From contig JAAVYD010000119.1 in the NCBI GenBank assembly GCA_022790955.1, positions 1-64,000 of the forward strand: 64,000 nucleotides of DNA. The letters run 5' to 3'. The position numbers and the translations under genes were made by a program. Origin of the DNA: Bacillota bacterium (GTDB lineage Bacteria > Bacillota > Clostridia > Peptostreptococcales > Anaerovoracaceae). Shown piece after piece: positions 1 through 64,000 of this stretch; within the stretch, counting starts at the first letter, position 1, and the number at the start of each line of letters is the position of its first letter. A model generated the notes under the pieces. The model did no database searches and was not told the origin of the DNA. It was given only the letters and a program-made list of their open reading frames with translations.

Positions 1-16
1 GGAAGGGGGAATTTAT

Positions 17-604
17 ATGGCATTAGTACCTATGGTCATAGAACAGACTGCCCATGGCGAACGTTCATTTGATATTTATTCGAGATTGCTGAAAGACCGT
101 ATTGTATTTTTGGGGGAGGAAGTAAATGACCACACAGCGAGCTTGATTGTGGCGCAGATGCTTTTCCTGGAATCAGAAGATCCGGAAGCAGATATAAGTT
201 TTTATATAAACAGTCCGGGCGGCTCAGTTACGGCAGGTATGGCTATATACGATACGATGCAGTATGTAAGGCCTGACATTTCTACAATTTGTATCGGCAT
301 GGCTGCAAGTATGGGGGCGTTTCTGCTGTCATCGGGCACTAAGGGAAAGAGATACGCGCTGCCGAATGCCGAGATTATGATTCATCAGCCTCTCGGCGGA
401 ATGCAGGGTCAGGTAGAGGATATGAGAATCCATGCCGAGCGTATGATCAAACTGAAAGGCAGATTAAATAAAATATTGGCTTTAAATACAGGTCAGAAAC
501 TTTCTCAGATAGAAATAGATACAGATCGTGATAATTTCCTTGATCCGGAGGAAGCGTTAAAATACGGTATCATAGATGAAATAATAAGCAGTAAAAAAAA
601 GTAA
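17..604 (+). CDS. clpP: ATP-dependent Clp protease proteolytic subunit
   Basis: ClpP signatures ([39 protein letters not shown]); followed by clpX. Confidence 0.98.
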
Positions 605-709
605 GCGGAGCCTAAATATTTCTTAAATAACGGTAATGATGAGGGTACTGTTCCAAAGTCAGGGAAATAAAGCAGACCCATACATTGTATAAAGAAAGGT
701 GTAGATAGA

Positions 710-1978
710 ATGGCAAAATTCGACGAGTCAAAGCAGCTGAAATGTTCGTTCTGCGGAAAGACTCATGATCAGGTCCGCCGGCTTGTTGCCGGTCCCGGCG
801 TTTATATCTGTGACGAGTGCATCGCGCTTTGTGAGGATATAATAAGAGAGGAATTTGCAGCAGATGAACGGGCTATGCAGGAAGGTATGGAGCTTCCTAA
901 GCCTAAAGCCATTGCAGAAAGTTTGTCTGAATATGTTATAGGTCAGGAAATGGCAAAGAAAAATCTGGCAGTAGCCGTTTATAATCATTATAAAAGAGTA
1001 AACAGCCAGCCGTTCGATACGGAGGACGAAGTTGAGATACAAAAAAGCAATATTCTCATGATAGGTCCTACCGGTTCAGGCAAGACGCTTTTGGCGCAGA
1101 CTCTGGCTAAAATTATAGACGTGCCGTTCGCCATTGCGGATGCTACGGCAATCACAGAAGCGGGATATGTAGGCGAAGACGTAGAAAATATTCTTTTAAA
1201 ATTAATTCAGGCTGCGGATTTTGATATAGAACGGGCTCAGAAGGGTATAATATATATAGACGAGATAGATAAGATTGCAAGAAAATCGGAAAATGTGTCT
1301 ATAACAAGGGATGTGAGCGGCGAAGGCGTTCAGCAGGCGCTGCTTAAAATACTCGAGGGTACAGTAGCGAGCGTGCCTCCTCAGGGCGGCAGGAAGCACC
1401 CTCATCAGGAATTTATACAGATAGATACTACAAATATCCTGTTTATATGCGGCGGGGCCTTTGACGGAATGGATAAGGTCATCAGCAGAAGGATCGGGGA
1501 ACACACTATCGGTTTTAATTCAGAAATAAAGTCGGTCAAAGAAAACAGCAAGGAACTGCTGGAAAAGATACAGCCGGAAGATCTGTTAAAATACGGTTTA
1601 ATTCCTGAATTTGTAGGAAGACTTCCTCAGCTTGTTACGCTGGAAGAACTTGATACGGATGCACTTGTCAGAATAATTAACGAACCGAAAAACGCGCTTT
1701 TGAAGCAGTACAAGAAGCTTTTCTCAATGGATAACGTGGAACTTGAAGTAGAAGATGATGCTATCGTGAGAATTGCAGAGAAGGCTATCGAAAGGAAAAC
1801 CGGTGCAAGAGGTTTGAGAAGCATAATGGAAAATCTCATGACCGATATCATGTTTGAAATACCTTCCCGCGACGATATTAAAAAATGCATCATTACAAGA
1901 AGCACGGTAGACCAGAACGAAGCGCCGGCGCTTGTACTTGAGGGCGGAGATGACGAAGCAGATTCAAAAGGGGCATAG
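710..1978 (+). CDS. clpX: ATP-dependent Clp protease ATP-binding subunit ClpX
   Basis: N-terminal C4 zinc finger (CSFCGK...CDECI), Walker A GPTGSGKT, ClpX sequence throughout. Confidence 0.98.
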
Positions 1979-1995
1979 GTTATTATGCCCCTTTT
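1966..1995 (+). terminator. Intrinsic terminator/attenuator overlapping the clpX stop codon
   Basis: Perfect 12-bp stem AAAAGGGGCATA / TATGCCCCTTTT with 6-nt loop, U-rich 3' end. Confidence 0.8.
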
Positions 1996-2016
1996 TGTTA
2001 AAGGAGGTTGAAAGCT

Positions 2017-4473
2017 ATGTCAGATAAAGAAAAGACGTCTATCATAAACATAGAGGAAACCGAAGCGGAAAACGAGATAAACAGCGGAATAGATGCGGAG
2101 GGCTTCCCAGAAGAAGATATAGAAGATCTTATACATGTTATGGATATTTCCATGACGAGCATGCCTGTGATCCCATTAAGAGGAATTACTATATTCCCTA
2201 CGATGCTGCTGCATTTTGATGTAGGCAGGGAAAAGTCCGTAGGTGCGCTGGAGCACGCCATGATGACAAATCAGATGATATTTCTCGTGACGCAGAAGAA
2301 TCCGGATACGGATCTTCCCACTCAGGAAGATCTTTACAAAACGGGAACTACGGCGAGAATAAAGCAGATGCTCAGGCTGCCGGGAAATGCTATAAGGGTA
2401 CTTGTGGAAGGTATTTCCAGAGGCAGGATAGTAAATATGCAGCAGGAGGTTCCTTATTTCAGGGCGGATATAGAAACAGTTACAGACGATTTATCCGACG
2501 AGGACAGTATTAAGTCGGAAGCTCTTATGCGGTCTGTTCTAAGTCAGTTTGCAGATTATCTTGAAAATTCTCAGAAACTGTCAAAAGAAATATATCCGGG
2601 AGTAGAAGCTATCGAATCGCCGGGACGCCTTGCCGATGTTATTACATCGAATCTCGATATAAAAACAGAGGATAAGCAGAGTATTCTTGATACTATGAAT
2701 GTGGTTGATCGTCTGGAAAAGGTCAGCGCGTTTATAGTGCGCGAGATCGAGATCATGAAAGTAGAGAATGATATTTCTCAGAAGGTAAAGCAGAAGCTCA
2801 CAGAAAATCAAAAGGAATATTATCTCAGAGAACAGATAAGAACCATACAAAAAGAACTCGGTCAGGATGAAACGATAGAAGAAGAGGTGGATAAGTGGCT
2901 TTCCAAACTTGAAGAACTCAAATTGGAAAAGAGCGTTCACGATAAGATAGAAAAAGAAATGAAAAGGATGCTCAGGCTGCAGCCTTCATCTCCGGATGTT
3001 TCCGTTCTCAGAAGTTATATCGAATGTATTCTCGAACTTCCGTGGAACGAATCTACGAAAGATAAGATAGATATTAAACGCACAAAAAAGATATTAGATG
3101 ACGAACATTACGGGCTTCATAAGGTAAAAGACAGGATACTTGAATACCTGGCTGTAATGAGTCTGTCCAAGGATTTCAAGGGACCGATTCTGTGTCTGGT
3201 AGGACCTCCGGGCGTAGGAAAGACTTCCATTGCGAAGTCTATAGCCAATTCCATGAACAGAAAATTCGTGCGCATGTCTTTAGGCGGCGTTCGGGATGAA
3301 GCTGAGATCAGAGGGCACAGGAGGACGTATGTAGGAGCGATTCCAGGAAGGATCATTACTTCTATAAGAGATGCAGGAGTGAATAATCCGGTATTTCTTT
3401 TTGATGAAATAGATAAAATAGGCGCCGATTACAGAGGCGATCCGGCTTCCGCGCTGCTTGAAGTGTTAGATCCGGAACAGAATAAAGACTTTAAGGATCA
3501 TTATCTCGACGTACCTTTCGATCTTTCCAACGTCCTGTTTGTAACGACTGCAAATACTACGGATACTATTCCAAGACCGCTGCTCGACAGAATGGAAGTC
3601 ATAACTCTTTCGAGTTATACGGAGGAGGAGAAAGTTCAGATTGCAAAATATCATCTTGTTCCTAAGCAGATAAAAGAAAACGGTCTTAAGCCGAATCAGA
3701 TTAATATATCTGAAGGCGCGGTTAGAAATATCGTAAATTACTATACCCGCGAAGCCGGAGTGCGTAATCTGGAAAGAGAGATCGGCAACGTCTGCAGAAA
3801 GACAGCAAGAAAAGTCGTTGAGAGCGGTCCTAAAAATAAAAAGAAATCTTTCAGGATAACTGCGGGAAATCTGCCGTCCTATCTGGGCAAGAAAAAAGCA
3901 TCTTACGATATCCTGGAGGGCGATAACGAAGTCGGTGTGACTACGGGGCTGGCGTGGACTGCGGTAGGCGGCGATACGCTGTTTATAGAAACAAACGTAA
4001 TGAAAGGTTCAGGAAAACTTGTGCTGACGGGACAGATGGGCGACGTTATGCAGGAATCCGCTAAAGCTGCGCTCAGCGTTATCCGCGCAAGAAGCGATGA
4101 ATATAATATATCTGAGGACTTTTATAAGGAAAAGGATATTCATGTTCATATACCTGAGGGCGCGACTCCAAAGGACGGTCCGTCCGCCGGAGTGACAATG
4201 TGCACCTCTATGATTTCCGCGCTTACGGGCATACCCGTGGATAAATATCTCGCTATGACGGGTGAGATTACGCTGCGCGGAAATGTGCTGCCGGTAGGAG
4301 GAATCAAAGAAAAAGTGATCGCCGCTCACAGAGCCGGCGTAAAAACCGTTCTGCTTCCGGAAGAAAATATGAGAGATTTAGATGAGCTTCCATCAAATGT
4401 AAGGAACAGCATGACATTTAAGCCTATGAAAACTATAGATCAGGTGCTTTCCGAAGCGCTTATAAGAGCGTAA
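2017..4473 (+). CDS. lon: Endopeptidase La (Lon protease)
   Basis: GPPGVGKTS Walker A, proteolytic PKDGPSAG motif; RBS aaaggagg upstream of ATG 2017. Confidence 0.97.
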
Positions 4474-4525
4474 AAATTGTATTCGATCTAATTTTATATC
4501 CGGTTTGAATTAAATCCGTATACAG

Positions 4526-4563
4526 GCGGCAGGTTTGCGGGATAAGATCGCGGCTGCCGCTTT
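4526..4563 (+). terminator. Intrinsic terminator after lon
   Basis: GCGGCAG ... CTGCCGC followed by TTTAT. Confidence 0.6.
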
Positions 4564-4794
4564 ATGCGGGTATCTGCCATTTAAAATATAAATTATACTA
4601 ATCTTTCATAAAACTATTAAATCGTTTTATGGGGCTGCAGAATGCGGTCCGGCGGCAAAGCCGCCAGGAATGTTGTCGATACTTTTCTTGACGCGCCACA
4701 TGCGCGCGGCGGTGTATTCCGTTATAAAAAGCTTTTTAAAACTTTTATCAAGAATAGTATTAAATATAGCAAAATTTCTTGAAAGGAAAAGCCG

Positions 4795-5415
4795 ATGAAA
4801 GTTAAAAAAGCGGAATTGACGGCAGTAGCGGTTAGAGAAGAACAGTATCCTTCGGAGGACAAGCCGGAGATAGCGTTTGCAGGGCGGTCAAACGTAGGCA
4901 AATCGTCACTGTTTAATATGCTTGTAGGCAGAAAAAATTTTGCCAGGGTGAGCGGAAGTCCGGGAAAGACGCGCACAATAAATTTTTTTGAAGTAAACGA
5001 CAGCTTCAGATTGGTGGATCTTCCGGGTTATGGTTATGCAAAAATTTCAAAGGCTCAAAGCAGAAGCTGGGGCGAAATGATAGAAAAGTACATGGAGAGC
5101 AGACCGAACCTGATCAAAGTATTTCAGCTTGTAGATATAAGACATGATCCAAGCGTGCAGGATATTCAGATGTATGAATATCTTAAATATTTCGGGCTGG
5201 ACGGGATAGTGGTAGCCACAAAATCGGATAAAATATCCAGAAATGAAATGCAAAAAAAACTCAGCGCTATAAGAAAGATTCTTGGTATGAAATCAGAAGA
5301 TAAATTGATACCTGTATCATCTTTAAAGAAAACAGGCGGAGATATTATACTTGACGAGATAGAAACGCTGATCGAGAGCGCGATGTCCGGCGAGGTTTTA
5401 CAGCATGAAATTTAA
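4795..5415 (+). CDS. engB: Ribosome biogenesis GTP-binding protein YsxC/EngB
   Basis: GRSNVGKSSL, DLPGYGYA, ATKSDK G-motifs. Confidence 0.95.
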   Translation: MKVKKAELTAVAVREEQYPSEDKPEIAFAGRSNVGKSSLFNMLVGRKNFARVSGSPGKTRTINFFEVNDSFRLVDLPGYGYAKISKAQSRSWGEMIEKYMESRPNLIKVFQLVDIRHDPSVQDIQMYEYLKYFGLDGIVVATKSDKISRNEMQKKLSAIRKILGMKSEDKLIPVSSLKKTGGDIILDEIETLIESAMSGEVLQHEI

Positions 5416-5755
5416 AGCGTTTTTTACTCTGATCAGGCGTATAAAAGCTATAAAATATTTTCTCAGGGATCCTTCTGTGTCAAAAATAAAGAAATTTATT
5501 ATTATATTTGGTATAATATATTTAGTTTCGCCGATCGACTTGATACCGGCTCCCGTGCTCGGTTTCAGCATAATAGACGATCTGACGCTTTGGGGAATCA
5601 TATTAGCATATTTGAGCAGCGAACTGGATAAATACGAGGTTTCTTCAAAAAATATGGCGGATATCCTTAAGGAAAAAAAGAAATTCAAGGGGAAGACTGT
5701 AATAGAGTCCGAAGGCAGAGAAGTAAAGGATTCCGAAGAAGATAATAAACAATAA
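5405..5755 (+). CDS. DUF1232 (YkvA-like) membrane protein
   Basis: IYLVSPIDLIPAPVLGFSIIDDL motif typical of DUF1232; overlaps engB stop. Confidence 0.8.
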   Translation: MKFKAFFTLIRRIKAIKYFLRDPSVSKIKKFIIIFGIIYLVSPIDLIPAPVLGFSIIDDLTLWGIILAYLSSELDKYEVSSKNMADILKEKKKFKGKTVIESEGREVKDSEEDNKQ

Positions 5756-5946
5756 AAATCGTAATTTTGCTGAGTAGATCTGATCATGCCGGATTGATAG
5801 ATTTTTATCAAAAGCATTTGCGTTTTTGTGATTTTGCGATATCATATATTTAGAGCAAAGAACCGAGCGTGTTCAGGTAGATTTATTACGTTAAAACAAA
5901 TTTATACAGAAATATTGCTTAGACATACTAATAGGAGGAGATAAAG

Positions 5947-6495
5947 GTGATAGATGTACCGGGATACGAAATAGGCGGAGTTTTGCTTACGGCTGAAGAG
6001 ATAAAAAAGAGAGTAGAGGAGCTGGGAAAGCAGATATCTGAGGATTATAAAGGCGAGTCCCTTATGGTTATCGGCATTTTAAAGGGATCGTTTATATTTA
6101 TGGCGGATCTTATGAGAGCTATAGATTTAGATGAAGTTACTATGGATTTTATGTCCGTTTCCAGTTACGGAAATTCTACTGAATCTTCCGGAGTAGTTCG
6201 CATAAAAAAAGATACAGACCGGTCGCCTGAAGGACAGAATATACTAATTGTAGAGGATATTATAGATTCGGGAATGACCATGAAATATCTCAGAGATGAA
6301 TATTTCGCCTCAAAGAGAACCAGATCTGTTAAAATCTGCACTCTTTTAGATAAGCCGTCCAGGAGGAAAGCCGATGTGGAGCCGGATTATTGCGGATTTA
6401 CAGTCGACGATAAATTTATAGTAGGCTATGGCCTTGATTATTCTGAGCGTTTCAGGCAGCTTCCTCATATTACATATCTTATAGAGAAAAAATAG
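5947..6495 (+). CDS. hpt: Hypoxanthine phosphoribosyltransferase
   Basis: VIGILKGSFIFMADL, VEDIIDSGMT PRTase motif. Confidence 0.95.
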   Translation: MIDVPGYEIGGVLLTAEEIKKRVEELGKQISEDYKGESLMVIGILKGSFIFMADLMRAIDLDEVTMDFMSVSSYGNSTESSGVVRIKKDTDRSPEGQNILIVEDIIDSGMTMKYLRDEYFASKRTRSVKICTLLDKPSRRKADVEPDYCGFTVDDKFIVGYGLDYSERFRQLPHITYLIEKK

Positions 6496-6679
6496 TAAGA
6501 GGCTGGTCGTTAAACCGCATTATAGTCACTGTACTTGAGAATCGTTAAAAAGGAAGCGAGAGGAAATGTGGTGTGATAAGATTGTTATTATCCGCTTCAA
6601 TACGCTCCTGCGCAGAGCTTTTAATCTTTATTGCTCTGCTGTGCCGTTCCATTTTGTACGTTTACTTCTTTACATTTTA

Positions 6680-6714
6680 AAAACACAGTTTGTATTATTA
6701 TTTTACTGTGTTTT
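6680..6714 (+). other. Stem-loop in hpt-pduL intergenic region
   Basis: AAAACACAGT / ACTGTGTTTT 10-bp inverted repeat. Confidence 0.5.
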
Positions 6715-6900
6715 AACAAAATGGGCGCAGAGGACGCGGGCGGGTTTACTGCCCGTCAAAGACGACAGCGCATCCAACTGCAGTTTACCTGCAGAGCTTT
6801 ATCGATTTTTGAGTGTGTTGACTATATTATAAAGCGGCGGCGCAGGATACAACAGGTGATAATAAATTAATACATTAATAATTTCAAGGAGGAACATATT

Positions 6901-7473
6901 ATGGGTTATAAAGTACCGGCAGGAATTTCCAACAAACACGTACACGTATCTAAAGAGGATTTTGAAGTGCTTTTCGGCAAAGATTTTGAAATGACTAATT
7001 TTAAAGATCTCTCTCAGCCGGGACAGTTTGCGACAGACCAGAAGGTAGATATAATCGGGCCTCGCGGTACGCTTGCAAATATCAGAATCCTCGGTCCTTA
7101 CAGACCTCAGACTCAGGTAGAACTTTCTGAAACAGATTGCTACACTATCGGTATTCCTATCGATGTAAGAGAATCCGGAAAGTTAGCCGGAACTCCGGGC
7201 TGCACTCTTAAAGGTCCTAACGGTTCCGTTGAACTAAAAGAAGGGGTTATGGTTGCATTAAGACACGTACACCTTTCTGGTCCGCAGGCTGAAGAAGCAG
7301 GCGTTAAAGACGGCGACATCGTAAAGGTTAAATTTGACGGTCCGAGAGGCATAACTTTCGATAACGTGCTGATCAGAGCAGGCGAAAAGCACTATCGCGA
7401 TATGCATCTCGATACTGACGAAGCTAACGCAGCAGGTTTAACTAACGGTCAGGAAGGCGAAATCATAAAGTAA
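6901..7473 (+). CDS. pduL: Phosphate propanoyltransferase (PduL family)
   Basis: SNKHVHVSKEDFEVLFG and RHVHLSGPQAEEAGVKDGD metal-binding His motifs. Confidence 0.92.
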   Translation: MGYKVPAGISNKHVHVSKEDFEVLFGKDFEMTNFKDLSQPGQFATDQKVDIIGPRGTLANIRILGPYRPQTQVELSETDCYTIGIPIDVRESGKLAGTPGCTLKGPNGSVELKEGVMVALRHVHLSGPQAEEAGVKDGDIVKVKFDGPRGITFDNVLIRAGEKHYRDMHLDTDEANAAGLTNGQEGEIIK

Positions 7474-7502
7474 GCTGATACATAGAGAAAAGAGAGGCGA
7501 AT

Positions 7503-8150
7503 ATGGAAGAACTAAGCAAGGTTATAGAATACACGAGCGTTAAGAGTACTACTACGGCAGGCGATGTAAGAAGTTTGTGCAAGCAGGCTCTTATAAATAA
7601 ATACAGAGCTGTCTGTGTAAATTCAGGGTTTGTAAGATTCTGCCAAGAAGAATTTAAGAGCAACGATGATGTGTTGATAGTTTCTACAGCAGGTTTTCCT
7701 ACAGGAGGCGGCTCGTTCAACGCTAAAGTTTATGAAGCGATAAAAGCTGCTGAGGAAGGCGCAAGGGAAATTGATTTCGTGCTGAATCTTGGTTTTTTAA
7801 AAGAGCGAAAAGATAAAGAGGTAAGAAACGAGATCAAGCATGCGGTAAGAAATACAAAGGGCCTTGCTGAAGTAAAGATCATTATCGAAGCGCCTCTGCT
7901 TACACAGGAAGAAATAGTAAGAGCTTGCACTATCGCGGTAGAAGAAGGCGCCGCTTATATTAAGACGGCTACGGGATTTAACGGAGAAACTACTGAAGAT
8001 ATGGTAAAACTCATAAGAAAAACTGTAGGAAATAACGCCAAGATTAAGGCAGCGGGCGGCATAAGAGATATGGAAGCCGTTAAAACCATGCTGAAAGCGG
8101 GAGCGGACACCATAGGTACGAGCACTCTTATAAAGTTTGACGAGGCTTAA
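7503..8150 (+). CDS. deoC: Deoxyribose-phosphate aldolase
   Basis: DeoC motifs VSTAGFPTGGG, EIDFVLN, YIKTATGF, KAAGGIR. Confidence 0.95.
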   Translation: MEELSKVIEYTSVKSTTTAGDVRSLCKQALINKYRAVCVNSGFVRFCQEEFKSNDDVLIVSTAGFPTGGGSFNAKVYEAIKAAEEGAREIDFVLNLGFLKERKDKEVRNEIKHAVRNTKGLAEVKIIIEAPLLTQEEIVRACTIAVEEGAAYIKTATGFNGETTEDMVKLIRKTVGNNAKIKAAGGIRDMEAVKTMLKAGADTIGTSTLIKFDEA

Positions 8151-8196
8151 TACGCGTCGCGTTTTGTTTCTGAATCTATAAGTTAAATAAAATTAA

Positions 8197-8226
8197 AACC
8201 TCCTGAAAGTTTTTCGGGAGGTTTTT
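8197..8226 (+). terminator. Intrinsic terminator after deoC
   Basis: AAAACCTCC...GGAGGTTTTTT stem with T-tract. Confidence 0.8.
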
Positions 8227-8657
8227 TCATGAATAGATTGATCAAGTAAACAATAAAGCAATATTACGTATATATTCATATTATTTTATATAAATAATTG
8301 TATTAGCTGTTAAATTCACTATGTAAATACAGAAAATACATAAACATAAGTCATAAAATATAAAAATTATATTAAAATATTGCCCGAAAGCATATAAGAA
8401 AATTTTTAGCTTTAGATATTTTTGAAGATTCAAATTTTAAAGCATAATTTCAAATTAAAATTTAAAATTATGCTAATTAAAAGCAAATAAATGTATATTA
8501 TTTCAGGATTTAATGCGGTTTTTATGAAAAATTTTTTTCAGCACATAAAACTAATCTTTAAAGTAAAAAAACGCTTACAGAAAATCTTATTTCAGGATTT
8601 TTAAGTAAGCGTTTTTTGTTAGTGTGAATAAAGCTCTGCGTATTGTTTGTGCAGACC

Positions 8658-9143
8658 TTATTTTTTTGATTCGAGTTTCATTATATTTGTAGATGCGGTT
8701 ACTGCAAGTTTTCCTTTGGAATTATAGAGCTGCGCCGATGCATGCATAACTCGTTTGCTGTTAGTTATAATTTTTGCATGTATTGTAACTTTTTGTTCGT
8801 CAGCCGTAATAGGGCGCAGGTAATTTGAAGTCATGTCGACAGTACCTACCGGACTACAGCCGGAAATTACAAATGACATTGAACCGAATACGCAGTCTAT
8901 CATGTATCCGAGAATACCGCCTTGCACATTGTCGACACCATTAAGCTGCCATTCTTTGATAGGAATTTCTACGATCAATTCTTCATTATCTGTATACTCA
9001 ATAAATTCAGGCTCAAGCACTTCTATATCGCCTTTCGGCAACATACCTTTTTCAGCTCTGGAGCCAAGCAGAGCGCGAAGCTGCGATCTGCGCCCTTCTG
9101 CCGTTGTTAAATCCAGTGAAGTATCTACTGGTATAAAAGCCAT
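8658..9143 (-). CDS. PaaI-family hotdog-fold thioesterase
   Basis: Hotdog features (GGILGYMIDCVFG...VGTVDMTSNYLRP); likely start MAFIPVDT after RBS aaaggag. Confidence 0.75.
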   Translation of the reverse strand: MAFIPVDTSLDLTTAEGRRSQLRALLGSRAEKGMLPKGDIEVLEPEFIEYTDNEELIVEIPIKEWQLNGVDNVQGGILGYMIDCVFGSMSFVISGCSPVGTVDMTSNYLRPITADEQKVTIHAKIITNSKRVMHASAQLYNSKGKLAVTASTNIMKLESKK

Positions 9144-9333
9144 ATTTGCTCCTTTCATTTTTAAAAGCTATATTAAGTTTTATTGATTCGGATAACGGAG
9201 CATATATTGCGGAATTGAGTTCGTATATAAAGGCGCCGCTTTGAATTGGCATAAGAAATAACGTGTGTAAAGGTATTTAATGTTTAGAATAAAAATATGA
9301 AACGGATGGGTTGTAAAGTCGTTACATCATTCG

Positions 9334-9576
9334 CTATTCGCTTTTTAATTCTTCGATACAATTAGCGCATACATTCTTGCCGTGAACCGTACGGATATCT
9401 TTTGGATTTCCGCAGAAAACGCAAGCCGGTTCGTATTTTTTCAACATAATAAATTCGTCGTCTACAAAGATTTCTATTGGATCCTTAATATGAATACTGA
9501 GTGTTCTTCTTAATTCGATAGGAAGTACGATTCGCCCTAATTCGTCTACTTTTCTGACTATACCTGTTGCTTTCAC
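9334..9576 (-). CDS. AbrB/SpoVT-family transition-state regulator with C-terminal CxxC-CxxC segment
   Basis: MKATGIVRKVDELGRIVLPIELRRTL AbrB DNA-binding motif. Confidence 0.93.
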   Translation of the reverse strand: MKATGIVRKVDELGRIVLPIELRRTLSIHIKDPIEIFVDDEFIMLKKYEPACVFCGNPKDIRTVHGKNVCANCIEELKSE

Positions 9577-9756
9577 ATTCTGCTCCTTTCCGGCTTGAAC
9601 TCTGAAATAGATCTGCAGAGTGTATAATTAGCCTGATAATAAATTTTAAGTTAAGGGAAAATTTGTAATTGAAAACTTGCAAGCTATATCATCTATTCTT
9701 ATATCATTTTAACATAAAATTCATTATATAAAAATACCCTCTTTAGCATTTTATTA

Positions 9757-10104
9757 TCAGCAAAGTAATTTTTTTATAGCAATAACTGCGTTTAAAAGAC
9801 TGACTATTGCTTTAAAAGAATTTTTATTATCATGTATAAAGTCTGCCATTTCAGATGATGATTCGGATAAAGACGCAATAGTGTCTTCGACGTTGACTGC
9901 AGCGTCGGAAACGATCTTTGTGACAGTCTGAGTGTCTTCAAGAATTGCCTGCAGTGTTTTCAGCACCGGCAGAGTATTTCTAAGCACCCTGATAATATAG
10001 ATGAGAATAATGATAGAACATATACCAATGAGTATAAGTATCGCATCTCCGATGGTTATCGTAGTATTCATTGTACACTCCTTCGGAATTATAAATATAA
10101 TCAT
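9757..10104 (-). CDS. DUF948-like single-pass membrane protein
   Basis: One N-terminal TM plus coiled-coil, similar to DUF948 proteins. Confidence 0.5.
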   Translation of the reverse strand: MIIFIIPKECTMNTTITIGDAILILIGICSIIILIYIIRVLRNTLPVLKTLQAILEDTQTVTKIVSDAAVNVEDTIASLSESSSEMADFIHDNKNSFKAIVSLLNAVIAIKKLLC

Positions 10105-10809
10105 AATAAATTAAACCACAGGCAACGAAAAATATCAACCATTAAAGAGAGATAAAGTGAAATTTTTCAATATATACCAAGATACAAGTATATAAAAATA
10201 AATTAGAACAATGTAATTCACCGTAAAATATTGTTTTATGATTAATGAAACTACATATAGAAATTAAGAACTTCGATTATTGATTTGCAGTAATGTTCAT
10301 AAAGATAGAGAGTATCGGATTATATTAGAAACAATTCCAATTATAGATTTTTTCAAAGGAAAAGATAGAGAAACGTTAAATAACATGTTATAATTTTCAC
10401 GTTGTTCACCGATACCAGGCAACAGGGAGGAGGTGTCAGCGTTTAAGTTTTTAATTTCTTTTGCAGCTGATGTAGTTTGTCACCATATTATTAAATGGTT
10501 AGACAGCGACGACATAAGCAGCAGATAACCTGCTGAGTGCTTTGTCAGTATATAAAGAAAAGAAAATCTCCAGACTGTACTGCAATACGGTTTGCAATAT
10601 ACTATGTTTTTCATGCCCTTTATTTTTACAATTTCTAACATTATATAATTAAAGTGATAACTGTTTTTGTCAGCATAGATATCCTGCACATAAAAATTTA
10701 TCGTTACGGTATCAAACAAGCCCTGTTTTATTATGTTTTTTGTATAATAAAAAATTTTTGCCATATATTTTGTTATGAACTATTTCCACAGAATTTATGC
10801 GGAGGTTTT

Positions 10810-11517
10810 ATGAATAAAGTATGGATAATTATGTTTTTAATGGGCATAGCCTGTTATGGGATAGACAGTATTTTTGGAATCGGCAACACATCGGGCAAAG
10901 GATTTACGGATGGTCTGCTGACGAGCTGCGAGGAGGGAGTGTATTTTGTAATCGGGCTTGCAGGGGTAATGGGGCTTTGGAGCGGATTTATGAATATAGC
11001 CAGAGGTTCGGGACTTATACACGCGTTGGCAGAAAAATGCAGAGGGTTAATGAAAGCTCTGTTTCCAGAGGAGAAAGATGAAGATACGCTTATGCTGATG
11101 CTTATGGGGTTTACGGCTAATATTTTCGGCGCAGGAAACAGCGCTACAGTTTTCAGCCTTCAGGCCATGAAAAGACTGGACGAAGAAAACGGCGAAAGTC
11201 CGCTGGCAAGCAATACTATGTGCATGTTTGCTTCTGTTAATATGTCTATGCTGCAGCTTGTGCCGATTACTGTTATACAGGTTAGGGCGAATGCAGGTTC
11301 GGCGAGCGCAGAGGATATAATTCTGCCGTCAATAATAGCAGGCGCAGCGTCAACTCTTGCAAGTATTATGGTTTGCAAATGGGCTGAACACAGAGCGGTA
11401 AGGCTGAAAATGCCCGGAAGCCTGCATTACAAAAGTGCGCGAGGGGCATGGACGGGCGGAAACGACAGCGAAATTTCGGATTCAGATGTTAGCAGCATTA
11501 AGAAAAAGGCGGTGTAG
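10810..11517 (+). CDS. spmA: Spore maturation protein A
   Basis: Nucleoside-recognition/SpmA motifs (GLWSGFMNIARGSGL, GFTANIFGAGNSAT); followed by SpmB; ATG 10810 with ggaggt RBS. Confidence 0.92.
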   Translation: MNKVWIIMFLMGIACYGIDSIFGIGNTSGKGFTDGLLTSCEEGVYFVIGLAGVMGLWSGFMNIARGSGLIHALAEKCRGLMKALFPEEKDEDTLMLMLMGFTANIFGAGNSATVFSLQAMKRLDEENGESPLASNTMCMFASVNMSMLQLVPITVIQVRANAGSASAEDIILPSIIAGAASTLASIMVCKWAEHRAVRLKMPGSLHYKSARGAWTGGNDSEISDSDVSSIKKKAV

Positions 11518-11520
11518 AGG

Positions 11521-12048
11521 ATGAATCAGATTTTAAATACAGTGTCCGCTATGTTTATCCCTGCGCTGCTCACTATTATTCTCGTTCATGGATTTGTTCG
11601 CAAAGTTAATGTGTACAATTTATTTCTTGAAGGCTGTAAGGAAGGGCTGACAACAGCCGTCGAGATTATGCCGTTTATAATAGCTGTCTTTGCAGCCATA
11701 ACTGTTATGACCGATTCCGGAGCTTTGAGCTGGATAGAGAAAGCGTGCGAACCGGTTTTTAAACTGTTGGGAATGCCGTCGGAGCTTACTTCGTTTATGA
11801 TAATGAGACCAATATCGGGAAGCGGGACTCTCGTAATCGTAGAGAGCATAGCCGAGCAGTACGGACCGGACAGCTTTATATGCCGCTGCGCGTCCGTTAT
11901 AATGGGAAGCAGCGAAACTCTCCTCTATGCAGTAGCCGTATACTTTGGCGCTACATCTGTAAAAAATATGCGACATACCGTGCCTGCGGGTCTTGCAGGA
12001 TATATTGTAGGAATCTGGTTATCTCTGATATTGTGCAGAGTAATGTAA
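11521..12048 (+). CDS. spmB: Spore maturation protein B
   Basis: MRPISGSGTL...IMGSSETLLYAVAVYFG SpmB motif. Confidence 0.93.
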   Translation: MNQILNTVSAMFIPALLTIILVHGFVRKVNVYNLFLEGCKEGLTTAVEIMPFIIAVFAAITVMTDSGALSWIEKACEPVFKLLGMPSELTSFMIMRPISGSGTLVIVESIAEQYGPDSFICRCASVIMGSSETLLYAVAVYFGATSVKNMRHTVPAGLAGYIVGIWLSLILCRVM

Positions 12049-12120
12049 TGGTGTATAATAAATAGGTATTTTGTGCGTTTATAATGTGCAAAGAAGCATT
12101 GATTGATTCGGAGGAGAAAA

Positions 12121-13380
12121 GTGGCTAAATTCTTAGTAGAAAATAAAGGCCCGTTAAAAGGAGAAGTAACTATAAGCGGAGCTAAAAATGCAGTGCTCCC
12201 TATTATGGCGGCAACTTTGCTTACAGACGAGGAATGTCGGATTCTCGACGTTCCGGATCTGCGTGATGTAGAGGTCATGTGTAAGATATTGGAAAGTTTA
12301 GGTGTAGACGTCGATGCGGATTTCGATGGAAATACACTATCACTGGCAGCCAAAAATATATTGAGCAACGAAACGCCGGTAGAGCTCGTGAGGCGCATGA
12401 GAGCGTCTATTTTGACTATGGGACCGCTGCTGGCGCGTACCGGATCAGCGAGAGCGCCGCTGCCGGGAGGCTGCGCAATAGGGGCAAGACCTATAGATCT
12501 GCACCTTAAAGGTTTCGAGCTTATGGGAGCTGAAATAGAGTACGGTACAGGTTATGTGGAAGCAAGAGCAAAGCGGCTTAAAGGCGGCAGAGTTTACCTG
12601 GATTATCCGAGCGTAGGGGCAACGGAAAACATAATGACAGCCGCTGTGCTTGCAGAGGGAACGACCATCATAGAAAACGTAGCGGAGGAGCCTGAGATAG
12701 TAGATCTTGCTAATTATCTTAATAAGATGGGAGCAAAAATAAGAGGAGCCGGCACAGATACCATTAAGATCGAAGGTGTAGATAAGCTGCACGGCGCAAA
12801 GCATTGCGTTATTCCGGACAGAATAGAAACAGGAACTTTCATGGTAGCGGCAGCCATTACCCGCGGCGACGTTATTATAAAAAACGTAGTGCCTGATCAT
12901 GTAAGACCTATAATAGCAAAACTTACGGAATGCGGAGCGATAGTAGAGGATGTCGAAGACGGGCTTCATGTTAAGGCAGACGAAAATCCGCTGGTTGCAA
13001 CGGATATAAAGACTCTGCCATATCCGGGTTTTCCCACGGATATGCAGTCTCAGTTCATGGCGCTTTTAACCACGGTGCAGGGCAAGAGCACGGTTATAGA
13101 AACCGTATTTGAAAACAGATACATGCATGTCACGGAACTCAACAGAATGGGCGCGGGCATTTCCATAGAGGGCAGAAGCGCAGTAATTCCAGGAGATATC
13201 AAGCTGAGAGGCGCTCAGGTGATGTCTACCGATCTTCGCGCGGGAGCGGCGCTCGTTCTTGCAGGCTTAACGGCAGAAGGCGTAACGGAAATATCAGAAA
13301 TTTACCACATAGAACGCGGATATTCTGAGTTCGTGGACAAGCTGCGTAAATTGGGCGCGCAGATAACAAGAGTCGAGTAA
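12121..13380 (+). CDS. murA: UDP-N-acetylglucosamine 1-carboxyvinyltransferase
   Basis: [31 protein letters not shown] (catalytic Cys loop); GTG start at 12121. Confidence 0.96.
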
Positions 13381-13456
13381 CGGGCTTATAGTCAGCGAAC
13401 TCAAAAATCGGCAAAGTTCAGCGGGTAAATGCGGCGAACTGCGTTGACTATTTAAA

Positions 13457-13488
13457 AATTAAACGGACAGGCATATCGTCTGTCCGTT
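13457..13488 (+). terminator. Intrinsic terminator after murA
   Basis: AAACGGACAG...CTGTCCGTTTT. Confidence 0.8.
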
Positions 13489-13507
13489 TTGTGATACGGA
13501 GATAAAA

Positions 13508-13630
13508 ATGAAAGAAAAGGATAAATCGGATAAGCAAAAATCGCCGGATCAACTATTATTAAAATTGCAGAAGGCTGAAAATTGTGTGATTTCCGAAGGA
13601 ACCGTATCTGCAGACAAATCAGAAAAATAG
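13508..13630 (+). CDS. Possible 40-aa small protein MKEKDKSDKQKSPDQLLLKLQKAENCVISEGTVSADKSEK
   Basis: ATG with GGAG upstream between murA terminator and nicotinamidase; below the ORF-track threshold. Confidence 0.3.
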   Translation: MKEKDKSDKQKSPDQLLLKLQKAENCVISEGTVSADKSEK

Positions 13631-13669
13631 TCAGAGATATCATAAATTGTGAAGAAGGAAAGGATAAAA

Positions 13670-14194
13670 ATGAAAGTACTTATAGCAGTAGATATGCAGA
13701 AGGATTTTATAGACGGTACACTGGGTTCCGCGGAAGCGGAGGCGATAGTCGCGCCGCTTTCAGAAAAGCTCAGGAATTTTAACGGTAAGATAATATTAAC
13801 GAGGGATACTCACGGAGCAGATTACCTCGCTACCCAGGAGGGCAGGAACCTGCCCGTGGAACACTGCATTAAAGACACAGACGGCTGGCAGATAAACGCG
13901 GATATAATAAAAGCCGCAGGGACAGACTGCGAGATCATAGATAAGCCGACTTTCGGCAGCGTGGAGCTGGGCGAAAGGCTCGCTGAGCTTCATAAAACTC
14001 AGGGAATAGAAAGTATAGAGCTTGCAGGACTCTGTACGGATATATGCGTAATTTCGAACGCTATGCTCGTAAAGGCGTTTCTGCCGGAAGTTCCGGTAAA
14101 AGTGGACGCTTCCTGCTGCGCGGGCGTAACGCCGGAAAGCCACGACCGGGCGCTTGCGGCAATGGAAACATGCCAGATAGAGATAATCAGGTAA
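13670..14194 (+). CDS. Nicotinamidase / isochorismatase-family cysteine hydrolase
   Basis: VDMQKDFIDG, TRDTHGADY, LAGLCTDICVISNA catalytic Cys motif. Confidence 0.9.
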   Translation: MKVLIAVDMQKDFIDGTLGSAEAEAIVAPLSEKLRNFNGKIILTRDTHGADYLATQEGRNLPVEHCIKDTDGWQINADIIKAAGTDCEIIDKPTFGSVELGERLAELHKTQGIESIELAGLCTDICVISNAMLVKAFLPEVPVKVDASCCAGVTPESHDRALAAMETCQIEIIR

Positions 14195-14225
14195 AATAAA
14201 AAATAATTTGATTTTACATACAGGC

Positions 14226-14266
14226 AAAGAGCTTGTTCTGCAGATTGCAGGAAACAAGCTCTTTTA
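14226..14266. terminator. Bidirectional intrinsic terminator
   Basis: AAAGAGCTTGTT...AACAAGCTCTTTT. Confidence 0.75.
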
Positions 14267-14406
14267 TAAGCCTTCATAAGCCAAACAATTATATTTTTAA
14301 TAGTTAAAATAATTGGCTGAATAATAAAATATGATTATAAATATTTGAAAATTATATAATATATAAATTATTTTATATATTTCACATATATATCTTTACT
14401 TTCTAA

Positions 14407-14871
14407 TTAGTAAAGCTCGTTATGGTTAGTCGCAAATTTATAATATAATGTACCGTTTAAATGATAAGCACCATTTGTAGTGACTTGTAGATAATATACG
14501 CCTTCTTCTAAAGGGCTTGATGCATCAGAATAGAAAGGCAGTCTTTGTCCAGCCGGAATCACCATAGGAGCGCCAACTTGAGGTCCGGTAGGAGTACCTT
14601 TGAAAATTCTAACTGTAGTTGGACTTGAAGAGCGGTTTTCCAGGTAAATTTTCCAGTGACCGTAACCGGAATAAACTGGCCATGGGATAAGCTGTGAGGA
14701 TTCTCCAGTATTTAATGTAACTTTGGTAGATGGAGTTACATTTATTGGTTCAATTTGTTCTTTAGCAGAGTTAATATCAATATTTTCATCAGCAAATACT
14801 GGTACGTTCATTGCAGATAGAGCCGTCATAGCAGCTAAACTAATTGCCATTAATTTCTTTGTCTTTTTCAT
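14407..14871 (-). CDS. Small secreted protein of unknown function
   Basis: Sec signal peptide MKKTKKLMAISLAAMTALSAMNVPVFADE; no recognised domain. Confidence 0.75.
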   Translation of the reverse strand: MKKTKKLMAISLAAMTALSAMNVPVFADENIDINSAKEQIEPINVTPSTKVTLNTGESSQLIPWPVYSGYGHWKIYLENRSSSPTTVRIFKGTPTGPQVGAPMVIPAGQRLPFYSDASSPLEEGVYYLQVTTNGAYHLNGTLYYKFATNHNELY

Positions 14872-15218
14872 ATTAATTCCCTTCTTATTTCTAATAATTT
14901 TGCAGATAAAGTAATAAATTATATTGATCGTATAATTATTATTAAATTTCACGACGTATCAAACATAGTGTCCCTCCTTCCTTTCCCTGTTTAAATTCGA
15001 CTGACATAATATAAGACTCACTATACTATCATTTTGTTTCAAAAAAATGAAAAATTTTTTAAGACTAAGATAAAAATTTATATCATAAAGATTTTTCTTG
15101 CAATTAAGAAAACTATAATATATGATGAAATGGAAATTTTAAAAGAATAAGTTAAGAAGATAAAATTATCGGTATAAATGTATTACAGTCTTATGCAGAG
15201 AACAGAGCTTTAGAAAAG

Positions 15219-15782
15219 GTGTGGATTGTGAAAGATGATAAATATGGTGAGGGATCGTTTGAATATTATGCTGAAAAATATTATGATGATATATACAGAT
15301 TTATTTTTTCGATTGTATATAATAAGGATTGGGTGCCTGATATAGCTCAGAATACTATGGAGAAGGCATTTAAAAAGTGGCATAGTTTAAGGAAAAGAGA
15401 ATCGGTTAAGTCGTGGCTGTGCAGTATTGCAAAGAATGAAACTGCGTCTTTTTTAGAGAAAATATACAGGCAGAATGACCGTGATCGGGAATATATGAAT
15501 GAAATACAGGAAAAATTCACAGAATCCATAGTTGATGAAGATATTTTAAATATGTTGATATATAAGGAAAATTTTGCAGAACTAACGGAAGCGTGGAAAA
15601 TGTTGGACGATAAGTATAAACAGATAATAGCCCTGTGGACAAGCGGCGATTACAGTGAAAAAGAGATCGCGAAGATACTCGGTATGAATTATAATACCGT
15701 ACGGACGAACCTTCGCAGAGGGATTCAAAAGTTAAGAGAATTATATGCTGAGGTAGAAAAGGGTGGCAGATATGAGGAATAA
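15219..15782 (+). CDS. ECF-type RNA polymerase sigma factor
   Basis: Sigma-70 region 2 (YDDIYRFIFSIVYNKDWVPDIAQNTMEKAF) and region 4 (YSEKEIAKILGMNYNTVRTNLRRGIQKL). Confidence 0.9.
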   Translation: MWIVKDDKYGEGSFEYYAEKYYDDIYRFIFSIVYNKDWVPDIAQNTMEKAFKKWHSLRKRESVKSWLCSIAKNETASFLEKIYRQNDRDREYMNEIQEKFTESIVDEDILNMLIYKENFAELTEAWKMLDDKYKQIIALWTSGDYSEKEIAKILGMNYNTVRTNLRRGIQKLRELYAEVEKGGRYEE

Positions 15783-16518
15783 GCAGGATAATGCTCTTGA
15801 GCAGGAGTTTAAGACGCGTTTCAGTGAGTTTAATGACGAATACATAAAAAATCTTGATATCAAAATACCTCCTTTGGATTTATCGTTTATGGAGGAAAAA
15901 CCTCAGAAAAAAAGGAATTTCCATCGTTTTTCTTTGATTGCGTCTTTTTGTATGATAATCTTTGTGGTGTCAAGCGGAGTGGCTTTATGGATAAATTCCG
16001 AATCGGCTCACGCTTTAAAATTTAAGGCGGAAAAGTTTTATTACAAAAATTTTAACGGATTTTATTCTACGGATGACAGCGCTGATTTCAGCGAAAGCGA
16101 GATGGGAATTACTATAAATAAAATAGAAGATATGGAAAGCGCGGCGGCTTATTTTCCTCAGATCGTGTATCCTTATTATCTTCCAGACGGGTTTGAATTA
16201 AAAAAACTGGATATAAAGAAATTTTCTGATGGAACCGTTTCTTCTGATTATCTGTTTTCGGATGAAGATGAGCGGGAAATTATAGTAGGCGTATTTTATA
16301 ATTTGCCGGAGGATAGTACAAGTATATTAACATTAGAAGCAGAAGAAATAAAGTTAAACGATAGAACGTTTTATTATATGTATGATGCATTTACGGATAC
16401 ACCATCAGTAGTTTTTTTATTAAATAATGATTCATATAATATTTCTGGTGATGCAGATAAAGAAACTCTTATAAAAATTGCAGCTGAGATAGATGTGTAT
16501 AAAAGTGTTAAAGATTAA
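15763..16518 (+). CDS. Anti-sigma factor-like membrane protein with DUF4367-like C-terminus
   Basis: Overlaps sigma gene end; one TM; YPYYLPDGFELKKLD domain resembling DUF4367. Confidence 0.75.
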   Translation: MADMRNKQDNALEQEFKTRFSEFNDEYIKNLDIKIPPLDLSFMEEKPQKKRNFHRFSLIASFCMIIFVVSSGVALWINSESAHALKFKAEKFYYKNFNGFYSTDDSADFSESEMGITINKIEDMESAAAYFPQIVYPYYLPDGFELKKLDIKKFSDGTVSSDYLFSDEDEREIIVGVFYNLPEDSTSILTLEAEEIKLNDRTFYYMYDAFTDTPSVVFLLNNDSYNISGDADKETLIKIAAEIDVYKSVKD

Positions 16519-16635
16519 TAGATAGTTAGAAAATATTTTGTGAAATATCATAGTTACGATAAAAATTAGAGTTGTTTTGACCAAAAGAATTTAGCGTATT
16601 ATAGAATATTACAGGAAAAAATAAATAATAAAATA

Positions 16636-16678
16636 AATCCTCTCGCTGCTGAAAGTTCAGCTTTGAGAGGATTTTTTA
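16636..16678. terminator. Intrinsic terminator
   Basis: AATCCTCTC...GAGAGGATTTTTT. Confidence 0.75.
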
Positions 16679-16688
16679 AGATTAATTA

Positions 16689-17123
16689 TTAACGCCTTGT
16701 AAGATTTTTGTAATAAGTATTAGAAGATTTTTTACCATTAACATTATCCGAAAGTTCGACTTTTATTCTGTAATTTTTATTTTGTGTGATAGGAAAATCG
16801 CATATATGGTATATGGAATTAGTATTATAAACCGTTTTTATCGAAGGATTTACAGATGAAACGTTTGTATAGCTTGAAGAACCGGCGGGAGCGGACTGAA
16901 GCGTTATTTTAGAAGTTATATAGTCAGCAATATGTAAATCTTTTGCTGAAACTTTGGCTTCTGATTTTGTGGCTGATTTTTCTGAGAAACTTATAGTGCA
17001 TGAATTTATCGTCATGGGCTGTCCGGTTTCTCCGCCGCCGGTTGCTGCGTACGCTGCGGCGGGCAGTATTAATATAGCTATTGTAAGCATTGTTGATATT
17101 ATTTTTTTCGTTTGTTTTTTCAT
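16689..17123 (-). CDS. Small secreted protein of unknown function
   Basis: Signal peptide MKKQTKKIISTMLTIAILILPAAAYA. Confidence 0.75.
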   Translation of the reverse strand: MKKQTKKIISTMLTIAILILPAAAYAATGGGETGQPMTINSCTISFSEKSATKSEAKVSAKDLHIADYITSKITLQSAPAGSSSYTNVSSVNPSIKTVYNTNSIYHICDFPITQNKNYRIKVELSDNVNGKKSSNTYYKNLTRR

Positions 17124-17299
17124 TTTTGTTCTCCTTTCGGTGTTTTGTTTATGTTATTCATATTATAAGACTTGCCGAAGGAAGGTTTTGTTTCATTAAA
17201 TATAAAATTTTTTGAGAAAATAATGTAAGAATTTATATCTACCTTACAACGATAATACTGTATATAAAAAACGCGCATTTCTGCGCGTATAAGTAAAAT

Positions 17300-17803
17300 T
17301 TATTTTGTCATAAGAGCGACTATCTGCTCGGCTGTGCAGTCGGGAGGAAAGTCGAATGTTCCGGATTTGAGTTTTGTTTCGGCGCCGGCGATTTTTACTG
17401 CGTCGAGAAATTCTTTTTTATCCGATATGATTCCTATATCTACGAGATTTTGCGCGATCTCTCCCGCGGATTCGTTATCTGTTACCGTAATGCTGTAAGA
17501 TTTAGCTGTTGTATCTGTTTTATCATCACTGTCGTCGGTATCTTTATCATTGTCATTATCGTCAGAATCTTTGCCGCTTTTTTTATCGTTATCCTGATTT
17601 TCACGGTCGTCTTTATCCTCGTCTTCATCATCCTGAACAACAGAGGAGTAGTTGCCTTGTTCGGAGTGGACTTTGTCGGGGTAATGCACGATGGCGGATA
17701 CGCGCCATGAAATAAGAAGCGCAGCGATTAATATTATTAATATAGTTACAAGTACGTCGCTCACATTATATATAAAATCTTTAAATTTATCCATTTTGTC
17801 CAT
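17300..17803 (-). CDS. Membrane-anchored MltG/LysM-like N-terminal-type protein with acidic linker
   Basis: TM helix, DDEDEDKDDREN... linker, then ITVTDNESAGEIAQNLVDIGIISDKKEFLDAV...LKSGTFDFPPDCTAEQIVALM resembling the MltG LysM-like subdomain; no catalytic domain. Confidence 0.6.
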   Translation of the reverse strand: MDKMDKFKDFIYNVSDVLVTILIILIAALLISWRVSAIVHYPDKVHSEQGNYSSVVQDDEDEDKDDRENQDNDKKSGKDSDDNDNDKDTDDSDDKTDTTAKSYSITVTDNESAGEIAQNLVDIGIISDKKEFLDAVKIAGAETKLKSGTFDFPPDCTAEQIVALMTK

Positions 17804-17984
17804 TTATTCAAATCCTCCTGATATTATGATAATATTATCACAGATTTTGTAATTAAACAATGAAGCAGATTAAGTTTTTTATCGGCTAACTATTGTAAGA
17901 AATACGGATATTAATGTATAATATTATGGCGTATCTGGGAAAAAGCGGTTTTCAGGTGTGTTTTTTAATTGGAGTGAAAATAAT

Positions 17985-18974
17985 ATGGATAAACTGATTA
18001 TCGGCGATAACGACGGAGGGCAGCGTTTAGACAGGTTTCTGCGCAAATATTTAAAGGGCGCTCCGCTTAGTTATATTTATAAAATTATAAGAAAAGATGT
18101 AAAATTGAATGGTAAGCGGGCTAAAAACGATACCATGCTTTTTCCGGGCGACGAGCTGACTTTGTATATAAAAAGCGAGGATATAGTCGGATTCGAGGCT
18201 AAGAAAGAAATGCCTGCCAAAATTCGCAGGAGTTTTTCGATCGCTTATGAAGATGAAAATATCCTGATAGCCGTGAAGCCTCAGGGGCTGCTTACCCATG
18301 GCGACGGCAAGGAAAAGAAAAATACTTTAGTTAATCAGGTTATAGATTATCTTATAGAAAAGGGCGATTATATTCCAAGAATAGAAAAGAGTTTTGCGCC
18401 TGCCGCGGTGAACAGGCTGGACAGAAATACGACGGGACTGGTGTTGTTCGGCAAAAACAGCGGGGCGCTGCGCGAGCTGAACGCCATGGTTCGTGAAAAA
18501 AACGCGTTACGGAAGTATTATCTTGCAATAGTTTCCGGCATTTTGGAAAAAGAAGCGCATCTTACGGGAAATCTTATAAAGGATGAAGAAAGAAATATTG
18601 TAAAAATTTTAAATTCAGAAGAAAGCGGGCAGGAAGGCAAGTACATCGAAACTATTGCGCGACCGTTAATGAGAAGCGGCGGGTTTACGCTGGTGGAAGT
18701 GGAGCTGATAACCGGCAGAACTCATCAGATCAGAGCGCATATGGCGAGTATGGGGCATCCGGTAATCGGGGATACGAAATACGGTTCTGCGGATGAAAAC
18801 GCTAAGATTTCTAAGCGCTTTGGTTTAAATTCTCAATTTCTTCACGCATACAGACTTACATTTGAAGCGCCCGAGGGCGAACTTTTATATCTTAAAGACA
18901 GATCTTTTTATGCGGAGCCGCCAAAAAAAATGCGAAATATATTAAACGAACTTTTTGAGGAATTTAGTCTGTAA
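17985..18974 (+). CDS. RluA/RluD-family 23S rRNA pseudouridine synthase
   Basis: S4 domain plus VNRLDRNTTGLVLFGK catalytic motif and GRTHQIRAHMA. Confidence 0.94.
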   Translation: MDKLIIGDNDGGQRLDRFLRKYLKGAPLSYIYKIIRKDVKLNGKRAKNDTMLFPGDELTLYIKSEDIVGFEAKKEMPAKIRRSFSIAYEDENILIAVKPQGLLTHGDGKEKKNTLVNQVIDYLIEKGDYIPRIEKSFAPAAVNRLDRNTTGLVLFGKNSGALRELNAMVREKNALRKYYLAIVSGILEKEAHLTGNLIKDEERNIVKILNSEESGQEGKYIETIARPLMRSGGFTLVEVELITGRTHQIRAHMASMGHPVIGDTKYGSADENAKISKRFGLNSQFLHAYRLTFEAPEGELLYLKDRSFYAEPPKKMRNILNELFEEFSL

Positions 18975-19234
18975 AAATCAGTTTCGCAATATTATAATAA
19001 AACAGGTTAGATATTATTTATATATAAAAAGGAAGTAATTTTTCATAAAACATAAAATGAACATATTAGATTATTATAATACAATCAAAAACAAATAGTT
19101 TAGCCGAAAATCGATTTGTATGATAAAAAATTGTGTAAATAAAGGAAAACAGGGGAATAACATTAATAAGTATCTAAAAGATATGGATTATTAATATTTG
19201 AAAATAAATGCTTACAGGAGGCATTAATTATATT

Positions 19235-20059
19235 ATGGAAAATAATACAGATAAGCAAAATATAAATATGGATGTTGAGTCATCCGAAGAAACTTTTCAA
19301 GCTGATAAGCAGGCTGATTTAGAAGAAGTTAATGAAGAAAGGACTGGGGTATCGCTGAAGAAGCCGGAGGGCAGTGAGAACAGCGGGGGTTCCGCGGCAG
19401 GTTCAGAAGATGTTAATGAAAGCGATTCGGCTCTTAATTCCGATGGCGCTGATGCTTTGAATCAGGAAGAACAGGAGGCGGAAATGCCGGAAGAAGGAAA
19501 AAAGAGGTCTAAAGGCATGGAAGCGCTGACTTGGGTGAGAGATATAGTTATTGCGATAGTCATAGCGCTGGTGATTTCTCAGTTTATAACGCCTACAATA
19601 GTTCAGGAACATTCGATGGATAATACTCTGCACAGCGGCGATTATCTGATTTTGTGGAAGATGGCGTACAAATTTGATAATGAGCCGGAATACGGAGATA
19701 TTGTAGTATTTAAAAGTGATCTAATGGATCAGGATAATCATAAAAAGCTGCTTATTAAAAGAGTTATCGCGGTAGGCGGCGATACTATTGCTATAAGCGA
19801 CGGTGTGGTTTACAGAAACGGAGAACCTTTAGACGAACCTTATACAAAGGACGGATTTACTAACGGCGGTCTCGACGAAACCGTGGTGCCGGAGGGCGAG
19901 CTGTTTTTAATGGGGGATAACAGAGTTTCCAGCAGGGACAGCAGAGATTCTATGATAGGCTTTGTAGATGAGGATTTGTTAATAGGAAAGGCTGTTTTGA
20001 GATTATTCCCGTTTAATAAGATCGGCTCCGTGTACGGCAATGAAGATCAGGACAAATAG
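19235..20059 (+). CDS. lepB: Signal peptidase I with long acidic N-terminal cytoplasmic extension
   Basis: EHSMDNTL catalytic Ser box, KRVIAVGGD Lys box, LMGDNRVSSRDSR. Confidence 0.93.
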   Translation: MENNTDKQNINMDVESSEETFQADKQADLEEVNEERTGVSLKKPEGSENSGGSAAGSEDVNESDSALNSDGADALNQEEQEAEMPEEGKKRSKGMEALTWVRDIVIAIVIALVISQFITPTIVQEHSMDNTLHSGDYLILWKMAYKFDNEPEYGDIVVFKSDLMDQDNHKKLLIKRVIAVGGDTIAISDGVVYRNGEPLDEPYTKDGFTNGGLDETVVPEGELFLMGDNRVSSRDSRDSMIGFVDEDLLIGKAVLRLFPFNKIGSVYGNEDQDK

Positions 20060-20080
20060 TTTATTTGTCGGAGGGATAAA

Positions 20081-20539
20081 ATGGCAAGAAAAATAATAGC
20101 GTCCAACAAAAAGGCGCGTCACGATTATTTTATAGAAAATACTTACGAGGCCGGGATCGTGCTTACAGGCACGGAAATAAAATCCGTGCGTCAGGGCAAG
20201 GTGAATTTAAAGGAAAGCTACGCTAAAGTAGAGAATGGGGAGATATTTGTGTACAGCATGAATATAAGTCCTTATGATCACGGCAATATATATAACGTAG
20301 ATCCTATGCGTCCGCGCAAGCTGCTTTTAAATCGCCGGGAGATTGTAAAAATCAATGCTGCGCTTACACAGCAGGGGCTTACGCTGATACCGCTCAGTAT
20401 GTATATTAATGAAAAAGGTCTGGCAAAGCTGGAGATCGGCGTGGCTAAAGGCAAGAAGCTGTACGATAAACGTGAGTCAATAGCAAAGCGCGATTCAGAC
20501 AGAAATATAGATAGGCTTATGAAGATGAGAAGCAGATGA
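20081..20539 (+). CDS. smpB: SsrA-binding protein
   Basis: [27 protein letters not shown]...[17 protein letters not shown]. Confidence 0.97.
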
Positions 20540-20568
20540 CAACTATTTGAATTATAATTAAAATTAAC

Positions 20569-20612
20569 AGCGTTCTTTCGGAAATGAAAATTAGCGAAGG
20601 AACGCTGTTTTG
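20569..20612 (+). terminator. Intrinsic terminator after smpB
   Basis: AACAGCGTTC...GAACGCTGTTTT. Confidence 0.75.
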
Positions 20613-20744
20613 CTGTTGTATGGCATATTTTTTATTTAGCATAATCAAGTTAAGTATATTATTTCAATTTTTCCAAATTGCCTGTTTGAAGTGCGTTGAT
20701 ATTACATGCTATCCTGTAAGCGGGTCAGTCCTACCATTTGATTT

Positions 20745-21180
20745 TTAATATTGTGCTATTATCAAAACTTCTGCCTCCGGCATTCTTCCGACTATGGTGT
20801 AAGGCGGTACGTCTTCTGCTGCTAAAGCTCTTGCTCCTATAATTTCGCCGTCGCCAATAATAAAACCTGACATAATTACAGCTTCATATCCAATCCATAC
20901 ATCGTTTTCAATAACAATATTTCTCTTTTATTCCATGCTGAAGTTATGTTTTTTTATAATCCAGATTCCATTCTTCAAAAATATAGGAAACGAATATGCA
21001 GACAAAGAAGATAGTGTGTGATTTGCACTGGTGAAAATAAATTTTGCACCGCAGTATATTGAATAAAATTTACCAATAATGAGTTTATCACGATTAATTG
21101 GGTAATGATGCAAAACATTATTTTTCAAAATCACATGGATCATTCACGAAATCATTATACATGGAAAAAATCTCAGATAA
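20745..21180 (-). pseudogene. Decayed Vat/CatB-type xenobiotic (hexapeptide-repeat) acetyltransferase
   Basis: On the minus strand, pieces MYNDFVNDPCDFEK / NNVLHHYPINRDKLIIGKFYSIYCGAKFIFTSANHTLSSLSAYSFPIF / EEWNLDYK / ITSAWNK / NIVIENDVWIGYEAVIMSGFIIGDGEIIGARALAAEDVPPYTIVGRMPEAEV lie in different frames. Confidence 0.85.
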
Positions 21181-21441
21181 TAATATTAGGGTTCAAAACT
21201 ATATTTTGAGATATACAGTTTATTTATAAGTAAATTATTTTATATTTTGTATTAAATTTTCAATATACAGTATGGTTCGGTAATGTTTGATATTATGAAA
21301 AAGTAAACTATAGAGCGTTGTTTTATAATAAAGACGGTTTGTTAGATATACTTTGTGTTTATTAAAATTGAGAAAAGCGTTATTATGTGATATAATTTTT
21401 AGACGTTTGGTTGAATATATTGGTAAATTAAGGCGGTTGAA

Positions 21442-22575
21442 ATGGTATATACAAAAGCTCAATTAGTAAGAGTTGCGAAGAGAAAAAATAATGAGAAAAG
21501 AAAGTACCTTGTTTTAAATACTATGCAGGGTAAGCATATGCCTGCCGAACCAGGTAAAATGATACGAATGTGCAAAGATTTGGCTGAAAAAATACGGAAA
21601 CTTTACAGTACGGAAACCCTGCTTTTGATTGGATTCGCCGAAACCGCCACTGCGGTAGGATCCGTTATAGCGGCTGAATTAAATTGCCTGTACATGCAGA
21701 CTACAAGGGAGAATATTCCTGATGTTGAGTATTTTCATTTTACGGAATCTCATAGTCACGCTGTCGAGCAAAAGCTGATAAAAACTGATTTTGATCTGAT
21801 ATCGGATCAGATACGCAGAATAATTTTTATAGACGACGAAGTGACTACGGGAAATACAATACAGAAATTAATTAATGAAATAAATAAGTCTTATCCTGAC
21901 AGATTTAAATTTGCAGTAGCTTCCGTTTTAAACGGCATGGAAAAAGAGGCGGAAGACAGATTTAAAAAAGATGGAATAGATATTAATTATCTTGTGAAAA
22001 CGAATCATTCGGAATATACGGCTGTGGCTGAAAAATATAAAGATGATGGAATTTGCCTTGAGCCTGATTTTAGTATACCGCGCGTGTATATTAATAGGAA
22101 AGATTTTTTTGCAGGCTTTAATCCAAGGAAGATTCACAGCGGCGGGGATTACGAGAAATCCTGCGAGAATTTATGGCAGCATGTAAAAGAAAATGTGGAT
22201 TTTAAAGCCGGAGAAAATATTCTCGTTATAGGCACGGAAGAGTTTATGTATCCGGCGGTTTATATTGGCGGCAGGATCGAAGGCTGCAGGGTTATTACCC
22301 ATTCGACTACGAGAAGTCCGATTTCGGTCAGCATTGCCGAGGATTATCCGCTGCAGAGCAGATGCGAGCTGGTAAGTTTTTATGAGGATTACAGGACTAC
22401 GTTTATTTATAATTTGGATAAATACGATAAAGTCCTGATAATTACAGACGCATGGAATTATATGAAGAAAGGCGAGTGCAGTCTGGTAAACGCGCTGTAC
22501 GCAAACGGAAACCGAGATATAACATTAATACGATGGTTTTCAAATAAGGATTATGAAGGTGAAAGTGAAAAATAA
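21442..22575 (+). CDS. Ter-cluster phosphoribosyltransferase with TRSP domain
   Basis: PRTase motif IIFIDDEVTTGNT; TRSP signature THSTTRSPI. Confidence 0.85.
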   Translation: MVYTKAQLVRVAKRKNNEKRKYLVLNTMQGKHMPAEPGKMIRMCKDLAEKIRKLYSTETLLLIGFAETATAVGSVIAAELNCLYMQTTRENIPDVEYFHFTESHSHAVEQKLIKTDFDLISDQIRRIIFIDDEVTTGNTIQKLINEINKSYPDRFKFAVASVLNGMEKEAEDRFKKDGIDINYLVKTNHSEYTAVAEKYKDDGICLEPDFSIPRVYINRKDFFAGFNPRKIHSGGDYEKSCENLWQHVKENVDFKAGENILVIGTEEFMYPAVYIGGRIEGCRVITHSTTRSPISVSIAEDYPLQSRCELVSFYEDYRTTFIYNLDKYDKVLIITDAWNYMKKGECSLVNALYANGNRDITLIRWFSNKDYEGESEK

Positions 22576-22578
22576 AAG

Positions 22579-23646
22579 ATGAGAAGTTCATATAAAAGCG
22601 ATGATGTAATTATATTGCTGAAGGATATCACAGGTCTTGTAAAGCCGCAGCCGGCAGATGAAAGAGAGCTTCTGATTCAGTCGGGTATGCATTATTCCGA
22701 AATGCTTCCAATAGAATATGTACCAGGCGACGAATATATGGAGGCGTATTATGATGCTGTCAGGCTTTACGCGAAGCCGGTTGCCAGAGCGATCGGCAGA
22801 GTGTCGGATAAAATCATAGAATTAAAGGGCAGGGAAGTTGTGCTGGTTTCTCTTGCGAGGGCAGGAACTCCGGTTGGTATACTTATTAAGCGTTTTATTC
22901 GTGCAAAATATAATATTGATGTTCCTCATTATTCTATCTCGATAATACGGGGCAGAGGTATAGATCATAATGCAATGAAACATCTTTTAGAGATATATTC
23001 TCCGCAGCAGCTTATGTTTGCAGACGGCTGGATAGGAAAAGGCGCGATTTTGAATGAATTAAAAAAAGCCATCCGGGATTATGATGGCGTATCAGACGAT
23101 ATAGCTGTTGTGTCTGACCCGGCAAACGTTACGGAGCTTTGCGGCACTCATGAAGATATTTTGATACCAAGCTCATGTTTAAACAGTACGGTTTCAGGTC
23201 TTATAAGCAGGACTTTTCTTAGGAAAGATATTATTGGTGAAAATGATTTTCATGGAGCCGTGTTTTACGGAGAACTGGCAGACAGCGATCTGTCGTATGA
23301 ATTTATAAATTCCATAGAAAAAGAGTTTGATATTGATGATAACAAGTCGAACTGTGAATTTGCGGATTCTTGTCCTGCAGAGGGTTCCGGCGCGGAAGAA
23401 GTAAAAGGTATAGCCGAAAGGTTCGGTGTTTCTGACATTAATCTTATAAAACCCGGAATCGGCGAAGCTACAAGGGTTCTTCTTCGGAGGGTGCCGTGGA
23501 AAATATTAATAGACAGTCGTTATATGAATGATTCGTCGACTGTGCATATAAGGAAGCTGGCGAAGGAGAAAGGCGTTAATATAGAAGAATATCCCATGAA
23601 GCATTATAAAGCGTGCGGGATAATTAAAAAAATGTCGGATGTGTGA
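22579..23646 (+). CDS. Ter-cluster PRTase/PELOTA-like protein ('cysteine protease StiP' family in annotations)
   Basis: VVLVSLARAGTPVGILIKR, HYSISIIRGRGID, C-terminal GEATRVLLRRVPWKILI; directly follows the TRSP gene. Confidence 0.8.
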   Translation: MRSSYKSDDVIILLKDITGLVKPQPADERELLIQSGMHYSEMLPIEYVPGDEYMEAYYDAVRLYAKPVARAIGRVSDKIIELKGREVVLVSLARAGTPVGILIKRFIRAKYNIDVPHYSISIIRGRGIDHNAMKHLLEIYSPQQLMFADGWIGKGAILNELKKAIRDYDGVSDDIAVVSDPANVTELCGTHEDILIPSSCLNSTVSGLISRTFLRKDIIGENDFHGAVFYGELADSDLSYEFINSIEKEFDIDDNKSNCEFADSCPAEGSGAEEVKGIAERFGVSDINLIKPGIGEATRVLLRRVPWKILIDSRYMNDSSTVHIRKLAKEKGVNIEEYPMKHYKACGIIKKMSDV

Positions 23647-23704
23647 TGTATCGCCATCGAGGATTATATTAATATTAAAACTTGAAATTTTATAAAAATA
23701 AGCA

Positions 23705-23731
23705 AATCGGGGCGTGATGCCCCGATTTTAA
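23705..23731. terminator. Intrinsic terminator between convergent genes
   Basis: AAATCGGGGC GTGAT GCCCCGATTTT. Confidence 0.85.
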
Positions 23732-23860
23732 GTTTTTACGCGGATAAAATCCGGTGATGAAAAAATTAAAGAAATTATTAAAATATTAATGATGAAATAT
23801 ATCTGCATGTCCGCTTGTTCGGAAAATGCAGATAAAATTTTTGATTTATGACATGCATTG

Positions 23861-25330
23861 TTAATAATTAATAAATCCCTGGATAAAACTGTTTATGTAT
23901 TCATATCCGACTGCAAGATTTATATTCTGTCCATGATCCATACCCGCTGTGCTTATGCCGATGACTTCTCCATTCATATTAAGCAGCGCGCCGCCGGAAC
24001 TGCCATGAGAGATCGGAGCTGTAAACTGTATCATTTCTACGCCGTCAAGTTTTCTGAATCCGGATATTATGCCGTCAGAAACGGAATTAAATAGTCCTAA
24101 CGGACTTCCGATAGCTACGACTTTCTGCCCGCGGACGGGTTTTTTATCATTTTTATATATAGGTATCGGATTGAGTTGTCTGTCTATTCTTATTAGCGCC
24201 AGATCAAGATGCTGATTGTATTTGATGATTTCATTAGTTTCGTAAATCTGATCGTCTTCTTCTATTGTGACAGAAAGCAGCGTTCCGCGGCAGGCTACAT
24301 GGTGATTTGTTAAGATAAATCCGTTTTTTCCTATCATGATGCCGGAACCGGTTCCGAGGATCTGTCCGGCAGCATTGTGAAGTGTAATGAGTACTACTGA
24401 TGAGGAAAGAAGCGCCAGTTCTTCGTAGCTTTTTTCCCGTATCTGGCTGCCTGAACCTTCGGCAGTTATGTCGTTTTTGCCTGATTTTGCAGTCCTTTGA
24501 TTGGGGATCTTTATTCTTGGAAGATCCGGAATTGCCGCGGTGTTAATACCGTTTGCGGCTGGGAGCACTGCAGATGAGTTCGAGTTTACAGCCGCTGATA
24601 CAGCAGGCTGGGCTAAAGGCGGTTTTGCGTAATTTCCGCTTTCAAATCTGTATTCAGGAATATTTGCATTTTCATTAAAATCTCCCGCCGGTATTTTCTT
24701 TGACAGATTCAATTTATCTATATCGTTTGATATATCTGATTCAGTCTGGATAAGCAAAACATCAAAGCCTATAAGCGTCAGCATATAAAAGAACAGGTAT
24801 TCGTGGGTTTTTGTTATATTACTCGCTGCGATTTTGGCAGGTTGGCGCGGATTCCAGGCTGAGAGTCGGTTTCCGATGGTTTCGTCGAACCAAAAGAGAA
24901 ATTTTGCAATCAAATTCTTTTCTATCGAAGGATTGGTCGGCTTGTGCTGAGCGTAAAGATTCAGAACTTTTACGCATGCTGCGCTGAGTATAGAGGCGAT
25001 ATCGGGCGTTTTATCTGTGCAGCTTTTTGTATATATTTCTTTTTTTCCTGATTTTGCCCAGGCTTCAAAGCTATCTGTATAAAATTTAGGGTTATTCATA
25101 GAAGGAAGCGAAGAAATCCTGTTGTAAATTCCGTTTTTTTTGTTCATACGCTCGGTAAGCGTTTTATCCATATCGTTTATATCGTTTAAAATGTTGTTAT
25201 TAAAACCTGTTATTCTAAGAAAATAAACGTCTTTACATTCGTTACGATAACCGCCGTTTATATTCATAAAACTGCTGATATTTGATATATCTAATATATT
25301 AAATCTTACATCTTTTATATGATCGAACAT
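23861..25330 (-). CDS. YceG-like N-terminal module fused to a trypsin-like (S1C/HtrA-type) serine protease, no signal peptide
   Basis: Protease triad motifs TNHHV (His), LDLALIRID (Asp), GSSGGALLN (Ser); N-terminal half aligns by eye to the YceG-family protein at 26266-28539. Confidence 0.85.
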   Translation of the reverse strand: MFDHIKDVRFNILDISNISSFMNINGGYRNECKDVYFLRITGFNNNILNDINDMDKTLTERMNKKNGIYNRISSLPSMNNPKFYTDSFEAWAKSGKKEIYTKSCTDKTPDIASILSAACVKVLNLYAQHKPTNPSIEKNLIAKFLFWFDETIGNRLSAWNPRQPAKIAASNITKTHEYLFFYMLTLIGFDVLLIQTESDISNDIDKLNLSKKIPAGDFNENANIPEYRFESGNYAKPPLAQPAVSAAVNSNSSAVLPAANGINTAAIPDLPRIKIPNQRTAKSGKNDITAEGSGSQIREKSYEELALLSSSVVLITLHNAAGQILGTGSGIMIGKNGFILTNHHVACRGTLLSVTIEEDDQIYETNEIIKYNQHLDLALIRIDRQLNPIPIYKNDKKPVRGQKVVAIGSPLGLFNSVSDGIISGFRKLDGVEMIQFTAPISHGSSGGALLNMNGEVIGISTAGMDHGQNINLAVGYEYINSFIQGFINY

Positions 25331-25652
25331 ATTATTGCAACCTCGTTATATTAATATTTTAAATTGCGTAAATTTTATCAGATATGTTAAGTATACCATA
25401 CGCAAACTGAAAATGTTAATACTGTTGCATATTAAATTTATATGGATTCATCTTGTATCTTGCAGCGGATTACATGGATTTGCGCTGAATGCGATAGGTA
25501 TACATCATTGACAAGAATAAATACAACGAGTAAAATAAAAGAGAATATTAATTTTAGATAAAATGAATTTCTTAAATTAATAAAGGCAAATGGTAATAAT
25601 ATTCATAGCAATATTTGTATTATTTATATATAATGTATAGGTTTAACAGAAA

Positions 25653-26246
25653 ATGAATTCATTAACAGAGAAAAAATTTAAAGTTTCGTTTAATTCTCCC
25701 GTGATTTTGGCTTTTACGGTAATATGTCTTGCAGCTCTTATTTTGGATTATGTTACCCGCGGAGCTGCAAACGATATGTTTTTCAGCGTTTATCGGTCGT
25801 CGCTGGCAAGTCCGTTTACATACATAAGGTTTTTCGGACACGTAGCGGGGCACGCAGGCTGGGAGCATTTTATAGGAAATATAATGCTTATATTGATAGT
25901 CGGACCGTTGCTTGAAGAAAAATATGGTTCAGCAAATATTTTATTTGTAATATTATCTACTGCGCTTGTCACAGGACTCGTAAATTTTATATTTTTCCCA
26001 TCGATTCATTTACTTGGCGCCAGCGGCGTCGTATTCGCACTAATACTGCTTTCGTCTTTCACAAGTATAAAAGAAGGAGATATACCGCTGACCTTTATTC
26101 TCGTTGCAGTTATTTATATTGGAGAGCAGATATATAAAGGAATTTTTATTCAGGATAATGTAGCAAATCTTACTCATATTATAGGAGCTGTTGTGGGGGC
26201 TGCGCTTGGTTTTATTATGAATAAAAATAAAATGAACAGATATTAA
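25653..26246 (+). CDS. Rhomboid-family intramembrane serine protease
   Basis: GASG (catalytic Ser) and TM His (NLTHIIGAVVGAALGF); six-TM-like hydrophobicity; HAGWEHFIGNI loop. Confidence 0.88.
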   Translation: MNSLTEKKFKVSFNSPVILAFTVICLAALILDYVTRGAANDMFFSVYRSSLASPFTYIRFFGHVAGHAGWEHFIGNIMLILIVGPLLEEKYGSANILFVILSTALVTGLVNFIFFPSIHLLGASGVVFALILLSSFTSIKEGDIPLTFILVAVIYIGEQIYKGIFIQDNVANLTHIIGAVVGAALGFIMNKNKMNRY

Positions 26247-26265
26247 TTTTTCGGAGTGAGGATCA

Positions 26266-28539
26266 ATGTTTGAGCGTGTCGCACTGCAGGATTTGGACGA
26301 TTTTTTTGTTGAAATCAGCAGAAGAAGAAGCAAAGGCGTATATTTTTACAGAATTAACGGATACAGCGAATATATAGATGAATTTATCCGTAAATATTAT
26401 GAAGCGGCAAGAAAGTCAGGCGTTATAATAGAAGGTAGGATTGCAAATCCTACAGAAAGCAATCTTTCATATTTTCAGGAAATTATGGGTATGAATTTCA
26501 AGATGGACATAGGATTCATAACCGTAAATCTTAAAAAATGGCTGCCTCGTATGACGGATTATCAGCGTTCAAGCGTTGCATCGGCTATGTACGGCGTGTT
26601 TGAAGGATTGCTTGCTTCAGGCAAGAATGAGAATATGATAAAAAACGCTTATGTCAAGTTTATGTGTTGGCTTTATTACAAGTTTGAACGCATAGTCAGC
26701 AGGCTTGGCGATAATGTGGCTCCCAAGATTTTATATGAAGGCGATATAAGCAGGTACGAGCTTCTTATGCTGTCTGTTTTATCAAGGTCGGGCTGTGATA
26801 TAGTGATATTACAGTATAAAGGCGATGAGAATTATTTAAAATCGGATCCAACGTCTGAGTTGTCAGATATTCTTAATATTAAAGGTCTTTCTGCTTTTCC
26901 GCAGAGCTTTAATTTAAAGACGCTGCGTGAGGAGATGGTAAGAAAGACTAAAGTAGACCGTATGTATGGTGAGAAGCCTGATAAGATAAATTGTACAAAT
27001 GCCTGGCTCGGCGGAAATATATTTTTTGATATAAAAAAAGCAGTAAAAGATAGAGGCTCGGATCAGAGATTTTTTTATAATTGCTTTTGCAGAGTGAACG
27101 GCGCGGAAGATAAAAATACATATATTAACGATCTGTACCAGCTTCAGCTTGAACTGAAAAACGCAGGGCGTCATATCGCAATATCAGAAGACAGCATAGG
27201 GATTCCTTTGCCCGATGAGATTGCAAAAATAAGCAGAGGTTCTTATGCGAATGCAGAACAACTGATTCAAGGGCTTTCTGCGAATATAGATTACAGCGGA
27301 GATCAGGAATTAAAAAGGCTGATGAAGAAAGCGTTTATAGATATAATGTTTGAGGAAGCCGAAAATGAAAACATTAATATTAATAAACTTATGAATAAAG
27401 CGGTATATATTATTTGCTGGCTCAGGCGTTATCAGAAGCAGCTTTTTATAAACTGGAAGTTTCCTGATGTTGGAGTTTTTATTTATCTGGGAGGCTGCAA
27501 AACGGATTATGAAGCGTTGTTTTTGCGAATGTTGTCCAGGCTGCCTGTGGATGTTCTGATTCTGGTTCCAAATCTCAACGTAAAATGCTGTTTAGAAGAT
27601 AAATTTTTATATGAAATAAATTATCAAGAAACGATAAATATTTCTAAATTTCCTCATGAAAGCGGAGATGTGCGCATAGGAACCGCCGCATATCATGCAG
27701 AGCGTGATCTTGATACATTGCTTTATCAGGATACGGGAATATACCGCAATCAGCAGTTTAGCAGGGCGAATACAGTAACGCTTCAGACTATGTATGAAGA
27801 AATAGCCATTTTATGGAAGGAAGAGGTAAAATACAGACCAAGTTTTAGTACAGTTGACGATATAGTAAATATACCCGTTATCTTTTCAAAAGTTTCCGGA
27901 GTTAAAGATGGCAATGTTTCCGCGTATTGGAGCAGCGTGAAGGAACTCATAACGGAGGATACTGTTTTAATCGATAAGGCTCCGTATATTACCTCGGTAA
28001 ATCCGAATCCTGTAAAAGCGTTTGCCGTAGAGTTTTTTAAGAACGGCAGAGTGCAGAAAAATAAGATAAAGGCTAATAAGAATTACCGTTACGGGCATTT
28101 GAGGGAAGAAACTCAGGAGTATCTGCTGGACAAGCTGCAGTTATTTATAGATCGTAAAGTTATAAAAGGTACTTTTGTGAACGGTACGGAATATACGATC
28201 ATTTCTACCGCGCTTAATATAAATAATGAAATATTAAGACTGATACAGAAATTTGATTTTACAAAGAAAAATCCTAAGATTATTTATATAAATACTTCAG
28301 AGAAAACAATCTCTCTTGAAGATTCCATACTTATGGGATATCTGAATACAGTCGGTTTCGATGTTGTTTTCTTTGTTCCAACCGGATATCAGACGGTAGA
28401 AAAATATTTTAACGATAAAATTATTGAGGAATTTCAGATCGGCGAGTATGTTTACGATATGAATGTTCCGGATCTGAATAAATTTTCGTCAAGTTCGGGA
28501 AAAGGCTTGATAAACAGAATATTTAAGAGAGGTATGTAG
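26266..28539 (+). CDS. YceG-family Ter-cluster protein
   Basis: Length, internal repeats and position upstream of telA/terD match the YceG family; internal repeats W..KIL(Y/F)...YE.L(M/F)L.(V/M)LSR...D(V/I)(V/L)IL. Confidence 0.75.
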   Translation: MFERVALQDLDDFFVEISRRRSKGVYFYRINGYSEYIDEFIRKYYEAARKSGVIIEGRIANPTESNLSYFQEIMGMNFKMDIGFITVNLKKWLPRMTDYQRSSVASAMYGVFEGLLASGKNENMIKNAYVKFMCWLYYKFERIVSRLGDNVAPKILYEGDISRYELLMLSVLSRSGCDIVILQYKGDENYLKSDPTSELSDILNIKGLSAFPQSFNLKTLREEMVRKTKVDRMYGEKPDKINCTNAWLGGNIFFDIKKAVKDRGSDQRFFYNCFCRVNGAEDKNTYINDLYQLQLELKNAGRHIAISEDSIGIPLPDEIAKISRGSYANAEQLIQGLSANIDYSGDQELKRLMKKAFIDIMFEEAENENININKLMNKAVYIICWLRRYQKQLFINWKFPDVGVFIYLGGCKTDYEALFLRMLSRLPVDVLILVPNLNVKCCLEDKFLYEINYQETINISKFPHESGDVRIGTAAYHAERDLDTLLYQDTGIYRNQQFSRANTVTLQTMYEEIAILWKEEVKYRPSFSTVDDIVNIPVIFSKVSGVKDGNVSAYWSSVKELITEDTVLIDKAPYITSVNPNPVKAFAVEFFKNGRVQKNKIKANKNYRYGHLREETQEYLLDKLQLFIDRKVIKGTFVNGTEYTIISTALNINNEILRLIQKFDFTKKNPKIIYINTSEKTISLEDSILMGYLNTVGFDVVFFVPTGYQTVEKYFNDKIIEEFQIGEYVYDMNVPDLNKFSSSSGKGLINRIFKRGM

Positions 28540-28541
28540 AT

Positions 28542-29690
28542 ATGGCAATAGATTTTTCAAAGGGTGCGTCGGGTCAGGCTGATGTCGCTGAACCTGAAGT
28601 TAAGAATGAAATAGAGATTGTAGAACAGTATGACATAGTTGCGGACAGGCAGCAGATGAACGCGCAGCTTACAAATTCCGCTGAGGTAGATGCGCTTGTC
28701 AGCAATATCGAGGTGTTTAATCTGGAATCTATAGTATCCTTTGGAGCCGATGCTGCCGAGGATATTTCAAGGGCGTCGGATGTGGTGCTTAACAGCATGA
28801 ATATGGCTCAGATCGACGAATCAAGCGAGATGCTGAAAACATTATCCAAGATAATGGATAAGTTTGATATAGAAGAAATAAAGGACAATCCGGGATTATT
28901 CGGAAAAATTTTTGGAAATCTGCGAAAACAACTCGATAAAATTCTTGCTAAATATCATACTATGGGCGACGAAGTAGATAAAATTTACGTCGAGTTAAAA
29001 AAATATGAGTCTGAAATTAAAGATTCAAACAGGAAGTTGAATCAGTTATTCGACGCCAATGTAGGTTATTATCATGAACTTGTAAAATATATTTTAGCTG
29101 GCGAGCAGGCGTGCAAAGAGATAGAAAACTATCTTATTCAGCGCAGAACAGATATGGAAACGTCGGGCGATAATTCTATACAGTTTGAAATAACTACTCT
29201 GGAGCAGGCGCTTATGATGATGGAGCAGCGGACTCAGGATCTGAAAATTGCTGAAAACGTAGCTATGCAGTCCATACCGATGATAAAGACCATGCAGTTC
29301 AGCAATATGAATTTAGTAAGAAAAATCAATTCAGCGTTTATAATTACGCTTCCTGTATTTAAGCAGGCGCTGGCTCAGGCTATAATGCTGAAACGTCAGC
29401 GGATTCAGGCGGAGTCTATGGCGGCGCTTGATGAAAAGACAAACGAAATGCTTATTAAGAACGCCCGCAATACTGTGGAGCAGTCTAAGATGACGGCAAG
29501 ACTGGCTTCGGGCAGTTCTATTAAGGTAGAAACTCTTGAAAATACCTGGCGTACTATCGTCAACGGTATCGAGGAAACCAGGCAGATTCAGGAGAATGCG
29601 AGAAGAAAGCGTATAGAAGATCAGGGCAAACTTGAAAATATTAAAGCCGAATTTAATAAAATGTATCATGTACCTAATAAAACAAATTAA
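28542..29690 (+). CDS. Toxic anion resistance protein, TelA/KlaA family
   Basis: TelA-like helical sequence (TTLEQALMMMEQRTQDLKIAENVAMQSIPMIKTMQ...QKALAQAI-type region). Confidence 0.92.
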   Translation: MAIDFSKGASGQADVAEPEVKNEIEIVEQYDIVADRQQMNAQLTNSAEVDALVSNIEVFNLESIVSFGADAAEDISRASDVVLNSMNMAQIDESSEMLKTLSKIMDKFDIEEIKDNPGLFGKIFGNLRKQLDKILAKYHTMGDEVDKIYVELKKYESEIKDSNRKLNQLFDANVGYYHELVKYILAGEQACKEIENYLIQRRTDMETSGDNSIQFEITTLEQALMMMEQRTQDLKIAENVAMQSIPMIKTMQFSNMNLVRKINSAFIITLPVFKQALAQAIMLKRQRIQAESMAALDEKTNEMLIKNARNTVEQSKMTARLASGSSIKVETLENTWRTIVNGIEETRQIQENARRKRIEDQGKLENIKAEFNKMYHVPNKTN

Positions 29691-29708
29691 TATTGAGGAG
29701 GAATTATT

Positions 29709-30290
29709 ATGCCTATTAATTTATCAAAAGGTCAGAAAGTAGATCTTACAAAGGGAAATCCGGGTTTGCAGAAAATTTTGGTCGGTTTAGGCTGGGATGT
29801 TAATGCTTTCGATTCCGGTGCTGATTTCGATTTAGATGCCGCGGCTTTTCTTGTCGGAGAAAACGGCAAATGCCCGACTGAACAGGAATTCGTATTCTAC
29901 GGAAATCTGGCTCATGCGAGTGGATCAGTAAAGCATCTGGGCGACAATCTTACAGGTGAAGGCGAAGGCGACGACGAGCAGATCGAAATAGATCTGTCCA
30001 AGATCCCGGAAAACATCAGTAAAGTAGCGTTTACGGTTACCATTTATGATTCCGATACAAGAAATCAGAATTTTGGACAGGTTTCAAATGCATTTATACG
30101 CATTGTAGACGAGTCGAATAATACTGAGCTTATCAGATATGACTTAGGCGAGGACTTCTCCATAGAAACGGCTGTTGTTGTAGGAGAATTATACAGACAT
30201 AATGGAGAATGGAAATTTAACGCTATCGGTAGCGGATTCCAGGGCGGACTTGCTGCACTGTGCGGTCATTACGGAATCGAAGTTGCGTAA
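29709..30290 (+). CDS. terD: TerD-family stress protein
   Basis: [27 protein letters not shown]...[10 protein letters not shown]...[10 protein letters not shown]...[16 protein letters not shown]. Confidence 0.95.
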
Positions 30291-30528
30291 ATTGTACAGG
30301 AGGTTTTATTTAAGAGGCGCGTTGTTTAAGCGAAGATATATATGAGAATATTTTACGCTGTTAAATTTGCAGGTCAAATATAATGCTGATAATAGCGCGT
30401 GTGATCGGGCAGTTATTTAAAAGTATATAAATTTATGATTAGATGAGCGTTCTTCCGAATAGGTTTTAAAAAGCTGCGGCATACCACGGTTTTTCTGGAT
30501 TGGACGCAAATGACGAGGATTGATTAAG

Positions 30529-31116
30529 ATGTCGATTAGTTTACAAAAAGGTCAGAAGGTTAGTTTATCAAAGGAAAACGCAGGTTTATCAAAAATAATC
30601 GTAGGTCTGGGTTGGGATGAAGTAAAGAGAAAAAGCGGATTTTTTGCGCCTAAGCCTCAGCCGATAGACTGCGATGCTTCTGCTATTATACTGCAGGGCG
30701 GTAAATTAGTGGATACGGGAGATATAGTTTTCTTCGGAAACCTGAGCCACAAAACAGGCACAGTTCAGCACATGGGAGATAATCTTACAGGTGCAGGCGA
30801 CGGAGATGACGAACAGATTATTATTGATCTTGCAAGCGTTCCGGAAAATTACGATAGAATTGTTATAGTTGTAAATATTTATCAGGCAAGGGAAAGAGGT
30901 CAGCATTTCGGTCTTATTCAGAACGCTTTTTGCAGGCTCGTTGATACGAGAAACAACGCGGAGCTTTGCAGATATAATCTAACAGATGATTATTCCGGTC
31001 AGACTGCAATGGTATTTGGTGAAGTTTACAGATATAACGGCGAATGGAAATTTAATGCAATAGGTCAGGGAACTGCCGATAATTCTATCGGAGATCTGGC
31101 AAGGCGTTATCTCTAA
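30529..31116 (+). CDS. Second TerD-family protein (variant first Ca-site loop)
   Basis: ISLQKGQKVSLSKENAGLSKIIVGLGWDE...IDCDASAIIL...GDDEQIIIDL...[16 protein letters not shown]. Confidence 0.93.
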   Translation: MSISLQKGQKVSLSKENAGLSKIIVGLGWDEVKRKSGFFAPKPQPIDCDASAIILQGGKLVDTGDIVFFGNLSHKTGTVQHMGDNLTGAGDGDDEQIIIDLASVPENYDRIVIVVNIYQARERGQHFGLIQNAFCRLVDTRNNAELCRYNLTDDYSGQTAMVFGEVYRYNGEWKFNAIGQGTADNSIGDLARRYL

Positions 31117-31622
31117 TACAATTCAGCTTTTTATAAATATTAAAAGAATATAAATACAGGAGAAGTTAACAAAAATTGCTTGCTTCTCCTTAATTTGTAT
31201 ATTAAAAATCAGACGACGATTTATATCAGCGTCAGTAATATTTGGCAATAAGTTTATTATGCAGTAAATATAATAAGTTTGCTGTTAGAAGAGAGTCAGT
31301 GGGAGCGGCATTTTCATTAGTTATATGTATAAAATTAGATTTTGTTAGAGAGTTTTGATCGCATTTAAGAGAATACAATGTTTTGTATGCATATATTAAG
31401 TCTGCTGAATATAGTATTATAGTCAGTCAATAAATTTAAAATTAACAGCAACTATTTTTAAATCAAAATATAAAAAATAGTTGAGTTTTGGGAAGCTGTG
31501 AAAATAAAGAGAGTATTAGGCAATTTAATAAAGGTATAAGTATCGCTTAAAAAGTAAAAAGAAAAATACAAGTTATTCAGAAATCATATTAATTAAATGA
31601 ATGTTAAATTAAGGAGTTGTGT

Positions 31623-34283
31623 ATGAAATTTAAAGGTCTGACAGACAGTGAGGTCAATGCCTCGCGGGAAAAACACGGATCCAATGTGATCCCGGATTCT
31701 GAGCCGACTACTTTCTGGGATGAATTTAAGGAAACTTTCTCAGATCCTATGATCAAAATTCTTCTTGTTATTGCGGCGCTGATGATAGTAATGTTTTTTT
31801 TCGGTTATGCAGAAATATATGAACCGATAGGAACGATTGTTGCTGTTCTGATTGTTGCTCTTGTTTCGGCAAAGACAGGCGTTACCAGCGATACCAAGTA
31901 CAGGGAGCTGAAAAACAGTACGAAAAAGGATCAGTGTAAGGTTTACCGAAACGGCGAGATAACGGTTCTTGACGTTGACGATATTGTTGTCGGCGACAAG
32001 GTGCTGTTACAGGGAGGCGATAAAATACCCGCAGACGGGATTTTAGTATCGGGTTCTCTTAGCGTAGATAATTCCGTGCTCAACGGTGAATCCGATGAAT
32101 GTAAAAAGAGAGCCGCTTCCGAAGATGCGGATTTTCCTGAGGAAATTACGGGCGATACGTTTGTAGACGCTCATTCCATGTTCAGAGGAGCTGTGGTATT
32201 TGACGGCGAAGGCGTAGTCGATATTAAAAAAGTAGGAATTAGCACGATGATGGGCAGAATGGCAGAAGAAATGCAGGAGGACGAGCCGGATTCGCCTCTC
32301 AAAGTAAAGCTGTCCAAATTAGCAAACCAGATTTCAATTTTCGGATATATCGGCGCGAGCATTATCGCTATTTTATATTTCGCGTATTTCATTATTTCTG
32401 CAGGAGGTCCCGGAGTTTATTTTGATCAGGGAGCTCAGTTTATTATTACAGACATTGTAAGAGCTGTTTCGCTGGCGGTTGTAATTATAGTATGCGCAGT
32501 TCCGGAAGGTCTGCCGCTTATGATTTCGCTGGTTTTGATGCAGAATACGAGCAAGATGCTCGCGCACAACGTGTTGGTAAGAAAAGCGGAAGGCGTGGAA
32601 ACCGCAGGTTCGCTGAATATTTTATTCAGCGATAAAACCGGAACAATTACTAAAGGTATGCTTGAAGTTGCAGACTTTTTTATAGGCGACGGGCGTTCAT
32701 TGGCGATTTCGGAACTTGGAAATTACGGCAAATTAAAAGAACTTGTCGACTTGTCGATTGCTAAGAATACTCAGTCTATGTTCGATCACGATCATAATAT
32801 TATCGGCGGAAATGCTACGGATCAGGCTTTAATGAAATTTATAGGAGAGGAAGCGTTCAATACATTGGCGGATAATGCCGATTATAAGGTGGAGAGCTTC
32901 CAGAGTTTTAATTCAAAAAATAAGTTTAGCCAGGCGAGGATTGATTCTGTCGGTAAGACTTTTTATAAAGGAGCTCCGGAAAAACTGCTTGCTAATGCAA
33001 CTAAATATCTCGACGAAAACGGAAACATAAAAGATCTGGATATGATGGTGCTCAACAGGAAGATAGACGAGTTAGCGTCTAAGGCGATGCGTATTCTTGC
33101 ATTCGGATATTCAGAGAAAAAGCTCATCGAGAATGAAATAAACGAAGATATCGTTATTATCGGTCTTGCGGGAATCAGAGATGACGTAAGATCGGAAGCG
33201 AGAGATGCGATACGCGAGGTACAAAACGCAGGTATTCAGGTCGTAATGATAACAGGCGACAGGATGGAAACAGCCATTGCGATAGCAAAGGATGCGGGAT
33301 TGCTGCGCGACGAGTCAGACAGAGCATTATCATCATCTCAGCTTAATGAAATGTCGGACGAAGAAATAAAAGCTGTGCTTCCGAATATCAGGGTTATAGC
33401 GAGAGCGCTGCCTACTGATAAGTCCAGGATGGTAAGGTTGTGCCAGGAGATGAATCTTGTAGTCGGAATGACTGGCGACGGTGTAAACGATTCTCCGGCT
33501 TTAAAGCGCGCAGATGTAGGTTTTGCGATGGGAAGCGGTACGGAAGCTGCCAAAGAAGCAGGAGAGATAGTTATTCTTGATGATAATTTTGCTTCTATTA
33601 AGGATGCTATACTTTACGGAAGAACTATTTATATTAATATACTTAAATTCTGTAAATTCCAGCTCGCGATTAACGTTACCGCTGTAATAGTCAGCGCTAT
33701 CGCGCCTTTCTTCGGCGTGACGGAGCCGTTAAAGGTAACTCATCTACTGTTCGTAAATCTGGTAATGGACGGATTGGGAGCTATAATGCTCGGAAACGAG
33801 CCTGCCCTCGAACGCTACATGGAGGACAAGCCTCGCAGGCGTGACGAAAGTATTGTCAGCAAGAGTATGATGGCGCAGATATTATGCGCCAGCGCGTGGA
33901 TGACGTGCATCAGCTTTGTTTTCCTGAAACATTCTTTCTTTATAAATCTGTTTGAAAATACTAAGCAGCATCTTACGGGTTATTTTGTGCTGTTTATAGT
34001 TATGGCGCTCTTTAACGGATTTAACGTCAGGGACGAAAGATTCGGAATCTTTAAGGGATTGAACGAGAATACAGGATTTTTAAAAGTGTTCTGCATTATT
34101 ATACTGGTGCAGGCTGTTATCGTGAACGCTGCCCTTGTTCCGCTGGCTCCGTTTGCATGGATTGGAAATATGTTCAGCTGCGAGCCGTTTGGTATAATCG
34201 GCTGGATTGCGGCGGCTCTTCTTGCGGTTACTATAATACCGTTTGATCTTATCCGTAAAGCTGTTATGGGCGGCGAAAAATAG
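31623..34283 (+). CDS. P-type (PMCA/P2-type) Ca2+-transporting ATPase
   Basis: CAVPEGLP, SDKTGTIT phosphorylation motif, GDGVNDSPALKRADVGFAMG. Confidence 0.92.
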   Translation: MKFKGLTDSEVNASREKHGSNVIPDSEPTTFWDEFKETFSDPMIKILLVIAALMIVMFFFGYAEIYEPIGTIVAVLIVALVSAKTGVTSDTKYRELKNSTKKDQCKVYRNGEITVLDVDDIVVGDKVLLQGGDKIPADGILVSGSLSVDNSVLNGESDECKKRAASEDADFPEEITGDTFVDAHSMFRGAVVFDGEGVVDIKKVGISTMMGRMAEEMQEDEPDSPLKVKLSKLANQISIFGYIGASIIAILYFAYFIISAGGPGVYFDQGAQFIITDIVRAVSLAVVIIVCAVPEGLPLMISLVLMQNTSKMLAHNVLVRKAEGVETAGSLNILFSDKTGTITKGMLEVADFFIGDGRSLAISELGNYGKLKELVDLSIAKNTQSMFDHDHNIIGGNATDQALMKFIGEEAFNTLADNADYKVESFQSFNSKNKFSQARIDSVGKTFYKGAPEKLLANATKYLDENGNIKDLDMMVLNRKIDELASKAMRILAFGYSEKKLIENEINEDIVIIGLAGIRDDVRSEARDAIREVQNAGIQVVMITGDRMETAIAIAKDAGLLRDESDRALSSSQLNEMSDEEIKAVLPNIRVIARALPTDKSRMVRLCQEMNLVVGMTGDGVNDSPALKRADVGFAMGSGTEAAKEAGEIVILDDNFASIKDAILYGRTIYINILKFCKFQLAINVTAVIVSAIAPFFGVTEPLKVTHLLFVNLVMDGLGAIMLGNEPALERYMEDKPRRRDESIVSKSMMAQILCASAWMTCISFVFLKHSFFINLFENTKQHLTGYFVLFIVMALFNGFNVRDERFGIFKGLNENTGFLKVFCIIILVQAVIVNAALVPLAPFAWIGNMFSCEPFGIIGWIAAALLAVTIIPFDLIRKAVMGGEK

Positions 34284-34336
34284 AACAAGATGCAGGTTTA
34301 AGCAGCGGTTTACGTCATTAATATTAATATTTTTAG

Positions 34337-34368
34337 GATGCACAGCCGGATTTTGGCTGTGCATCTTT
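34337..34368 (+). terminator. Intrinsic terminator between ATPase and HAD gene
   Basis: GATGCACAGCC GGATTTT GGCTGTGCATC TTT. Confidence 0.75.
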
Positions 34369-34398
34369 GCAATGGAGCGAAAAAGACAGGAGTTTATA

Positions 34399-35145
34399 AT
34401 GATTATTTTTAATGCCGATCTTGATAATACGCTGATATATTCTAAAAAGCATGATATAGGGCGGGATAAGCGGTGCGTTGAGATATATCAGGATGAGGAA
34501 TTTTGTTTTATGACGAGCAAATCGTTGGGGCTGCTTGAACGTATTAATAATAAAATTTTGTTCGTTCCCACTACTACCCGTTCTGTTGAACAGTACAACA
34601 GGATAAGTTTTGGGAATATCGTACCTAAATACGCCCTTGTGTGCAATGGAGGCGTGCTTATTGAGGACGGAAATGAAGACGACGGCTGGTATCGCGAGTC
34701 TTTAAAATTGATCGCAAGCTGCGAGGAGGAACTTGAGAAGGCTCGCAAAATCATGCAGGAGGATATACACAGGAGCTTTGAGGTCAGATTTATAAAAAAA
34801 CTGTTTATTTTTACCAAGAGCGACAAACCGGAAATTATGATAATGAAGTTAAAAGAAAATATTGATTCTGATAAGCTGGATATTTATCGTCACGGCTCAA
34901 AGGTATACGCTGTGCCTAAGGCTTTGAGTAAGGGAAACGCCGTGCTGCGGTTAAAAAACAGGCTCGGCGCGGACAGTCTTATATGTGCCGGCGACAGTTA
35001 TTTTGATGAATCAATGCTGATGGCTGCCGAGCTTTCATTTGCGCCTGAATTCATGAAAATAGAAAAAGACAATCATGTATCTGTTCCGGCAGACAGAATA
35101 TTTTCAGATGAAATTTTAAGCTATATAGTAGAAAATTATTTATAA
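34399..35145 (+). CDS. HAD-superfamily hydrolase, Ter-cluster type
   Basis: IIFNADLDNTLIYS motif I, VPTTTRS motif II, CAGDSYFDESML motif IV. Confidence 0.8.
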   Translation: MIIFNADLDNTLIYSKKHDIGRDKRCVEIYQDEEFCFMTSKSLGLLERINNKILFVPTTTRSVEQYNRISFGNIVPKYALVCNGGVLIEDGNEDDGWYRESLKLIASCEEELEKARKIMQEDIHRSFEVRFIKKLFIFTKSDKPEIMIMKLKENIDSDKLDIYRHGSKVYAVPKALSKGNAVLRLKNRLGADSLICAGDSYFDESMLMAAELSFAPEFMKIEKDNHVSVPADRIFSDEILSYIVENYL

Positions 35146-35302
35146 TTAGTATAAGTGTTTGAAATATATTTATCAACATTTTATGATATAAGGTTTATAT
35201 TTTAATATGGATTTGATTGACACTTTTGGAGGGTAATGTTTGATGCTGATAGTTTATACGATGATATTATTGCCTAATAAACACATAAATTGCTAATAAC
35301 TC

Positions 35303-35331
35303 TTGACACTGCCTTAAATGGAATCTAAAAT
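35303..35331 (+). promoter_or_regulatory. Sigma-70/SigA-like promoter of the adhesin gene
   Basis: TTGACA - 17 nt - TAAAAT. Confidence 0.7.
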
Positions 35332-35390
35332 AAATTTTATAAAATAATATTTATACTTTGTATGTGATATAAAATAAAGGAGGTACAACA

Positions 35391-38300
35391 ATAAAAAAGC
35401 TGAATAATCTGGCGAAAAGCCTGTTTTTATTGCTATTAGCAATATTATTATGTACTAATAACATGTATTTAGTGGCTTTGGCTTATGAAAATGAGCATAC
35501 GCATACATTTACCTGTTATGAGAGTTGGGAGCTAAACTGTACCGAACGGGATCACATTCACACTTTATATTGTTACACCGGCAGTGGTGATAGAATATGC
35601 GGTTTAAATGATGGGGAAGTTCATGCTCATAACGATAAAGGTTATGAATGCAGGGAAACTGTTCAGATACTCATTTGTGATTTAGAAGATCATGATCATT
35701 TGGAAGATTGTTATACAGCGATTTACGAATGCAGGCAAAAAAATTTAGAGGGATTGGAAACATCATCATTAGATAGTGAACCATCTGACAAAGACACGAT
35801 ATTATCTGATACAAATATTGAATCGTCTGAGCCAGATACGGAAAGATCAGATTTAAATATTGAATTGATTGAATCAGATCCCACAAAGTCAGATTCAAAT
35901 AACGAACTGACTGAATCAGAATTTGTCGATTTAATATCCAAAGCTGAACAGGGAGGTGAATATACATATAAATTAGAATCATCATTGACCGGTACGATTT
36001 CAAAGTCAATAGAAATAAAAGGCAGCTTTGTATTGGATTTGTATGGGCAAACATTGGACGTGACAGCCGATAAGAGTTCATTAAATCTCTTCAATATAGG
36101 AGATGGAGCTGCGCTTACGATCCAGGATTCCGCAGGAAATGGAATGATAAAATTTTCCGGCGGAGATAATGCGGCGTCGGTTTCTGATGGAGGAACGCTG
36201 AATATTGAAGGCGGAATTATTATAACTGATAACAGAGCAGTATTTATTACTGGTTCTGATGTAAAACCCGGAAACCTGAATATGACAGGAGGAAGCATAA
36301 AGGGTAATAATGCGAATGGAAACGGAGGCGGAATATGCGCAGTTAATACCAGTATAGTAAATATTACCGGCGGTACGATTGAAAATAACAGTTCAACTGC
36401 TAACGGGGGCGGAATTTATGCAAGAAATGATACGGTCAGGCTGACGGTTGGCGGTACTGCAAAGATATCTGATAACCGTGCAGACGGAAACGGGGGCGGA
36501 ATCTATGCAGCTGCTAATGCAGCGGTTAATATAGAAGGAAATGCGCAAATAACCAAGAATACAGATTGTACGGGTGAGATCAAATCTGGAAGCATTTACG
36601 GCGGCTTATTAACGCTTGGAAAAGACTGTATAGTGAGCGGCTATCAAGAACCTGATGCCGACAAGGATGACTTAACGCAGTTTATTAAAGATAAGACATC
36701 GGTTGTATTAGACAGGGATTATACAACAAAAGTAGTCCATACAATAGCCAAAGACACAAATCTTGTAATAGATTTAAACGGTCATACTATTAATGCTGAG
36801 CTAATAGATGATAATGGTAATTTATTCAGTATAGAAGGGTCGCTCACGATAACAGATAGTAAAGAAAATGGAAAAACCGGAGAAATAAAACTGTCCGGCG
36901 GAGATAATGTTATAGCTGTTAAAAATGGCGGCGTGTTAAATCTTGAAGGCGGTACTTTTAATACTGAGAAATGTACCAGAGCAGTTTTCTGCGCAGGCAC
37001 TGTGAATATGTCGGGCGGAACGATCTCCGGAAATACTGTTGCAAACGGAAACGGCGGGGCTGTTTTATTGAGCGGAGGAACCGTTAATATGAGCGGCGGA
37101 ACGATTTCCGGTAATGCTGCTCAAAACGGCGGCGGAATATATGCGGTTAATTCTAAAACAGCGGTCAGTACAGTAAATATCACCGGCGGAACGATTTCCA
37201 GCAATTCCGCAAAAGGATCGGGGCTAAACGGTAACGGAGGCGGTATAGCAATTATAAACAGTACCGTTAGTATTGGAGGAAATGCGGAAATAAAAAATAA
37301 CAGCGCAGAGGGAGTCGGCGGCGGAATTTATATTAATGCGGCTGATATAGAAGTTATTATACAGGGAACTGCGCAGATTGTTAATAATACAGATAGAACT
37401 GAAGAAAGGAAGTCGGGCAGCATTTCATGTGTGCTAACAAATAAATTAATATTTGGATCGGATTGTATCGTGGAGGGTTATCATGAATATGCTCATTCAA
37501 ACGATCAATTAGTAGATTTTATTAAAAAGAATAAAATAGACGGGAAGGTAACTTTAGATAATGACTATGCAACAAATGTAGTTCATGCAATATCAGAAGA
37601 TGAAAGCCTTGAAATAGATCTGGCAGGTCATACTATTAATGCAAAATTAGAAAATTCAAGCGATAATTTATTTAGTATAAACGGTACGCTCACTATAACG
37701 GACAGCGCAGGTAATGGAAAAATAAAGTTGTCCGGCGGAGATAATGTAATTTCAGTTAATTCAGGCGGAACGTTGAATCTTAAAGGAGGTTCTTTTGACA
37801 CCGCCAGCTGTGTCAGAGCGATTTTCTGCGCAGGCACTGTGAATATGTCGGGCGGAACGATCTCCGATAATACTGTTGCAAACGGAAACGGCGGAGCTAT
37901 TTTATCGAGCGGAGGAACCGTTAATATGAGCGGCGGAACGATTTCCGGTAATGCTGCTCAAAACGGCGGCGGAATATATGCGGTTAATTCTAAAACAGCG
38001 GTCAGTACAGTAAATATCACCGGCGGAACGATTATTGGCAATGCCGCAAAAGAACCGGGGTTAAGCAACAATGGCGGCGGTGTAGCAATTATAGATAGTA
38101 TTATTAGTGTTGGCGGGAACGCAGAAATAAAAGAAAATAATGCAGGCGGAAACGGCGGCGGAATAAGCGCTAAAAACAGTAAGGTTGTTATTAGCGGAAC
38201 ATCAGTGATAGAAAAAAATACAGCAGATGGTACGGCTAATGCAGACGACAGTTATGGCAGCGGCGGCGGGATATACGCAGGATTAAACAGCAAGGTAGAA

Positions 38301-40625
38301 ATACAGGGCGGAACGATTCGTGACAATATTGCACAGGGCAACAGCCGTAATATAATCAGCGGAGGCGGCGGAGTTTACGCCAAAGAACTGACAATATCGG
38401 GCGGAACGATTTCCGGCAATGACGCAAAAGGATGGGGGCTAAACGGCAAAGGCGGCGGTGTAAACGCTATAAATTTAGTTATGATTGCCGGTACGATTTC
38501 AGGCAACCATGCCCATTCAGGCGGCGGAATTTATATGAGAGCTCATACAGTTAATGATTATGCTAAGATAGAGGGTCATCTGACATTAACCGGCGGCAGC
38601 ATAGGTTCAGAATCATATGTACAGGGAAAAAGCATGGAAGCCGGAACTGCATCGGGCGGAAATGAAGCGGATTTCTGCGGCGGCGGTATTTTCCTTGATT
38701 ACGGCGTATCAGCGGATATAGGCGATGCAACGGGCAATAGTAATAATAAGCTGTATATTATCGGTAACCTGGCAAAGGATAATAAATTAAGCAAAGAGGA
38801 ACTGAATAACGAAGCAATATCAAAAAATCGTTATCCGCATGGATACGGCGGAGGCGGTATATTTGTTGAACATCCTGAGGGAAACGCCGGATTTGAAGCC
38901 GGCGCTAAATTATTTGTATATAACGCTTTGATAACTGATAATACTGCGCGTTACGGAGGCGGCATAGCCGGCTGCGGCGCAAGCAGCGTTGAGCTGTTCA
39001 GAGTAATGGGCGCAGCTGTATTTGGAAATAAAATAGCTGAAAATATATCAAATAATCTGTACTATCCAAGTTCCTTTGATGTATACTGCGAGGGTTCCGG
39101 CAGTGTAGACAGCATAATGCTGGGAGGATATGCTACAACCTGGCAGGGCGAAGTTGATGTTAATCATAATAATCAACGACCCCATATGGAAAAAATAGCT
39201 TTTAATAGCGGACAACATAATCTAAGCGACTTTTTCCTTCAATCGGATCCAACCGCAGCAGCTATCGAAAGCGTAAGGCAGTTAGCTAATGTATTTATCG
39301 AAAGAAATACCTGTTATTCCGGCGGCGGAGGAATCGGCGGCAACGGATTGATAAGGCTTGGAGCAAATCCTGATGTATGTATAAAGAAAGAGCTTATTTA
39401 CGATCATGCTGATACGGCTCTTAAACAATTATTGGATGAAAAAGAGTTTGAGTTTAAGTTTGTGGACAAAAACAATCCGAGTCTGACATATGATTTAAAA
39501 CTTAAAGGTTCTGGTTTTGTAGAAACAAAGATACCTGCAGGAACCTACATAGTTACGGAAATAAGAGATTCGGCGCATGTTGACGGATATATATTAGATA
39601 CTACGGCAGAGATTGAGGGAAATCCTGTTGATCATCCTCCTGTAAGTCAGGAAATAACGATAACAAATGAACTCATAAATACGGGCGGTATGATAACTAT
39701 AAAATTCACCAATATGTATACAAATCCTGAATCGCCTAAGGGTAATATACGTATTAATAAGAGAGTTACGGGTGAAAATGCAGATTCAGATAAAGAATTC
39801 TCATTTACAATAAGATTAAAGGATGAAACAGGTAAGCCTCTGAAAACATCGTATGATTATACGGGCAGCAGCACAGGAGTTGTATCGGATGGAGATATTA
39901 TTAAACTGAAAAACCATGAGCACATAATTATAGAATTTTTACCGGTCGGTACCGGAGTATCAGTTACGGAAACGGCTGATAATCAGTATACGACCACGGC
40001 TACAGTGGATGGCGCGAATTATGCGCAGGGACAGACAATATTAATCAGTCAGAGTAATACATCGGAAGTTGAGTTTACGAATAATACAAAATCAACGCCT
40101 CAGCATCCGGGCGGTCCATCGGATAATCCGCCAAGCGATCCTCCTGACAATCCATCGGACAAGCCTTCTGAAGATCCTCCGGAAAATCCAGAAGAAGATC
40201 CGAAGGATAATCCGGAGGAAGAACCATCAGAAGAACCAGAGGAAAATCTGCCGGAAAATCCGGATGAAAACTTGCCTGATAATCCACCGGAAAACCCGCC
40301 GGGTTATCTGACAGAACTTCCGGATCCAAATGATCCGAACAGTCCGGATACGGTAACTATCTGGGATGACGGGGTACCTACAACATATATAAAAGTGTGG
40401 GATCCCGATGAAGAAGAATTTGTTTATCTTCCTGAAGACGAGGTGCCTTTAGCAAATATGGAATTTCCAGAAGAGGAGATGACTTTAACAGACGAGATGC
40501 CTGCCACGGAAGATAACAATCTGGCAGCGTTATGGGCGGCGTTGGCAGTTATATCGCTGGCGATTATAATAGGCTTATTATCAGCCTGCAAAAAACACAG
40601 TGATAATATAAAAGAAAATAAATAA
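35391..40625 (+). CDS. Large surface adhesin: signal peptide, Cys/His repeats, right-handed beta-helix (GGTISGN) repeats, Cna_B/pilin-like domains, Pro-rich linker, C-terminal TM anchor
   Basis: AAAGGAGG RBS 7 nt before in-frame ATA at 35391 giving (M)KKLNNLAKSLFLLLLAILLCTNNMYLVALA signal peptide; the ORF track uses TTG 35430; repeats and Pro-rich/TM tail read directly. Confidence 0.85.
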   Translation: MKKLNNLAKSLFLLLLAILLCTNNMYLVALAYENEHTHTFTCYESWELNCTERDHIHTLYCYTGSGDRICGLNDGEVHAHNDKGYECRETVQILICDLEDHDHLEDCYTAIYECRQKNLEGLETSSLDSEPSDKDTILSDTNIESSEPDTERSDLNIELIESDPTKSDSNNELTESEFVDLISKAEQGGEYTYKLESSLTGTISKSIEIKGSFVLDLYGQTLDVTADKSSLNLFNIGDGAALTIQDSAGNGMIKFSGGDNAASVSDGGTLNIEGGIIITDNRAVFITGSDVKPGNLNMTGGSIKGNNANGNGGGICAVNTSIVNITGGTIENNSSTANGGGIYARNDTVRLTVGGTAKISDNRADGNGGGIYAAANAAVNIEGNAQITKNTDCTGEIKSGSIYGGLLTLGKDCIVSGYQEPDADKDDLTQFIKDKTSVVLDRDYTTKVVHTIAKDTNLVIDLNGHTINAELIDDNGNLFSIEGSLTITDSKENGKTGEIKLSGGDNVIAVKNGGVLNLEGGTFNTEKCTRAVFCAGTVNMSGGTISGNTVANGNGGAVLLSGGTVNMSGGTISGNAAQNGGGIYAVNSKTAVSTVNITGGTISSNSAKGSGLNGNGGGIAIINSTVSIGGNAEIKNNSAEGVGGGIYINAADIEVIIQGTAQIVNNTDRTEERKSGSISCVLTNKLIFGSDCIVEGYHEYAHSNDQLVDFIKKNKIDGKVTLDNDYATNVVHAISEDESLEIDLAGHTINAKLENSSDNLFSINGTLTITDSAGNGKIKLSGGDNVISVNSGGTLNLKGGSFDTASCVRAIFCAGTVNMSGGTISDNTVANGNGGAILSSGGTVNMSGGTISGNAAQNGGGIYAVNSKTAVSTVNITGGTIIGNAAKEPGLSNNGGGVAIIDSIISVGGNAEIKENNAGGNGGGISAKNSKVVISGTSVIEKNTADGTANADDSYGSGGGIYAGLNSKVEIQGGTIRDNIAQGNSRNIISGGGGVYAKELTISGGTISGNDAKGWGLNGKGGGVNAINLVMIAGTISGNHAHSGGGIYMRAHTVNDYAKIEGHLTLTGGSIGSESYVQGKSMEAGTASGGNEADFCGGGIFLDYGVSADIGDATGNSNNKLYIIGNLAKDNKLSKEELNNEAISKNRYPHGYGGGGIFVEHPEGNAGFEAGAKLFVYNALITDNTARYGGGIAGCGASSVELFRVMGAAVFGNKIAENISNNLYYPSSFDVYCEGSGSVDSIMLGGYATTWQGEVDVNHNNQRPHMEKIAFNSGQHNLSDFFLQSDPTAAAIESVRQLANVFIERNTCYSGGGGIGGNGLIRLGANPDVCIKKELIYDHADTALKQLLDEKEFEFKFVDKNNPSLTYDLKLKGSGFVETKIPAGTYIVTEIRDSAHVDGYILDTTAEIEGNPVDHPPVSQEITITNELINTGGMITIKFTNMYTNPESPKGNIRINKRVTGENADSDKEFSFTIRLKDETGKPLKTSYDYTGSSTGVVSDGDIIKLKNHEHIIIEFLPVGTGVSVTETADNQYTTTATVDGANYAQGQTILISQSNTSEVEFTNNTKSTPQHPGGPSDNPPSDPPDNPSDKPSEDPPENPEEDPKDNPEEEPSEEPEENLPENPDENLPDNPPENPPGYLTELPDPNDPNSPDTVTIWDDGVPTTYIKVWDPDEEEFVYLPEDEVPLANMEFPEEEMTLTDEMPATEDNNLAALWAALAVISLAIIIGLLSACKKHSDNIKENK
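36985..37196 (+). repeat. Copy 1 of ~212-bp near-identical intragenic direct repeat
   Basis: Only a few mismatches to 37822-38033, period 837 bp. Confidence 0.9.
37822..38033 (+). repeat. Copy 2 of ~212-bp near-identical intragenic direct repeat
   Basis: See copy 1. Confidence 0.9.
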
Positions 40626-40631
40626 AATATA

Positions 40632-40668
40632 AAATGCGGGATTGGCGGATACGCTAATGCCGCGTTTT
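40632..40668 (+). terminator. Intrinsic terminator after adhesin
   Basis: Imperfect GC-rich stem ATGCGGGATTGGCG/CGCTAATGCCGCGT followed by TTTT. Confidence 0.65.
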
Positions 40669-40731
40669 TATTTGCTTTATTTATATTGCGTTTAGGAAAA
40701 TACAGCCGGTGAGCTGGAAAACAATCAGACA

Positions 40732-40798
40732 CATTTCATAACAATATAACGTCATTTCACAACACAGGCGTTGTATTTTTTTAAGGATTTTTTATTAT
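40732..40798 (+). promoter_or_regulatory. Tandem 11-bp direct repeats (candidate LytTR sites) upstream of a promoter
   Basis: CATTTCATAAC (40732-40742) and CATTTCACAAC (40753-40763), 21-bp period; then TTGTAT -16 nt- TATTAT. Confidence 0.5.
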
Positions 40799-41019
40799 TG
40801 TTAATATCAATGAAATCTGCTGCTGAAAGGGAGGACTCGATCCGTTGCTTACGCAGATGGTTTATAAATCCGCGCGTAAGGTTATTAATATTAATATAAT
40901 TGCTTGCAGCGGGACAAAGCGGTTTAATATAATAAAGTGTGCGAGGCGTGTAACCGGGATTTTCGGAGTGAGATTCTGGATTCGGATAAGCCGAAAGGAT
41001 TAAAAATGGAGGCGACATT

Positions 41020-41727
41020 GTGATAAAATTTGCAGTCTGCGACGACGAGCCGTTTATGTTGAAAAATATTGCTGACCGTGTTTCAGGATATATGGAAGAA
41101 AAGAAAATGAGTTATAATATAGAGCTGTTTGAAAGCAGCCGGGCTGTTTTGGAAAGCGACAGGAATTTTGATGTGTTGTTTTTTGATATTCAGATGGCGG
41201 AGCCGGATGGAATGGAGGCAGCGGGTATTTTGCGCAGCCGTGGGTTTTCGGGAATAATTATTTTTATCACGGTACTCCAGGAAAGCGTATTTGATGCTTT
41301 TGAAGTACAGGCTTTTGATTTTCTCGTTAAGCCTGTGAACGATGAAAAATTTTGCCGTACGATGGACAGAGCTTTGGCGCAGTTAACGGACAGAGAAGAA
41401 AGTCTTACTGTTCATAAGGGGAACTCGTGCAGGATAATCCCATATTCTCAAATTGTATACTGCGAGGTTATGGGTCGCAAGGTATATATTCACTGCGAGG
41501 GCGGCGAGGTTGTGGATTATTACGATAAGTTAGAGGAGCTTGCAGACCGCATGGGGCGCGGGTTTTTCAGGTGTCACAGGAGTTATCTCGTAAATCTGGA
41601 TCACGTAAGAGGGCATAGTCAGGGGATCGCTGAGCTGTCGGGAGGCGAAAAGGTTCCCGTATCCAGGCTGCGGGAACGGGAACTGGTGCAGGCGCTGCTC
41701 GTTCATATGAGAGGAAGGCGGCGATGA
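41020..41727 (+). CDS. LytTR-family response regulator (AgrA-like)
   Basis: REC domain (VCDDEPFML, LFFDIQM, KPVNDEKF) plus LytTR (IVYCEVMGRKVYIH...FFRCHRSYLVNLDHV); GTG start. Confidence 0.92.
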   Translation: MIKFAVCDDEPFMLKNIADRVSGYMEEKKMSYNIELFESSRAVLESDRNFDVLFFDIQMAEPDGMEAAGILRSRGFSGIIIFITVLQESVFDAFEVQAFDFLVKPVNDEKFCRTMDRALAQLTDREESLTVHKGNSCRIIPYSQIVYCEVMGRKVYIHCEGGEVVDYYDKLEELADRMGRGFFRCHRSYLVNLDHVRGHSQGIAELSGGEKVPVSRLRERELVQALLVHMRGRRR

Positions 41728-41728
41728 T

Positions 41729-43000
41729 ATGTATATATTTGATCTGTTATATAATGTCGTTATGACTTTCGTAGTAGGAACGCTGCAGTTTTATTTTCTA
41801 TGCCGCTTTACGGGTAAAAAAACGAAAATATTAAATTTTATATTATATATATTAATATTGTATATCCAAGACAAGGCAGCTTATTTTGCGGAGATGAATA
41901 TAAGCCTTGAGTTATTTGTGCTTTACGGGATCAGCAGGATATCTCTGAAAAACAGTCCGCTGATTTCCGGTACGGCGGTTATTTTGGATATTTATGTTTC
42001 TATGCTGTCATTCGGCATTTTAAATTCGCCGGAAGAAATATTGCTGCCGTATATATCTAGCGAAAAAACATTAATTTTAATGGTGATCGCCGCTTCTATA
42101 ATGTCCGTCTGTCTTTGCTTTTTATGTTACAGACTGATTTTAAATCAGTTTTATATAGGCGAAGCTCACCGCGAGCCGTATATATTAATGCTTCTGCCGC
42201 CGGGATTATTTTTTTACGCCGCTGAATATTATATAATCCATATCGCATACGGAAACACCGTTACGACGCCCGTTCCCGTGGAGCCGGCTAAACATCTGTC
42301 GCTTCTTGCAATTCAGCTTCTCGGACTTGCCGTTATGTTCAGCGCGCTGTACGCGTATAGGCGAGTATGCGCCGGACTGCAGGCGCAGACTGATTTTAAT
42401 ATGTTGGAAAAGGAAGTTAAGGCGCAGAAAACTTATGTGGAACAGGCGAAACTCAGGTACGATCAAACTCAGTCGCTCAGACACGATATGAAAAACCATC
42501 TTACGGTTCTCGGAGGTCTGCTGAAAAAAGGCGAGATAGATATGGCGGAGGATTATCTTGATAAGCTGGACGCCGCTGCGAGTGGATTGTCCTTTCATGT
42601 GAACACAGGCAATCCCGTGATAGATATCCTGCTTGAGGATAAATTAAATCTTGCGAAAGCGGAAGAAATTGATATAGAGATTTCGTTAAGGCTTAATGCT
42701 GTGAATCAGGCGGTAGATGATTTTGATCTTTGCGTAATTTTTGCAAATGCTCTCGATAATGCGATAACTGCCTGCGGCAGAGTAGAAGAACGCAGGAAGC
42801 TGAGCGTTACAGGCGAGCGGCAGGGAGATTTTTATATGTTTGAATTTGAAAATACCTGTACAGAGGAATTAATGGTGCAGACTGGAACCGGGCTTTCTAA
42901 TATAAGGGCGGCGGCTGAGAAATACGGCGGCGCAGTATCTGTGGAAAAACAGTCGGGAATATTCAGGCTCAATGTGCTTTTAAACATTTCAGCGCAATAA
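41729..43000 (+). CDS. AgrC-like sensor histidine kinase (SpoOB/GHKL type)
   Basis: Six-TM N-terminus, LRHDMKNHLTVLGGLL H-box, NALDNAITAC N-box, GTGLSNIR. Confidence 0.9.
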   Translation: MYIFDLLYNVVMTFVVGTLQFYFLCRFTGKKTKILNFILYILILYIQDKAAYFAEMNISLELFVLYGISRISLKNSPLISGTAVILDIYVSMLSFGILNSPEEILLPYISSEKTLILMVIAASIMSVCLCFLCYRLILNQFYIGEAHREPYILMLLPPGLFFYAAEYYIIHIAYGNTVTTPVPVEPAKHLSLLAIQLLGLAVMFSALYAYRRVCAGLQAQTDFNMLEKEVKAQKTYVEQAKLRYDQTQSLRHDMKNHLTVLGGLLKKGEIDMAEDYLDKLDAAASGLSFHVNTGNPVIDILLEDKLNLAKAEEIDIEISLRLNAVNQAVDDFDLCVIFANALDNAITACGRVEERRKLSVTGERQGDFYMFEFENTCTEELMVQTGTGLSNIRAAAEKYGGAVSVEKQSGIFRLNVLLNISAQ

Positions 43001-43078
43001 AACATCATCTCGTAGTAGAATCCTTGAATTCATTTTTGCAACGATTTAAAATGCAGGTATAGATATATTTTAAAGAAT

Positions 43079-43705
43079 ATGAAAAGGAGGAAAGCTATGA
43101 TAACAGGTATAAATAACAGAGCCGGCGGCATTAATAATTTTGATCCCATGCAGCGCGGCGGACGCGCCCAGAATCAGGATAAAACTGTCACAGATGCCGA
43201 AAAACTGAAAAATAAAAGTATAGGAAACGAAGACGCCAAAGGCGGAAGTATTCGGGAAAAAATTTCCCGTCTGAAAGCCGACGAATATACTCACGGCGAA
43301 GAACCTGTTTCTGCAGGCGTGTACAGAATCGCGCAGGACAGCGAAGGCAATCCGAAGATATCTTTTGATAATCCCGAAATGAAAGCGGCTGCAAATCCGG
43401 AAAATAAACCGGAAAGCAGCAAGCCGGAGGAGAGCGGAAAAGATGAGCCTAAGAAAGTTTCAAAGGACGATCCTAAGGAAGAAACTAAAAGTACTAAATG
43501 CACCGTCGATACGGATAAGGTGGACAGGGAGGTAGAGAAGCTGAAGAAAAAACAATCGGAAATTGAGCAGCAGATCGCCAGGGCGCAGGATAATCCTGAG
43601 GAGGTAGAAAAGCTGCGCAAACAGTTAGATCAGGTGAATCAAGAGCTGAAAATGAAGGATAACGATACATACAGACGCCAGCATGCGCAGTATACGCAGG
43701 GATAA
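43079..43705 (+). CDS. Uncharacterised hydrophilic coiled-coil protein
   Basis: RBS aaggagg; Lys/Glu-rich coiled coil VDREVEKLKKKQSEIEQQIARAQ... Confidence 0.7.
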   Translation: MKRRKAMITGINNRAGGINNFDPMQRGGRAQNQDKTVTDAEKLKNKSIGNEDAKGGSIREKISRLKADEYTHGEEPVSAGVYRIAQDSEGNPKISFDNPEMKAAANPENKPESSKPEESGKDEPKKVSKDDPKEETKSTKCTVDTDKVDREVEKLKKKQSEIEQQIARAQDNPEEVEKLRKQLDQVNQELKMKDNDTYRRQHAQYTQG

Positions 43706-43801
43706 TAGGATTGGAACGGAAACGCTAAACTTTTTGACGATGAGAGCCGATATATAATATAAGGCATTTACGGAAAAATCAACAATCAGGGAGGCGTTTT
43801 T

Positions 43802-44482
43802 ATGAATATTAATATGGATCCGGGAGTCCGCAGAATATCGTCCATGCGGACAGTGCATTTTGCGCAGCCTGAAGATAAGGCTGATAATGTTTCGGGAAGC
43901 AGCGACGAGCTTTTAATTTCAAAGGAAGGACAGCAGGCTGTTTCTGATGGCGAGATTGACGGGTTTGAGGAATTGGCTGCTAAGGTGCTGGATAAGCTCG
44001 GCAGCATGACTAAAAATGAATTTATGGATATGGTTAAAACCTGGACAGATCAGAATCAACCAAAACTGGAAGTAAATCCTTACTACAAGGTAGATCCGGA
44101 CGGCAGTATTGCGACAAAAACGTACTTTGAGTCTTATTTATCGCAGCTCGAATCAAACAGAAGTACAATAGAAGCATATTATGCCGATGCGTATAAGGAG
44201 GCGCAATCAGGTCCTTTTAACGATAGTATGCTTAATATAGCTGCAAAGTATCAGTGTTCCTGGTCGGAGCATTTTCGCGGAGATATGCCTGATAAAGAGC
44301 GTCAGTGGACTTTTAATCAGCTTAAAGCCATGCTGACCGGAACCGGCGTAGCACTGAACGATCCATACGCTTTGAAGTCTGTAGGCGGCCCTAAAACGGT
44401 AGACGAGATGGATAAGATTGCTAAACAGGCGGTTAAAGATAAGCTGGACGGCTTGATTAAGGAACAAGGAATATCTAAATAA
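43802..44482 (+). CDS. Uncharacterised protein
   Basis: RBS gggagg; no recognised domain; no signal peptide. Confidence 0.7.
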   Translation: MNINMDPGVRRISSMRTVHFAQPEDKADNVSGSSDELLISKEGQQAVSDGEIDGFEELAAKVLDKLGSMTKNEFMDMVKTWTDQNQPKLEVNPYYKVDPDGSIATKTYFESYLSQLESNRSTIEAYYADAYKEAQSGPFNDSMLNIAAKYQCSWSEHFRGDMPDKERQWTFNQLKAMLTGTGVALNDPYALKSVGGPKTVDEMDKIAKQAVKDKLDGLIKEQGISK

Positions 44483-44529
44483 ATATATTTGACTTATCAT
44501 AAACAAATATTAAAACATAAAAATTCGGC

Positions 44530-44582
44530 TGCAGACTTAATGAATCCTGTATAAAACAGGAATTTTAAGTTTGCAGTTGTTT
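44530..44582 (+). terminator. Intrinsic terminator
   Basis: CTGCAGACTTAA...TTAAGTTTGCAG followed by T-rich tract. Confidence 0.65.
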
Positions 44583-44631
44583 TTATTTGCAGTATTAATC
44601 CTGAAATCTGCTAAAATCAGAGTAAGTTAAT

Positions 44632-44961
44632 GTGATTTTTATATATGAAATGAAAAGTATGATTATGGATAATGATTTGATCTATGAAATTCTGTCAGTT
44701 GTTGAGGAGATTCCGGAGGGGAAAGTGGCTTCCTATGGACAGATAGCGGCGCTTATTGGAAGGGAAAGAAACGCCAGGCTGGTGGGCAGAGTTTTGAGCC
44801 GGGCTGAATATTACGGCGATTATCCCTGTCACAGGGTTGTAAATCATGCGGGAAGATTAGCGCCGGGATTTACACATCAGCGTATGCTGCTGCTTGCAGA
44901 GGGTGTTGAGTTTAAAGACAATGAGCACGTCGATATGAAAAAATGCAGATGGGAGATTTAG
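44632..44961 (+). CDS. MGMT-family (Ogt C-terminal domain-only) protein with PCHR motif
   Basis: IPEGKVASYGQIAALIG...YPCHRVVNHAGRLAPGF. Confidence 0.9.
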   Translation: MIFIYEMKSMIMDNDLIYEILSVVEEIPEGKVASYGQIAALIGRERNARLVGRVLSRAEYYGDYPCHRVVNHAGRLAPGFTHQRMLLLAEGVEFKDNEHVDMKKCRWEI

Positions 44962-45134
44962 TGCCGATTCCGGTAAATGAAAATATTTCAGGAAAACAGA
45001 TCAGGGATATAGAAGATCATGATTTTAAGAGCTGGCTGCTTACCGGAGATAATGATTTTTTGGAATCAGATCTGAAATATCCAAAGATCATTACTCCGGC
45101 AGGTTTCTTGAATATTAAAATTTTTAGAGTTTGA
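44961..45134 (+). CDS. Small 57-aa protein translationally coupled to the MGMT-like gene
   Basis: TAGTG stop/start overlap, GTG 44961, VPIPVNENISGKQIRDIEDHDFKSWLLTG... Confidence 0.4.
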   Translation: MPIPVNENISGKQIRDIEDHDFKSWLLTGDNDFLESDLKYPKIITPAGFLNIKIFRV

Positions 45135-45163
45135 TATCGGAGGAATGTGTGCAATATATTTGA

Positions 45164-46195
45164 CTATATTATAATTTCAGCCGCGCTTCCGTCAGACATT
45201 TCAAAGCTGTTCTCTAAGCCCTGCGTAATGCAGACATCGCCGTTTTCTGTAACGAGCACAGCTTCAAAATCGCTGCTGTGTTTTCTCCAGTAATCCGCAG
45301 CCTGATCTTTTCCCATGATAAACAGCGCTGTGGACAAAGCGTCCGCCAGCGTTCCGTCGCTGCTTACTATTGTAACGGAAATAAGCCCGCTGTCTGCGGG
45401 GTATCCGGTGCGAGGATTTATAATATGATGATATTTTTTGCCGTCTTTTTCAAAATACCGCTGGTAACCTCCGGAGGTGATAACTGCCTTGTTTTCTACA
45501 TTTAAAACAGCAAAAGTAGAATTTATATTAATAGGATCCTGAATAGCGATGCGCCATGGACTTCCGTCAGGTTTGCTGCCGAGAGCCTGTACGTTTCCGC
45601 CTAAAGAAATTATTCCGGACGACACGCCGTTTTGAGAAAATATTTCCATAATACGGTTTGATGTGAACCCTTTCGCTATGCCGCCAAGGTCTATTTTCAT
45701 ATTTTCAGGCAGAGTTACAGTATTGTCTGTTATGCTGATCTTATTATAATCCACGGAGGCGAGCAGGGTTTTGAGTTCTGTCGTTTCAGGTATCCGATAG
45801 TTTTTCGTAGTAAAGCCCCATGCGTCCATAACAGGCGCGATTGTGCAGTCGAACAGACCGTCGGTATTTTTTGATATGTCAGTGGCTCGGTTAATTAGTG
45901 CGGCAGTATCGGAAGAAACAGATCCGGAACCGGTTTCGTTTATGGATTTTATATCGCCGCCTGAGCTGCTTATGGAAAATACTGCGTCAAGCCGTTTGAT
46001 TTCGTCTGACGCCGCGTTGATAGCCTGTTTTGCGTTTTCACCGTAAGCTGTAAGGTTCATAACGGTATCCATCGCAAACAGCTCGGCGGTTTCTTTTGAT
46101 GTGTCGGCAGACAGACCGTTTTTATCTGTGCAGCCGCATAGCGCAGCCGTAATCAGTATTGAAATTAAGATAAATATCCTAAAATGTTTTTTCAT
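45164..46195 (-). CDS. apbE: FAD:protein FMN transferase (ApbE), lipoprotein
   Basis: Lipobox ITAALCGC; AMDTVMNLTAYG, DLGGIAKGF, HHIINPRTGYPA. Confidence 0.93.
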   Translation of the reverse strand: MKKHFRIFILISILITAALCGCTDKNGLSADTSKETAELFAMDTVMNLTAYGENAKQAINAASDEIKRLDAVFSISSSGGDIKSINETGSGSVSSDTAALINRATDISKNTDGLFDCTIAPVMDAWGFTTKNYRIPETTELKTLLASVDYNKISITDNTVTLPENMKIDLGGIAKGFTSNRIMEIFSQNGVSSGIISLGGNVQALGSKPDGSPWRIAIQDPININSTFAVLNVENKAVITSGGYQRYFEKDGKKYHHIINPRTGYPADSGLISVTIVSSDGTLADALSTALFIMGKDQAADYWRKHSSDFEAVLVTENGDVCITQGLENSFEMSDGSAAEIII

Positions 46196-46822
46196 AGTAT
46201 TGAGTCCTTTGATGGTTAGCTAAAACTTACCCTGAAAGGATAACACTTCAGATTTTTTTTGTCAAGCTGCGGAATTGTCGGTAGAACACGGCAGTTATAG
46301 TATTAATGTTTTTTAATAAATAAGTCTGTAAATTTTTTATACAGTAAGCCGCATTAATATTAAATAATATGCCTCCAAAAAATTTTAAAAATCATTTCTG
46401 AATATGCGATTATTTCTAAAAAATATAAAAATAGCCTTGAATCGTAAAAATTATTGTGATATGCTAAGGCATACAAAATAGTTAGTCATAAATAACTTTA
46501 ATAAATTTTAAAATAAGTAAATACCTGGCATGAATATCCTAATATGATCGGTATCAACAAATTTTTTTACCGGCTGATTAGTCTTAACTAACAGTATAAT
46601 ATTGGATTTATAGGATTAAAGTATAAACTAAGGTGGAGAATGCGCTATCGCAAAAATTTTATGAGGTTATACTGCGGAGAAAAGAATGAAGAATGTGCGG
46701 ATTTTAATAAATAATAAATCGAATATATTAAGAGGGCCGCCGGTTTGATCGGCGTATTCTGCTCTGATTTAGAATTTGTAAATTATTGTAATATATTACA
46801 TATAAAGAGGAGGGATATTTTT

Positions 46823-49800
46823 ATGAACAAGAGATTTTGTTCTGCTGTGCTGACGGTATGCATGACTGCATCTTTAATGCCTATGGTATCTTCGGCAGCT
46901 CAGGTTTCTTTCAATGATCTGAACGGACATTGGGGGCAGACTGCGATTGAGCGGTGGGCGGGCTGCGGCGTGCTGAACGGAAACGGAAGCGGAAAATTTA
47001 ATCCTAACGGCAATATGACCCGCGCCGAATTTGCGTCTATGCTGGTAAATATCATGGGTTATACGAAGAAAGGCGAGAATATATTTTCAGATGTGCCGGA
47101 TAATGCGTGGTATGCGGACGCTATTTTAAAGCTGTCTGCTGCGGGCATTATGCAGGGAATCGGCGGCAATGCAAATCCTGACGCTCAGATAAGCCGCGCC
47201 GAAGCTGCGGTGCTTTTGTGCCGTGCTTTTAATATAGAACCGAAGTCCGGTTCAAATCTGAGTTTTACCGATGCAGACGATGTGGCGGACTGGGCAAAGG
47301 GTTCTATTGCCGCTTTATCTGAACACGGTATGATAAATGGAGTAGGCGGAAACAGAATAGCGCCGCTGTCCAATATTACAAGAGCGGCTGTTGCTCAGCT
47401 TGCCGATAATATGATTGCCGAGTACATAACATCAGATAAGGTTATAACCGGTTCAGTAAACGGTCTGATAGTAGTAGCGGGCGGCGTAAAAGTAACTGTT
47501 AAGGATTCGGTTCTTTCTGAGAATCTGATTATCGCTCCGGGCGCAAACGGCGCCGAGGTTGTTATGACAGGCAGCTCGTCTGCGAAAAATTTACTGGTAC
47601 AGGGATCGGCTGTTGTAAAGGTTGATGAAACGGCATCTGTATCAAATATAGATATGGAGGCTCCTAATGCTGTTGCAGAAATAGCGGGCAGCGCGGAAAA
47701 CATTACTATTAGCGAATCCGCTTCCGGCGCATCTGTTACCGTAACTGAGAATGCCAAAGTATCTTCAATCGAAGTATCCGCAGAAGGCACAAAAGTTGAA
47801 GTGGCGGGCACTGTAAAAGACATTAATATTGCTTCGGGTGCGGAAGGTACAGATATTTTTGCGGCGGAGAGTGCTGAGATAGAGAATGTCAATACAAATG
47901 CCGAGAATGTTAAAATTTCAGGCGACGGTACTGTAAACAGCGTTACGGCCACAGGCGGATCGGTAGATATTACTACAAAAGATACTAATGTTGTTAATAA
48001 CGGCGCCGGCGACGGAAATGTTATTTATAACGGAAATAACGTTTCTGAAAATCAGCAGGGCGGCAGTACGACTACTACGCCGAACACTAACAGCGGCGGT
48101 TCAGGCGGAAGCTCCGGCGGCTCTGACAGCAGTATAACGAATTATACGACTGTTCTTATGAATATTCCGTACGGCGAATTTTACAAAGCGGAGCTTGGCG
48201 ATAATGCTTCTCAGGTTGACGCCGTGTCTTCCGCTACTAAGAATAAGCCGCGCACGGGCACTCTTGCGGGCGGTTCTTATCATGTAAACTCAGACGGTAC
48301 GGATATAACAGGAATTATTTTCCCTGTGCGCATGACGGAAAGCGATTTTAATGAATTTAAGGCGGGCGGCTATAGAGAAGTTACAGACAGCGACAGCGTT
48401 GAAATCACCGTTACAAATCGTGGTCAGACAAGCACTGCAAAATACGAAGGCAAAAATGCGCTGTTTGAAAGTCCGAGCTATTCTTATTATGTGATAACAG
48501 GGGATACGCCCAACTATTATAAAGACGCTGAGTATGTAAACGGCGAACTGACTTTCAGCGCTGCGCAGGGAACCGTTAATGAAATATCGGGAGCAAATAT
48601 AGAATTGTCAGTCAATGGGCGTCATGCTTCTTATGAGATTGTAATTGACGATGACGGAGATTCCGAAAATAAGACAGGTGCGCTCGATACGGCGGAAACC
48701 GTTTACGGAGTTGTGCTCAGTACCAGTGATAATTCAAATTACGGGCTGCGCCATGTGGCAAATATCTGGCGAAAAACAGAGCTTGGATTCGATGAGAATG
48801 ATACGAAATATGCGTCTATTATGGGTAAAACCATAAATGAGATAAAATATTTTACAAGTTCAGGCATTTATACGATTCCTTGCGAGGTTTATATTCCTGT
48901 AAAATTTGCAGACGGTTCTGTTGAGGTGGCTAATCAAGCGAACGATGCGGGAGCAGAGGGAACGAGTGTTGTTTTGACGAATTTCCCTGAAGATTATGAA
49001 CCTGTTTACACGGTTTCAAAAGACGAAACAGATATTACATCTTATAGATTTAATGTTGAGGACGGTAAACTGATCTGGAATGGAAATCCGCCTGTAGGGC
49101 AGTATACGCTGACAGTTTCGGATGGCGGTGGAAGGTACGCGCCGTATTCTGCAGTTTTTGAGATTCAGACGGACAATATGCCTGCGGCATACGATAATGC
49201 GACAGCGTCGTTAAATATAGCTGACGGAGCAGATTCGGATGACTTTAATGCCTATATTTCAGCCATTTCTTCCGTAACGGTAGACGGAACGGTATACGCG
49301 GCTTCAGGCAGAAATCCGATAACTATTATCAACAAAGACGGTACTGTTAATTTTGCGGCGAAGTCAGGCAGCAACGATGTATTCAGCGGTTTATCGGCAA
49401 ACAAAACATACGATATTATTGTTAAGGCGACAGGATACAGCAGTGATCTGAATTTTTCGCTGGGTATGCCTGATACCGTATACGGAACAGCATCTCTCAC
49501 TTTCAGGGAATTTTATTCCGGCGATGTGAGCAGTACGGATTATTATGGTGCCGACGGCGTATCTTCTGCAACTGTAAGCAAGCATAGCATAATGTCCAAT
49601 ATGTATACGGATTATATGGAAGATAAGACGGACGGTTATAATATACTTGGAGTTAAGAATGTAAACGTAGCGGTTGCAAAAACAGATTACGATAATTATG
49701 TAGCTGCCGAGCCGACATTTGCTATTAGTAATCTGCAGAAAGCTCCTGCCCAGTATAAAAAAGTAACGGGTGTCGGCAATAAAGAAGTTGCTTATAAAGC

Positions 49801-51055
49801 GACTGAATTTAATATAATTGAAACGGTTACAGACGCCGAGGCGGTTCTTGCGACGGGTTCAAACTGGGGCGATTATGAGATTACAGTTAATGAAAATAGC
49901 ACGGCTTACATAAGAAAAGACAGAACAGACGAGAACTGGAAAATAAATTCGCAGATACAGGGCGTTATTTTAACAGGAATCGATTCTGATGGAGCAGATT
50001 TTAAAACAGGCATGGAATATCTGCAGAGTATCTGGGTACAGCCGTATAAAATAGCGTTTAATGTGTCTGCCGACAGCGAACATAATCCTCATATAATAAA
50101 AAAGGATAATATCAATGAGTTTGCCAGGCTGGTAGGCGGTAAAATTACTTCTATCACTTATATAATGCCTGACGGAGCTTATGTTTATACTTTCGACGAT
50201 GGTATTTATATTAAACCTTCATATGAAGGAGATAATACTGTTTCAGCGGTATTTGAGGAGGGGTCGGCGGATGTTGCTATAAGCGGAGTGCCTGAATTAT
50301 TAGAAGATGTAAAAGTTACTGTAAGCTATGGTTCGGGACGCAATGCTAAAATCGTTGCGGATGCAGTAAACATTACTGACGGCAAAATAACTATGACAGA
50401 GGAGTATGATAATACAAAGACGTATACTGTAAAAGTTTCCAGCAGTAATTATGCCGATATAGTGGTATCGCTTTTTATGAGTTCAGAGCAGAAATCAAAG
50501 CTAACGGAATTGGTAAGTCAGGCAGAATCATTAATAGAAAGAAATGAACAGGCTAAAGCCGATGCAGGTCTTAACGAGCATTACAATGAAGCGGTTGCTT
50601 TGCTTGCAAATGAGAAAGCTGCTTCGGCTGAGGCTGCGGAACTTATATCCGAATTGACGAGCCGCATGCAGCCGTATAATACGGCGCAGCAGGTTAATCT
50701 GATTAAGGAGATTGCGTCGGCTATAACAACTCCTGTTCATGAGATAAATAATACGGATATCATTGCAGATGAAGCTGAAGATATAAAGTATACGGAGGTT
50801 TCTGATAATGTGGAAGCTGCAGGAAATGAAGATACGGATGCAGCGGATAAACAGACTGATAATATTTCAGAATCTGATAACAGAAGTCAGTCTGCGGAGG
50901 AGTCGGCTGAGAATTTAAACGGCGATGCGTCTGATACTGTTTTAGGCGATGAGAGCCTGATTGCAGAGCAGGATGGCGCTGCAAACGATTCGGAAAGCGG
51001 AGGTGATGAAGCGGCGGATTACGCTGATAGTCAGGATGAAATTTCAGAGGATTAG
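46823..51055 (+). CDS. Surface protein: three SLH domains, tandem Tp47-like domains, Shr-type Hb-interacting-like segment, acidic tail
   Basis: Signal peptide MNKRFCSAVLTVCMTASLMPMVSSAA; SLH motifs (HWGQTAIERWAGCGVLNG...; AWYADAILKLSAAGIMQG; DWAKGSIAALSEHGMING); Tp47-like YGLRHVANIWR; VDGTVYAASG...YDIIVKATGY. Confidence 0.85.
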   Translation: MNKRFCSAVLTVCMTASLMPMVSSAAQVSFNDLNGHWGQTAIERWAGCGVLNGNGSGKFNPNGNMTRAEFASMLVNIMGYTKKGENIFSDVPDNAWYADAILKLSAAGIMQGIGGNANPDAQISRAEAAVLLCRAFNIEPKSGSNLSFTDADDVADWAKGSIAALSEHGMINGVGGNRIAPLSNITRAAVAQLADNMIAEYITSDKVITGSVNGLIVVAGGVKVTVKDSVLSENLIIAPGANGAEVVMTGSSSAKNLLVQGSAVVKVDETASVSNIDMEAPNAVAEIAGSAENITISESASGASVTVTENAKVSSIEVSAEGTKVEVAGTVKDINIASGAEGTDIFAAESAEIENVNTNAENVKISGDGTVNSVTATGGSVDITTKDTNVVNNGAGDGNVIYNGNNVSENQQGGSTTTTPNTNSGGSGGSSGGSDSSITNYTTVLMNIPYGEFYKAELGDNASQVDAVSSATKNKPRTGTLAGGSYHVNSDGTDITGIIFPVRMTESDFNEFKAGGYREVTDSDSVEITVTNRGQTSTAKYEGKNALFESPSYSYYVITGDTPNYYKDAEYVNGELTFSAAQGTVNEISGANIELSVNGRHASYEIVIDDDGDSENKTGALDTAETVYGVVLSTSDNSNYGLRHVANIWRKTELGFDENDTKYASIMGKTINEIKYFTSSGIYTIPCEVYIPVKFADGSVEVANQANDAGAEGTSVVLTNFPEDYEPVYTVSKDETDITSYRFNVEDGKLIWNGNPPVGQYTLTVSDGGGRYAPYSAVFEIQTDNMPAAYDNATASLNIADGADSDDFNAYISAISSVTVDGTVYAASGRNPITIINKDGTVNFAAKSGSNDVFSGLSANKTYDIIVKATGYSSDLNFSLGMPDTVYGTASLTFREFYSGDVSSTDYYGADGVSSATVSKHSIMSNMYTDYMEDKTDGYNILGVKNVNVAVAKTDYDNYVAAEPTFAISNLQKAPAQYKKVTGVGNKEVAYKATEFNIIETVTDAEAVLATGSNWGDYEITVNENSTAYIRKDRTDENWKINSQIQGVILTGIDSDGADFKTGMEYLQSIWVQPYKIAFNVSADSEHNPHIIKKDNINEFARLVGGKITSITYIMPDGAYVYTFDDGIYIKPSYEGDNTVSAVFEEGSADVAISGVPELLEDVKVTVSYGSGRNAKIVADAVNITDGKITMTEEYDNTKTYTVKVSSSNYADIVVSLFMSSEQKSKLTELVSQAESLIERNEQAKADAGLNEHYNEAVALLANEKAASAEAAELISELTSRMQPYNTAQQVNLIKEIASAITTPVHEINNTDIIADEAEDIKYTEVSDNVEAAGNEDTDAADKQTDNISESDNRSQSAEESAENLNGDASDTVLGDESLIAEQDGAANDSESGGDEAADYADSQDEISED

Positions 51056-51559
51056 TCTGAATATAAAAAGACTGAATATCTTAGCCGGGTATTTTAATCT
51101 TGTATTTAACCCGTTGTGCTATTAAATTAGTTTGTTTTAGCAATGTCATAATCAATAAATAGTGTTTAATGTTGTAAATAACGCAATATATTGATGAACC
51201 ATAAAAGTGATTTATAGTAACATTGTAAAATGAATCATTTGAAAATCATACTATTATCAATTAACCCTGTAAATTGTATTGATTTCTTTTGATGATACAA
51301 TATATTGATATTGAGTATCTAATTTTTATTAACACAACGCGTTGCATTTAAGAAATAAGTTATAACAAAACAGATTAATCTGATCTGTTTTCAGAGATGG
51401 ATGTTCTTGTTATTATACAGATATTTAACGATATTCCGTATGATAAAATAACGCCTGCATATCCGGCAGCCGCGGCATAACAGCAGCCGGAAAGCGGCGC
51501 AGTTAAAAATTATATAAAAATTTAAGAGTGTTTTCTCGTATTATATACGGCGCGGAATA

Positions 51560-51594
51560 TAAAACCCCGGCAGATGTTTTGCCGGGGTTTTTGA
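51560..51594. terminator. Intrinsic terminator
   Basis: AAAACCCCGGCA...TGCCGGGGTTTTT. Confidence 0.85.
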
Positions 51595-51684
51595 GCATAT
51601 TAATGTAATTAAAAGAGCAGATATTTAAAGCATAAATAACTGTTAAAAAGTATTTGTATATCTCGATTGTTCTGTTTATCGTTA

Positions 51685-52209
51685 TTACATATGATGTCCG
51701 CTTCTGTGTCCGCGGTGATGCCCTCTTGTTACGGCAGTATTTGCGGCAGCGGTATTATATGCTGAGTTATTGTTGGAATTTACAATTGTGTTTTGATATG
51801 CAGCGCCGGTACGAAGTCCGCAGTTATCACAGAAACCGTCGCCGTTAGCGTCTACAAAGTTTCTGCCGCATTTCGTATTGGAATGAAGTCCGTAGTTATT
51901 ACAGAAGCCGTATCCGTTAGCGCCTGAAAAATTTCCTGTACAGCCTATAGTGGAGTGGATCCCACAGTTATCGCAGAAACCGTCGCCGTTAGCATCTATA
52001 AAATTATTGCCGCAGCCTATGCCGGAGTGAAGCCCATAACCGATTGCAGCATGAAGTCCGCAACCGATACTGGTATTTAGTCCGTAATTATAACAGACGC
52101 TATGACCGTTAGCGTGATGATATCCGTTTCCTGCAGCAAAAACGCCCGTCGCCATAATAGATAATATAAACATGACGATCAGAATTAAAGATAAGGTTTT
52201 TTTAATCAT
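51685..52209 (-). CDS. Secreted Cys/Gly/His-rich repeat protein
   Basis: Signal peptide MIKKTLSLILIVMFILSIMATGVFAA; repeats N-F-x-D/G-A-N-G-D/Y-G-F-C-D/N-N-x-G-L/I; HHRGHRSGHHM tail. Confidence 0.8.
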   Translation of the reverse strand: MIKKTLSLILIVMFILSIMATGVFAAGNGYHHANGHSVCYNYGLNTSIGCGLHAAIGYGLHSGIGCGNNFIDANGDGFCDNCGIHSTIGCTGNFSGANGYGFCNNYGLHSNTKCGRNFVDANGDGFCDNCGLRTGAAYQNTIVNSNNNSAYNTAAANTAVTRGHHRGHRSGHHM

Positions 52210-52601
52210 AATCGTTTCCTCCCAAGCTGAAAATATATTTGCGATATGTTTTATTATATTTTATTGAATAAATGTGTTTTGTTATATAAATACAGATGAG
52301 TTAATAATGAAGCGTGTTGTGATTGTCATATTAGTTTTTATTTTACCACTAATGTGGAAATAAGGGAATACTTTAAAAATAAGTTTTTTAATATTTTTAG
52401 TATAATATATCGTTTAATATATTTTAATGGATATTAGTTATAATTATTTAATTCAGATTTACTGTATATTAAAAATATTTTTAGGCAAATGCGGGAAAGA
52501 TATATATGAATATATACAGTTTAATATTATTTTACAGTAGTATATTGCTTAATTATCAATGTTGATGAGATTTTCAGGCGTGTGTTTTAAGTTTTATACA
52601 A

Positions 52602-52630
52602 TTGACTTAAATCTTGATTTAGCATACAAT
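52602..52630 (+). promoter_or_regulatory. SigA-like promoter of upp
   Basis: TTGACT - 17 nt - TACAAT. Confidence 0.75.
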
Positions 52631-52686
52631 TATGGTACATAATATTTAGATTTATTACTGCCTTTTGGCAAAATGGAGAAAAGATA

Positions 52687-53319
52687 ATGAGCGATAACGT
52701 AATTATTTTAGATCACCCGCTGCTGAAACACAAGGTTTCAAGATTAAGAGATAAAAACACAGGAACAAATGAATTCAGGTCGCTTATAGAGGAAATCGCT
52801 ATGCTTATGGGATATGAAGCTCTGCGTGATCTGCCGATAGAAGATATAGAGGTGCAAACGCCTATTGAAAGTTGTCATACGCCGGTGATTTCGGGTAAGA
52901 AACTGGCGATTGTGCCTATTTTGCGAGCAGGTCTCGGCATGGTAGGAGGCATACTTGCGCTTGTTCCTTCAGCTAAGGTGGGGCATATAGGAATGTACAG
53001 AGATGAAGAAACCCACGAACCTCACGAGTATTACTGCAAATTGCCAGACGCCATCGATGAACGCACTATAGTAGTAGTAGATCCTATGCTTGCCACAGGC
53101 GGATCGGCGGCTGACGCTGTAAGTCTTATAAAAGCCAAAGGCGGAAGGCATATTAAATTTATGTCGATAATCGCTGCGCCGGAAGGAGTAAAAAAATTTA
53201 CAGAAGCTCATCCAGATGTGGATCTTTATATTGCGCAGGTGGACAGGTGTCTTAATGAAAATGCTTATATCTGTCCAGGGCTTGGAGATGCGGGCGACAG
53301 GATTTTTGGCACGAAGTAA
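52687..53319 (+). CDS. upp: Uracil phosphoribosyltransferase
   Basis: [52 protein letters not shown]. Confidence 0.97.
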
Positions 53320-53588
53320 TCTGAAAAGGCGGACAGGCTTTTCGTTAAAGAGGCGGTTTTCCTTTGATACGGAAGCTGCGTAATCAGAATTAAATTTATT
53401 AAAATTCAGCGTAATATGCAAGATATTATCAATAAGAAATATTAATTACTATATATTTCGACTGATGTGTTTTGCAGTTTGATAAATTTCTGGTGCGAAA
53501 ATATATTGTCTGCTTGATTTTGTCTGAATTTTTAAACAGACAGGAAATACGGTTTTGTTTATCAACGGCTTATAAAAAGGAGTTTTAA

Positions 53589-54929
53589 GTGAGTGATCTG
53601 GAGAAGTTATCTGATATAAACGATAATGCTGTTTATGATGCAAGGCAGCTTGGCAGACCTAAAATGGCAGTTTTGGGAATACAGCATATGTTTGCGATGT
53701 TTGGCGCGACAGTGCTCGTTCCCGCTCTGACGGGACTTAGCGTGTCGGCTACTTTGCTGTTTGCAGGAATAGGAACTCTGCTGTTTCATCTGATTTCGGG
53801 AGGAAATGTTCCAGCTTTTTTGGGCTCGTCGTTTGCATTTTTAGCTGGTTACTGGGCGATAGCGCCGGATGGCGAAGCGGGGCTGTTGCCATATGCATGC
53901 TTCGGTGTAGCGTGTTCAGGAATCCTATACGTAATTTTGTCAGCTCTTATAAAAATATTCGGCGTAAACCGTGTTATGCGTTTTTTTCCGCCTATCGTAA
54001 CCGGTCCTATAATAATAGCCATAGGATTAAATCTTTCTAAGTCTGCGGTAGATAATTGTTCCACAAACTGGCTTATAGCTCTTGTTGCAATCGTAGTAGT
54101 TGTAGCTGCTAATATCTGGGGAAAGGGCATGATAAGGATTATCCCGATAATCCTCGGCGTTATAGCTTCGTATATCACAGCCGTGATTACAAAAAACGTG
54201 GATTTTACTCAGGTAAAGGAGGCTTCGTGGATAGGGCTTCCCGTAAGCTGGGATGAAACGGTCTTTTCAATATTCAGTTCGCCGGACGTATCCCTTCTTA
54301 TAACGTCGGCAATTACTATTGTACCGATTGCTCTGGCGACCATGATCGAGCATATAGGCGATATATCGGCAATATCATCAACGGTGGGCAGGAATTATAT
54401 ACAAAATCCGGGCTTGCACAGGACGTTGCTCGGCGACGGGCTTGCAACCATGCTGGCGTCTCTTTTCGGCGCGCCTGCAAATACTACTTACGGCGAAAAT
54501 ACCGGCGTGCTCACACTCACAAGAGTATACGACCCTAAAGTAATAAGGCTTGCCGCGGCGTTTGCCATGCTGTTGTCTTTCTGCCCTAAATTTGCGGCGG
54601 TGATAACGGTGATGCCTGCGGCAACTATGGGAGGAGTTTCTCTTGTTTTATACGGAATGATTTCAGGCGTAGGAGTAAGGAATTTAATAGAAAACAATAT
54701 AAATTTCGCTGAAAGCAGAAATATAATAATAGCGGCGCTGATTTTAGTGCTTTCCATCGGTATTAATTACAGTACGGCGGGTTCAATCATATTTGCCGCC
54801 GGAGCTGTTACAATAAAGTTTTCAGGTCTGGCAATAGGAGCGCTTGTGGGTATTATCATGAATGCCGCGCTTCCGGGAAAAGACCAGGTATTTATTAAGG
54901 AGGATTTAAATGAAAATGAAAACGATTAA
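53589..54929 (+). CDS. uraA: Uracil/xanthine permease family (UraA-like)
   Basis: QHMFAMFGATVLVPALTGLS, GSSFAF, GAPANTTYGENTGV, GTG start. Confidence 0.93.
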   Translation: MSDLEKLSDINDNAVYDARQLGRPKMAVLGIQHMFAMFGATVLVPALTGLSVSATLLFAGIGTLLFHLISGGNVPAFLGSSFAFLAGYWAIAPDGEAGLLPYACFGVACSGILYVILSALIKIFGVNRVMRFFPPIVTGPIIIAIGLNLSKSAVDNCSTNWLIALVAIVVVVAANIWGKGMIRIIPIILGVIASYITAVITKNVDFTQVKEASWIGLPVSWDETVFSIFSSPDVSLLITSAITIVPIALATMIEHIGDISAISSTVGRNYIQNPGLHRTLLGDGLATMLASLFGAPANTTYGENTGVLTLTRVYDPKVIRLAAAFAMLLSFCPKFAAVITVMPAATMGGVSLVLYGMISGVGVRNLIENNINFAESRNIIIAALILVLSIGINYSTAGSIIFAAGAVTIKFSGLAIGALVGIIMNAALPGKDQVFIKEDLNENEND

Positions 54930-56001
54930 AAAAATCGCTGCGGGGATTTTATCTTTCAGTCTGATTTTTTCGTTAGCTGCCTGCGGAGGTGGCGGAAACG
55001 GCGGAAGCGCTGACGGAGGCGAAAAGACAAAGCTGTACGTTGTAAACTGGAAAGATTACGGTTCAGACGACGCGGAATTCGTAAAGGCTTTTGAAGAAGC
55101 TAATAATTGCGAGATCGTAAATACTTATATGGACAGCGAAGAAGATCTTTTAACCAGGCTGAAAACTTCGGGTGAAGGCGAGATAGACGTTTGCCTGCCG
55201 AACTGTACGATACTTCCTGCAGCGATATCCGGAGGATATCTGGAAGAAATAGATACTTCTAAAATAGCTAATTTTAACGATCTGTTCGATCGTTTCAAGA
55301 CTCAGGAAGAATGTTTCGGCGACGACGGCAAGATGTACGCGGTTCCATTCGTATGGGGTTCCACCGCTCTTGCCTACAACACGAACGATTTCGATAAAGC
55401 TCCTGATACGATTGCAGTTCTGTTTGATGAAAAATACAAGGGCAAGATAACTTTCCGCGATGACTATAACGATGCAATAATGACTGCGGCTCTCGTTTTA
55501 GGTCAGGATCCTAATAATCCGTCCGATCTGAATGCTGTAAAAGAGCTGCTTATAAAACAGAAAGCTCTTAACAGAACATACTGGCAGACAGGCGACGAGT
55601 TTTCAAAGCTGTTCGTCAGCGGCAATATATCGGTAGGTCTTATGTGGTCTGGTCAGGCTGCTACAATGAAACAGGAAGGCGAACCTATCAGCTTTACAGT
55701 TCCTGCAGACGGAGCTATCGGCTGGGTAGATAACTGGGCTATCCCTGCAAAATCCCAGAATAAGGAATTAGCATATAAGTTTATAAATGCTATGTTAGAT
55801 AAGGATTTCCAGCACAGATGGGCTTCCGGCGGAGGTCCTGCTCCGGCTAATCAGGCTGCGGCTGAAATGGTTGATCCTGAATATGCAGCTTCTGCAGGTA
55901 TGGACGAGGAATCTTTAGGTCGTCTGGTATTCATGAAATATCGTTCAGACGATGTAAAGAAAGCGTGGAACGAGCTTTGGACAGAAGTAAAGACAGCGTA
56001 A
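54910..56001 (+). CDS. potD: PotD-family extracellular solute-binding lipoprotein (spermidine/putrescine type)
   Basis: Lipobox SLAAC; LYVVNWKDYG, VPFVWGSTALAYN, LMWSGQAA, VDNWAIP; overlaps uraA by 20 nt. Confidence 0.88.
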   Translation: MKMKTIKKIAAGILSFSLIFSLAACGGGGNGGSADGGEKTKLYVVNWKDYGSDDAEFVKAFEEANNCEIVNTYMDSEEDLLTRLKTSGEGEIDVCLPNCTILPAAISGGYLEEIDTSKIANFNDLFDRFKTQEECFGDDGKMYAVPFVWGSTALAYNTNDFDKAPDTIAVLFDEKYKGKITFRDDYNDAIMTAALVLGQDPNNPSDLNAVKELLIKQKALNRTYWQTGDEFSKLFVSGNISVGLMWSGQAATMKQEGEPISFTVPADGAIGWVDNWAIPAKSQNKELAYKFINAMLDKDFQHRWASGGGPAPANQAAAEMVDPEYAASAGMDEESLGRLVFMKYRSDDVKKAWNELWTEVKTA

Positions 56002-56134
56002 AATATCAATACATCTTTAATTGAGATTTTATAAGATCGGTTTAAATTTTAAACGATAATTCATTAATATTATTGATGAAAAAATTTTATCCTGTTGATC
56101 CGAAAATTAAATAAACAGATATCAGGTAATATGC

Positions 56135-56208
56135 GGCAGAGTGTTTCAAGATTACGGATATGGCTTGCTGAGCCTCCGGTGTTTTATGAGATACTCTGCC
56201 TTTTATAT
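56135..56208 (+). other. Structured intergenic element/terminator between potD and potB
   Basis: 14-bp stem GGCAGAGTGTTTCA / TGAGATACTCTGCC (two G-U) enclosing inner hairpin GGCT TGCTG AGCC, followed by TTTTATAT. Confidence 0.65.
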
Positions 56209-56403
56209 ATAAATTAACATTAATATTATTACGATGATGAAGATCTTTCGCGAAATGGGACAGACGCGGCAGATTTTGCTATATAAATATTTGGCTGTCG
56301 TTTAAAAATTATATTATCAGTATATATTAATTATCAGGGCGTATATGAAAACTTAATTCTTAAATTAAAACGAGTTTTCATATATACCTTTATCCTTAGT
56401 AAA

Positions 56404-57246
56404 TTGCAGGTGATCATTTTGAAATTAAATAAAAAACAGATAATGACATGGCCGGCGATTTTAATGCTGTTTATTTTTGCATTTATGCCGCTCATTATAA
56501 TGTTTAAAACGAGTTTTCAGAGCGATACGACAGGCGGATTTTCATTTGAAAATTACCAGCACTTTTTTTCAAATTTCATGTATTTGAAGCTCACGGGCAA
56601 AACGATTGTAAACAGCCTTCTGGTTACGGTCGTGAGTCTGGTTGTGGCTTATCCGCTGGCTTATATCATGGCGAAGAAACTTAAAGGATTAAAAAATATA
56701 ATACTTATCTTAACTATAATTCCATTTTTTACAAATCAACTTGTAAGGGTGTACAGCTGGCTGATATTCCTGCAGGATGGCGGAATGCTCAATAATTTTA
56801 TGAATATATTCGGTCTTTATGAAGACGGAATGAATATTTTATATACCCGCGCAGCTGTAATAATAGGACTCACTCACGCATTTTTCCCGTATATGGTCGT
56901 TACTATTTATATGGCTCTGGAAAGGATGGACGATTCTCTGTTAGAGGCGAGCAGGAGTCTTGGAGCGTCCAAGTTCACGACGTTTACAAGAGTTATATTT
57001 CCGCTGTCAGTGCCGGGGGTTATATCAGGAATATTAATAGTTTTCGTGCCGTGTCTTGGTACATTTGTAGAGCCGAGGATTCTTGGAGGAACCGACGGTA
57101 CGGTTATAGGAACTATCATAGAAGACCAATTCTTTGAAATATACGGCTGGAATTTCGGCGCAGCCATAGCGTTCCTGTTGTTCGCGCTCGTTCTTATAAG
57201 CATGGCGGCAATAAATAAAGCAGGAAAGAGGTGGGAAACAGAATGA
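56404..57246 (+). CDS. potB: ABC transporter permease, PotB family
   Basis: EAA motif LLEASRSLGASKFTTFTRVIFPLSVPGVISG. Confidence 0.9.
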   Translation: MQVIILKLNKKQIMTWPAILMLFIFAFMPLIIMFKTSFQSDTTGGFSFENYQHFFSNFMYLKLTGKTIVNSLLVTVVSLVVAYPLAYIMAKKLKGLKNIILILTIIPFFTNQLVRVYSWLIFLQDGGMLNNFMNIFGLYEDGMNILYTRAAVIIGLTHAFFPYMVVTIYMALERMDDSLLEASRSLGASKFTTFTRVIFPLSVPGVISGILIVFVPCLGTFVEPRILGGTDGTVIGTIIEDQFFEIYGWNFGAAIAFLLFALVLISMAAINKAGKRWETE

Positions 57247-58043
57247 AGAAGACAGGTATCCTGAGTAAAATTTTAGTAATAATCGTGCTTTTATATCTCT
57301 ACGTTCCCATTATCGTGCTGATGATTCTCAGTTTTAATGAGTCGAGGTACAATTCTCTGCCTTTTAAATTTTCGCTGAAATGGTATGAGGAGCTTGCAGG
57401 AGATGCGGCGCTTATCACGGCTGCAAAAAATTCTCTGCTGCTGGCTCTCGTTACAGGCATTATCTGCGTGATACTGGCGACGTTCTTTACAGTCGGTCAG
57501 CAGTACCTGTCGAATAAAACCAACGGTATTTTTAACAGCATCGTAATGATGCCCATGAGTATTCCGTGGCTGATAATGGGTCTTTCTATGCTGCTGATGA
57601 TAAGAGAACTCAATTTTACAAAAAACATGTTTTTTGTAACGGCGGGTCACATTATAATTTCACTGCCTTATGCTCTTTTGGTGTTGAGGGCGAGGATGAG
57701 TTCGATGGATAAATCTCTGGAGGAAATGAGCGCTTCGCTGGGCGCGGGCTGGTGGACTACTTTCCGCAGGATTACGCTGCCTGTTTTGGCGCCGGCGATG
57801 GTAGCAGGCGGTTTTCTGTCGTTTATGATAAGTTTTGATAACTTTGCCATAAGCTATTTTCTTATGCCGAACGGAGTATCTACGCTGCCTATCGAGATAC
57901 AGACTTCCATTAAGTTCGGATTCACGCCGGAAATCAACGCTATTTCTACCATTATCATAGGCGTTTCTTTAATATGCCTGGCGATAGTCGGCGTTATCAT
58001 GGGCTCGAACCTTAAATCGCTGGCGGGAGGAAAGGATAAATAG
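57243..58043 (+). CDS. potC: ABC transporter permease, PotC family
   Basis: EAA motif LEEMSASLGAGWWTTFRRITLPVLAPAMVAG; ATG 57243 overlaps potB stop. Confidence 0.9.
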   Translation: MKKTGILSKILVIIVLLYLYVPIIVLMILSFNESRYNSLPFKFSLKWYEELAGDAALITAAKNSLLLALVTGIICVILATFFTVGQQYLSNKTNGIFNSIVMMPMSIPWLIMGLSMLLMIRELNFTKNMFFVTAGHIIISLPYALLVLRARMSSMDKSLEEMSASLGAGWWTTFRRITLPVLAPAMVAGGFLSFMISFDNFAISYFLMPNGVSTLPIEIQTSIKFGFTPEINAISTIIIGVSLICLAIVGVIMGSNLKSLAGGKDK

Positions 58044-58091
58044 CGTAGCTGTCTGCGCAGTTTATATTAGGCAGGAGGTAATCAGAATCAT

Positions 58092-59180
58092 ATGTCAAAA
58101 GTAACATTAAAAAATATAACAAAGGTTTACGGTACGAATACAGTTGTAGATCATATAAATCTTGAAGTGGAAAACGGTTCTCTTGTGTCCATACTCGGTC
58201 CGTCGGGCTGCGGTAAAACTACTACGCTGAGAATGATAGCAGGATTCGAGCTTCCCGATGACGGAGAAGTGCTTTTTGATGATAAATCCGTAGGAAATAT
58301 TCCTGTAAATAAGAGAAATATAGGAATGGTATTTCAGAGCTACGCACTTTTTCCGCATATGACGGTAAATCAGAACGTAGCATATGGGCTTGAACAACAG
58401 AAAGTGCCTAAAGATGAAATCAAAAAAAGAGTTCAGGATGCGCTTACTATGGTTCACATGGGGGATTTCGGTAACAGAAAACCAAAGCAGCTTTCCGGAG
58501 GTCAGCAGCAGAGAGTCGCTCTTGCGAGGGCGCTGGTTATAAAGCCTAAAGTGCTTCTTTTGGATGAATCGCTGTCCGCGCTGGATAAAAAGCTCAGGGT
58601 GGAAATGCAGACGGAGCTGCGCAGGATATTGGAGGAAACGGGCGTTACCACATTTTTTGTAACCCACGATCAGGAAGAAGCCATGACTCTGTCCGACCGC
58701 ATAGTGGTTATGCGCGACGGTATTATCGAGCAAACCGGTTCTCCGAGGGAGGTTTACGAAAAGCCTGTAAACAGATTTGTTGCCGACTTTTTAGGAAAAG
58801 CGAACTTTTTTGAAGGCGTTGTTAAAGAAGTTAAAGCGGGTTCTGTCGTTCTTGAGGATAACGACGGACGAGTATTTGAAATTCCGGCGGTTTCTGAAAC
58901 AGCAGGGTCTGACGGCGATAGCGTTCAGTTTGCAGTAAGACCTGAAAAGATCGCCGTATATAAAGGCGAAAAACCGGCGGATAAGAACAGCAGCGTTGTT
59001 ATAACGGGAAAAGTTGATTCCGTCGTTTATTCCGGCAATATTACGTCGTGTACCGTTGAGGCAGACGGACGGTTTATTAAAGCAGAGATGGGCGGCGCGG
59101 CGGCGTCAGTTTCTATTATGAGGGGCGACGAGGTTCATGTTATCTGGACTCCGGAATCTACTATAAGATTAGAAGAGTAA
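58092..59180 (+). CDS. potA: ABC transporter ATP-binding protein, PotA family
   Basis: GPSGCGKTTTLRMIAGFE, LSGGQQQRVALARAL, LLDESLSALDKKLR; TOBE-like C-terminus. Confidence 0.94.
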   Translation: MSKVTLKNITKVYGTNTVVDHINLEVENGSLVSILGPSGCGKTTTLRMIAGFELPDDGEVLFDDKSVGNIPVNKRNIGMVFQSYALFPHMTVNQNVAYGLEQQKVPKDEIKKRVQDALTMVHMGDFGNRKPKQLSGGQQQRVALARALVIKPKVLLLDESLSALDKKLRVEMQTELRRILEETGVTTFFVTHDQEEAMTLSDRIVVMRDGIIEQTGSPREVYEKPVNRFVADFLGKANFFEGVVKEVKAGSVVLEDNDGRVFEIPAVSETAGSDGDSVQFAVRPEKIAVYKGEKPADKNSSVVITGKVDSVVYSGNITSCTVEADGRFIKAEMGGAAASVSIMRGDEVHVIWTPESTIRLEE

Positions 59181-59201
59181 AACGTGGCGAGGCGGTGAGA
59201 A

Positions 59202-60257
59202 ATGGAAAAATTGTACGATATCGAAGGAAGCAGGGAGGCGGTTAATTCAGGCAGCGGAATGTGTGCATCGGATATTAACGGCATAAGGCGCGGGAAAAAA
59301 TCCGGCGGATTAAAAAAGAGCGGAATCTGCCGTATAATGCCGGAAAAGCTCGGCGACGGAAGCTGTTATATTTTCGGCGGCATGATAGTTGATTATTATT
59401 ATAAGATAACCGAGTGGCCGCACCGCGGGCAGGATGGTTTTATAACCGGAGAGAACGAAATAGTAGGCGGCTGTGCAGTAAATATGGCTGTTACTCTTAA
59501 AAATTTGGGAGTTGATGCCTGTGTGATTTCAGGGCTCGGAAATGATAATACGGCGGACAGAATTTTGGAATATATGAATATTAATGAGATGTCTGCGGAA
59601 TTTTTGATAAGCATCGGCGGAAATACAGGCAAGTGTCTTGTATTTTTAGAGCCTGACGGAGAGCGGACTTTTTTAACGGAAAAAGGAGCGGAAGGAGTAT
59701 TTCCAGAAGAACTCGACCGGAAGATAAGAGCTAAAGCGCCTGCAGCGGCAGGCGTTACCGGATATTATCTGTTAGATAACGACGCTGAACGGATAATGGA
59801 TTGTATAGAATATATTCACGGTAAAGGAACGATGATTTTATTTGATCCGAGTCCGCTGGTTGATTCAATAGATAAAAAACTGCTTGCCCGCATGATAGCC
59901 GCGAGCGATATTATAACGCCGAACAAATCAGAACTTGAGATAATACAGAGATTTACAACTATCGAGGAATATTGCGGCTCAGGCAGAACGGCTGTGGTAA
60001 AGTCCGGCGGCGACGGCGGTACGGTTTATTTTGGAAGAAAGCAAGAAGAAAGCGTACAGATTGAGAATTTCGTATATAAAGCGGCTGAATGCAATGTTGT
60101 CGATACTACGGGGGCGGGCGACAGTTTTGCAGGCGCGCTGCTTTACGCAATGCTGAATAAAATCCCTATAACCGAATCTGTAAAACTGGCTTCGCGCTGC
60201 GCTGCGAAGACCGTCGAAATCGAAGGCCCCCACGGATTTTGGAGTTTGGAGGACTGA
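59202..60257 (+). CDS. PfkB-family carbohydrate/nucleoside kinase
   Basis: GGCAVNMAVTLKNLG, NKSELEI, DTTGAGDSFAGALLYA. Confidence 0.92.
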   Translation: MEKLYDIEGSREAVNSGSGMCASDINGIRRGKKSGGLKKSGICRIMPEKLGDGSCYIFGGMIVDYYYKITEWPHRGQDGFITGENEIVGGCAVNMAVTLKNLGVDACVISGLGNDNTADRILEYMNINEMSAEFLISIGGNTGKCLVFLEPDGERTFLTEKGAEGVFPEELDRKIRAKAPAAAGVTGYYLLDNDAERIMDCIEYIHGKGTMILFDPSPLVDSIDKKLLARMIAASDIITPNKSELEIIQRFTTIEEYCGSGRTAVVKSGGDGGTVYFGRKQEESVQIENFVYKAAECNVVDTTGAGDSFAGALLYAMLNKIPITESVKLASRCAAKTVEIEGPHGFWSLED

Positions 60258-60260
60258 ATT

Positions 60261-61250
60261 ATGTTAGACAGAGCATACGGGGCTCTTATCGGGGGCGCAA
60301 TCGGCGATGCTATGGGAATGCCCGCGTCGTTTCTTACAAGAGCCCAGATAGAAAAGGCTTACGGCTATATTGATGATTTTCTGGAACCTGAAAAGGTTGT
60401 GCAGGATTATCATGGAGATCTGCAGGCTGCCGAAATTACGGACGATACGATGGAAAGCGTAATTATATGCAATGTTTTGCTTGAACATAAAGGCTTTTCT
60501 GCAGAGGCTTTTAACCGCGCCATGAAGGAGTGGGCTATTGAACAGAAAATGCTGGAAAGCACTGTGATAGGACCGTCTACCCGTCGTTACCTTACAGCTC
60601 TTATGGAAGGCAGAGATCCTGCGGCGGATGCCAGGCTGAGCAATACAAACGGAAGCGCGATGAGAGCAGCGCCCATAGGCGTGATGTATCATTTCGATTT
60701 TTCTGCGTGTATGAAAGCTGCTGTGGAATCTTCGATGCAGAGTCACGGCAGCAAACCGGCGGTAGCCGCCTGCTGCGCTGTTGCGGCTGCCGTTTCCGGA
60801 GGCGTTCACGGCGGATATTCTGTAAGCGAGATTATGAATATGGCATTTGAAGGAGCTTTATACGGCGAATCCAAAGGAGCAGATATCACTGCTCCGTCAG
60901 TCGCAAAGCGTATCCGCGCAGCGGAAAGGATAGTGGACGAAGCCGGCGAGGCTGATATCAGGGATATTCTCGATGAAATAGTAGGGATTCTGGGAGCGAG
61001 CATGTTTGCATATGAATCTATACCATTAGCCCTGGGGGCTTTTTATGCTGTCAATGGAAACGGACGAGAAGGGATTCTGGCTGCGGTTAATGCCGGCGAC
61101 GATGCAGATACGAACGGCGCGATATGCGGAAATATATGCGGAGCGTACTCTGGAGCCGTTTCATTTCCTGATGAATGGAAAACACGGGTTCAGAAAACGA
61201 GCTGCCTGGATATGAAATCCATGGCGGAAAAACTGATTGTTTCAGTATAG
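60261..61250 (+). CDS. ADP-ribosylglycohydrolase (DraG)-family protein
   Basis: GAIGDAMGMP, ITDDTMESV, GDDADTNGAICGNICGAYSGA metal-binding Asp motifs. Confidence 0.92.
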   Translation: MLDRAYGALIGGAIGDAMGMPASFLTRAQIEKAYGYIDDFLEPEKVVQDYHGDLQAAEITDDTMESVIICNVLLEHKGFSAEAFNRAMKEWAIEQKMLESTVIGPSTRRYLTALMEGRDPAADARLSNTNGSAMRAAPIGVMYHFDFSACMKAAVESSMQSHGSKPAVAACCAVAAAVSGGVHGGYSVSEIMNMAFEGALYGESKGADITAPSVAKRIRAAERIVDEAGEADIRDILDEIVGILGASMFAYESIPLALGAFYAVNGNGREGILAAVNAGDDADTNGAICGNICGAYSGAVSFPDEWKTRVQKTSCLDMKSMAEKLIVSV

Positions 61251-62498
61251 TATTAATTATAAAGTTCAGGTTTGGGAAAAATTAATATAAATATTCATAA
61301 TTTAGGTAAATTTGCTTATATATTAAAAAATATTGTCGATTAAACTATTATATATACTTTATCGCATCTGTAATAATATGCAAGGATATGTTGACAGTGT
61401 ATATTATATAAAAGTTAAAACAGAGCTTTTTAATGAATCTTAGCATTGAATTAAAGAACTGAAATAGTATAAGATCTCAGGATTACAATATCTTATAATT
61501 TTCAGATTTAAAGTTATAATACGAGTTTGAAAGGCGAATATATTTTAAATTTTTAAAGAGAAACCGATAGTAAAAATAAATATACAGCGCGGCTGTTTAT
61601 AGTATCTGTTGGATAGATAGAGAAATTTAAAATTATACACAAAATTTTAAGATATTGTGATAATATGGCGAGTTAAATTTATTAAAGATTATTATGTGTA
61701 TTTAGTTTAATACAGATTTGTAAATCGAAGAAATACATTAATAATCCATAAATAGGGTTGATATAAATAAAATTGGGTTGTCATATTGAAAAGTACTGTT
61801 TTTTCTTTGAAGTTATGACAGGAAAATTTATTTTATACAACCCTTTTAAATTGCTCAATATAATGTTAAAATGTATAAGATTAGCAGAAAAGTATTTTGG
61901 TATATTAATAGGATAAACCTGAGTATTTAGTAAACATAGCTAATGGATAAAATATCTTTAAATCCGAAAAGTTTGCTTTTAAAGTTTAAAAAATTTAGAA
62001 TTATACATAAATTGTAATACTTTGTTATGAGTATGGCAAAAATAATTAAATAATATATGTAAATGTATGTCACAAATGCTCGTTTAAAGGATTCTTATAA
62101 AGGGAAGCAATTTTAATTTTAGAGCGAGGTGATGTTAAAAAGTACGGGCATAAACATTAAATATAAGTTTGCCTGATAACATTTTTACGAATCTATTTTA
62201 TAAAGCTGAGGCTTTATAAGCGTTATAGTTTGTGCATTTATATATATGTTTAATTTTTATTAAGTTCTATAATTCATAGTATTTGACGAAGCAATATAAA
62301 ATACGGACTTTTTATATATGATTCTGTTTTCTAAAAAAGTAAAACAATATAAAAATTTAAAGTTTTATAGATTAATACAGAAATTAAAAAGTTTAACATA
62401 ATAATATTTGTAGAACTAATTTATGTGTAATATAATCTAAATAGGGTTTATTTTATCATTTGAATTATACAGATTTGGATTATAAGAGGGAGCAGTGA

Positions 62499-63044
62499 GT
62501 GATTACAATGTTATCTGCGATGAGTTCTGAAGATAAGTCGAAGTTTCAAAAAATATATTCTAATTACAAACGATTAATTTATTTCACAGCAAGAAAATTC
62601 TTGAAGGACGATTACAGTATTGAAGATTGTACGCAGAGAAGCTATGAAATAATTTTAAATAATATTGAAAAAATCAGGAATGTAGATTCGCCTGAAGCAA
62701 AGTATTACATATACAAAATCGTACGTTCCGTGGCATTGCATATGCTGCGTGACGAAAAATGGTATGTAAACGATGTGGAATACGAAGATGAAATGATATC
62801 GACAATAGAAGACGAACAGGAAAATGTAGAAAAGATCATTATAAACAGTGAATGGAAGACTGTTGTAGAAGCAGCGATAAACGATCTGGATGAAGATGAC
62901 AAATTCTTGTTAGAGTGCAGGTTGGAAGCAGAGATGACTTATGCGCATCTGGGTGAACTTTTGGGGATATCGGAAGATGCATGCAGAAAGAGAATGCAAC
63001 GCATAAGGAGGAAACTTGCCGAAGAAGTTGAGAAATCGAGGTAA
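62499..63044 (+). CDS. ECF-type sigma factor (second cassette)
   Basis: YSIEDCTQRSYEIILNNIEKI region 2 and MTYAHLGELLGISEDACRKRMQRIRRKL region 4. Confidence 0.85.
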   Translation: MITMLSAMSSEDKSKFQKIYSNYKRLIYFTARKFLKDDYSIEDCTQRSYEIILNNIEKIRNVDSPEAKYYIYKIVRSVALHMLRDEKWYVNDVEYEDEMISTIEDEQENVEKIIINSEWKTVVEAAINDLDEDDKFLLECRLEAEMTYAHLGELLGISEDACRKRMQRIRRKLAEEVEKSR

Positions 63045-63052
63045 GAAAGAGT

Positions 63053-63832
63053 ATGAATGACAGGGATAAATCTGATAAAATTCTCAGGGAACTGGAAGAA
63101 CAGCAATGCGATCTGGTTATGATAAGTCTGGGAAAATATTTTAAAGAAGAATCTATGCATCAGCTTGAAGAATGGGAGGAGGAGATAAATACAACAGAGC
63201 TGCCGGAAACTTTGGATTACAAGCTAAAGAAAATCACGGAGAAGTACGAGAAAGCCGATATAGCTGTTGTCAGGAAACGCCGGAGGAAATCTTATCTCAG
63301 GGTTTGCAGCCTGATGCTTGCAGTAATGGTCTGCGTTGGCGGGGTTTCTCTTGCGAGTTCGGAAGCTATGCGAAAGACCGTTTATAACGTTTTGTTCGCT
63401 CCGGGCGACGGCAATGTTGAGGTAAGTTTTAAAGAAGCGAATGCCGATGTCAATATTCCGGCGGATATGGAAACGATTTTGTATCCGGATTATTTGCCGG
63501 AGGGGTATGTGCTACATAAAGTAGAAAATGATAAAGGTGGAGTAGAAATTGTTTTTTATAATGATGTTGACTATATAGTAATTAGTTATAAAAGTGAAGA
63601 GGTTATTTTATCTTTAGATTTAGAAAAAAGTGAAAATGAAGTTGTAGCTGTTAATAATGAAAAGGCTGTGATTCAAAACAAAGATTCAAAGTACATTTTA
63701 TTTTATAGATCAGGTGATTATAATATTTCATTATCATGTAGTCAAGATATAGATAAAGATAAGATTATCCAAATAGCAGAAAATATCAAAATATATTCTG
63801 TAAATGAATTAAAAGAAAAGTTAGTTAAGTAA
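63053..63832 (+). CDS. Anti-sigma factor-like membrane protein with DUF4367-like C-terminus (second cassette)
   Basis: TM segment; YPDYLPEGYVLHKVEND... parallels 15763-16518 protein. Confidence 0.75.
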   Translation: MNDRDKSDKILRELEEQQCDLVMISLGKYFKEESMHQLEEWEEEINTTELPETLDYKLKKITEKYEKADIAVVRKRRRKSYLRVCSLMLAVMVCVGGVSLASSEAMRKTVYNVLFAPGDGNVEVSFKEANADVNIPADMETILYPDYLPEGYVLHKVENDKGGVEIVFYNDVDYIVISYKSEEVILSLDLEKSENEVVAVNNEKAVIQNKDSKYILFYRSGDYNISLSCSQDIDKDKIIQIAENIKIYSVNELKEKLVK

Positions 63833-63896
63833 AATAATAAATTAAAAAGATATTTTGCTTAGATTTAAGAATAGTATATTTTAGGAGAAATTGTTT

Positions 63897-64000
63897 ATGT
63901 TACATAAATTAAAGATTATAGTTATTTCCATATTGCTTATGGCTATGTTTACAACAACCTGTTGTTTTGCTGATGCAAGTTCTCCATCTGTTGCAATCAG
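63897..64000 (+). CDS. N-terminus of a secreted protein, truncated by window end
   Basis: RBS aggaga then MLHKLKIIVISILLMAMFTTTCCFADASSPSVAI (signal peptide-like). Confidence 0.65.
   Translation, partial: MLHKLKIIVISILLMAMFTTTCCFADASSPSVAI

Follow-up and report, generated by a model that had tools for sequence, protein, structure and literature searches.

The gene located at positions 23861..25330, on the minus strand of the window (the whole stretch of 64,000 nucleotides that was analysed), encodes the fusion of a YceG-type module with a serine protease domain of the S1C type, and this fusion is conserved in gut Clostridia, most often in the vicinity of the Ter stress-response genes. We consider it probable that its product is a cytosolic protease dedicated to Ter and gated or positioned by the YceG-type module. 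Ter is a widespread and poorly understood stress-resistance cluster, in which the role of YceG and the nature of the final protection have been open questions for decades; the conserved fusion raises the possibility that proteolysis is the way in which Ter operates. A conserved enzyme of recognisable chemistry carried by a YceG module provides a handle on the targets of Ter, and the module, which has a single YceG domain, would be convenient material in a search for the YceG ligand.

The open reading frame on the minus strand coincides exactly with this interval and encodes one protein of 489 residues, the assignment of which rests on the frame itself, on Pfam and on 98 orthologues. The protein comprises an N-terminal YceG module (residues 1-222; 24665..25330, minus strand), a disordered linker (residues 223-299; 24434..24664, minus) and, over residues 300-489 and the stop codon (23861..24433, minus), a protease domain of the S1C (HtrA/DegS) type that lacks PDZ. 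The AlphaFold2 model presents two confident domains separated by a floppy linker, with a mean pLDDT of 84.1 that reaches about 95 in the module and falls below 50 over residues 232-293. Its pTM of 0.62 indicates no fixed interdomain arrangement, and because of this disordered connection the model gives no structural sign of a gating of the protease by the module. Neither a signal peptide nor a transmembrane segment is evident, the maximum 19-residue hydropathy (1.64) being located inside the fold, which begins at about residue 7; the claim of the first-pass annotation that the protein lacks a signal peptide is thus borne out, and we infer from the sequence that the fusion protein is cytosolic. 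In the orthologue alignment, the mean identity to the window protein is 69% for the protease half and 35% for the module, the better conservation of the protease half being that expected for a working enzyme.

The same annotation had recognised a likeness between residues 138-207 of the fusion and residues 127-194 of the neighbouring YceG protein (26266..28539, plus strand), and had noted that the module recurs within the latter. The direct BLASTP comparison of the two proteins is weak to marginal (E=0.003, 23% identity), and the profile-profile comparison with hhalign pairs the same region, residues 31-223 of the fusion with residues 21-212 of YceG, that is with its copy 1 (probability 97.2%, E=3.6e-11), so that the N-terminal half is related to YceG. 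Pfam YceG_bac (PF14266) matches residues 35-206 of the fusion (E=1.3e-9, 38.4 bits for a gathering cut-off of 25) and 64 of the 69 diverse aligned orthologues (E up to 0.001, best 5.8e-27), the module scoring 91-98 bits in family f11 and 73-79 bits in genus g101. Pfam also finds three YceG_bac copies in the YceG protein itself (1.7e-125), in agreement with the recurrence noted. The AlphaFold2 models of the fusion and of YceG (mean pLDDT 84.9 for the latter), obtained independently and compared by secondary-structure order, display the same succession of strands and helices. Furthermore, the fused module groups in the tree with the N-terminal YceG copies (95/83) and not with copies 2 or 3, and it keeps the copy-1 residues R39, N139, K143, K166, E177, D190 and D199, together with W147, which copies 2 and 3 partly lack. 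Judged from these alignments and the tree, the fused module is a genuine YceG domain of the copy-1 type and, since the polar set (all these residues except W147) is kept, it does not look decayed. Searching the PDB sequences with the profile of YceG returned no solved relative of the domain. The YceG model received no firm fold assignment: its matches in the fold search, weak and P-loop-like, are to UvrD and KaiC (best E=1.2e-4, TM about 0.12), and they were not taken as evidence that YceG is an ATPase.

The C-terminal half matches Pfam Trypsin_2 over residues 328-459 (E=6.2e-26). Its catalytic residues are His344, in the motif TNHHV (24299..24301), Asp376 (24203..24205) and Ser445 (23996..23998), all encoded on the minus strand. 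Across the 98 fusion proteins the aspartate, the serine and the glycine of the oxyanion region are present in 98/98 and the histidine in 97/98, the remaining protein having an X at this position; the triad described as intact in the window is therefore conserved in the orthologues as well. The absence of a PDZ domain, also claimed earlier, agrees with the lack of any Pfam match to PDZ and with a chain that ends 3-10 residues past residue 482 in 98/98 proteins. An S1C fold with its His-Asp-Ser triad is thus present by both sequence and structure comparison: the best solved relative on both counts is RsgI9 of Clostridium thermocellum (7SJY), and DegS delta-PDZ and HtrA1 give a TMt of about 0.8 to the protease domain. 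All the NCBIfam Do/HtrA/DegS models score below their cut-off (110.7 bits against 416.2 for degP_htrA_DO), and this result and the lack of a PDZ domain lead us to call the domain S1C-type rather than an HtrA orthologue. From its sequence, the protease looks catalytically competent. Among the PADLOC anti-phage systems no whole-protein match was obtained, the trypsin half alone matching RT-Protease_XI and others, and in the fold search of the fusion against viral structures the trypsin-fold matches were confined to the protease half.

In the window, the fusion gene lies inside a Ter cluster. It is preceded on the plus strand by two genes of the Ter biosynthetic branch identified with Pfam, PRTase_2/TRSP (21442..22575) and StiP with PELOTA (22579..23646), and between stiP and the fusion stands a bidirectional terminator-like hairpin (23704..23728), with a stem of 10-11 pairs followed on either strand by a T-rich tail. 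Beyond the fusion, and all on the plus strand, come a rhomboid intramembrane protease (25653..26246; Pfam 1.7e-20), YceG, TelA (28542..29690; 2.4e-99), two TerD proteins (29709..30290, 2.8e-86; 30520..31116, 1.5e-74), a P-type (Ca2+-like) cation ATPase (31617..34283) and a HAD phosphatase (34243..35145), the last two being Pfam assignments that recur in homologous loci. The fusion gene is thus antisense to yceG, with the rhomboid gene between the two. A promoter-like site for the fusion (25390..25419, minus; TTAACA-18-TATACT with TG before the second hexamer) faces away from one for rhomboid-yceG (25508..25536, plus; TTGACA-17-TAAAAT, 11/12), both being consensus matches only in a window where the total number of promoter-like matches is not above that of shuffles. 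As for the rhomboid protein, its Ser124 is found in 37/37 sequences and its His175 in 36/37 (one gap), and it possibly works at the membrane as a partner of the fusion protease in the cytosol.

The distribution of the fusion follows that of Ter. Among the 299 genomes of the order, 18 contain the fusion in intact form and a further genome contains a fragment of it, TerD being found in 74 and YceG_bac in 61. TerD is present in 18/18 of the fusion genomes as against 74/299 overall (hypergeometric 2e-12) and, counted by genus, in 9/9 genera with the fusion (8e-6), two probabilities that the relatedness of the genomes makes optimistic by overstating the independent evidence. A scan of the GTDB named genomes returned 312 confirmed relatives. 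The best 80 are without exception full-length fusions; nearly all belong to Lachnospiraceae or other gut Clostridia, Lachnospiraceae being the majority, and among gut Lachnospiraceae the gene is common. In 73/80 of these best loci a core Ter gene is at most 10 kb away, which, with the TerD count, supports the link to Ter systems assumed in the first-pass annotation. The usual order is PRTase, StiP, a C-C bond lyase (PF15617) on the opposite strand, the fusion, with or without the rhomboid, then YceG, TelA, TerD, the cation ATPase and HAD; compared with it, the window has the fusion inverted and the lyase missing. The gene following the fusion is the rhomboid in 34 loci and yceG in 32, together 66/78, and the gap between fusion and yceG has a median of 36 bp, with four overlaps. 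TerD was found in 16/16 fusion genomes checked and StiP in 27/30 genomes checked, the misses including a genome (G122) that is 79% complete and whose contig ends at the locus. The class and phylum samples contain 3/392 and 3/399 fusions, figures that are not rates because scoring was limited to the top four candidates of each genome, places for which HtrA paralogues compete; a family search centred on genome G585 gave the fusion in 1/14. A viral-contig scan with the fusion gave no match, nor did tblastn of the N-terminal module against 72,556 plasmid and 50,697 phage records.

The linker varies from 35 to 161 residues among the orthologues and contains a recurrent linear motif of the VRVxLPERxRR type (V/I-x-V/I-x-L/I-P-E/P-R-x-R-R, for example VRVTLPERNRR), in 1-4 copies per protein, which is apparently unreported. 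In the window it is the segment R272-R279 (RIKIPNQR; 24494..24517, minus), which fits the pattern [VIL]x[VIL]Px[RKQH], and it recurs in the linkers of loci L131-L210; its P276 is aligned and conserved in 91% of the orthologue alignment. The strict motif occurs in 41/98 linkers, whereas 500 composition-preserving shuffles give 3.1 and at most 9; the independent events are fewer than 41 owing to the shared history of related linkers. Its density is 7.4 per 1000 residues in the linkers against about 0-0.3 in the neighbouring Ter proteins. AlphaFold2 leaves the motif undocked in cis (pLDDT below 50), and for this reason the model makes binding in trans more likely than the action of an autoinhibitory strand. 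One natural split of the gene was rejected, in genome G008, where two frames (L003:338-1573 and 1510-2097) replace one: a near-match to a Nextera adapter, with 2 mismatches (L003:1381-1399), sits in the linker region of this orthologue, in the part where its frame is interrupted, and the split is likely an assembly artefact.

The mechanism we favour gives each of these parts a task. The YceG module would be the input or docking part, filling the place that the PDZ domain holds in DegS/HtrA; the PDZ-less S1C protease would be the output, and the disordered linker, with its basic, Pro-containing motif, would tether one to the other. The module would either recruit the protease, to a ligand or complex of Ter, or gate it when the ligand appears. 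Candidates for this ligand are a TerD assembly and the nucleotide-like compound that the PRTase/StiP/lyase/HAD branch is predicted to make, and the linker motif would be used for binding in trans. The first-pass annotation had called the module a sensor or adaptor controlling the protease: its identity as a YceG domain stands, and the sensor or adaptor role is plausible in view of the architecture and its conservation. TerD and the biosynthetic branch are the common companions of the fusion, a pattern that favours TerD, or the metabolite predicted for the branch, as the input. Could the Ter system of Clostridia then have a proteolytic output? We offer this wider scheme tentatively: the S1C protease would be switched on through the YceG-type module upon sensing of the metabolite or of the state of TerD, the linker motif would lead the protease to its targets or keep it in place, and the rhomboid would cut in the membrane.

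Other explanations deserve to be weighed against a Ter-dedicated protease controlled by its module. The earlier proposal that the protease may cleave Ter components would have it cut YceG, TelA or TerD, thereby resetting or firing the system, its module recognising YceG as a copy of the first YceG domain; the copy-1 character of the module and the close operonic arrangement that most loci show with yceG-telA-terD speak for it. Family f11 goes against it. There the fusion gene is located outside the Ter locus, which loosens its functional link to Ter, and the compact terD loci (L221-L226) consist of three TerD genes, the lyase, a fused StiP-PRTase and HAD. In 5/6 f11 fusion genomes the fusion is the sole YceG-domain protein, so that YceG cannot be the substrate in these five; no yceG or telA occurs at the terD loci examined in three of the five and in G093, and both YceG and TelA are unlikely as general substrates. 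The proposal that YceG or TelA is cleaved was lowered on this account, and the cleavage of Ter components finds no support and as a whole seems unlikely to us, TerD being a possible substrate.

It is also conceivable, if rather doubtful, that the protease serves general quality control, removing proteins damaged by metals or oxidation, and that the module only directs it to a Ter assembly lying under the membrane. HtrA proteases often degrade misfolded proteins, and the fold is of the HtrA/DegS type; on the other hand, the PDZ domains that usually present the substrates in HtrA are absent, and so strong an association with a single system speaks for a dedicated function. By analogy with RsgI9, its best match in both structure and sequence, the S1C domain might instead serve mainly for binding or self-cleavage, the long exposed linker being a possible site of the latter. 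We hold this to be improbable, given a triad and an oxyanion-region glycine that are intact throughout the 98 proteins, and a role in polysaccharide binding is unlikely because there is no extracytoplasmic signal. Finally, the inversion of the gene relative to most loci could suggest a chance or recent join without functional meaning in the window genome, an idea that is hardly tenable and is refuted by the conservation of the full-length fusion in the 18 genomes of the order and in no fewer than 80 named records.

The protein we propose to be a Ter-dedicated protease shares features with several known systems. With the YceG_bac proteins that Ter operons encode, B. subtilis YceG among them, the module has in common the domain family, the secondary-structure order and the copy-1-type residues, but ordinary YceG proteins repeat the domain two or three times and have no protease, whereas the fusion has one copy and an S1C protease. 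DegS, HtrA1 and DegP share with it the protease fold, the intact triad and the principle of an appended regulatory domain; the fusion differs from them by the absence of signal, transmembrane segment and PDZ domain, by a regulatory domain that is N-terminal and YceG-type, and by its predicted cytosolic location. RsgI9, an anti-sigma factor, is unlike the fusion in being membrane-anchored, extracytoplasmic and linked to NTF2 and anti-sigma domains; its S1C domain is reported to bind polysaccharide and its periplasmic region to cleave itself (PMC12203970). The same design idea is seen in the adaptor-peptidases of NTP-dependent conflict systems, EAD-trypsin and GYF-trypsin, where a trypsin-like peptidase is joined to an adaptor or sensor domain that recurs within the system (PMC7159879), although the adaptor domain is unrelated and the system different. 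Within the Ter-dependent stress response systems (PRTase, StiP, HAD, TelA, TerD, YceG), the fusion gene is found in the cluster and co-occurs with TerD. YceG/TelA genes are tied to peroxide and antimicrobial-peptide tolerance in Bacillus, as cited in PMC4633105, and the synthesis of TerD in C. difficile rises under metronidazole (PMC6262375). No serine protease is named in the Ter accounts PMC7824862, PMC9604106 and PMC4633105, and a YceG-protease fusion is not described in the literature searched, a scope outside which lies the main survey, Anantharaman 2012, which might mention it.

Two minor observations concern neighbouring or related genes. In genome G124 (C55:190980-191543), a TerD domain belongs to an open frame of 477 residues, the usual length being about 193. 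Directly past the Ter cluster of the window, positions 35430-40625 encode a predicted surface protein of 1731 residues with many glycine-rich, parallel-beta-helix-like repeats.
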